35,139 nucleotides of DNA from positions 1-35,139 of the forward strand of contig JAJTBP010000005.1 of the NCBI GenBank assembly GCA_021286825.1, given 5' to 3'. Source of the stretch: Marinilabiliales bacterium. Its GTDB lineage: Bacteria > Bacteroidota > Bacteroidia > Bacteroidales > Prolixibacteraceae. Position numbers and translations under genes: made by a program. The notes under the pieces were generated by a model. That model did no database searches, was not told the origin of the DNA, and worked only from the letters and a program-made list of their open reading frames with translations. This document shows positions 1-35,139 of this stretch, one piece after another (position 1 is the stretch's first letter; every line of letters starts with the position of its first letter).

Positions 1-1293
1 GACGGGTGCATTGGAAAACATCATCTCACCGATCTGTTCGGGACGGTTGCGGAAATCCATTCGGGGGGATATGTCATCGTTGATGGAGAGCAAAAGCATT
101 TCCGACATCAGTTTTTTCACATCCTGCCAGATGGATTCCAGAACGGAGTCGTTGGTCACACCCGCTTCCACCAGCTCTCTTCCGAAAGTGGCGATACAAT
201 CCTGTTCCTGCCAGGCCTCTACCTCCTCTTTGGAGCGATAGGAAGAGGCATCTGAGGGGGAGTGACCACTGTAGCGATAGGTCAGGACCTCCAACAGGAC
301 GGGTCCCTTTTTCTCTTCCAGCAGCTGTTTCTTGCGCCGATAGGCATCGATGACGGCCAACGGATTGTAGCCATCCACCCTTTCGGCATGCATCTGGTCG
401 GGATTGACACCGGCGCCGATACGGGCCGCCATACCGTAGCCCATGGTCTCACCGGCTGTCTGACCGCCCATGCCATATTGGTTGTTCATGACGTTGAAGA
501 GGACGGGCAGTCCACCCTTCATCCCTTCTTCCCACAGTTGGGTGAATTGGTCCATGGCAGCGAAGGAGAGCCCTTCCCATACCGGACCGCAGGCCATCGA
601 GGCATCGCCGATGTTGGCTACCACGATACCCGGTTTTCTGTTCACCTTCTTGAACAAAGCCGCACCAACAGCGATGTCCCCACTGCCACCGACGATGGCA
701 TTGTTGGGGTAGACTCCAAAGGGCGTAAAAAAGGCATGCATGCTTCCACCCAGCCCTTTGTTAAATCCGGTTTCGCGGGCAAATATCTCTGCCAGCGTTC
801 CGTATATCAAAAATTTGCGTCCCAATTCCCTGACCGATCCCTGGAAGTCCTTTCCGACAATACCCAGGATTTCCCCGCCAAAGAATGAACGCATGATCTC
901 CATCAAATCTGCCTCCTCCAGTTTGTGAAGGGCACTCAGTCCCTTGGCGAGAATCTCACCATGGCTCCTGTGCGATCCGAAGATAAAGTCATCCACCGTT
1001 AGGGTGTAGGCCATTCCAACAGCCGAGGCTTCCTGCCCGATCGACAGGTGCGCCGGTCCGGGATGGTCATACCGGATACCACTGTACTCTCCCGTCGTTT
1101 TGATCAGGTTGAGCATGGTCTCAAATTCGCGGATCACCACCATGTCGTGGAAAATGCGAATCAGTTCCTCATCTGAGAAATGGGACCGCTCCTCCCGGAT
1201 GCTTTTGTTGTACTGGTTTACCGGGATGGGACGAAAGGTAATCTGACCGGCCTTTCGGGCCTCCATGGGATCAATAAACTGAATTTTAGGCAT
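1..1293 (-). CDS. 2-oxo acid dehydrogenase E1 component, alpha part (partial, runs off the left edge)
   Basis: Thiamine-diphosphate-dependent E1 of a pyruvate / branched-chain 2-oxo acid / acetoin-type dehydrogenase complex, which decarboxylates the 2-oxo acid and acylates the lipoyl group of E2. The 431 visible codons start with MPKIQF and the frame stays open to base 1. Visible E1-alpha signatures are GPAHLSIGQEA, GSHRSHGE, GGSMHAFF and a ThDP motif beginning GDAS and ending NNQYG. The reading passes the usual end of an E1-alpha without a stop, which fits the fused alpha/beta E1 (about 680 residues) common in Bacteroidales; the beta half would lie outside the window. About 40-45 extra residues sit between the HGE motif and GGSMH compared with standard E1-alpha. 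It is the last visible gene of the E2-E3-E1 operon, 96 bp after E3. The exact substrate cannot be told from sequence. Confidence 0.9.
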   Translation of the reverse strand, partial: MPKIQFIDPMEARKAGQITFRPIPVNQYNKSIREERSHFSDEELIRIFHDMVVIREFETMLNLIKTTGEYSGIRYDHPGPAHLSIGQEASAVGMAYTLTVDDFIFGSHRSHGEILAKGLSALHKLEEADLMEIMRSFFGGEILGIVGKDFQGSVRELGRKFLIYGTLAEIFARETGFNKGLGGSMHAFFTPFGVYPNNAIVGGSGDIAVGAALFKKVNRKPGIVVANIGDASMACGPVWEGLSFAAMDQFTQLWEEGMKGGLPVLFNVMNNQYGMGGQTAGETMGYGMAARIGAGVNPDQMHAERVDGYNPLAVIDAYRRKKQLLEEKKGPVLLEVLTYRYSGHSPSDASSYRSKEEVEAWQEQDCIATFGRELVEAGVTNDSVLESIWQDVKKLMSEMLLLSINDDISPRMDFRNRPEQIGEMMFSNAPV

Positions 1294-1389
1294 TTTGATG
1301 TTTTGTAATATGGATTGGATGGGATCCCGATTGACTGGGAAACGGCAGTTACGACGCCGCTGCCCAGACTTGATTGTTTAGCCTTGCAA

Positions 1390-2754
1390 TCAGAATCCGA
1401 AAACTGTCTCCTTGAAGATCTCAGACACAGTGGGATGCGGGAAGACTACCTCTTCCATTTCCTTCAGTGTCATTTCCATTTCGATGGCCATACAGGCACC
1501 GTAAATCATCTCGCTGGAAGGATTTCCCAGCATGTGGACGCCAAGTACCTCGCCGTATTTTTCACCGACAACGACCTTGCACAAACCGCTTCCGCCTTCA
1601 TTTTCGGCTACAAAACGGCCCGCATAGGCCATGGGTAATTTGACGACCCGTACCGGAATGTTTTTCTCTTTGGCTTTCTCTTCGGTGAGTCCAACCCCCG
1701 AAAACTCCGGATTGGTGTAGACGACACCGGGTATCGCATTGTAACGCATGTGGTCGTTTCTTCCGGCCAGGTTGTTGACCACCACCTCACCCTCGCGGCT
1801 GGCGGTATGGGCCAAGAGGGAAAACCCTGTGACATCGCCGGCAGCAAAGACGTTGGGAACATTGGTACGCATTTTTTCATCCACCCGGATTCCGCCTCTG
1901 TCGAGTTCGACACCCAGATTTTCGAGTCCGAATCCGGTGGTAACCGGCTTACGACCCACACTCACGAGCACTTTATCCCCTGTGACAGATTCCTTTTTCC
2001 CCTCCTTCTCGAAAATGACTTCGGTTCCATGCACCTCGGTGACTTTGGAGGCCAGGTGGAAAGTAACCCCTTTCTTGGCGTAGATTTGACGCATCATGGC
2101 ACTCATCTCCCGATCCATTCCGGTCAGGATCTCGTCCAGCATCTCAATGACGGTCACTTTGGTTCCCAGTGAATTGAAGAGGCTGGCAAACTCCATGCCA
2201 ATGACACCACCCCCGATGATGACGAGGGAAGCAGGCGTCTCCTGCAGTTTTAGTATCTCACGATTGGTCAGGATCTGATCACCGGGCGTTGCCAGTCCGG
2301 GAATTGGAGGCACGAAGGCTTCGGATCCCGTGCAGATCAGCAGATTGGTGGCAAGGATCTCCTCATCACCCGCTTTGATGGCAATGCCGTTCGAAGATTT
2401 TCCGGTGATATAGGCAGCCGTCTTCAGCACGTCGACATGGTTTTCCTTCATCTTGAGGCCCACACCGCCGACCAGTTTCTTGACAACCTTCTCTTTTCTG
2501 GACATCATCTTGCCGAAATCGAAGGAGACCTCTTTTGCTTCAATGCCGTATTTGGAACCGCCCACCGCATTGTCATACAATTTGGCACTGTACAACAAGG
2601 TCTTGGTTGGGATGCAACCTTCATTCAGACAGACTCCTCCCAAATCACCCTTTTCGATCAGAACGACCTTTATTCCTTTGTGACCGGCACGTTCTGCAGC
2701 CACATAACCGGCAGGTCCTCCGCCGATGATGGCCAGATCATAGTTTTTGCTCAT
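1390..2754 (-). CDS. lpdA: dihydrolipoyl dehydrogenase (E3)
   Basis: FAD-dependent disulfide oxidoreductase that reoxidises the dihydrolipoyl group of the E2 subunit and reduces NAD+. At 454 residues it has family length. It shows the N-terminal FAD motif GGGPAGYVAA, the redox-active disulfide in GGVCLNEGCIPTK, the NAD-binding motif GGGVIGMEFAS, the second FAD contact AGDVTG, and the C-terminal dimer-interface HPTVSE that supplies the catalytic His-Glu pair. The ATG lies 17 bp after the E2 stop, so the two are probably co-transcribed. Function is assigned with high certainty; whether it also serves other complexes cannot be seen. Confidence 0.96.
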   Translation of the reverse strand: MSKNYDLAIIGGGPAGYVAAERAGHKGIKVVLIEKGDLGGVCLNEGCIPTKTLLYSAKLYDNAVGGSKYGIEAKEVSFDFGKMMSRKEKVVKKLVGGVGLKMKENHVDVLKTAAYITGKSSNGIAIKAGDEEILATNLLICTGSEAFVPPIPGLATPGDQILTNREILKLQETPASLVIIGGGVIGMEFASLFNSLGTKVTVIEMLDEILTGMDREMSAMMRQIYAKKGVTFHLASKVTEVHGTEVIFEKEGKKESVTGDKVLVSVGRKPVTTGFGLENLGVELDRGGIRVDEKMRTNVPNVFAAGDVTGFSLLAHTASREGEVVVNNLAGRNDHMRYNAIPGVVYTNPEFSGVGLTEEKAKEKNIPVRVVKLPMAYAGRFVAENEGGSGLCKVVVGEKYGEVLGVHMLGNPSSEMIYGACMAIEMEMTLKEMEEVVFPHPTVSEIFKETVFGF

Positions 2755-2771
2755 GGTTTTTCGCTTAAATG

Positions 2772-4121
2772 TTAAAGTTCAATGGTTAAGTTTTCGATTT
2801 CCGTGGCAATTTGTTTCAAAAATCGGGTAGCTTCGCCACCATCGAGTGCCTGGTGGTTGTAGGTGAGGCTCAATCCCAGGTGCGGAACAAAGGCATAGAC
2901 CCCGTCGCCGATCTCTTTGGGCCTTGGGATGATGGCATTCACTCCCAAAATGGCAGATTGCGGAAGGTTGATCACAGGGGTGAACATTTCCACTCCGTAG
3001 TTGCCAAGATTGGAGATGGTGAAGGTGGCTGCCTCGGAAGAGAGGAGGTCTGGATTGATGCTTCCGTTCCTGCAGGCGCCGGCAATTTCCCGCATTTGGT
3101 TGGAGAGTCCCTGGATCGAAAGGTCATCGGCGTTGCGAATCACCGGGACCATCAGGCCACGATCGGTATCCACGGCCAACCCCAAATGAACTTTCTTGAA
3201 ATATTTCATGGAATCCCCCAGAAAATGGCTGTTGGCCTGGGGATATTGTTTCAGTGCCTTGATGACGGCAAAACAGATCAGATCGTTGAGGGTGATGTTG
3301 GTGGGATAGCCCTCCTCTACCGCTTTCTTGACCATCTTACGCAATTGTGACAATCGTCGGGCATCGGCAGAGAGGTGATGCGTCAACTGGGCAGAATTCT
3401 GCAAGGATTGGTGCATGGCCTTGGCAATCAGCTTCCTTATATTGGAAAGCTTCTTGATCTCATATTCTGCTGAGGCGGCTACCGGTGCGGCCACGGATGC
3501 GGCAATCGGCCGATCCAAATCCCGCGAGGTAATGGTGCCTGCCAGTCCGCTGCCTTCACATCCCGAACAGAGTTGTTCTTCATCGGCCCTTTTGCGGGCA
3601 AGGGGCGTCACACGGGGATGACCGGCCAGATAAGCCACAACATCCCTTTCGATGATTCGGCCATTGGGACCACTTCCAGCGATCGCATGAAGATCAGCAC
3701 CCCTTGCGTTCGCCAGCTTCTTCGCCCTGGGAGAGACAAAAATTTCTCCCTGCCCTTCCTGCTTGTCATTTGCGGCCACGGGCATCGTAACCTTTTCACC
3801 GACAGCTGACCCTACCCCCTCCTTCTCCTGCACAGGTGCGGGACTGACAACCGGTGTTGCGGCCGAAGGGGTAACCACTTCCCCCTCCGCTCCAATGAGG
3901 CAAACCTCCTGCAGCACAGGAACTTCATCTCCTGGTTCAAAATGGAAAGCCAGAATCACACCATCCACCGGGGCAAATTCTTCGAAGGAGGCTTTGTCCG
4001 TCTCATACGCAAAGAGCAGTTCCCCTTTGGCAACCCGCTCACCCACACGTTTGGGTATTTCGGTCAGAATACAACTTTCAACGGATTGCCCCTGCTTGGG
4101 CATGATCACTAAAGTAGCCAT
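2772..4121 (-). CDS. dihydrolipoamide acyltransferase (E2) with lipoyl domain and two E3-binding-like segments
   Basis: Core acyltransferase of the 2-oxo acid dehydrogenase complex. The start MATLVIMP at 4121 is preferred over an upstream ATG at 4166 because the lipoyl domain begins there and a -7 promoter box lies between the two. Domain order over 449 residues: lipoyl domain 1-80 with the lipoylated lysine in ETDKASF (K43); an Ala/Pro/Val linker; a peripheral subunit-binding domain at about 128-165 (SPRAKKLA, GSGPNGRIIERDV); a second similar segment at about 171-204 (TPLARKRA, GSGLAGTITSRDL) carrying a CSGC insert; and the catalytic domain 220-449 with the HxxxDG motif NHQALDGG (H423, D427). 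Two subunit-binding-like segments with one lipoyl domain is a less common layout. It is the first gene of the operon and is divergent from a GntR regulator. Confidence 0.93.
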   Translation of the reverse strand: MATLVIMPKQGQSVESCILTEIPKRVGERVAKGELLFAYETDKASFEEFAPVDGVILAFHFEPGDEVPVLQEVCLIGAEGEVVTPSAATPVVSPAPVQEKEGVGSAVGEKVTMPVAANDKQEGQGEIFVSPRAKKLANARGADLHAIAGSGPNGRIIERDVVAYLAGHPRVTPLARKRADEEQLCSGCEGSGLAGTITSRDLDRPIAASVAAPVAASAEYEIKKLSNIRKLIAKAMHQSLQNSAQLTHHLSADARRLSQLRKMVKKAVEEGYPTNITLNDLICFAVIKALKQYPQANSHFLGDSMKYFKKVHLGLAVDTDRGLMVPVIRNADDLSIQGLSNQMREIAGACRNGSINPDLLSSEAATFTISNLGNYGVEMFTPVINLPQSAILGVNAIIPRPKEIGDGVYAFVPHLGLSLTYNHQALDGGEATRFLKQIATEIENLTIEL

Positions 4122-4135
4122 ATAGGTATTTTTTG

Positions 4136-4143
4136 CAAAAATA
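4136..4143 (-). promoter_or_regulatory. -7 promoter box of the E2-E3-E1 operon
   Basis: Read on the minus strand the box is TATTTTTG, matching the Bacteroidota -7 consensus TAnnTTTG. A TTG lies about 20 bp upstream (4164-4166). The box is about 15 bp before the E2 ATG, which implies a very short leader. Confidence 0.55.
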
Positions 4144-4152
4144 GAAAACAGA

Positions 4153-4168
4153 ACTTGTAAACACAAGT
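4153..4168. promoter_or_regulatory. perfect inverted repeat, candidate GntR operator
   Basis: ACTTGT-AAAC-ACAAGT is a perfect 6-bp-arm palindrome. It overlaps the -33 position of the E2 promoter in the divergent intergenic region shared with the gntR-type gene. Its centre (GTAAACAC) is one base away from the GTnTAnAC half-consensus known for HutC-subfamily GntR proteins. A similar word (GTATTTAC, 4254-4261) lies just upstream of the regulator's own -7 box. Binding is inferred. Confidence 0.45.
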
Positions 4169-4281
4169 AATCAACACATAAAATAACAAATTGTCTATAT
4201 TATTACTTATTATATTCATTATCAATCAAATAAAAATTTTCAATTTTTTTCTTGTATTTACATTTACATAAAATTTTGCAT

Positions 4282-4289
4282 TATATTTG
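4282..4289 (+). promoter_or_regulatory. -7 promoter box of the GntR-family regulator
   Basis: TATATTTG is an exact match to TAnnTTTG. No good TTTG is present at the expected -33 distance; a TTTA lies 21 bp upstream. The box overlaps the TTG codon that would give the longest reading frame, so translation should start downstream, at the GTG at 4320. Confidence 0.55.
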
Positions 4290-4319
4290 TGGTTTGCACC
4301 CCTCTATCCGATCCGACCC

Positions 4320-5054
4320 GTGAATCAGCGAAAAGAAGCATCATACAACAGGGAGATACCCCGGCACATCCGGGTGTATGAGGTTGTGAGACAGCACATC
4401 AGTGGTGGTGTTTACAGTCCGGGGGATCTTTTGCCCTCAGAGAACGAGCTTTGCCAGTTGCACAAGGTGACCCGGCCCACCGTCCGGAAGGCGCTCGACC
4501 GTCTGGCAAACGAAGGGTTTATCGTGCGTCATCAGGGAAAAGGGAGCATTGTCAAGGGGGTGCCAAAAGGGGTGGGCATTCTGGCCATTCAAGGGACAAC
4601 CTCAGCGGTTGGCAAGGAAAAATTGCTGACGCGCATCATCACAGGGCCCGAAATCCGTTCCTGGACGGAGGCTTTTTCCTTTCCACTCTCCAAGGTGGAG
4701 CAGGAATCGGGATGTCTTTATCTGGAAAGGCTCCGCATTGTAGACAACAAGCCGGTATTTTTTGATGTGACGATGATTCCCAACATCAACATGCCGCGCT
4801 TCACCTCCAGAAACCTGGAAAACAAATCGCTGTTCGACGTTTTGAGGAAAAATTACCGATTGGAAGTCAAAGGGGGAGAACAACGCATCCTGGCCATCAC
4901 GGCTGATGAGCGTTTGATGCATTTCTTCGGAGTACCGGCAGGCCATCCCGTCGTCCAGCTCAACAGAAGGATTGAGACCAACCGACCCGGCTTTTTCCTT
5001 TACAGCCAAGTCTTCTGCAACACCGACGAATTCGTCCTGAGTGGCAATTTCTGA
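4320..5054 (+). CDS. GntR-family transcriptional regulator with UTRA domain (HutC/FarR subfamily)
   Basis: DNA-binding regulator of 244 residues. The N-terminal winged helix-turn-helix is clear: PRHIRVYEVVRQHI, then PGDLLPSENELCQ, then TRPTVRKALDRLANEGFI and the wing RHQGKGSIV. The C-terminal about 150 residues resemble a UTRA ligand-binding domain, including FFDVTMIPN and the end FFLYSQVFCNTDEFVLSG. There is no in-frame ATG near the helix-turn-helix. The longest frame begins with a TTG inside the promoter box, so the GTG at 4320 is chosen (inference). The gene is divergent from the 2-oxo acid dehydrogenase operon, and an inverted repeat over that operon's promoter makes it the likely target. 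The ligand is unknown. Confidence 0.9.
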   Translation: MNQRKEASYNREIPRHIRVYEVVRQHISGGVYSPGDLLPSENELCQLHKVTRPTVRKALDRLANEGFIVRHQGKGSIVKGVPKGVGILAIQGTTSAVGKEKLLTRIITGPEIRSWTEAFSFPLSKVEQESGCLYLERLRIVDNKPVFFDVTMIPNINMPRFTSRNLENKSLFDVLRKNYRLEVKGGEQRILAITADERLMHFFGVPAGHPVVQLNRRIETNRPGFFLYSQVFCNTDEFVLSGNF

Positions 5055-5078
5055 CCCATCCCAGGGTGGTTTCGACGG

Positions 5079-5543
5079 TCAATCCTTGAGTTCGAAGATG
5101 GCCTCGATTTCAACGGCACAGTTCATGGGTAGTCCGGCCACACCAAAGGCGCTTCTGGCTCCCACTCCCTTATCCGGACCAAAGACTTCGGCCATCAATT
5201 CGCTACATCCGTTGATGACATAGGGATGTTTGTCGAATCCCGGTGCTGCATTGACCATCCCGAAGATCTTGACAACCCGCGAAATGCCATTCAGTGAGCC
5301 CAATTCGTTGCGCAGCGTCGCCAGGATGGCTTTCCCAACGGCTCTGGCCGCTTCCTTGCCCTCCTCAAGGGTCAGCTCCTCGCCTACGCGGCCGATGACC
5401 AGATTCCCATCGGGTCCGGTTGGAAGATGTCCCGACAGAAATGCAAGATTTCCGGTGATGACCAAGGGTTTGTACAACCCCTTCGGTGCTGAAACCGGTG
5501 GAAGGTTCAGCTGTAAATCGTTTAATCTTTTGTCAAAATCCAT
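5079..5543 (-). CDS. RidA/YjgF-family protein
   Basis: Small protein of the Rid superfamily, whose characterised members hydrolyse reactive enamine/imine intermediates released by PLP enzymes. It has 154 residues. The typical motifs are LAFLSGHLP near the N-terminus, AARAVGKAILATL in the middle, and a C-terminal GARSAFGVAGLP followed by VEIEAIFE. The arginine in GARSA corresponds to the conserved carboxylate-binding Arg. The spacing looks like the RidA-related subgroup with GVAGLP rather than canonical RidA. The start at 5543 (MDFDKRL) is preferred because a -7 box lies at 5569-5576, downstream of the longer frame's ATG at 5579. It converges with the gntR gene across a 24-bp gap. Confidence 0.9.
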   Translation of the reverse strand: MDFDKRLNDLQLNLPPVSAPKGLYKPLVITGNLAFLSGHLPTGPDGNLVIGRVGEELTLEEGKEAARAVGKAILATLRNELGSLNGISRVVKIFGMVNAAPGFDKHPYVINGCSELMAEVFGPDKGVGARSAFGVAGLPMNCAVEIEAIFELKD

Positions 5544-5568
5544 GGCAATTGCATCAATCGTTTGACAA

Positions 5569-5576
5569 CAAAGGTA
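5569..5576 (-). promoter_or_regulatory. -7 promoter box of the RidA-family gene
   Basis: The minus strand reads TACCTTTG, an exact TAnnTTTG match, giving a leader of about 20 nt before the ATG at 5543. No TTTG is present 19 bp upstream. Confidence 0.5.
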
Positions 5577-5597
5577 CAAAAGTAACCGGTTTTTTTA

Positions 5598-5712
5598 CCG
5601 CATCCGCGGATCGGTGACGCAAAATAGCTACATCTGCCGACAATTGAATCCCCTCAGGCGGATGAACCATGGCAAGCAGCAGACCAGCAGGCCCGTCGAT
5701 CCGCGGAAGCGG
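5598..5712. repeat. long inverted repeat between PAP2 and RidA genes
   Basis: Arms CCGCATCCGCGGATCG (5598-5613) and CGATCCGCGGAAGCGG (5697-5712) are inverted copies with 15 of 16 bases matching. They are separated by 83 bp with no recognisable gene. Each arm contains the palindrome TCCGCGGA. The element lies just 3' of the PAP2 stop. It could be part of the operon's 3' end, but no U-tract follows on either strand. Confidence 0.6.
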
Positions 5713-5725
5713 AAAAAAAGAACGG

Positions 5726-6412
5726 TCAGAGCAGATTGTTTTGCTGGAGCAGGTAAACAGATGAAAAGGTAAAGAAAATGACCACGGAGGCGGCAATCAG
5801 AATGGCCTCCAGCTCCCTGTGGGTGAGTTTGTTTCGCTGGAAAGGATGAACCGGAAAGATTTTATCCTCCAGATAGACCAACAATTGAAAGATGCCAAAT
5901 CCCACCAATGAACCCAGCAACATGCCTCCGAGAATATCTCCGGGGTAATGGACTCCAAGGTAAACGCGGGTGGAAGCGATCAACAAGGCCCAGGGAAAGA
6001 TGAAGAAGGCGTATCGTTTGCTGCGAAAAAGCAGGGCCGAAAAAGTGGCAAAAGAGAAGGCATTGGCGGCATGGGCTGAGACGAAGCCGTAGAGACCTCC
6101 CTTCTCAAAAAAAATGTACGCCAGCGGTGCAACGGTGGGATCGTTGGAGGGTCGCAACCGCATCACCGAGTGTTTGATAAGTCCGGAAATCTGGTCGGCC
6201 AACAGGATGATCAACACCAGGGAAAGGATGACAGGGATGGATTTCTTGCCATATTTCCGGATGATGACCACCAGTACGACTCCGTAAAAGACGATCCAGG
6301 TGGAGGTGAGTGTAAAGAGTGTCATCACATAGTCCATCAGGTGGTTGTGATGACTGTTCAGGGAGAGGAACAAGGATTTGTCCCAGTCGGCAAGTGTCTG
6401 AACGAGACCCAT
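5726..6412 (-). CDS. PAP2-superfamily membrane phosphatase
   Basis: Integral membrane phosphatase of the PAP2/phosphatidic-acid phosphatase family, acting on lipid phosphates or undecaprenyl pyrophosphate at the membrane. It has 228 residues and about five to six hydrophobic segments. The three active-site motifs are visible: KHSVMRLRP (Kx6RP); FVSAHAANAF, where the usual PSGH is replaced by VSAH; and TRVYLGVHYPGD (Rx5Hx3D). The catalytic His and Asp are therefore present. The start is 7 bp after the obg stop, so the two genes are probably one transcript. Undecaprenyl-PP recycling is a reasonable guess, but the substrate cannot be told. Confidence 0.9.
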   Translation of the reverse strand: MGLVQTLADWDKSLFLSLNSHHNHLMDYVMTLFTLTSTWIVFYGVVLVVIIRKYGKKSIPVILSLVLIILLADQISGLIKHSVMRLRPSNDPTVAPLAYIFFEKGGLYGFVSAHAANAFSFATFSALLFRSKRYAFFIFPWALLIASTRVYLGVHYPGDILGGMLLGSLVGFGIFQLLVYLEDKIFPVHPFQRNKLTHRELEAILIAASVVIFFTFSSVYLLQQNNLL

Positions 6413-6419
6413 GGCAATA

Positions 6420-7409
6420 TCAGGCGTTTAGTAGTTTCCAGATTTCATCCTTGAGCTTTACGATCCCCAACCCCGTCACCGAAGAGATAAAGGCGTGGGG
6501 AATGCCCTTGAATTCTTTGCTGATTTCCTTCATCAGCACCTCGTCGAGCATATCGGCCTTCGATAGGGCAACAAACCGCTTTTTGTCGAGCAGTTCCGGA
6601 TTGAACATATCCAGCTCATGCAGCAGGATATTGAATTCCTCCCGGTGGTTTTTGCTGTCGGCCGGTATCAAAAAGAGCAAAATGGAATTCCGTTCAATGT
6701 GGCGAAGGAACCGGAGTCCGAGCCCCCTACCCTCGTGGGCCCCCTCGATGATCCCGGGAATGTCGGCCATCACGAAAGATTGGCTGTCGCGGTGAGCGAC
6801 CATGCCCAGATTGGGGGTAAGTGTGGTAAAGGGATAATCACCGATCTCCGGTTTTGCCGCAGAGACGACGGAGAGCAGTGTGGACTTTCCTGCATTGGGA
6901 AATCCTACCAGCCCCACATCGGCCAAAATTTTCAACTCGAGGATTTTCCAGCCCTCCTCTTCCGGTTCGCCAGGCTGGGCAAACTTGGGCGCTTGCAAGG
7001 TGGGAGACTTGAAATTGAAATTCCCCAGTCCGCCCCTGCCGCCGCGCGCCAGAATCCGTGTCTGATCCTGTTCGGTAATCTCGAAAAGAATCTCACCGGT
7101 TTCGGCATCCCGGGCCACTGTTCCCAGCGGAACATCCAGATAAATGTCTTCTCCGTCCTTTCCATGACTCCTCGAGGGACCGCCACATTCGCCGGGTTCG
7201 GCAAAGACGTGCTTTCTGTATTTCAGATGGAGTAAGGTCCACATCTGGGCATTGCCCCGCAGGATGATGTGACCTCCGCGGCCACCATCACCCCCGTCCG
7301 GACCACCCTTGGGGGCAAATTTCTCCCGGCGAAAGTGCCTGGAACCTGCCCCTCCATGGCCTGAACGGCACATGATCTTCACATAATCAACAAAATTCGT
7401 ATCCGCCAT
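6420..7409 (-). CDS. obgE: Obg family GTPase (ribosome assembly)
   Basis: Essential GTPase that binds the 50S subunit and links ribosome maturation to growth. It has 329 residues: an N-terminal glycine-rich Obg fold (about 1-158, with [12 protein letters not shown] and [10 protein letters not shown]) followed by a G domain. The G motifs are GFPNAGKST (G1), [16 protein letters not shown] (G3 and following), SKAD in place of NKxD (G4) and SSVTG (G5). No C-terminal OCT extension is present, as is usual in Bacteroidota. The start [10 protein letters not shown] is supported by a -7 box 21-28 bp upstream. It is divergent from an acyl-ACP thioesterase and followed by the PAP2 gene. Confidence 0.97.
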
Positions 7410-7429
7410 AACTCCATTTACAGTTGCCG

Positions 7430-7437
7430 CAAAGGTA
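7430..7437 (-). promoter_or_regulatory. -7 promoter box of obgE
   Basis: The minus strand reads TACCTTTG, matching TAnnTTTG, with a predicted leader of about 15 nt before the obgE ATG. It is back-to-back with the thioesterase promoter. Confidence 0.5.
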
Positions 7438-7481
7438 CATACAATCCCGCATTAACGGAAATGACACAAGTTAGTCAATTT

Positions 7482-7512
7482 TTTGCTCCGCAGAAAGGAA
7501 TCCCTACCTTTG
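7482..7512 (+). promoter_or_regulatory. Bacteroidota-type promoter of the acyl-ACP thioesterase
   Basis: TTTG (7482-7485), a 19-bp spacer, then TACCTTTG (7505-7512) is a full match to the -33/-7 consensus. It covers the ATG of the longest frame (7483), which therefore cannot be the translation start. Confidence 0.7.
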
Positions 7513-7569
7513 CTGATGCACTCCTTCACGCTTGCTGCGGAAGGAGAAATCACCGAACAGCGTAATTGG

Positions 7570-8307
7570 ATGACTATGCAAGCGCAAATTTGGAACGAAC
7601 GATACAAGATAACATCCTACCAGGTTGATTTTCAAAGCAAAATCAAGCCTTCCCATCTCATGCAACTCTTCCAGGAGTCGGCCGGCAACCATGCTGACCA
7701 CCTGGGGGCAGGCTATCTCCGGCTGATGGAAGAGGGGATGTTCTGGGCCCTCTCCCGCCTGAAGGTGGAGATTGAAAAACTGCCTCTCTGGGGAGAAGAA
7801 ATCAGGATTGAGACCTGGCCATGCAGCCTTGTGGGACCCTATTTCAGGCGGGATTTTCACATTTATGACGAATCCGGCGCTCTCCTGGCCAGGGGTGTTT
7901 CCGGGTGGTTGCTACTCAATGCCGGAACGATGCGGCCCCAGCGAGCCGACAGGCTCATGGTGGAACTGCCGATGAACGAAGGACGCAAAGCCATGGAAGC
8001 ATTTCCCGATCGCATCAGCAGCACAGCCCTTACTCCTTCCTTCCGAAAGACATTGTATTACAACGAAATAGATGTAAACAACCATGTTAACAACACCCGT
8101 TATCTCGATTGGGTCATGGATTGTTTTGACGCAGATTTTTACAGATCCCATGAGCTGAAAAGTTTTGCACTGGAATTTCTGGGGGAAATGCATTGGGGCG
8201 ACGAGGTGGAACTGAGGTGTGATCTGCAGGAGGATTTCTATGCCGTACATGCCGTTGACCAGCTCTCCCAAAGACCGGCCTTCAAGGCAGAGCTGCAGTG
8301 GCAGTGA
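7570..8307 (+). CDS. acyl-ACP thioesterase (FatA/FatB-like, double hotdog)
   Basis: Cytosolic enzyme that releases fatty acids from acyl carrier protein. From the ATG at 7570 it has 245 residues, the usual length for bacterial acyl-ACP thioesterases. The first hotdog includes YQVDFQSKIKPSHLMQLFQE and the mid-region IRIETWPCSLVGPYFRRDF. The second hotdog carries the catalytic-site motif DVNNHVNNTRYLDW with the conserved N-x-H pattern. Upstream in-frame ATGs at 7483 and 7516 are rejected because the promoter and predicted transcription start lie at 7482-7518. A second ATG at 7576 is equally possible. A monocistronic unit, divergent from obgE and convergent with the antiporter. Confidence 0.93.
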   Translation: MTMQAQIWNERYKITSYQVDFQSKIKPSHLMQLFQESAGNHADHLGAGYLRLMEEGMFWALSRLKVEIEKLPLWGEEIRIETWPCSLVGPYFRRDFHIYDESGALLARGVSGWLLLNAGTMRPQRADRLMVELPMNEGRKAMEAFPDRISSTALTPSFRKTLYYNEIDVNNHVNNTRYLDWVMDCFDADFYRSHELKSFALEFLGEMHWGDEVELRCDLQEDFYAVHAVDQLSQRPAFKAELQWQ

Positions 8308-8322
8308 CGAATCATTGCCCTT

Positions 8323-8360
8323 TCTTCAGACCGCACGTCAGCGGTTTCTTCGTCTGAAGA
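8323..8360. terminator. inverted repeat between convergent genes, possible bidirectional terminator
   Basis: TCTTCAGAC (8323-8331) and GTCTGAAGA (8352-8360) form a perfect 9-bp stem with a 20-nt loop. It lies where the thioesterase and antiporter transcripts converge and overlaps the last codons of the antiporter. No clear U-tract follows, so the role is tentative. Confidence 0.35.
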
Positions 8361-10488
8361 GGGTGGAGAGAATTTTCTTTCTTCGCCGGATCAGGTTGAC
8401 ACCCTGATCAATGATCGTATTGTCGAAGTCGTGCGCAAACATCATGTCTGAGGTATCATCCGCGGTAGGCGCATAGACCAGTACAAAACTGAATTGCTCG
8501 AAATTACGTGCCATCAGACGGGGAATGCTCTCCTGAATCATTTTGTAAGAGACGTTACCACTCCTTGGCAACGGGATGATGACCAGATCGGAAGGGGTCA
8601 GCAGGTTGCCTACCTGTAAAAAATCATCCCAGGCGGTAAACTCATTGTATCCCAGGGACACCGAAGAACGCTGTTGCTTGTGAAAAGCCTTTACGCTCTC
8701 AAATGTATGGGGATTGGAGAGGAAGAAACAATCGAGTCCCATGGAACTTCCCAATCGGAAAACACGGCTCAGCCAATGGCGGAAGCCATATTCCTTGTCC
8801 GAAAACTTGGGACAAAGGACCACGATTCTTTTGTATTGAGCCAGGTTGGCATTGATGCTGGCTACCCACACCGCCTGATCGGTGTTTTCAACGATGTATT
8901 TCACGTTGTTCCCGAAGAGCATTTCGGAAAACTGGTTTTTGAGTGCGAATCCGATGACAATTTCCGTAGCAGAAATCTCCTTGGCCACCCGTTTGATGCC
9001 TGCTGTCACCTTTTGATCAATGGTAGTCACGATTTCCACCTTTTGATCGATGGCGGCGGCATGGATCATGGCCTTTTCAAGCATCTTCTTGGCCTCCACC
9101 AGCTTGGATTTGGCCATGTGGTCGTCATCCACCACTGAAAGGCTGACAATCGGGAATTTGTTTCGGGGCAATCTGATGGCAATGGCAAAATCGATCAGCC
9201 TTTCCATCGTAGCCGGATTGGAGATCGGAACCAATATCTTTTGTTCCGTGAAGGGAGAATGAGGCTGTTGGTCTCCCACCTTCTCCTCACGGATCAAGAT
9301 GCGTTTGCCTGCATTTTCGGTCACAAAGGAGGCGACCAGACAGGTAACCAGAATGAGAACGATTGTGCCGTTCAGTACATTTTCATCGATGATTCCCATC
9401 CTGAAGCCCACCATGATGACCGCAAGGGTAGCCGCTGCGTGGGAACTGCTCATCCCGAAGATCAATTGCCGCCAGGTGGCGGGGAAGCGGAAGATTATAC
9501 CCGTCATCTGGGCTGCCAGAAATTTTCCGAGTATCGCCACGAGGGTGAGGGTACCGGCGACAATCCAGGCCTCCATCCCATGGCTGATGACCTTCAGGTT
9601 GATCAGCATCCCGACACTGATCAGGAAGAAGGGAATGAAAATGGCATTCCCGACAAACTCCAACCGATTCATCAGGGAGGAGGTTCTCGGAACAAAACGA
9701 TTTAGTGCGATTCCTGCGGCAAAGGCACCGATGATGGGCTCCAGTCCGGCTACCTCCGAAAGAAAGGCAGCGAAGAAGACCATGGCCAGGACAAATACAA
9801 AATGCGAACGTTTCTCCCCTTCCAGCTTTTTAAAGAACCAGGAGGTAAGCAGCGGAATCAGTAGAAAAACAATCAGCAGAAAGAGCACCACAGAAAGTGC
9901 AAAATTCAACCAAAAATGGAGGTTGATCTCTCCTTTGACCGAACCGACAATCACGGCAAAGAGGACCAGTACTGCCGTGTCGGTGAGCATCGTGCCTCCC
10001 ACCGTGATGGCCACCGCCTCATGACGGGAAATACCCATTCTGCTGACGATTGGATAGGTAACCAGGGTATGTGTGGAAAACATACTGGCAACCAAAAGAC
10101 TGGCATTGAAGTCAAGACCCAAAAGGTAGCGGCAAACGGGGAATCCGATGGCCATGGGAATCAGGAAGGTGAAGAAACCGAAGACCAGACTCTTGTGCTT
10201 GTTGCTTTTGAACTCCTTCAGATCCAGTTCCAATCCGGCGAGGAACATGATGTAGAGCAGGCCGATGGTGGAGAAAAGATCGACAGCCGAATTTTTCTCG
10301 ATCCAGTCCAACCCGTGCGGACCAATGATCAATCCGGAAAGGATCAGGCCAATGATCCCTGGAATCTTCAGACTTCTCAACAAGATCGGGGCAAGCAGGA
10401 TGATAAAGAGGATCACTGCGAAAATCAGCACCGAACTGTGAAAGGGTTTTTGAAGCAGATCAATGAGTCTGTCCAGAATCTGGCCCAT
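8338..10488 (-). CDS. CPA2-type cation/proton antiporter (Kef/NhaS-like) with C-terminal universal-stress-like region
   Basis: Inner-membrane Na+/H+ or K+/H+ antiporter of 716 residues. The first about 400 residues hold some 12 hydrophobic segments with family motifs: KIPGIIGLILSGLIIGPHGL, FLAGLELD, the TM5 TD pair in GGTMLTDTAVLV, and EPIIGAFAAGIALN. From KILVPIS (about residue 425) on is a soluble region of about 290 residues with two stretches resembling universal stress protein domains, the first including PIVSLSVVDDDHM. No TrkA-N glycine motif was seen. The ATG at 10488 is chosen over 10536 because a full promoter (TTG-N19-TATCTTTG) lies between them. The ion specificity is unknown. Confidence 0.9.
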   Translation of the reverse strand: MGQILDRLIDLLQKPFHSSVLIFAVILFIILLAPILLRSLKIPGIIGLILSGLIIGPHGLDWIEKNSAVDLFSTIGLLYIMFLAGLELDLKEFKSNKHKSLVFGFFTFLIPMAIGFPVCRYLLGLDFNASLLVASMFSTHTLVTYPIVSRMGISRHEAVAITVGGTMLTDTAVLVLFAVIVGSVKGEINLHFWLNFALSVVLFLLIVFLLIPLLTSWFFKKLEGEKRSHFVFVLAMVFFAAFLSEVAGLEPIIGAFAAGIALNRFVPRTSSLMNRLEFVGNAIFIPFFLISVGMLINLKVISHGMEAWIVAGTLTLVAILGKFLAAQMTGIIFRFPATWRQLIFGMSSSHAAATLAVIMVGFRMGIIDENVLNGTIVLILVTCLVASFVTENAGKRILIREEKVGDQQPHSPFTEQKILVPISNPATMERLIDFAIAIRLPRNKFPIVSLSVVDDDHMAKSKLVEAKKMLEKAMIHAAAIDQKVEIVTTIDQKVTAGIKRVAKEISATEIVIGFALKNQFSEMLFGNNVKYIVENTDQAVWVASINANLAQYKRIVVLCPKFSDKEYGFRHWLSRVFRLGSSMGLDCFFLSNPHTFESVKAFHKQQRSSVSLGYNEFTAWDDFLQVGNLLTPSDLVIIPLPRSGNVSYKMIQESIPRLMARNFEQFSFVLVYAPTADDTSDMMFAHDFDNTIIDQGVNLIRRRKKILSTLFRRRNR

Positions 10489-10500
10489 GGCTACAATTAA

Positions 10501-10515
10501 GGGGATGAGATCCCC
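10501..10515. promoter_or_regulatory. short palindrome at the transcription start of the antiporter
   Basis: GGGGAT-GAG-ATCCCC abuts the -7 box of the antiporter promoter, so the antiporter mRNA would begin with or next to this hairpin. A near-identical inverted copy lies at 10672-10684. It may be an operator or a stabilising 5' hairpin. Confidence 0.4.
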
Positions 10516-10544
10516 AAAGATACGCAATTGAGCCAAAGCAACAA
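10515..10544 (-). promoter_or_regulatory. Bacteroidota-type promoter of the antiporter
   Basis: On the minus strand TTG (10544-10542), a 19-bp spacer and TATCTTTG (10522-10515) match the -33/-7 consensus. The expected transcript start near 10509 gives a leader of about 20 nt to the ATG at 10488. Confidence 0.65.
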
Positions 10545-10583
10545 TTGACTTTCGGCATAAGATGGTCTGGCATCAGTCGGCCC

Positions 10584-10613
10584 TTCCGCACGGCATGAGT
10601 TTACCGTACGGAA
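10584..10613. repeat. 10-bp inverted repeat downstream of the oxidoreductase gene
   Basis: TTCCGCACGG (10584-10593) and CCGTACGGAA (10604-10613) pair with one mismatch, which is a G-U wobble in a minus-strand RNA, around a 10-nt loop. With a smaller CTGACTGTCAG hairpin (10651-10661) it forms the 3' region of the minus-strand receptor-LytS-LytT-oxidoreductase group. No U-tract is visible. Confidence 0.35.
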
Positions 10614-10671
10614 AGTAACCCGATTCCGGCAATCGATCCCCAATTAATGCCTGACTGTCAGAAATTAGGAC

Positions 10672-10684
10672 GGGATCTCATCCC
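10672..10684. repeat. second copy of the GGGAT-N3-ATCCC palindrome
   Basis: GGGAT-CTC-ATCCC is the reverse complement of the core of the palindrome at 10501-10515. It lies 7 bp beyond the oxidoreductase stop codon. Confidence 0.4.
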
Positions 10685-10691
10685 ATGGAAC

Positions 10692-11276
10692 TTACCCCCT
10701 TCCCTCTTTCCTTCCCAGCTGTTCAGCGGAAGAGAGCCATTGGTTCCGCTGCTTTTCGGTGGAGGATTTGATGGGTGAAAAAGAGGTGATGTGGACCGGA
10801 TGAATGCCCGAAAACTGCAGTACACCAATCCGGAGGGAGTTGTGTCCCGGCTTTTTGTTGAACAAGGAATAGTACCAGCGCGGAGAGTCCATGGTGACCA
10901 GGATTCGGGCCGACTTACCCTTCAGCAGTTTGTCCCAGAAAGGGGAGTTGTCACGGTAGCGAAAGGCAAAGCCGGGAAGAAAGGTTCTGTCGATGAACCC
11001 TTTCAGCAAGGCAGGATAAGTCGACCACCAGTTGGGATAGACAAATACCAGGTGGTCGGCAGTCAGAATTTCCTGCTGGACCCTCAACAAATCGGGTTCA
11101 AGGTCCATTCTTTTGTGATAGCCATTTTTCAGGATGGGATCAAATTGAAGATCGATCAGATTGATCCTTACACATTGGGCACCCGATTGGATGGCACCCG
11201 ATTGATAGCGATCGGCAAGTGCCTCGCAGAAACTACCCTTGACGGGATTGGCATTGATGAGAAGAATTTTTTTCAT
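10692..11276 (-). CDS. flavodoxin-fold NAD(P)H oxidoreductase (NQO1/KefF/MdaB-like)
   Basis: Cytosolic FMN/FAD-dependent quinone or nitro reductase of the Flavodoxin_2 family, 194 residues. It begins with the family's phosphate-binding N-terminus KKILLINANPVKGSFCEAL. It then shows LTADHLVFVYPNWWSTYPALLKGFIDR, the classic flavin and dimer motif, and the FLPGFAF segment. The start at 11276 is preferred; an ATG at 11309 would overlap the response regulator gene and add residues that do not resemble the fold. The start is 16 bp after the LytTR regulator stop, so it is probably the last gene of that group. KefF partners K+ antiporters, but the nearby antiporter has its own promoter, so a link is speculative. 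Confidence 0.88.
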   Translation of the reverse strand: MKKILLINANPVKGSFCEALADRYQSGAIQSGAQCVRINLIDLQFDPILKNGYHKRMDLEPDLLRVQQEILTADHLVFVYPNWWSTYPALLKGFIDRTFLPGFAFRYRDNSPFWDKLLKGKSARILVTMDSPRWYYSLFNKKPGHNSLRIGVLQFSGIHPVHITSFSPIKSSTEKQRNQWLSSAEQLGRKEGRG

Positions 11277-11292
11277 GATTGAATGGATTGCA

Positions 11293-12075
11293 TCATACTT
11301 GGGTTTCACCGTTCATCCAGGCTTTGAACTGAGCACTTCTGGAGCGGCTAACAAAAATTTCGGCATGGGGATTCGCCTTTAACTCCACTTTTAGTTTGAA
11401 ATTAAAATGGTTGTGAACTTTTCGGATGGCATCGACCGATAGGATGTACTGCCTGTTGACCCGAAAAAACCGCTTTGGATCGAGTCGGTCAGCAAGTTCT
11501 TCGATGGAATTGGGAATCAGATGCCTTTTGTTGTCGTGCGTCATCAAAAAGACCGCTTTCTCTTCTGCAAAAATGCAGGCAACCTCATCGATACGCAAGG
11601 ACACCATGGCATCACCCCTGTTGATGAGAAAACGATCCTTGAAGGCCGGTTGCCACCGACTGCGAAAACTCGAGATCAGTTCTGCCATGCGTGAATCGGT
11701 CTCTTTGGGGACAAAATAGTCCCTTACAACCTGGAATTTGTCGAGCGCCGCGGTTAGCTTCTCCTGCTTTACCGGTTTCAACAGGTAGTCGATGCTGTTG
11801 TGTTCGAAGGCACGAAGCGCAAATTCATCATAAGCCGTGGTAAAGATGACTGGTGTTACGATCCGGACCTCTTCGAAGATGGAGAAGCTTTTCCCGTCCG
11901 CAAGTTGAATGTCCATAAAAATCAGGTCATAGCTCTGGTTCTGGCTCAAATGTTCCACGGCACTCCGAACGGTATCCAAGGGTCCTGTCAGCGTCGCATC
12001 GCGAAGAACAGAAAGAATCATCTGGGATAATCTCCTGGCAGCCAACACTTCGTCTTCAATGATCAGTATTTTCAT
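11293..12075 (-). CDS. LytTR-family response regulator
   Basis: Two-component response regulator of 260 residues: an N-terminal receiver domain (acidic pocket IEDE at 6-9, phospho-acceptor D55 in LIFMDIQLADG, and a KPV motif near residue 100) and a C-terminal LytTR DNA-binding domain (about 150-255). The LytTR domain includes FAEEKAVFLMT, ADRLDPKRFFRVNRQYI and the C-terminal EIFVSRSRSAQFKAWM. LytTR proteins bind paired direct repeats near promoters. It lies 53 bp after the histidine kinase and is co-oriented with the receptor and oxidoreductase genes. The likely cognate sensor is the adjacent LytS-like kinase. The divergent export operon is a plausible target (inference). Confidence 0.95.
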   Translation of the reverse strand: MKILIIEDEVLAARRLSQMILSVLRDATLTGPLDTVRSAVEHLSQNQSYDLIFMDIQLADGKSFSIFEEVRIVTPVIFTTAYDEFALRAFEHNSIDYLLKPVKQEKLTAALDKFQVVRDYFVPKETDSRMAELISSFRSRWQPAFKDRFLINRGDAMVSLRIDEVACIFAEEKAVFLMTHDNKRHLIPNSIEELADRLDPKRFFRVNRQYILSVDAIRKVHNHFNFKLKVELKANPHAEIFVSRSRSAQFKAWMNGETQV

Positions 12076-12128
12076 TTCTTGTGATTTGATCTACAACAAT
12101 TCAATGGTCTTCATCGGCCGATTCACCC

Positions 12129-13211
12129 TTAGCCGGCCATTTCCCCCTCCGGCAGGTGGAAGAGTGGCAGCAACACGGTAAAATGGCCGTTGTCGCGACT
12201 GACCCCAATCTCCTTTCCCGAAAGGAAGAGATAGCGGTTGCGAATGTTCTCCAATCCTATTCCGGTAGAAGGTTCCTTATCCTTTTTGAGACGTATTTCA
12301 TTTTCCACCCTGATGAATTGGTTGTCTAGCACAGCAATTTCGATTCGGAGGGGATAGGCAAGCGAAATCTCATTGTGCTTGATGGCATTTTCCAGCAGCA
12401 TCTGTAGGGTGAGCGGTGGAATGGGCCTTGCATGGTAAATTTCCGGAACATCAAAATGCACCGACAATTTTTCCTCGAAACGCTTTTGCTGAATGTAGAC
12501 ATATTCCCGGGCAATGGATAGTTCCTCCTCCAAGGTCACCGTCTCTTTGTCGCGCGACAGCAACATGTAGCGCATGATGCCGGCAATGCTTTCCACATAC
12601 CTTGAAGCATCGGGATTGTCGTTGACCATCATGGCCAGGGTATTGAGGCTATTGAAAAGGAAATGGGGATTGATCTGGTTGCGTAGGGTATCGTAGCGAG
12701 CATCCAGATTGGCTTTTTGCAACGCCTGTGCACGGAGGAGATCTTCCTTCCAATTGATGAAAAATGAGACCGACGCGTAGATGGAACTGATCATAAAGGT
12801 GATCAGCAAGGATGCACCTACCAGTCCGAGTTGTATCCCCCTATCGAGATGAAGATGGAGCAACTGACTGACGGCAAGGATCTCACCGGCTTCGACTACC
12901 AGCACCAACAGGACCAGGGTAAAAACCTGGAAGAGGATCAGCCGGGTCATTTGGGTAAACATCGAAAACCTTTTGACGGAATATTGAATCAGCATCATGC
13001 TCCCGTTCCAAATCAGGGTGGTTCGTACCAAAGAGATCAGAAATGCGGTCAAAAATCCATTTTCCCCAATCGGATAATCCAGTTGAAACCAGGTCGAGAG
13101 CAGCGAAATGATCAGAATGGAGCCGTACCGGATGAGGTATTCCCGCCTGCGTGTGGTCTCCGGAACGACCAGCACCTTGCAGATATCGGTCTCTTGATTT
13201 GGGTTATTCAT
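12129..13211 (-). CDS. LytS/YehU-type sensor histidine kinase
   Basis: Membrane sensor kinase of 360 residues. Four hydrophobic segments occupy about residues 30-150 with almost no extracellular loop, so the signal is probably sensed in or near the membrane. The His_kinase (LytS-type) domain follows: YDTLRNQINPHFLFNSLN with the phospho-acceptor H183, then the ATP-binding region with LLENAIKHNE (N box) and GIGLENIRNRY (G box). A short cytosolic N-terminus precedes the first segment. The gene starts 17 bp after the receptor stop and precedes the LytTR regulator, so all three are likely co-transcribed. Confidence 0.95.
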   Translation of the reverse strand: MNNPNQETDICKVLVVPETTRRREYLIRYGSILIISLLSTWFQLDYPIGENGFLTAFLISLVRTTLIWNGSMMLIQYSVKRFSMFTQMTRLILFQVFTLVLLVLVVEAGEILAVSQLLHLHLDRGIQLGLVGASLLITFMISSIYASVSFFINWKEDLLRAQALQKANLDARYDTLRNQINPHFLFNSLNTLAMMVNDNPDASRYVESIAGIMRYMLLSRDKETVTLEEELSIAREYVYIQQKRFEEKLSVHFDVPEIYHARPIPPLTLQMLLENAIKHNEISLAYPLRIEIAVLDNQFIRVENEIRLKKDKEPSTGIGLENIRNRYLFLSGKEIGVSRDNGHFTVLLPLFHLPEGEMAG

Positions 13212-13228
13212 TTTCTTTTGTCTGTAGC

Positions 13229-15589
13229 CTAAAATCTTAACCGGTATTGCATCATCGGAAAAAATCCAAGCTGGTTAACGTTCACTGCCTTGTTTTGTGA
13301 TTTACTGTACCACTGCATCAGAAAATTATCATGGTTGGTCAGATTTTCTATGTAAAAGACCCATTCCTGCGAGACATGCCTGGAATCAACCCGGTAGCCA
13401 AATTTGATATCCGTCTTGAAAAAGGATGGAAACTGCAAACTATAGGCCCGGGTATCATCATATTTTGTGGTATTGGCCGCCTGCGATGCCGCCAAATCAA
13501 TCGGCGTGTACCGTTTGCCGCCCGCGTAGCTCATTTTGAAATCCACATTGAAAGCAGCATTCCGTTTCATCGGAAACTCTTTCCCGATTAGGAAATTGAA
13601 GACGTAGTTGCCGTTAAAGGCGCTGTTTCTTTCCGTCCCATCACTTCCTTTGTATTTGGAGTCAAAGAGAGACAGTGTGGTAAGATAATAAATGTTTTTC
13701 GCGAAAAATCTCTCGAGAGTGAATTCCACTCCATAATTCCGGCCGGTTCCTTTGTTGACCAGACTGTCTTCCGTGTTAAGTCCCCAATTGGCACCGGTAT
13801 TGAGGATGCTGAAGGAGGTTGGACGTTGCTCAACCGGCACGTTGAACAGGGACTGGTAATAGGCCTCGGCCTTGAATCTGGTCTGGGGTGACAACGATCG
13901 GTCCCAGCCCACCACAAATTGATTGGATTTTGTAAAACCCAGCTCCCTGTTGGTCTCAATGAGCTGACCCTTGGCATCCCTGCTGCCCAGGAAATAGGTC
14001 GACAAGGTCTGGCTGCGGGAATGGAGTCCATAACCCAAAGTAAGCTTCTGTTTGTCCGAAGTCTGCCAGGCCAGGCTGATTCGGGGTTCCAGTGCCGCTG
14101 ATTGGTTAAGGTCCAGATAGCTGAAATGTATCCCGGGAAGCAGGGAAAGCTGGTTGTTGAATTTGTAAACCATTTGAAAATAGGGTTGAAAGAGGGTAAT
14201 CCCTTGTCCAATGCCTTTGTGGTCGTCCAGGACGGCCCGCATACTTTGGGTCGACTGGCTAAATTGTTTGGTCAGAAGGTCGAAGCCCATCCGGTCGACA
14301 GAAAAGCCGGATTTGATCGTCAATCGACTGCTCAGTTTTGAATTGAGATAGCCACTGAAGGTCGCCCGGTAATCGGCATAGTTGTGATCGATGTTGGAAT
14401 GGGGCTGACTGTTCACATCCAGCGTATCAATGGTGGTACCGCCTGATTGGTACAAACCCGAGAGAATCAGCTTCAACCTTGTTCGTTCGCTGAGATAAGC
14501 CGTATATGAAAGGGCTGAAACGGCCATTCCCGAACGGTTGACCAGATCTTGACCTTCGTCGGAGTACATGTTCTGTTTGTTTCCTCTTTTGCTGTCAAGC
14601 ATGGAGATGGAACTGAACCCACCCAATCCAAAAAGAGTGATTCTTCCCTTTTTCAGCGGAAAGTTCATTTTAAAAGAGAAATCCTTGTATTTCGGAATTC
14701 CGGTGGTTCCCAGGTTGACGATACCATCCATCAGTTCGAGAGTTGAATAACGGAAATTGGCCAGGTAGGAGGATTTATGCTCCTTCGAGAAGGGACCTTC
14801 GGTGCCGGCTTCGAAGCCGTTGAAACCGACCTGGAAAAGGTGTTCATGCTTCTGATTGTTGCCATTGCGCAAATTCAGATCGAATACTCCGCTGAGGGCA
14901 TTCCCATACTGCGCCGGAAAAGCCCCGGTCAGGAAATCACTGTTTTCAAGCAGGTTGTTGTTGAGCATACCAACGGGACCTCCTGTGGTACCATTCTCGG
15001 CAAAGTGATTCGGATTGGGTATTTCCACATCTTCAAGTCGCCACAAAAGGCCTGACGGGGAATTTCCACGGATGACGATGTCGTTGCGCTGATCGTTGGA
15101 AGAGGATACGCCGGCATAGTTCATGGCCATTCGGGCAACATCCCCTCGGCTTCCGGCATATTTCTCCGTCTCTTCGACCGTGAAGGAACGGGCACTGATG
15201 ACAGCCATCCGGTTTCTCGGATCTTCTTTGTGAAGGGATGCCTTGACTTCTATTTCACTGCCTGTTACAACCGATTCTTCGAGCTCCGCCTCCACAATCA
15301 TCTCCTTGACCGAGTTGAGCAACAAGTTCTGGAAGGTGACCGGCTTGTAACCCACAAAAGAAATCCGGATGCTTTGTCTGCCAATGGGCACTTTCTCCAG
15401 GCGAAAACTGCCGTCAGCCTGGGAAAGGGTACCCCGCTGCGGAGTAAATCCAAGCAAAACAACCGAAGCACCGGCCAGGGGTTCCTTACTCTCCTTGTCC
15501 ACCACAACGCCACGGATGGTCTGGGTGGGTTGCGCCGAAGCAAAGAATCCCAAAACGGTCAGCAACCCTGCAACAACATACTTTCTCAT
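13229..15589 (-). CDS. TonB-dependent receptor with N-terminal carboxypeptidase-regulatory-like domain
   Basis: Outer-membrane receptor or transporter of 786 residues. It has a signal peptide ending FFASAQ and a CarboxypepD_reg-like beta domain (about 25-105, with IRGVVVDKESKEPLAGASVV). A plug domain follows, with DVARMAMNYAGVSSSNDQRN, IVIRGNSPSGLLWRLEDVEI and QYGNALSGVFDLNLRNG. The rest is a beta-barrel rich in aromatic beta-strands, ending YRLRF with the C-terminal phenylalanine typical of outer-membrane barrels. The frame extends upstream to 15781 but the signal peptide fixes the start at 15589 (15610 is possible). There is no SusD-like partner, so this is not a standard polysaccharide locus. 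It is co-oriented with a LytS/LytT pair. The substrate is unknown. Confidence 0.92.
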   Translation of the reverse strand: MRKYVVAGLLTVLGFFASAQPTQTIRGVVVDKESKEPLAGASVVLLGFTPQRGTLSQADGSFRLEKVPIGRQSIRISFVGYKPVTFQNLLLNSVKEMIVEAELEESVVTGSEIEVKASLHKEDPRNRMAVISARSFTVEETEKYAGSRGDVARMAMNYAGVSSSNDQRNDIVIRGNSPSGLLWRLEDVEIPNPNHFAENGTTGGPVGMLNNNLLENSDFLTGAFPAQYGNALSGVFDLNLRNGNNQKHEHLFQVGFNGFEAGTEGPFSKEHKSSYLANFRYSTLELMDGIVNLGTTGIPKYKDFSFKMNFPLKKGRITLFGLGGFSSISMLDSKRGNKQNMYSDEGQDLVNRSGMAVSALSYTAYLSERTRLKLILSGLYQSGGTTIDTLDVNSQPHSNIDHNYADYRATFSGYLNSKLSSRLTIKSGFSVDRMGFDLLTKQFSQSTQSMRAVLDDHKGIGQGITLFQPYFQMVYKFNNQLSLLPGIHFSYLDLNQSAALEPRISLAWQTSDKQKLTLGYGLHSRSQTLSTYFLGSRDAKGQLIETNRELGFTKSNQFVVGWDRSLSPQTRFKAEAYYQSLFNVPVEQRPTSFSILNTGANWGLNTEDSLVNKGTGRNYGVEFTLERFFAKNIYYLTTLSLFDSKYKGSDGTERNSAFNGNYVFNFLIGKEFPMKRNAAFNVDFKMSYAGGKRYTPIDLAASQAANTTKYDDTRAYSLQFPSFFKTDIKFGYRVDSRHVSQEWVFYIENLTNHDNFLMQWYSKSQNKAVNVNQLGFFPMMQYRLRF

Positions 15590-15798
15590 ATTCGCGATGT
15601 TAATTTTCATCACAAAAATTGAAGTTTTGTAAAATAGTTGGGTCAAAAATCGGACGACCGGCAGAAAGCAGGGGATGAAATGGCAAAAAAGCGATCCGAA
15701 TAAAACGGAGAGGGTCAGGGCACCCACCCCTCCAGAAAAAATAAACAGAATAGTCAACAAACCCTTATATTTTGAACCCATCTGCTCTTTCCTGCCCG

Positions 15799-15878
15799 GA
15801 TTGGGTAAAAAAAACCGCTAAAAAAGTGTTAAATCCTACGGAAACAGGCCAAATTAAAGTGATTCCAATTACCCAATC
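15799..15878. promoter_or_regulatory. separated 10-bp perfect inverted repeat at the export operon promoter
   Basis: GATTGGGTAA (15799-15808) and TTACCCAATC (15869-15878) are perfect reverse complements separated by 60 bp. The right arm ends 2 bp before the -7 box. Such spacing suits a looping repressor or a two-site regulator. The adjacent LytTR regulator is one candidate, but its family normally uses direct repeats. Confidence 0.5.
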
Positions 15879-15880
15879 GC

Positions 15881-15888
15881 TATATTTG
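15881..15888 (+). promoter_or_regulatory. -7 promoter box of the export operon
   Basis: TATATTTG is an exact TAnnTTTG match, about 93 bp before the first ATG. The -33 position reads AGTG, a poor match, as expected for an activated promoter. Confidence 0.5.
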
Positions 15889-15981
15889 CGGCCATTGTTT
15901 GCTCAAATCACCACTGCTTAAGGAATCCGGCTTCGTCTTGCAACTTTTGACCTGATCCTTTGGCTGTACACCCTATCTGAC

Positions 15982-17313
15982 ATGAACAAGAGACGCATCT
16001 ACCTGCTTGCAGGAGCAACCGGATTGATTCTGATTGTTTTGATCCTATTGATGACCAGAAAATCTGGCGAAGATGAGATTACCTGCCAGGTAAAAAAAGG
16101 AACCATTGAAGTAAAGGTTCACACCACCGGCCAGCTAGAGTCGGAAAACTCTGAAAACATTGTGTTGCCAGCCGTTCTTTCTTCCCAGAATGTCCGGATT
16201 TATGAAATCAAGATCACCGATTTGATCGAAGAGGGATCGGTGGTGGATTCGGGTCAGTACATTGCCACCCTGGACCACAAGGTGATCGAAGAGGTGCTGA
16301 CGACAGCCCGTCTGGAACTGGAAACGGCGCTTTCAACCATTGAAGATGCGAAACTGGATTCCAACCTGAGTCTTTCCAATTACAGGGATCAGATCGCCAA
16401 TTCGCAGTCGGACGTCGAAGAACGCAAGATCGTTCTTGCCGAATCGGCCTACGAATCACCTTCGGTCATCCGCAGGGCCGAAATGGATGTAACCAAGGCC
16501 CAAAGAAAATTGGAACAGGACATCAAGGGCCTGGCCATGCGTCAAAGGCAACTTGATTCCCAGATGGAAAGAAGAAACATCGATCTGCGACAAAAGCAGA
16601 AACGGGTGGACGAATTGATGCAACTTTACGATGCACTGATCATCAAGGCTCCCAAACCTGGAATGGTCATCTATGCCCGCGACAGATTTGGTATCAAGAT
16701 CCAGATCGGATCGGTCCTGACTCCTTGGAGCCCAATCATTGCCACCCTGCCGGATATGACGAAAATGATCTCGCAGACCTATGTCAACGAGATAGACATT
16801 GCAAAAATCAAGGTCGGACAGAAGGTCAACATCAGCATTGATGCTTTTCCTGCCAAGGAATTGAAGGGAGAGGTCATCTCCGTGGCCAACATTGGACAGC
16901 CGATGCCGAAAAGCGACTCCAAAGTCTTCCTGGTAGAGATCAGGGTCATGGGCAGCGATCCCGACCTGAAACCGGCCATGACGACCGGAAACCTCATCAG
17001 CACCGGAGCCTTCACAGACAAACTCTTTGTCCCCACCGAAGCAGTTTATGAGACCGACTCAACCAAATTCGTTTACCTCCGCAAGAATGGGGTCGTCCGT
17101 CAGATTGTTGACACCGGCGAGGAAAACGAAGATTACATCGTCATCAACAAGGGATTGAAGGAGGGTGACCAATTGGTTTTAAATGAGCCTGAAAAACTGG
17201 ACAACATTGAAACCGTGGGATGGGAAATCTACAAGGAACAACAGACCCGAAAGAAGGAGTCTGTAGCTTCCGGCTCCCCTTCCCGTCAGGAGGGCAACCA
17301 TTCCATGCGGTAA
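15982..17313 (+). CDS. efflux periplasmic adaptor (HlyD/MacA-type membrane fusion protein) 1
   Basis: Periplasmic adaptor that bridges an inner-membrane transporter and a TolC channel, 443 residues. One N-terminal membrane anchor (about 6-24) is followed by the first barrel and lipoyl half-motif (GTIEVKVHTTGQLES), a coiled coil at about 95-210 rich in Glu/Arg/Gln, then the returning half (LIIKAPKPGMVIYAR) and beta-barrel (IDIAKIKVGQKVNISIDAF). The C-terminal domain ends in a charged tail. It shares the YESP and IATLPD motifs with the second adaptor of the operon, so they are paralogues. It is the first gene, 108 bp before the permease. Confidence 0.93.
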   Translation: MNKRRIYLLAGATGLILIVLILLMTRKSGEDEITCQVKKGTIEVKVHTTGQLESENSENIVLPAVLSSQNVRIYEIKITDLIEEGSVVDSGQYIATLDHKVIEEVLTTARLELETALSTIEDAKLDSNLSLSNYRDQIANSQSDVEERKIVLAESAYESPSVIRRAEMDVTKAQRKLEQDIKGLAMRQRQLDSQMERRNIDLRQKQKRVDELMQLYDALIIKAPKPGMVIYARDRFGIKIQIGSVLTPWSPIIATLPDMTKMISQTYVNEIDIAKIKVGQKVNISIDAFPAKELKGEVISVANIGQPMPKSDSKVFLVEIRVMGSDPDLKPAMTTGNLISTGAFTDKLFVPTEAVYETDSTKFVYLRKNGVVRQIVDTGEENEDYIVINKGLKEGDQLVLNEPEKLDNIETVGWEIYKEQQTRKKESVASGSPSRQEGNHSMR

Positions 17314-17421
17314 TGAAATGCTCTTCTTTTCACATCGAGATAAAAAATTGAAATACAACAACATCCAGGTCACAGTTACTGGCATCCCGACCCGGAACAT
17401 GTTCCAAACGGATCAAAAGCC

Positions 17422-18783
17422 ATGAAGATCAAAGCATTTTATACCAGGTACTCCTACAATGTGCAGATCGCGCTGGAAGCCATCGTGGCCAACCGGGTCA
17501 AATCCCTGCTCACAGCCCTTGGAATCATCTTTGGTGTTGCAGCCGTGATCAGTATGCTGGCCATCGGCAATGGTGCCGAGCAAGAGATTCTCGAACAGAT
17601 CAAGATGGTGGGGGTCAACAACATCATTGTGACACCTGTGCTCAAGACCGATCAGGCCAACAGCGGCGATGCCAAAGGAGGCTCGCAGGAAACCAACCAA
17701 ATGACGGGAGCCAAGCAAAAGTTCTCCAAAGGACTGACGTTGCTTGATGCCACCTCCATGCAGGAGATCATCCCAACCGTTCAGGCCGTTTGCCCCATCA
17801 TCACCTTCAACTACATGGCCTTCCTTCATGATGTCACCGGTGCAGTCAAACTCGATGGAACAGACAACACCTATTTCAGTCTCTTCGATATCCGACTGGA
17901 GAGCGGGACCCTTTTCCATCCCAGCCATCTGGACGAAGGATATCCGGTCTGCATCATCGGATACAACGTAAAAAATGTCTTTTTTAACCAGGAGCCGGCG
18001 GTCGGCAAATACATCAAGTGCGGCCAGATCTGGCTCAAAGTCATTGGTGTCATCGAGAAAAGAAACTTCGTCGGAACCGGTGCCGGCACTGCCTCCATCA
18101 GCGGAACTGACAACAGCATCATCATACCGGTCAAGACAATGCTGCTTCGGTACAGAAATCGTGCACTGATCCGGGGTGATGAGGTGAAATTGGTAGCCGC
18201 CGCCCGAGACAACTCCTCCAACAAAACCGAAGACATCAATCAGTTGGACAAGATCATCGTTCGGGTGAAGGATACCAAAGACCTTACCTCCACGGCCAAG
18301 GTTGTGGGCAAGATGCTGACGCGCAAGCACAATGGCATCAAGGACTTTGAAGTCAGCATCCCTGAACTGTTGCTCAAACAGCAGCAGAAAACGAAAAACA
18401 TCTTCAACATCGTCTTGGGAGCCATTGCCGGCATCTCACTGATTGTAGGAGGGATAGGCATCATGAACATCATGTTGGCCTCAGTCATGGAGCGAATCCG
18501 GGAAATCGGTACCCGACAGGCCATTGGGGCCTCGCGGAAGGACATCATCTTCCAGTTTCTCTCCGAATCTACCTTGATCAGCCTGGCCGGCGGATTGCTG
18601 GGAATCATCCTGGGAATCATTCTCTCCAAGGTGATTCAGACTGTATTTGGCATCAAGACCATCATCTCGATATTATCCATTTTCATTTCATTCAGTGTTT
18701 CCGTTTTTATCGGAATCACCTTCGGATATCTTCCGGCAAAGAAAGCCGCTGAAAAAGATCCGGTGGAATCCCTTAGACAATAA
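17422..18783 (+). CDS. MacB-type ABC transporter permease (no ATPase domain)
   Basis: Inner-membrane permease of 453 residues with the MacB/FtsX layout. One N-terminal membrane helix (VKSLLTALGIIFGVAAVISML) is followed by a large periplasmic domain at about 45-320. Three C-terminal helices follow, with the family signature GGIGIMNIMLASVMERIREIG, then TRQAIGASRKDI and a final AKKAAEKDPVESLRQ. In MacB the ATPase is fused at the N-terminus, but here there is none and no ATP-binding gene lies in the operon. It probably works with an ATPase encoded elsewhere. TolC starts 6 bp after its stop. Confidence 0.93.
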   Translation: MKIKAFYTRYSYNVQIALEAIVANRVKSLLTALGIIFGVAAVISMLAIGNGAEQEILEQIKMVGVNNIIVTPVLKTDQANSGDAKGGSQETNQMTGAKQKFSKGLTLLDATSMQEIIPTVQAVCPIITFNYMAFLHDVTGAVKLDGTDNTYFSLFDIRLESGTLFHPSHLDEGYPVCIIGYNVKNVFFNQEPAVGKYIKCGQIWLKVIGVIEKRNFVGTGAGTASISGTDNSIIIPVKTMLLRYRNRALIRGDEVKLVAAARDNSSNKTEDINQLDKIIVRVKDTKDLTSTAKVVGKMLTRKHNGIKDFEVSIPELLLKQQQKTKNIFNIVLGAIAGISLIVGGIGIMNIMLASVMERIREIGTRQAIGASRKDIIFQFLSESTLISLAGGLLGIILGIILSKVIQTVFGIKTIISILSIFISFSVSVFIGITFGYLPAKKAAEKDPVESLRQ

Positions 18784-18789
18784 ATTGCC

Positions 18790-20277
18790 ATGACCCGAAT
18801 CCTGATTTTATTTGCCCTACTGTCGATCGGAACCTGCTCCCTGGCACAGCAAGCCGATGTCATGCTGACACTCAACGAAGCCATAGACATGGCCTCCCGG
18901 CAATCGCTGGATGCCTTCAAACAGCAGAACATGTACCTTGCAAGTTATTGGGAGTACAAATATTACCGTTCGGACATGCTGCCGCAATTCAGCATCGGCG
19001 CCAATCCGCTCTCCTACAACAACTCGATCCGCCAGGATTATGTACCACAGGACCAAAACTGGCAGTACAGTCAGCAGAAAAACATCACCTCCAGCGCCTC
19101 GATGAAGATGACGCAGAATGTGGGCCTGACCGGTGGTAGCTTTTCGGCCAGTTCGGACATCGGCATGGTCAAGAATTTTTTGGGTGACAAGACCACCCTC
19201 TTCTCCTCCAACATGGTGAGCATCGGATACAAACAGCGATTGAACGGCTACAACAGCCTTCGGTGGAAATCAAAGATCGAACCACTCAAATTTGAAACGG
19301 CCAAGAAGAAGTTCATCCAGTCGCGGGAAGACATCGCCATCAAAACCACCGGCAAGTTCTTTACCCTGGTTGATGCTCAGATCGAACTGAACATCGCCCG
19401 CACCAACCTGGCCAATTCGGATACACTTTACCAGATCGGCAAAGGACGTTACCAGGTGGGTACGCTCACCCAGGACGAACTGCTCAACTTCGAACTGAAC
19501 CTGATGAATGCCAAGATTGCCATGACAAGGGCGCAGCAGGGACTCGTCAGGGCCCGATCCGATCTAAACATCTTCCTCGGTCTGGATAAAAATACCCTGA
19601 TCGACTGCGTATTGCCCAAGGCCAACAACAGCGGATTTCAGGTGAATGTCGAGGATGCCATTCAAAAGGCTATGGACAACAACCCGGATATCATGGCGCA
19701 AGAGCGTCAGTTGCTGGAGCAGGAAAGCAACGTTAGGTATGTGCGGGCACAAAACGGACTCAGTGCAGACATCAGTGCCATGGCGGGTCTCAACCAGAAA
19801 TCAACCATTCTCTCGGAAGCCTATCAAAATCCCAACCAGTTTCAGAACATTGCCCTGGCAGGGGTCTCCATTCCGATCCTGGACTGGGGGCGCAGAAAAG
19901 GACAGATCAAGATGGCCAAATCCAACCGGGATGTGGTGGTCAATACGGTCAAACAGGCCAGGATCGATTTCGAACAATCGGTCTTGATGAACGTGATGGA
20001 ATTCAATCTGCAGTCGGAGATGGTCTCCAATTCCGCCAAGGCGGATACCATCGCCCAAATGGGTTTTGATGTCACCATGCGCCGATTCAAGATCGGCAAA
20101 CTCGATGTGACCAAGCTTAACCTTGCCCGAAACGACCTGGAAACGGCCCGTCGTGCCTACATTGCCGCCTTGCGGAAATACTGGTCATCCTACTACCTGA
20201 TCCGGGAGCTGTCGCTTTATGATTTTGAGAAGAAGTCAGCACTCACGGCCGATTTTGACAAAATACTCGAACAATGA
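18790..20277 (+). CDS. TolC-family outer membrane efflux protein
   Basis: Outer-membrane channel of the tripartite exporter, 495 residues with a signal peptide (ILILFALLSIGTCSLAQQ). Two long helical OEP repeats are visible: the first around LTLNEAIDMASRQSLDAFKQ through IARTNLANSDTLYQIGKGRYQVGTL, the second around VEDAIQKAMDNNPDIMAQER through MRRFKIGKLDVTKLNLARNDLE. The repeated pattern of a short G-x-L/V turn after a helical R/K-rich stretch is typical of TolC. It is embedded between the permease and the second adaptor, with a 6-bp spacing on the 5' side. Confidence 0.94.
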   Translation: MTRILILFALLSIGTCSLAQQADVMLTLNEAIDMASRQSLDAFKQQNMYLASYWEYKYYRSDMLPQFSIGANPLSYNNSIRQDYVPQDQNWQYSQQKNITSSASMKMTQNVGLTGGSFSASSDIGMVKNFLGDKTTLFSSNMVSIGYKQRLNGYNSLRWKSKIEPLKFETAKKKFIQSREDIAIKTTGKFFTLVDAQIELNIARTNLANSDTLYQIGKGRYQVGTLTQDELLNFELNLMNAKIAMTRAQQGLVRARSDLNIFLGLDKNTLIDCVLPKANNSGFQVNVEDAIQKAMDNNPDIMAQERQLLEQESNVRYVRAQNGLSADISAMAGLNQKSTILSEAYQNPNQFQNIALAGVSIPILDWGRRKGQIKMAKSNRDVVVNTVKQARIDFEQSVLMNVMEFNLQSEMVSNSAKADTIAQMGFDVTMRRFKIGKLDVTKLNLARNDLETARRAYIAALRKYWSSYYLIRELSLYDFEKKSALTADFDKILEQ

Positions 20278-20356
20278 TCACATCCGACTGTCAAAAAAAC
20301 ATCGTTGCCCATCCTGTAGATCCGACCCATTTGCGAAACAACCTCAGAACCAAGGT

Positions 20357-21586
20357 ATGAGACTGACCAAAAAAAAGATTACCATTTTCTCAGGAGCATT
20401 TGTCCTGCTCATTCTGGTGATTTTCTTCATCGGAAAAGCCATCAAGAACAGCACGCTTTATCGGGTTAAGCGGGAGAATTTTGAAGCCATCATCTCTTGC
20501 AAGGGCGAAATACAGAGCGAAAAAGCGATCCTCATCAACATGCCGGATGTCATTGGCGACCGGCAATTGGAGATCTGGGACATTCAGATCAAGGACCTCA
20601 TCCCGGAAGGATCGATTGTCAAACAGGGAGATTATGTGGCCCTGCTGGACCAGGGACGAATCAAACAACTCAAGGAAAAAAACGAAGAGACCCTTAAAAA
20701 ACTCATTTTCAACTACAACGACGAAAAAATAGACAGTGCGGTAGACCTCGTCCAATTACGCAACGGACTGGAACAGTTCGTCTTTGACCTGGATCAGAAA
20801 AAACTGGACATGGAGCAGTCCATCTACGAATCACCGGCCTATCAACGTAAGGCAAAAATGGCCTACGAGCGGGCACAGCGTCAGCTGGAAGCCCGGATTC
20901 GTGCCTACCGGCTTACGCAAAACAACCTCCGCACCAAGGTCCATCGATTTGAGACACAGATCGACGAATTCACGACAAAAGACACCAAGTACCAGCAGGC
21001 TTTCGACCAGGCACGCATAACGGCCCCCCGCGACGGCATGCTGATTTATGGCAGGACTTACGGACGCGGCGGCAGCCGGAAACTAACCGTCGGTTCCTAT
21101 GTGAGCAGGCAAACGCCCACCATCGCCACCCTCCCCGACCTCTCAATCCTCAATTCCGAAACCTATGTAGAAGAGATCTATGTACCCAGAATTCATGCGG
21201 GCGACAGCGCACGGGTTTTCATCGATGCCTTGAAAAACATGGAAATGGCCGGTATCATCTCCTCCATTTCCAACGTAGGACAGGAAATGGCAGGCTTTGA
21301 GTCGAAGGTCTTCAAGGTCAACATCCGCGTATCCAGTGCAGAGAAAAAGATCAAGCCGGCCATGACCACCAACAATGAAATCATCATCTCCAGGGAACCC
21401 AATGTACTGGTCATACCCAGACAGGCCCTTTTTCGCGAAGATGCACGTAGTTTTGTCTATCAAAAAGATTATTTTGGCTACCATATTCAGGATGTTACCT
21501 GTGGCAGTCAAAACGAGAAGCTGGTCGTGATCACGGCCGGACTGAAAGAGGGCGACAGGATCCTCCTCAACAAACCGGAGGAATAG
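20357..21586 (+). CDS. efflux periplasmic adaptor (HlyD-type) 2
   Basis: Second membrane fusion protein of the export operon, 409 residues. The start MRLTKKKI at 20357 directly precedes the membrane anchor (about 9-27); the longer frame overlaps the TolC coding end and is rejected. It is a paralogue of adaptor 1. They share a lipoyl-half region, a coiled coil of about 100 residues with the YESPAY motif, ITAPRDGMLIYGR, IATLPDLS and a barrel with EIYVPRIHAGDSARVFIDAL. The C-terminal part is slightly shorter than in adaptor 1. Two different adaptors around one permease suggest a heteromeric adaptor ring or a second client pump. Confidence 0.92.
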   Translation: MRLTKKKITIFSGAFVLLILVIFFIGKAIKNSTLYRVKRENFEAIISCKGEIQSEKAILINMPDVIGDRQLEIWDIQIKDLIPEGSIVKQGDYVALLDQGRIKQLKEKNEETLKKLIFNYNDEKIDSAVDLVQLRNGLEQFVFDLDQKKLDMEQSIYESPAYQRKAKMAYERAQRQLEARIRAYRLTQNNLRTKVHRFETQIDEFTTKDTKYQQAFDQARITAPRDGMLIYGRTYGRGGSRKLTVGSYVSRQTPTIATLPDLSILNSETYVEEIYVPRIHAGDSARVFIDALKNMEMAGIISSISNVGQEMAGFESKVFKVNIRVSSAEKKIKPAMTTNNEIIISREPNVLVIPRQALFREDARSFVYQKDYFGYHIQDVTCGSQNEKLVVITAGLKEGDRILLNKPEE

Positions 21587-21623
21587 GTTTCAGCGCAGAG
21601 ACTCCTCCTCAAAACCATCGAAG

Positions 21624-23249
21624 ATGAGATACCTGCCATTCTTTTGCCTGCTACTCCTCTCCCGAACTGTTTTTGCACAGCAAATGGGAGAAAAAATGAT
21701 AACGACGGATCGCATAGCCCATCATGTTGCGGTTTTGGCAGCCGATTCGATGTTGGGGAGAATGCCCGCAACAGCCGCTGAAAACAAGGTAACGGCTTAT
21801 CTTGCCGCCCAGATGAAGGAGATCGGATTGTTGCCGGCAGCCCATGGCCGCTACGATCAAGAGGTTCCCTTGCTGGCCGTGACCTCTACCCTCTCACCCA
21901 CGATGGACTTTCAAACCCCAAGCGGTTTGCTGCGCATCCCCAAGATGACCGATTATGTGACCTTTTCCAGAAAAGTGGTGAATGAGCTATCGCTGGATCG
22001 CTCAGAGCTTGTATTTGCAGGGTTTGGCATCACGGCTCCCGAATATGGAAGAGATGATTTTAAGGGAATGGATCTGAAGGGAAAAACAATCCTGGTATTC
22101 GTCAATGATCCGGGATACGGCACACAGGATTCCTATTTCAAAGGAAATACCATGACCTATTACGGCCGCTGGACCTACAAATTTGAAGAGGCCGCCAGGC
22201 AAGGCGCCAAAGGGTGCCTCATCATTCATGAAACGGGACCTGCAGGTTACCCCTGGAAGGTGGTCAGCAACAATGGCGAGACCACCAAACTCTATCTTAG
22301 ACCGGAAGATGGTTACCGCAACCGATGCGATGTAGAGGGATGGATCTCTCCCGAGGCAGCCGAAAAACTCATGCAATCCTGCAACCTTAGCCTGAAAAAA
22401 GCCAAAGAGATGGCACTTAAGCGGGATTTCAGACCATTTGCCCTTCCTATAAAAGTCTCCTGTCAGATTCACAATCACTTTGCCTACCAGCAGTCACACA
22501 ATGTATGTGGTCTGATCAAAGGTTCGAAGCATCCCGAGGAGGTGGTGGTCTATACTGCCCACTGGGATCACCTGGGTGTGACAAAGCCGGTCCGGGGTGA
22601 CAGCATCTGCAACGGTGCCACCGACAATGCCAGTGCGGTAGCCTGGATGCTTGAGATCTCCCGTGCCTTCAAAAATACATCACCACCCGATAGATCGATC
22701 CTCTTTCTGGCGGTCACCTGTGAAGAATCCGGACTGCTGGGAAGTACCTATTACACCGAACACCCCTTCTTCCCGATGCGCAATACCGTATGTGTCATCA
22801 ACACCGATGTCATGCTCTTTTTGGGCAAATTCAGGGATGTGACGCTGACTGGATCGGGTCAGTCGGAACTAGACGACTGGGTGGCAGCCGAGGCCAAACG
22901 TTGCGGCCGCTACATTGCTCCGGATCCCAATCCGGACAACGGCATGTTCTTCCGCTCCGATCAATTCCCGTTTGCCAAAATGGGGGTACCCGCCATCTTT
23001 GCCAAGGGATATACCGATGCGGAGAAGTTGGGGAAGAGCGAGACGCTGGCCAGAATAGAACGTTACTGGAAAGAGACCTACCATACACCTCAGGACGAAT
23101 ACCATCCGGATCGGGATGATCTAAACGGATTGACCGAAGATGCCCGTTTGATGTTTCGCGTAGGCAGCAATCTGGCCAACTCAGATCAATGGCCGAAATG
23201 GAACAAAGACTCCGAATTTCGTGCGATTCGCCAGAAAGAGGGCCGCTGA
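21624..23249 (+). CDS. secreted M28-family metallopeptidase with PA domain
   Basis: Zinc aminopeptidase or carboxypeptidase-like enzyme exported to the periplasm, 541 residues with a signal peptide ending RTVFAQQ. A PA-like insert (GFGITAPEYGRDDFKG, TILVFVNDPGYG, GAKGCLIIHE) precedes the catalytic domain. The zinc ligands and catalytic acids are visible in order: AHWDHLG (about residue 312), NGATDNASA (Asp, about 332), CEESGLLGS (catalytic Glu, about 366), INTDVM (Asp, about 393) and the late His in YHTPQDEYHPD (about 486). It lies 37 bp after adaptor 2, so it is probably co-transcribed with the exporter; a role on an exported peptide is only an inference. Confidence 0.93.
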   Translation: MRYLPFFCLLLLSRTVFAQQMGEKMITTDRIAHHVAVLAADSMLGRMPATAAENKVTAYLAAQMKEIGLLPAAHGRYDQEVPLLAVTSTLSPTMDFQTPSGLLRIPKMTDYVTFSRKVVNELSLDRSELVFAGFGITAPEYGRDDFKGMDLKGKTILVFVNDPGYGTQDSYFKGNTMTYYGRWTYKFEEAARQGAKGCLIIHETGPAGYPWKVVSNNGETTKLYLRPEDGYRNRCDVEGWISPEAAEKLMQSCNLSLKKAKEMALKRDFRPFALPIKVSCQIHNHFAYQQSHNVCGLIKGSKHPEEVVVYTAHWDHLGVTKPVRGDSICNGATDNASAVAWMLEISRAFKNTSPPDRSILFLAVTCEESGLLGSTYYTEHPFFPMRNTVCVINTDVMLFLGKFRDVTLTGSGQSELDDWVAAEAKRCGRYIAPDPNPDNGMFFRSDQFPFAKMGVPAIFAKGYTDAEKLGKSETLARIERYWKETYHTPQDEYHPDRDDLNGLTEDARLMFRVGSNLANSDQWPKWNKDSEFRAIRQKEGR

Positions 23250-23253
23250 CCTT

Positions 23254-23287
23254 TCTCCCGTCTCCTGTCTCCCGTCTCCCGTCTCCG
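23254..23287. repeat. heptanucleotide tandem repeat (TCTCCYG)
   Basis: Four full copies (TCTCCCG, TCTCCTG, TCTCCCG, TCTCCCG) and a partial fifth fill almost all of the 39-bp gap between the convergent M28 and DUF6807 genes. The opposite strand is G-rich, with GGGAGAC units that could form a quadruplex. Confidence 0.85.
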
Positions 23288-23288
23288 T

Positions 23289-24221
23289 TCACTCCTCCCG
23301 GTAGCTTTTGAACAGGGCATCGATTCCAGCCTGTTGGGTGTCGCCCGCATGGACCACTACGCGGTACCGCAGCCGGACGACATCGCCCTTGTTTAGTTCT
23401 GTCTTCTCCCCGTCAATGGGCCAGAAGAGGGAGGTGGGCGAGAAAAATCCATAATCACGGGTGAACCACTGATCCGGAAACATCGGATTTTTCGGATGTT
23501 GCAAGATGGCAATCCCTTCAATACCGTTCCCCCTTTTCCCAAAATAGTCCATCCAGGGAGAACTTTTGCCAAAGGTGGCCTTCTCTCCCAAATTACCTTC
23601 GGCATTGATCATGGTCCCGCCATTGACGACGGCCAGGTCACTGGCCATGCGGACGCTAAAGAGCGAATGGTTGGTCTTCCGGATCACGACATTGCAAAGC
23701 ATGTGGAGTTCCAGGGTCACATCGATCAGTCGGATCTCGTGCGAGGGTGCGGTAATGATGTAACGTCTGACATCCCGTATGGGTGCCTCGGCTCCCGGGC
23801 GATGCCAAATGCATTCATCTGAGATCACCACCGAATCGCCACCTTCCTTGATGATCTCCGCATTGTAGGAGGAGATGATTCCCCTTTCGAGTCCTTCCTG
23901 CCAGTAATTCCCGCCATTGACCTGGTCACATCCGAAGAATAGTGAGCTGTGGTGTGGATATTCGGCATTGCGCAGGGAGGTGACCGATCCGCCGGAGAGT
24001 GGACCATTCACCGGAAAAAAGTAGGGATATTTCTCCTGATCGGAAAAGATGTAGCTGGTGAAGAATTTGCCATCAATCAACACCTGGATTTTATCACCTG
24101 ACTTCTGGGCCGTGATCTTAGCCGAAAAGGACTGGAGGGATCCCATGATGGCCATCCCCATCAGCAGCCATCTCCTGCCGGTGTTCCATCTGTTTTGTAA
24201 GGTACGCATCATGGTTCGCAT
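23289..24221 (-). CDS. DUF6807 ("PmoA") family exported protein
   Basis: Protein of the DUF6807 family, often annotated PmoA although it has no established methane-oxidation role. It has 310 residues with an N-terminal signal peptide (WLLMGMAIMGSLQSFSAKITAQ). The family core is visible: YPYFFPVNGPLSGGSVTS, then AEYPHHSSLFFGCDQVNG with the conserved HH pair, NYWQEG, and late GNGIEGIAILQHPKNPMFPD. The same core recurs in the ThuA fusion protein at 27693. Its ATG overlaps the stop of the upstream Gfo gene (ATGA), so translation is probably coupled and the two proteins likely act together. A sugar-related substrate is inferred from context. Confidence 0.85.
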   Translation of the reverse strand: MRTMMRTLQNRWNTGRRWLLMGMAIMGSLQSFSAKITAQKSGDKIQVLIDGKFFTSYIFSDQEKYPYFFPVNGPLSGGSVTSLRNAEYPHHSSLFFGCDQVNGGNYWQEGLERGIISSYNAEIIKEGGDSVVISDECIWHRPGAEAPIRDVRRYIITAPSHEIRLIDVTLELHMLCNVVIRKTNHSLFSVRMASDLAVVNGGTMINAEGNLGEKATFGKSSPWMDYFGKRGNGIEGIAILQHPKNPMFPDQWFTRDYGFFSPTSLFWPIDGEKTELNKGDVVRLRYRVVVHAGDTQQAGIDALFKSYREE

Positions 24222-25597
24222 CAGATTTTGATGTAACTGGTACCGTACGGATATCGTTGAGGCCTGGAAAGAAGCTTGTTGGCCTCTTCATCCCCCACAA
24301 ATTTCTCCGTTAGCGGATCCCACTCCAGTTTGCGTCCCAGTTTCATTGAGATATGGGTGATCAGGCAGATGGTACAGGCCCTGTGACCCATTTCTACCGG
24401 AGAGATGGGTTCCTTCCCCGACAGGATGCACTCCAGCCAGTTGAGGTGTTGATTGGTGATCTCATACAGATGGATCTCTTTTTCGCCGAGGGGCGTATTC
24501 AGGATGGCCGGATCGCTGGCATCCAGCGCCTTGGCATTGCGGGTCTTGGCTACCGGATCACTGGCCGATGCTGCATAGTTTCCGCGGGTCACAAAGATCC
24601 ATCCGTCGCTCCCCTCATACCGGATTCCGTTGGGGAAAGCCCCACTTGTAATCATGTTGAGGCCATTCTTATATTCTGCCACAGCCAAAAAATCACCGTG
24701 GACATTCCAAAGCCCGGATTTCGGGAAGGTGGCCATGGCATTGATGGTAGAAGGTCCGGTGTATTCCGTGTTCATTCCCCAGGCCGCCGAATCGAAGTGA
24801 TGTTGCCCCCAACCGGTGATCATACCGGCCCCGAACTGCTCACAGCGCAACCAACCGGGCCGGTCACTCATGCTGTTCTGGGGATGTACGCGCATCTCGG
24901 TGTAATAAACCTGTGGCGTCGATCCCAGCCACATGTCATAGTTCAGATTGGTTGGAACCGGCATCTCGGGTGCTTCCGGTCCGCCGGGATCGCCTGGTAG
25001 CCCGATCTTCACCGTATGGAGTTTGCCGATCCTGCCATTTCGGACCATTTCCGCGGCAATCCTGAATTGGGGCATGGCCCGTTGCTGGGTACCCATCTGC
25101 AACGTAACACCCTTCTTTTTGATCACATCCGACAACAGCCGGCCTTCGGCAATCGTTAAAGAGGTGGGCTTTTGCAAATAGACATGTTTTCCGGCAAGGG
25201 CTGCTTCGATGGCGGGTTGGGCATGCCAGTGATCCGGGGTGGAAATGATCACCGCATCGATGCTCTTGTCAAGCAGCATCTCCCGGTAATCACCGTAGGT
25301 ACGAACCGAAACGGCACCTGCTTTCCCACTCTTCCTGGCATAAAAATCCTCGATGTGCTGCTTCCCTTTTGCAACCCGGTTGGCGTCCAGATCCGCCACA
25401 GCCACCACTTTGGCCAGATCGATCGGCAAGGTCTCGGCCAGGTCATGCCCCATGGCAATCCTTCCGAAACCGATCTGACCGATCTGAATCTTGTTGCTGG
25501 GGGCATTGGCTCCAAATACCGAAGCGGGAACAATCGTGGGGGCCAGCATCGCTCCTGCCATAGCGGAGGAGGTTTTCAAAAATTTTCTTCTTTCCAT
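24221..25597 (-). CDS. Tat-exported Gfo/Idh/MocA family oxidoreductase (copy 1)
   Basis: NAD(P)-dependent sugar oxidoreductase of 458 residues. The start at 25597 gives a twin-arginine signal (ERRKFLKTSSAMAGAM) leading to a periplasmic location. The Rossmann motif is GQIGFGRIAMGH, followed by the strand-4 signature VIISTPDHWHAQPAI. In the usual EKP motif the Glu is Gln (YLQKPTSL) while the catalytic Lys is kept. The C-terminal alpha/beta domain includes GWGQHHFDSAAWGM with the conserved histidine. It is followed with overlap by a DUF6807 gene. A weak promoter-like box lies near 25625-25632. It is a divergent paralogue of the enzyme at 29425, which shows the same family pattern. Confidence 0.92.
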   Translation of the reverse strand: MERRKFLKTSSAMAGAMLAPTIVPASVFGANAPSNKIQIGQIGFGRIAMGHDLAETLPIDLAKVVAVADLDANRVAKGKQHIEDFYARKSGKAGAVSVRTYGDYREMLLDKSIDAVIISTPDHWHAQPAIEAALAGKHVYLQKPTSLTIAEGRLLSDVIKKKGVTLQMGTQQRAMPQFRIAAEMVRNGRIGKLHTVKIGLPGDPGGPEAPEMPVPTNLNYDMWLGSTPQVYYTEMRVHPQNSMSDRPGWLRCEQFGAGMITGWGQHHFDSAAWGMNTEYTGPSTINAMATFPKSGLWNVHGDFLAVAEYKNGLNMITSGAFPNGIRYEGSDGWIFVTRGNYAASASDPVAKTRNAKALDASDPAILNTPLGEKEIHLYEITNQHLNWLECILSGKEPISPVEMGHRACTICLITHISMKLGRKLEWDPLTEKFVGDEEANKLLSRPQRYPYGTSYIKI

Positions 25598-25799
25598 TTG
25601 TTTGGTTTGTTCGTTCGTTTCATTCAAAATATGTTTGGGACCGTTGGAATAGACAGGCGAATTCCCAAATCTTCTGACCAACATCCCCTGGAAATAGCCG
25701 TTCTACCACATCCACCTCATGCTCGCCGGACAAACATCCCAGAGGATGGTCGACAGGATGGTTCCGGGCAAAAGAGATCAGTCCAAACGCTTATACACC

Positions 25800-26219
25800 T
25801 TACACCTGGCCATTCGGCAAAGTGAGGGTCTGTATGTATTCTTCGAGCCGTTCAGCATTGTAAATACCCACGACTTGCCGTGGACTTCCCTGATGCAACC
25901 GGATGATGAAAATTTCCTTGAAAAGCATCTTTCTTACCTTCATGGATTTCACAGACTTCAGGTCGATCTCCTTTTGCACATTCACCCGCATGGCCAGGAC
26001 CAGCGTCACAAGCCCGACGATCCCCAGAAAAAGGGCACTGTTCAAAAAGTGCTGATCATTGTTTTTGAAGTAATTGTAGAGGTTAAAAATGCCAAACGCA
26101 ACGAGAAACAGTGAGGAAAAGAGTCGCATCCGACGTTGATACAAGATGTCGTCTTCGATCAAAATCTTGTCATCCTGGAAAACCAATTTGCCTTTCTTGA
26201 GTTCAAAAGTGTTATTCAT
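25800..26219 (-). CDS. small membrane protein of unknown function
   Basis: 139 residues, no family recognised with confidence. It has a polar N-terminus (KKGKLVFQDDKILIEDD), two hydrophobic segments (about 32-50 and 60-78) separated by a short Asn/Lys-rich hairpin, and a basic, beta-rich C-terminal part (KVRKMLFKEIFIIRLHQG) ending with a helix (AERLEEYIQTL). The shape resembles small PH-like membrane-anchored domains, but this is only a structural impression. It starts 19 bp after the stop of the URO-D-like gene, so the two are likely co-transcribed. Confidence 0.75.
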   Translation of the reverse strand: MNNTFELKKGKLVFQDDKILIEDDILYQRRMRLFSSLFLVAFGIFNLYNYFKNNDQHFLNSALFLGIVGLVTLVLAMRVNVQKEIDLKSVKSMKVRKMLFKEIFIIRLHQGSPRQVVGIYNAERLEEYIQTLTLPNGQV

Positions 26220-26238
26220 CAGTGATTATTTTAAGGTT

Positions 26239-27285
26239 CTAACGATTGAAGGAATGGACTGCATCCGAAAATGCGGCCAGATTTTCCGTGGGTACTTGCT
26301 GGGGGATTCCGCCACCGCAAGACCAGATGACCCGGCTATGATCGGCTACGGCAGCCATCATTTTTTGAGTCTCCTCATAGACCCTTTCGGGTGAGGCTGC
26401 TGCAAGCACATCCCTTGGCGGCAGATTGCCCAGCAAGGCTACTTCCGGTCCGCACAATTCCTGCATTTGGGAAATGGGATGGTCAAAGGCAAAGTTAAAA
26501 AGGTTAACACCCATCTCCTGCAGGAAAGGAGCACAGGTCAAACCAAAAGCATCGTTGTGAAAAAACCGGACGGGTGCTTCAAACGCATGAAAACAGCGTT
26601 TCAGGTAGGGAACCACAAACTCGCGGCACTCCTCTTCTCCGACAAATCCGACAATATCATCCAGCAGCAGAATGCCTTCAATGGAGGGGAAACAGCTCTT
26701 TTGGAAGGCAACCCACTCCTCTGTAAACCGGGTAATTTTATCCAGCAAGAGATGGGTCTTCTCGGGATCCATCGCCATCATCAGCAAAAACTCAGTGGTA
26801 CCCATCAGGAAGGTGGCAATGTTCAACGGACCTCGCGTTACCGCAAACCGATAGCGGTGCCCTTCCGCCTCAATCGCCGGCTCCATCCGCTTCAGACGAC
26901 TGATCACAAAGGGAAGCAATCCGTCGCTTGTCACGTTGGGTTGCGGCAACCTGTCGATCTCCTCCGGATCATGGATCACCTTTTCTGCATGGGGCAGATT
27001 GGACTCATACCAAACGGATCTTGCACCAAAGGCACTGGGTTCTGTGCACATGCCATACTCGGACCAGAATCCGGGCAGAAAGATCATCTCCGGAAAACGC
27101 TCAAGGGCCTTGAGATTGCTTCTCAGCCAAATCTCATCCGAGGCATAATAGTCGAGTGTCGAAACACCTGCCCAACCAGGCAACCACGGACTGTCGATGA
27201 TAAAACCAATCTCCCTGTTGCTGCTTTTTCCTGCCAGCACCGCCAGCAACCTTTCCCACTGAACATCTTTCATGAGCCCATGCAA
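26239..27285 (-). CDS. uroporphyrinogen decarboxylase-superfamily protein (probably not HemE)
   Basis: 348 residues of the URO-D/MtaA superfamily fold, which includes HemE and corrinoid methyltransferases. Family features are an N-terminal helix followed by a beta-barrel core, FAVTRGPLNIATFLMGTTEF, EGILLLDDIVGF, and the late GNLPPRDVLAAASPERV and SCGGGIPQQVPTEN. In methyltransferases the zinc ligands come from an HxC and a C in SPGCGIP; here the corresponding words are FHNDAFG and SCGGGIP, so the ligand pattern differs. The N-terminal substrate arginines typical of HemE were not recognised. The gene lies between two sugar-oxidoreductase modules rather than with heme genes. The start may instead be the ATG at 27273. 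Confidence 0.85.
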   Translation of the reverse strand: MHGLMKDVQWERLLAVLAGKSSNREIGFIIDSPWLPGWAGVSTLDYYASDEIWLRSNLKALERFPEMIFLPGFWSEYGMCTEPSAFGARSVWYESNLPHAEKVIHDPEEIDRLPQPNVTSDGLLPFVISRLKRMEPAIEAEGHRYRFAVTRGPLNIATFLMGTTEFLLMMAMDPEKTHLLLDKITRFTEEWVAFQKSCFPSIEGILLLDDIVGFVGEEECREFVVPYLKRCFHAFEAPVRFFHNDAFGLTCAPFLQEMGVNLFNFAFDHPISQMQELCGPEVALLGNLPPRDVLAAASPERVYEETQKMMAAVADHSRVIWSCGGGIPQQVPTENLAAFSDAVHSFNR

Positions 27286-27692
27286 TTTAAGTTGGATCCG
27301 GGATTCCGGGAGCCGGATGGCCTGATTCCGGTCATGCCCTCATGAAACGGTCTCATCTTTCCACCAGCCCTTTGCTCTTCTAGAATCTTTCGAATCCCCG
27401 GAAATGTCAAGGATTTCAAAAGATGCCCCTTTACATTTCCTGTCCAGGACCCGGATTCCGGATCAAATGAACATTTCGTTCAAGGCTTGGAGTGTATTTC
27501 CCAGCCATGGCTAACAAAGTTAAAAATAAGCCTCAAACGGAATGCCGGATGTGACGCATTTATTCATCCGAATTTAACACATGGAAAAACCCCTTTCATG
27601 GTTGTCTTCCAACCAATAAATAAAATGAAAGAATCCGGTATACATATAAAAATCACTATCTTTCAACTCCAAAGCAACCAGACTGACTACCC
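27286..27692. other. 407-bp intergenic region
   Basis: No gene recognised. It separates the minus-strand URO-D group from the plus-strand ThuA group and contains repeated GATTCCGG words (at about 27303, 27327 and 27453). The right half is A/T-rich with a promoter-like box. A 69-codon frame across it has no family resemblance. Confidence 0.6.
27657..27664 (+). promoter_or_regulatory. probable -7 box of the ThuA-DUF6807 gene
   Basis: TATCTTTC differs from TAnnTTTG only in the last base. It is 28 bp before the ATG, the same distance seen at the other promoters here. The -33 element is not clear. Confidence 0.4.
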
Positions 27693-29360
27693 ATGAAAAC
27701 TTTCAGCAAATGCAAGACACTGGTGCTGTCTGCGGCTCTCCTCCTGTTGTGTGGAATGCTTGTAACGGCCACCCCAACCACGAAAAAGATTCATGTGCTG
27801 ATTTTGAGCGGAGCAAACAACCATGACTGGAAGAAGACCACACCGTGGCTTCAACAAATCATGACGGAAACAGGTTTATTTGAGGCGGAGATATCCGAAA
27901 ATCCCGACACCTTGAAATATGCGGATCTGAAAAGGTTTTCACTGTTGGTCAGCAACCGCAACAACTGGCCTGACACCGCCAAAAGGAATACGGTGCAATA
28001 CGAGCGAGATTTTGAGCGGTATGTGTCGGAGGGAGGTGGCGCCCTCTTTTTCCATGCCGGCGGATCCTCCTTTTATGGTTGGGAGGGATACCAAAAGATC
28101 AGCCTGGGCAGGTGGGGCAAAGAGACCTTTCACAAGGCTCCCGTCGTGGCCGAGATAAAGGATCTGGATAACCATCATCCCATTACGCAAGGAATGGATC
28201 ATTTTAGGATCTTTGATGAGGTTTGGGAACGAACCGAAATCGCTCCAGGTGCGCGGGCCATCGGTTTTCTGAAAGCCAAAAATGCCAAAGATGGCCATCC
28301 AATCGATGAACCGGCGATCTTTGTCGGCCAGTTTGGCAAGGGACGATGCTTCTATACCCTTTTGGGCCACGATGAAAGAGCGCTCGTCAACAGCGGACTT
28401 AAATCACTTCTCCTGAGGGCTGCCCAATGGTGTGCCGGGGCAAAGGTGACCCTCCCCTTGCCTGCCGAGATCGACAAAAATCTCAACCAGTCCAAACCAC
28501 GCTACCATTGGCAGCAAAGCGACACAACGCTCCAGTTGCTAAACAAAAAAGAGGTCGTCTGGCAATTCAATTACAACGACCGGTTTCGGAGACCCTATTT
28601 CCACCCACTCTCCATCCAGCATGTGACGGTAACCAGCCTGTCGCCACCCGATCATCCCTGGCACCTGGGACTATGGTTTTGCTGGAAGTACATCAACCAT
28701 GTCAATTACTGGGAATACCTCAACGACAAACGTTCGGCAAAGACAGGATACCAGTCTGAGGGATCAACAGACATTGTCTCTGTTTCCATCCAAACCAGGA
28801 GGGATTTCTCTGCTGATCTCCAGCTCAGGATCAACTACCATCCCCGCGAGGAAAAAGTGGTGATGACCGAAGAGCGTCTCTACCATATCTCGGCACCTGC
28901 ATCCAACGGCAGCTACCAGATTCAGGAAGACCATCTCTTTCATGTCGTGGCAGATTCGGTGGTGTTGGACCGGACGCCACCGGCCATCCGCGGAGGCAGG
29001 GTCCAGGGTGGATATGCCGGAATCTCTTGCCGGTTCAGTCAGGATTTTACCGAACCGCAGATCCTCAATCCTTCCGACAGTCTCAATTGCAGGAAATGTC
29101 TCAGTCAAAGCTATCTATTTACCTCCCTATCCGGCAAGAAGGCGGGCTTGGGCATCACACTTGACCCACAATACAACCTCCCGACCTGCAGCTGGTATGT
29201 CATCAACGATCCGCTGATTCCTTTCTTCTATTTTAGTCCGGGAGTCATCTTTGACAACAAGGTAACCATTAAAAAAGGCGATTCGTTTCGTCTGAGATAC
29301 ACCATCCAACTCATGGCATCACCTCCGGAGATTGCCCAATTGGATCCTGCTGTTTACTGA
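27693..29360 (+). CDS. exported ThuA-DUF6807 fusion protein
   Basis: 555 residues with a signal peptide (LVLSAALLLLCGMLVTATP). Residues about 30-245 form a ThuA-like domain, a class-I-glutamine-amidotransferase-like fold linked to trehalose and other sugar utilisation: HVLILSGANNHDWKKTTP, YVSEGGGALFFHAGGSSFYGW, ITQGMDHFRIFDEVWE, FGKGRCFYTLLGHDE. Residues about 275-550 form a DUF6807 domain with RPYFHPLSIQHVTVTS, DHPWHLGLWFCWKYIN, NYWEYL and FYFSPGVIFDN. The same words recur in the 310-residue DUF6807 protein at 23289. The following Gfo oxidoreductase, 64 bp away, is likely co-transcribed. The two-domain order suggests the two activities work on one compound. Confidence 0.88.
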   Translation: MKTFSKCKTLVLSAALLLLCGMLVTATPTTKKIHVLILSGANNHDWKKTTPWLQQIMTETGLFEAEISENPDTLKYADLKRFSLLVSNRNNWPDTAKRNTVQYERDFERYVSEGGGALFFHAGGSSFYGWEGYQKISLGRWGKETFHKAPVVAEIKDLDNHHPITQGMDHFRIFDEVWERTEIAPGARAIGFLKAKNAKDGHPIDEPAIFVGQFGKGRCFYTLLGHDERALVNSGLKSLLLRAAQWCAGAKVTLPLPAEIDKNLNQSKPRYHWQQSDTTLQLLNKKEVVWQFNYNDRFRRPYFHPLSIQHVTVTSLSPPDHPWHLGLWFCWKYINHVNYWEYLNDKRSAKTGYQSEGSTDIVSVSIQTRRDFSADLQLRINYHPREEKVVMTEERLYHISAPASNGSYQIQEDHLFHVVADSVVLDRTPPAIRGGRVQGGYAGISCRFSQDFTEPQILNPSDSLNCRKCLSQSYLFTSLSGKKAGLGITLDPQYNLPTCSWYVINDPLIPFFYFSPGVIFDNKVTIKKGDSFRLRYTIQLMASPPEIAQLDPAVY

Positions 29361-29424
29361 TTCGTCAACGGATCATCCCTGCAAAATCGATTGCTTCCAT
29401 CAAACCATCCAATCATCCCTTATC

Positions 29425-30783
29425 ATGAAAAACCATACCACCCGCAGAACATTTCTCAGACAGAGCGCTGCCCTGACCTCCGGCAGCCTTTTGCTCCCTA
29501 CGGTACTCACCTCCTGTTCCAACTGGAAAGGAGCCAATGACCGGATCGTAGTCGGCCACATCGGAGTTGGCTCAAGGGGCACCGATGAACTGATGAATTA
29601 TTTTCTGCCCTTACCGGAAGCATTGAACATCGCTGTATGTGATGTTTTCAGGGAGAGAAGGGAAACGGTTGCCCAAAAGATCAATGCCTTTTACAAGGAA
29701 AACAATTTTACTCGGGAGGATTGCAAAACCTATCTGGAAATGGACGAATTACTGGCCAGACCGGACATTGATGCAGTCCACATCACCACACCCGACCACT
29801 GGCATGTACCGGCAGCCATTCGTGCAGCCAGGGCAGGAAAACACATCATGCTGGCCAAACCGCTGGGTCTGAGTTATCCACAAAACATCCTGCTGGCCAA
29901 TGAGTTAAAAACACATGGATTGAAATTTCATTACGGCACCCAACAAAGGACACTGGAACACATCCGGATGGCCAAAGAGATGATCCAGGGAGGGGCCATC
30001 GGTGAGATACACCGGGTAGAGGTCTGGGCACCGGGAAAGAATGATGTTCCGAATCCCCCGCTAGCAGAAGAACCGGTTCCGGATGGTTTTGATTACGACA
30101 GATGGAGTGGTCCTGCCCCACTCCGACCCTATTGTGCAGCTCGGGTAACCAACAACGGATCCTGGTTCAATTACGATTACAGCATCGGTTTTCTGGGCGG
30201 TTGGGGTGCCCATCCCCTGGATATCCTCGTTTGGATTCTGCGGGAACAGGTCAAAGGAGCCTATTCCTGCGAGGGGAGCGGGAAATTCTGGGAACCCGGC
30301 GGGTTGTACAACAACATTCTCTCCTGGGATCTACGCCTTTGCTACACCACCGGATTGTTGGTCCGGTTCATGAGCGGAGACGTCGCCAATGAAACGATCC
30401 TGAAGAACAAAAAGGTCAAAGAGACCAATGGAACCACATTCTACGGAACCAAGGGATACATCTCCGTCAGTCGATCGGCCGTGGAATCCGACATCCCCGA
30501 ACTGCACGTCAAGCTCAACAGTGTTCCCAAACAGGCCAATGGAAGGGTGAAAGGGGAAAACAATACCATGGGCAGACGGTTTATCTCCATCGTTCGCGGG
30601 AAAGAGCCGGAGCTTTGTCCCCTGGCAGATGCCATCCTTTCAGATACCATTAGCCACATGGGTGACATGGCGATCCGTACCGGCCGCAAAGTCATTTGGG
30701 ACCCTGTCCTGGGAGAGGTGCAAGGCGATGCCGAAGCCAATCAATTGTACCAAAGGAATTTCAGGGCGCCCTACCAAGTCTGA
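29425..30783 (+). CDS. Tat-exported lipoprotein Gfo/Idh/MocA oxidoreductase (copy 2)
   Basis: 452 residues. The ATG at 29425 is chosen because it places a twin-arginine motif (RRTFLRQSAALTSGS) at the N-terminus, followed by a lipobox (LTSC at about 31-34). The protein is therefore probably exported folded and lipid-anchored. The Rossmann motif is GHIGVGSRGTDEL, similar to the GxGxRG seen in GH109-type NAD-dependent enzymes. ITTPDHWHVPAAI marks strand 4. The EKP motif reads AKPLGLS, so the Glu is replaced by Ala and the Lys is kept. The C-terminal domain includes GFLGGWGAHPLDIL with the family's histidine. It is a distant paralogue of copy 1 and sits 64 bp after the ThuA-DUF6807 gene. Confidence 0.92.
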   Translation: MKNHTTRRTFLRQSAALTSGSLLLPTVLTSCSNWKGANDRIVVGHIGVGSRGTDELMNYFLPLPEALNIAVCDVFRERRETVAQKINAFYKENNFTREDCKTYLEMDELLARPDIDAVHITTPDHWHVPAAIRAARAGKHIMLAKPLGLSYPQNILLANELKTHGLKFHYGTQQRTLEHIRMAKEMIQGGAIGEIHRVEVWAPGKNDVPNPPLAEEPVPDGFDYDRWSGPAPLRPYCAARVTNNGSWFNYDYSIGFLGGWGAHPLDILVWILREQVKGAYSCEGSGKFWEPGGLYNNILSWDLRLCYTTGLLVRFMSGDVANETILKNKKVKETNGTTFYGTKGYISVSRSAVESDIPELHVKLNSVPKQANGRVKGENNTMGRRFISIVRGKEPELCPLADAILSDTISHMGDMAIRTGRKVIWDPVLGEVQGDAEANQLYQRNFRAPYQV

Positions 30784-30926
30784 GATCGAAAGAATAAGGA
30801 CGCAACGGGCAGCCGTGAGGAGGTATTGGAATTTTTTATCGGGGGATCGCCGGGCGATGGGAGGTTGCCTTGATCGACAGTTGTGAATGGACTCAGTCTG
30901 TGAGCAAGGAAAGTGAAACCTGTGAA

Positions 30927-32306
30927 TCAGGCGTTGTCATCCAATTCTCCCTCCCATCTGGCGATGACGGCTGTGGCCAGACAATTGCCAATGACGTTGC
31001 CACCGGGCCGGGGCATGTCGAGCAAGACATCAATCCCCAGAATGATCATCACCGGCTCCACGGGCAGTCCAAAAGCAGTGACGGTTCCCAGCAAGATCAC
31101 GAAAGAGGCGCGCGAAACACCGGCCACTCCTTTGCTGGTGAGCATCAACGTCAACGCAATGACCGCCTGTTTTTCCCAGGAAAGATCAATCCCGGCAGCC
31201 TGCGCAACAAAAACGGCAGCGAGCGAAAGGTAAAGGGTGGATCCATCCAGATTGAAACTGTAACCGGTCGGGATCACGAAGGAAACGATCTTACGCGGTA
31301 CGCCCATGGATTCCATCGACTCCATGGCAGCAGGAAGCGCCGATTCCGAATTGGCTGTGGCAAAGGCAATGGAGGCCGGTTTGGAGACGGCATTCACAAA
31401 CCGCATCAGGGGAATGCGAAAGAGCAGGGCCACTGGCAACAGAACCAGCAAAAGAAAGGCTACCAGTGCGATGTACAGAGTCCCTAGCAACTTCATCAGG
31501 GTCACCAACACCTCCGTTCCCATGTGTCCGATCGTGAAGGCGATGGAGGCAAAAACGGCTACCGGCGCAAAATACATGACGATACCGGTGAATTTGAACA
31601 TGGTCTCACTGAGGCTGGATGTCAGCTGCAACATGGGCTGCTTGTACTTATCTCCCAACATCGACAGGGCGATGGCAAAGAGAATGCTGAAGATGACAAT
31701 CTGCAAAATATTGCCCTCAACCACTGCCTTGGCAATGTTTTCGGGGAAGATGTGCAAGATAAACTCACTGGTGGTTTGCATCTTGACAGCAGGAACGGCG
31801 ATGTTGCCGGGAAGAGCAGAGAGATTGATGCCCACCCCCGCTTGCGACAGGTTGATGGCGACCAATCCGATCACCAATGCCAGGGTTGAAGCGATTTCGA
31901 AGTAGAGCAAAGACTTCCATCCCATCCTCCCTACCTGCTTCAGATCGGTATGTCCGGCAATGCCATTGACCAAGGTGGCAAACAACAAGGGGGCGATGAT
32001 GGTCTTGATCATCCGCAGGAAGATCTCACTCAGAAATTGCATTTTCCCGGCGACAGCAGGAAAATCGTAGCCAAACTCAGCCCCGGCCAAAAGTCCCAAC
32101 ATGATCCAGATGGTCAGCGATTTTCGTTGCCAGGCATACAACCCGAAGTAAAAGATGGTGACGACCCTGCAACCGGTAAGCCAGGTAGCAGGAATGACGG
32201 CCATATGAAAGAGGTTGAGCAGGTAACTGGCGATGGTGAGGGTAAGCGATCCGATTAAAAACCAGAAAACGGCCGTGGATCCGGTTGATGAGGTTCTGTT
32301 TTTCAA
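30927..32306 (-). CDS. dicarboxylate/amino acid:cation symporter (DAACS/GltP-like)
   Basis: Inner-membrane Na+ or H+-coupled uptake carrier, 459 residues from a TTG start. Family hallmarks are SFNLDGSTLYLSLAAVFVAQ, SKGVAGVSRASFVIL in the HP2/TM7 region and DMPRPGGNVIGNCLATAV in TM8. In the last motif the NVxGD aspartate of glutamate carriers is Asn and the arginine site is shifted, so the substrate may be neutral or differ from glutamate/aspartate. The frame stays open to 32681, but the promoter box at 32332-32339 puts transcription start near 32326; the TTG at 32306 is the first usable codon. This adds an extra hydrophobic segment. An internal ATG at 32204 is a shorter alternative. Confidence 0.88.
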   Translation of the reverse strand: MKNRTSSTGSTAVFWFLIGSLTLTIASYLLNLFHMAVIPATWLTGCRVVTIFYFGLYAWQRKSLTIWIMLGLLAGAEFGYDFPAVAGKMQFLSEIFLRMIKTIIAPLLFATLVNGIAGHTDLKQVGRMGWKSLLYFEIASTLALVIGLVAINLSQAGVGINLSALPGNIAVPAVKMQTTSEFILHIFPENIAKAVVEGNILQIVIFSILFAIALSMLGDKYKQPMLQLTSSLSETMFKFTGIVMYFAPVAVFASIAFTIGHMGTEVLVTLMKLLGTLYIALVAFLLLVLLPVALLFRIPLMRFVNAVSKPASIAFATANSESALPAAMESMESMGVPRKIVSFVIPTGYSFNLDGSTLYLSLAAVFVAQAAGIDLSWEKQAVIALTLMLTSKGVAGVSRASFVILLGTVTAFGLPVEPVMIILGIDVLLDMPRPGGNVIGNCLATAVIARWEGELDDNA

Positions 32307-32331
32307 TTTGGCTGTTTTACATGAGAGGAAG

Positions 32332-32339
32332 CAAATATA
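32332..32339 (-). promoter_or_regulatory. -7 promoter box of the symporter
   Basis: The minus strand reads TATATTTG, an exact TAnnTTTG match, giving a leader of about 20 nt to the TTG at 32306. No TTTG is present 19 bp upstream. Confidence 0.5.
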
Positions 32340-32456
32340 ATGAATCTGCTCAAAAGCATTGCCAACAAATAGGGCTGGAAACGCCCTTCTCAAAAGATTT
32401 GGAGACCTTTGGCGCAAAATTCTGAACCTACTTCCATCAGCTTGCGTAAGGATAGG

Positions 32457-32464
32457 TAGTTTTG
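32457..32464 (+). promoter_or_regulatory. -7 promoter box of the aldo/keto reductase
   Basis: TAGTTTTG matches TAnnTTTG. It lies between the first ATG of the long frame (32359) and the likely starts at 32485 or 32518, and argues against the longer protein. Confidence 0.45.
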
Positions 32465-32517
32465 CAAACAAGAAGCCGCTCAGGATGGATAGAATTTTTT
32501 CATTGTACAAACCGGCC

Positions 32518-33654
32518 ATGGAATACCGCCGTTTTGGGAAAACAGAAAAAAAGGTAAGCGTGATTACCCTGGGGGGTATGCGTTTCAAGGATGGCTGGAA
32601 TGAACCGCGGGAACAACTTCCTTCCGAGAGCATACGGCAGGCGACAGAGACCGTTCGCAGGGCCTTTCTGGAGGGCATCAACCTGATTGAAACAGCCTGG
32701 GGCTATGTCAAAAGTGAACACCTCTATGGCAAAGTGCTAAACCACGAGCTGGGCATCGACAGGAAGCGATATTTGCTCATGACCAAAGGAAGTCCGAAAA
32801 CTGCTGCCGAAACCCGGCAACGTGTGGAGGCCCAAATGAAGGCACTGGAGACCGATTTCCTCGACTTTTATGGTTGGCACGGCATGAACAATGCATCGCT
32901 CATGCAGCAAGCCTGTACCCAAGGTGGACCGGTCGAGGAACTGCTCAAAATGAAGGAAGAGGGTTTGATCGGTCATGTGGGATTCAGCACGCATGCTCCC
33001 ACCGATGTGATCCTGGATGCCATCGGGACCGGACTATTTGATTTCGTCAACCTCCACTATTACTATTTCTTTCAGCGCAACAGGGCCGCTTTGGAAAGCG
33101 CCGCCTCCCGTGACATGGGAGTGTTCATCATCTCTCCCAATGACAAGGGAGGCAAGTTGTTCCAACCCCCGGCACGCCTGACAGATCTGACGGCTCCGCT
33201 CCATCCGGTGCAGTGGAACGCCCGCTTCTGTCTTGGCCATCCCGAAATTCATACGCTTTCATTTGGGATTACGACAGCGGGTCAGGCCGATCTGATTTCG
33301 GGGATCTTTCCAACGGCTACCCCCATGTCGTTGCCTGACCAGGAAATATTGCAAAGAATGGATGCCTGCAAGCGTCAGGTACCCCATGCCCAGTTTGATG
33401 GATATGAAATGGATGGAGATCCTTCAGGTCTCAACATCCCGGAGATACTCAGATTCAGGTGGATGCTCAAGGGTTATGGCATGAAGGAATTTTGTCGATA
33501 CCGGTACAACATGTTCCAGGAAAAAGACCACTGGTTCCCAGGCATTTTTCCGACAGAAGAAAATCTCCAAAAGATTGACCTGAGCAAAGTCCCTGCCGAT
33601 GTGCCCCTGCTGGATCTCATCCGTGAGACACATCAGGAACTCTTCCGAAAGTGA
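32518..33654 (+). CDS. aldo/keto reductase family protein
   Basis: NAD(P)-dependent TIM-barrel oxidoreductase of 378 residues, starting MEYRRFGKTEKKVS, the canonical family N-terminus. An in-frame ATG at 32485 would add 11 residues; the frame further upstream lies in the promoter region. The catalytic tetrad maps to E58 (INLIETAWGY, where Asp is usual), Y63, K90 (LLMTKGS) and H121 (YGWHGM). The Asp-to-Glu change is unusual. The C-terminal about 60 residues (KGYGMKEFCRYRYNMF and following) extend beyond the barrel. That position holds a Cys cluster in ferredoxin-like relatives, but no such Cys pattern is present here. It is divergent from the symporter. Confidence 0.9.
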   Translation: MEYRRFGKTEKKVSVITLGGMRFKDGWNEPREQLPSESIRQATETVRRAFLEGINLIETAWGYVKSEHLYGKVLNHELGIDRKRYLLMTKGSPKTAAETRQRVEAQMKALETDFLDFYGWHGMNNASLMQQACTQGGPVEELLKMKEEGLIGHVGFSTHAPTDVILDAIGTGLFDFVNLHYYYFFQRNRAALESAASRDMGVFIISPNDKGGKLFQPPARLTDLTAPLHPVQWNARFCLGHPEIHTLSFGITTAGQADLISGIFPTATPMSLPDQEILQRMDACKRQVPHAQFDGYEMDGDPSGLNIPEILRFRWMLKGYGMKEFCRYRYNMFQEKDHWFPGIFPTEENLQKIDLSKVPADVPLLDLIRETHQELFRK

Positions 33655-33736
33655 GTCTTGCCTTCTTGCCGGATCCAGATCGGCAGACTTACACCTCCCC
33701 GCAAGATAATGGTTCAGCAGCCCGAAGGATAAGGGA

Positions 33737-34594
33737 TCACTTGTGCTCTTTCACAAATTGTCCGGACCGAATCTCCTGGAAAGCCTGATTGAGTTCCGCT
33801 TCGGTATTCATCACTACGGGACCCCGCCAAGCGATTGGCTCACCAATGGGTTGGCCTCCGATGAAGATCATGCGGGCCAGATGGCCTTCGGATCCGATCC
33901 AAATGGCCTCACCACTTCCAAGCAGTGCTCCCTGACCCGAACGCAGCTTCTTGCCACCTTCCCCGCCAAAGATTGCACTACCCTCGTAGAGATAGACAAA
34001 TGCGGTATGGTTTTCCTGAAATGGGAAGGTTACGCTTCCTCCCGCTGGAATTTCCAAATCCAAATAGTCCGGTTCTGCAAAGATACCGGTGACCGGACCG
34101 GTGACCTCTCCAAACTTTCCAGCAAGTACCTTGATCCGGGAACCATCCGGCTGGGTAACGACCGGAATGGCAGCAGCCGGAATGTCCTGGTACCGGGGTG
34201 GGACCATCTTCCGGGCGGCCGGCAGGTTGACCCACAATTGAAATCCCCTGAGCCTTCCTTCTACGATCTTTGGCATTTCCTGATGAATGATGCCACTTCC
34301 GGCAGTCATCCACTGAATGTCTCCCCTCCCAATGACACCGCTGTTGCCCATGCTGTCACTGTGTTCGATTGAGCCATCCAACATATAGGTGACCGTTTCC
34401 ATGCCCCGGTGGGGATGCCATGGAAATCCGGCAATGTAATCATTCGGGTTGTCTGTGCCGAAAAAATCCAGCATCAGAAAAGGATCCAACAACCCTTGTT
34501 CATAAAACCCGAAGATTCTCGTCAGTTTAACGCCTGCCCCATCGCTGGTTGGCGTTCCGTGAATGATGCGGCTTATTTTGCGGTAATTTGTCAT
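33737..34594 (-). CDS. pirin family protein
   Basis: Bicupin metalloprotein of 285 residues; family members act as quercetin 2,3-dioxygenase or as redox sensors. The N-terminal cupin carries the metal ligands H60 and H62 (FPWHPHRGMET) and H104 and E106 (SGIIHQEMP), in the order expected for pirin. EHSDSMGN lies between them, and the C-terminal cupin includes AFVYLYEGSAIFGGEG. The start lies 1 bp after the stop of the GH30-like gene, so the two genes are probably one transcript. No evidence links it to the sugar genes other than position. Confidence 0.93.
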   Translation of the reverse strand: MTNYRKISRIIHGTPTSDGAGVKLTRIFGFYEQGLLDPFLMLDFFGTDNPNDYIAGFPWHPHRGMETVTYMLDGSIEHSDSMGNSGVIGRGDIQWMTAGSGIIHQEMPKIVEGRLRGFQLWVNLPAARKMVPPRYQDIPAAAIPVVTQPDGSRIKVLAGKFGEVTGPVTGIFAEPDYLDLEIPAGGSVTFPFQENHTAFVYLYEGSAIFGGEGGKKLRSGQGALLGSGEAIWIGSEGHLARMIFIGGQPIGEPIAWRGPVVMNTEAELNQAFQEIRSGQFVKEHK

Positions 34595-34595
34595 C

Positions 34596-35139
34596 TCAAG
34601 AAAGAATGAAGGTCATCAACGATTTTGGCAAACTCGTGGCCCGAACGGCACTGCCGTGGATCCAGAGATGGAGGGGCAGTCGTCCATTCGACCGGTTGAG
34701 TACCACCACCACAATCCGGCCATCGGTGTTGACGAAGGCGGTGGCTTCCAAAGCATCCCGGTTGCTGGAACAGGCGATCCGCTTGGCTCCCGGACGTACA
34801 AATTTTGAAAAATGACCGATGCAGTAATAGCTGGAGGTGTAGATCAGATTGCCGGTGGCCAGATCGGCATGGACCGGGGCAAAACAAAAGTTGCCAGCAT
34901 GGTTGGGTCCACCCTTCATGTCCAGCAAGATGTTCCAGTCGGTCCAGGTGACTGTTCCACAGTTGAAATCATTGATCATCGAATGGGCATACCGTTCTCC
35001 CAAACGCCACAGTCCTACACTGTCCGGAGAAAATTTCTCCACACATCCCTCGGTGAAGATGAGGTGGGTATTGGGATAGGCATCCTTGACCAGCCTCAGA
35101 TTGTCAAACATCATGCCGCTGCCGGTCCAGGTTTCATAC
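34596..35139 (-). CDS. glycoside hydrolase family 30 (glucosylceramidase-like), C-terminal part
   Basis: Only the last about 181 codons lie in the window. Features of GH30 are TWTGSGMMFDNLRLV, the catalytic nucleophile Glu in THLIFTEGC, INDFNCGTVTWTDWNIL with the conserved DWN, GGPNHAGNF and TSSYYCIGHFSKFVRPGAKRI. These are followed by the small beta-sandwich domain (ATAFVNTDGRIVVVVLN) that closes GH30 proteins. The N-terminal part, with any signal peptide and the acid/base Glu, lies beyond the right edge. It probably cleaves beta-glucosides or related glycans and is expected to be exported. It is adjacent to pirin in the same direction. Confidence 0.9.
   Translation of the reverse strand, partial: YETWTGSGMMFDNLRLVKDAYPNTHLIFTEGCVEKFSPDSVGLWRLGERYAHSMINDFNCGTVTWTDWNILLDMKGGPNHAGNFCFAPVHADLATGNLIYTSSYYCIGHFSKFVRPGAKRIACSSNRDALEATAFVNTDGRIVVVVLNRSNGRLPLHLWIHGSAVRATSLPKSLMTFILS

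What the first reader, a model, noticed from the sequence alone, without database searches (positions are those of the whole stretch)
15982..21586. ABC export operon with two adaptors and a MacB-type permease but no ATPase gene
Between the first adaptor and the end of the operon there is a permease with the MacB layout, a TolC channel and a second adaptor, but no ATP-binding protein. The gaps (108, 6, 79 bp) leave no room for one. The two adaptors are paralogues with different coiled coils. Inference: the permease uses an ATPase encoded elsewhere, perhaps shared, and the two adaptors may form a mixed ring.
Basis: seen in the sequence. Interest (0 to 1): 0.55.

Follow-up and report, generated by a model that had tools for sequence, protein, structure and literature searches.

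The report
Export pump borrowing a distant ATPase
This bacterial export-pump operon carries no motor gene; comparison of related genomes points to one particular motor gene at a fixed place elsewhere in the chromosome, which probably also powers other permeases, a kind of motor sharing described so far mainly for nutrient importers.

Summary
The four-gene operon (adaptor, MacB-type permease, TolC channel, second adaptor) has no ATPase gene or domain in the 35 kb window. The inference of a trans, perhaps shared, ATPase is supported, and the ATPase can be named: a 238-aa MacB-type ATPase at G000:C249:27946-28659. In 34 of 36 such loci it stands beside a cobalamin adenosyltransferase gene (22 of 36 with recG). 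In a sister lineage the same four genes sit directly in front of its orthologue; in three further lineages the operon also adjoins an ATPase of that clade. Otherwise the operon lacks one (22 of 25 fully flanked, window counted). The ATPase also occurs in genomes where this permease was not found, together with two other ATPase-less MacB-type permeases ("PURH", "X"). In four deep-branching genomes it lies in one operon with relatives of both, while the pump operon stands elsewhere without an ATPase. Among 53 near-complete genomes, all 36 with any of the three permeases have the ATPase; of 17 without, none does (305-bit cut; 4 of 17 at 290). Best reading: one ATPase serving several MacB-type permeases. 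Evidence is comparative only, and the mixed adaptor ring is untested.

The parts
15982..17313 (+). MFP1, first periplasmic adaptor (443 aa)
   Evidence: PF13437/PF16576 over cut-off; an adaptor heads every orthologous operon that has at least 1 kb of sequence upstream
17422..18783 (+). PERM, MacB-type permease without ATPase domain (453 aa)
   Evidence: PF12704 + PF02687; AF2 model, best PDB match MacB 5gko, TMq 0.71; coupling region conserved
18790..20277 (+). TolC-family outer membrane channel (495 aa)
   Evidence: PF02321 over cut-off
20357..21586 (+). MFP2, second periplasmic adaptor (409 aa from this ATG; longest frame from 20219)
   Evidence: PF13437 over cut-off; 34% identical to MFP1; present in the same-family (f1) operons read to that end except G017/G036, absent in seven operons of other families

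Best explanation
The operon encodes a MacAB-TolC-like tripartite exporter whose permease (PERM) has no ATPase of its own. It is driven in trans by one stand-alone MacB-type ATPase ('ATP', G000:C249:27946-28659), kept at a conserved recG/OMT-ATP-ATR place in the chromosome. Inferred mechanism: two ATP subunits dock on the coupling helices of a PERM dimer. ATP binding closes the stalk and periplasmic domains and pushes a substrate from the periplasm through the adaptor ring and TolC. The same ATPase most likely also drives two other ATPase-less MacB-type permeases, PURH (beside purH/rsgA) and X, whose relatives are its operon partners in deep-branching genomes. SHOWN: gene content, locations, orthology, co-occurrence. 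INFERRED: physical partnership, sharing, mechanism, export. UNKNOWN: substrate. My split confidence: the trans ATPase is this gene 0.85; it is shared 0.65.
For: (1) In 13 of the 50 loci (L131-L139, L141, L142, L148, L172; L135 is the same locus as G021's L079) an ATPase follows MFP2 by 77-91 bp. In the six whose neighbourhood is printed (L079, L132, L133, L134, L138, L141) the order is recG-OMT-MFP1-PERM-TolC-MFP2-ATP-ATR. (2) The window genome's orthologue of that ATPase is 82% identical to the L132 copy, the next-best own ATPase 55%. Its Walker A, signature, Walker B and H-loop are intact. (3) One supported clade (68 of 83 rows, 99/96) holds stand-alone and operon-linked copies. (4) Further adjacencies: G012 (convergent), G017/G036 (after TolC), Crocinitomicaceae L161 (after TolC, with ATR within 400 bp). 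(5) In genomes at least 90% complete, PERM-only ones keep ATP (5 of 5: G012, G017, G018, G036, G039). Those with PURH or X and no PERM found keep it too (9 of 9). Those with none of the three: 0 of 17 at 305 bits. (6) In G084, G085, G086 and G088 the order is TolC-MFP-ATP-PURH-X (permeases labelled by best match), while their MFP-PERM-TolC operons are on other contigs with no ATPase nearer than 6 kb. (7) The operon genes of the window's genus nest inside the linked lineage (one-clade tree rejected, AU 3e-53), whereas recG and ATP do not follow (AU 3e-91 and 0.0013): the operon seems to have arrived without its ATPase. (8) TM2, TM1 and the coupling region are the most conserved parts of PERM (44 rows).
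Against: No biochemical evidence exists. Presence/absence counts are not corrected for relatedness. The 305-bit cut was set after seeing the data; at 290 bits 4 of 17 near-complete genomes without the three permeases have a match (G010, G022, G023, G028). G010, G023 and G028 carry a related operon with its own ATPase; G022 was not inspected. PERM without ATP occurs in G003 (85% complete), G019 (84%) and G087 (completeness not told; best match 257 bits). PURH and X do not always go together (G024, G042, G045, and the window genome itself, where X was not found). A LolD-like and an FtsE-like ATPase are also present and could in principle serve PERM. In the ATP tree the sister relation of the window's genus and the linked lineage is weak (91/40).
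Confidence: 0.74

Rival explanations
1. ATP is dedicated to this exporter alone; PURH and X use another ATPase such as the LolD-like one.
For: ATP adjoins the PERM operon in four lineages.
Against: ATP persists in all 11 of 61 genomes that have PURH or X and in which no PERM was found, and is in one operon with relatives of PURH and X in four genomes.
Confidence: 0.2
2. ATP serves only PURH/X; PERM uses LolD-like, FtsE-like or another cellular ATPase, or works without ATP. The adjacencies to the PERM operon are coincidence.
For: The ATP operon with PURH and X relatives in deep-branching genomes; LolD-like and FtsE-like ATPases exist in the genome.
Against: PERM-only genomes keep ATP (5 of 5 near-complete). 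Four adjacencies involve exactly this clade. The coupling region is conserved.
Confidence: 0.1
3. Artefact: the ATPase was lost from the assembly or sits just beyond a contig end.
For: The window genome is a 472-contig assembly.
Against: The 15.9 kb upstream and 13.5 kb downstream hold no ATPase. The same arrangement occurs in the complete genome of Marivirga arenosa (L173/G079) and in single-contig G035, with ATP far away.
Confidence: 0.01

Closest known systems
MacAB-TolC (type VII ABC tripartite efflux pump)
   Same: MacB_PCD + FtsX permease, HlyD/MacA-type adaptor, TolC channel; best solved-structure matches are MacB
   Different: The ATPase is neither fused to the permease nor in the operon; there are two adaptors
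Multitask ATPases of sugar importers (MsmX, MsmK)
   Same: An orphan ATPase at a distinct locus and several incomplete transporters lacking one (passages of PMC7658222 seen)
   Different: Those serve type I CUT1 importers and are tested in vivo; here MacB-type exporters, and no test yet
LolCDE and YknXYZ / Spr0693-0695 MacB relatives
   Same: ATPase as a separate polypeptide; four-helix FtsX-type permease (passages of PMC5985334; PDB chains of 5xu1)
   Different: The Spr system is one operon (abstract start of PMC5768738); that LolCDE and YknXYZ genes stand together is recalled
TriABC-OpmH of Pseudomonas
   Same: Two adaptor genes in one operon (passage of PMC8277102)
   Different: RND pump, no ATPase needed

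Membership tests
MacAB-TolC-type tripartite ABC exporter | MacB_PCD and FtsX domains in the permease | tested here: met
   AF2 model, 5gko TMq 0.71 (mean pLDDT 75.2)
MacAB-TolC-type tripartite ABC exporter | adaptor and TolC-family channel in the operon | tested here: met
MacAB-TolC-type tripartite ABC exporter | ATPase fused to, or encoded with, the permease | tested here: not met
MacAB-TolC-type tripartite ABC exporter | curated score of NCBI's MacB model (NF007826, 966 bits, model includes the ATPase) | tested here: not met
   219.6 bits over the permease part
MacAB-TolC-type tripartite ABC exporter | ATP-driven export shown | not testable with these tools
   -
Multitask (shared) ABC ATPase | complete ATPase gene with no permease gene beside it | tested here: met
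Multitask (shared) ABC ATPase | two or more ATPase-less permeases in the same genome | tested here: met
   PERM and PURH in the window genome (the only PF00005 match near PURH is a weak one, 31 bits, inside the rsgA frame). PERM, PURH and X in 22 of 61 genomes, one of them (G056) by a PERM fragment; 21 of the 22 have ATP
Multitask (shared) ABC ATPase | shown to energise more than one transporter | not testable with these tools
   needs genetics or biochemistry
LolCDE | permease of the LolC/LolE family | tested here: not met
   PERM scores 219.6 bits to the MacB model against 32.8 and 28.4 to Lol permease models

The most novel reading that the evidence does not exclude
A multitask ATPase for MacB-type (type VII) exporters: a single ATPase gene energises three different permeases (PERM, PURH, X). 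Pump operons can spread between genomes without any ATPase because the recipient already holds the shared one.
Probability: 0.6. Interest if true: 0.7.

Novelty: new variant of a known kind. Interest (0 to 1): 0.6.

Why it matters
Paired ATPases and permeases are usually assumed to be encoded together. A paper of 2020 says sharing had been reported only for CUT1 sugar importers (passages of PMC7658222); later papers in a search listing suggest shared ATPases FhuC and MceG in other importers (titles and abstract starts only). My searches for shared or orphan ATPases with MacB-type exporters listed no such case that I noticed; I saw listings and some passages, and subscription papers are missing. 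If true, many 'incomplete' MacB-type operons in Bacteroidota can be assigned their motor, and the case gives natural swaps for studying how one ATPase recognises several permeases.

Tried and rejected
Considered and dropped: an ATPase domain inside the permease frame; assembly loss (complete genomes); the LolD-like ATPase as partner (a separate branch; it would not explain the adjacencies). I asked whether MFP2 could be the lost adaptor of the PURH/X operon: the adaptor tree puts MFP2 beside MFP1, not with the TolC-MFP-ATP-PURH-X adaptors (quick tree). No tree-corrected co-occurrence test was made, because I held no marker gene for the genomes without ATP. The ATPase-permease complex was not modelled (single chains only). 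Literature searches led nowhere useful (one search listed no paper). On rechecking I found that G056, counted PERM-less, has a PERM fragment at a contig end with a pump-type TolC beside it; the counts were redone and the odds left as they were.

Full report
WHAT IS THERE. The window is one contig of a Bacteroidota assembly (G000, 94.8% complete, 472 contigs), probably Prolixibacteraceae (inferred: close relatives bear that name or Mariniphaga). Four genes in a row encode an adaptor (MFP1), a MacB-type permease (PERM), a TolC channel and a second adaptor (MFP2), with gaps of 108, 6 and 79 bp. A peptidase M28 gene follows after 37 bp. No ATPase domain or gene was found in the window. The AF2 model of PERM (mean pLDDT 75.2; under 50 in 76-98, 217-226 and 246-271) matches MacB best (5gko, TMq 0.71).

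IS THE ATPASE CONSISTENTLY MISSING? PERM orthologues of at least 420 bits occur in 30 of 61 genomes (window genome plus 60 relatives). Of these 30, 25 operons have at least 1 kb on both sides, and 22 of the 25 have no ATPase within 3 kb. G021, G017 and G036 have one within 100 bp. G012 has one convergent with MFP2. G011, G019, G003 and G004 are cut by contig ends. A 31st genome, G056, has a PERM fragment at a contig end (66% identical over residues 373-452, with a pump-type TolC on the same 3.8 kb contig).

WHICH ATPASE? In the nearest sister lineage (13 of the 50 loci) an ATPase gene follows MFP2 by 77-91 bp. Its orthologue in the window genome is at C249:27946-28659: 82% identical to the L132 copy, while the next-best own ATPase reaches 55%. 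It lies after recG and a gene I label 'OMT' (methyltransferase-like by my guess; no Pfam match) and before a cobalamin adenosyltransferase gene (ATR; PF01923). Of 36 ATP loci fetched (window genome counted), 34 have ATR, 22 recG and 20 OMT; one of the two without ATR ends at a contig end. None holds a permease of the PERM, PURH or X kind. L224 (G018) has a weakly matching TolC and adaptor pair (65 and 64 bits) beyond recG, 2.8 kb away. In the six sister loci printed the pump operon stands between OMT and ATP. The tree puts stand-alone and operon-linked copies in one clade of 68 rows (99/96). The sister lineage's copies stand next to those of the window's genus, but weakly (91/40).

HOW THE OPERON LOST ITS NEIGHBOUR. 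recG puts the window's genus and the linked lineage as two sister clades (100/100 each). The joined operon proteins put the genus inside the linked lineage; a tree with the linked rows as one clade is rejected (AU 3e-53). recG and ATP reject the operon's topology (AU 3e-91 and 0.0013; groups were chosen after seeing the trees). The simplest reading is that the operon moved, probably by transfer between lineages, to a new site without its ATPase, and works with the resident orthologue. In the other same-family genomes with both, except G012, G017, G021 and G036, operon and ATP are also apart.

IS IT SHARED? ATP is kept in 11 of 61 genomes where no PERM was found but PURH or X was. The window genome has a second MacB-type permease without an ATPase gene beside it, PURH, between purH and rsgA (my reading of the products), found in 33 of 61 genomes (in two pieces in G021). 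A third, X, is in 33 of 61 but was not found in the window genome. Of the 53 genomes at least 90% complete, all 36 with PERM, PURH or X have ATP and 0 of 17 without do (305-bit cut, chosen after seeing the data; 4 of 17 at 290 bits). Of all 61, the exceptions are G003 and G019 (85% and 84% complete). In near-complete genomes without PERM, PURH/X predicts ATP (9 of 9 against 0 of 17). In those without PURH/X, PERM does (5 of 5 against 0 of 17). These counts are not corrected for relatedness. In G084, G085, G086 and G088 the order is TolC-MFP-ATP-PURH-X (G088 has a second PURH-X pair), and their MFP-PERM-TolC operons are on other contigs with no ATPase nearer than 6 kb. The permease tree groups these partners with the PURH and X of the Bacteroidia (100/93 and 99/95). 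G087 has PERM but no clear ATP or PURH, which counts against a strict rule, or is incompleteness. At least two named genomes repeat genomes of the relatives' set (G073 = G014, G074 = G029, judged by identical matches), so the sets are not fully separate.

ADAPTORS. MFP1 and MFP2 are 34% identical. Seven operons of other families and G017/G036 have one adaptor, and related operons with three exist (L102-L104). MFP2 groups as sister to MFP1 (quick tree). A mixed ring is possible but untested; an operon with two adaptor genes is known from TriABC (passage of PMC8277102).

LITERATURE. Shared ('multitask') ATPases are described for sugar importers, and said in 2020 to be reported only there (passages of PMC7658222). 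A MacB review states that the ATPase may be fused or separate; the word orphan was not found in its main text (search within PMC5985334). A survey of Bacillus subtilis mentions multitask ATPases under type I importers; of the passages found, none says so for type VII exporters (PMC11466899).

VERDICT. It is a new variant of known kinds: a MacAB-TolC-like pump run by a separately encoded, probably shared ATPase.

Noticed in passing
L110:6779-8092 (G000:C91): PURH, a MacB-type permease without ATPase gene between purH and rsgA, found in 33 of 61 genomes searched.
   Followed up: yes
L115:6657-7805 (G000:C249): A 382-aa gene of unknown kind ('hypX') sits between OMT and the ATPase, where the pump operon sits in the sister lineage; also in L208 and L213. 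The slot may be an insertion site.
   Followed up: no
window 11293-15781, - strand: TonB-dependent receptor, histidine kinase and LytTR regulator genes lie divergent to the pump operon; the same in G007 (L078), not seen in L075-L077.
   Followed up: partly
window 21624-23249: Peptidase M28 gene 37 bp after MFP2; a homologue follows the operon in G001, G002, G006 and G007 (in G002 split in two frames) but was not seen after the operon in the ATPase-linked loci.
   Followed up: partly
L150:1020-7275: Two successive pump-operon copies, MFP-PERM-MFP then MFP-PERM, on one contig.
   Followed up: no
L096 and L107 (both G058): One genome has both an ATPase-less PERM operon and a related three-adaptor operon with its own ATPase.
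   Followed up: partly
L112 (G000:C320): An array of several long (about 780-840 aa) FtsX-type permeases around one ATPase gene.
   Followed up: no
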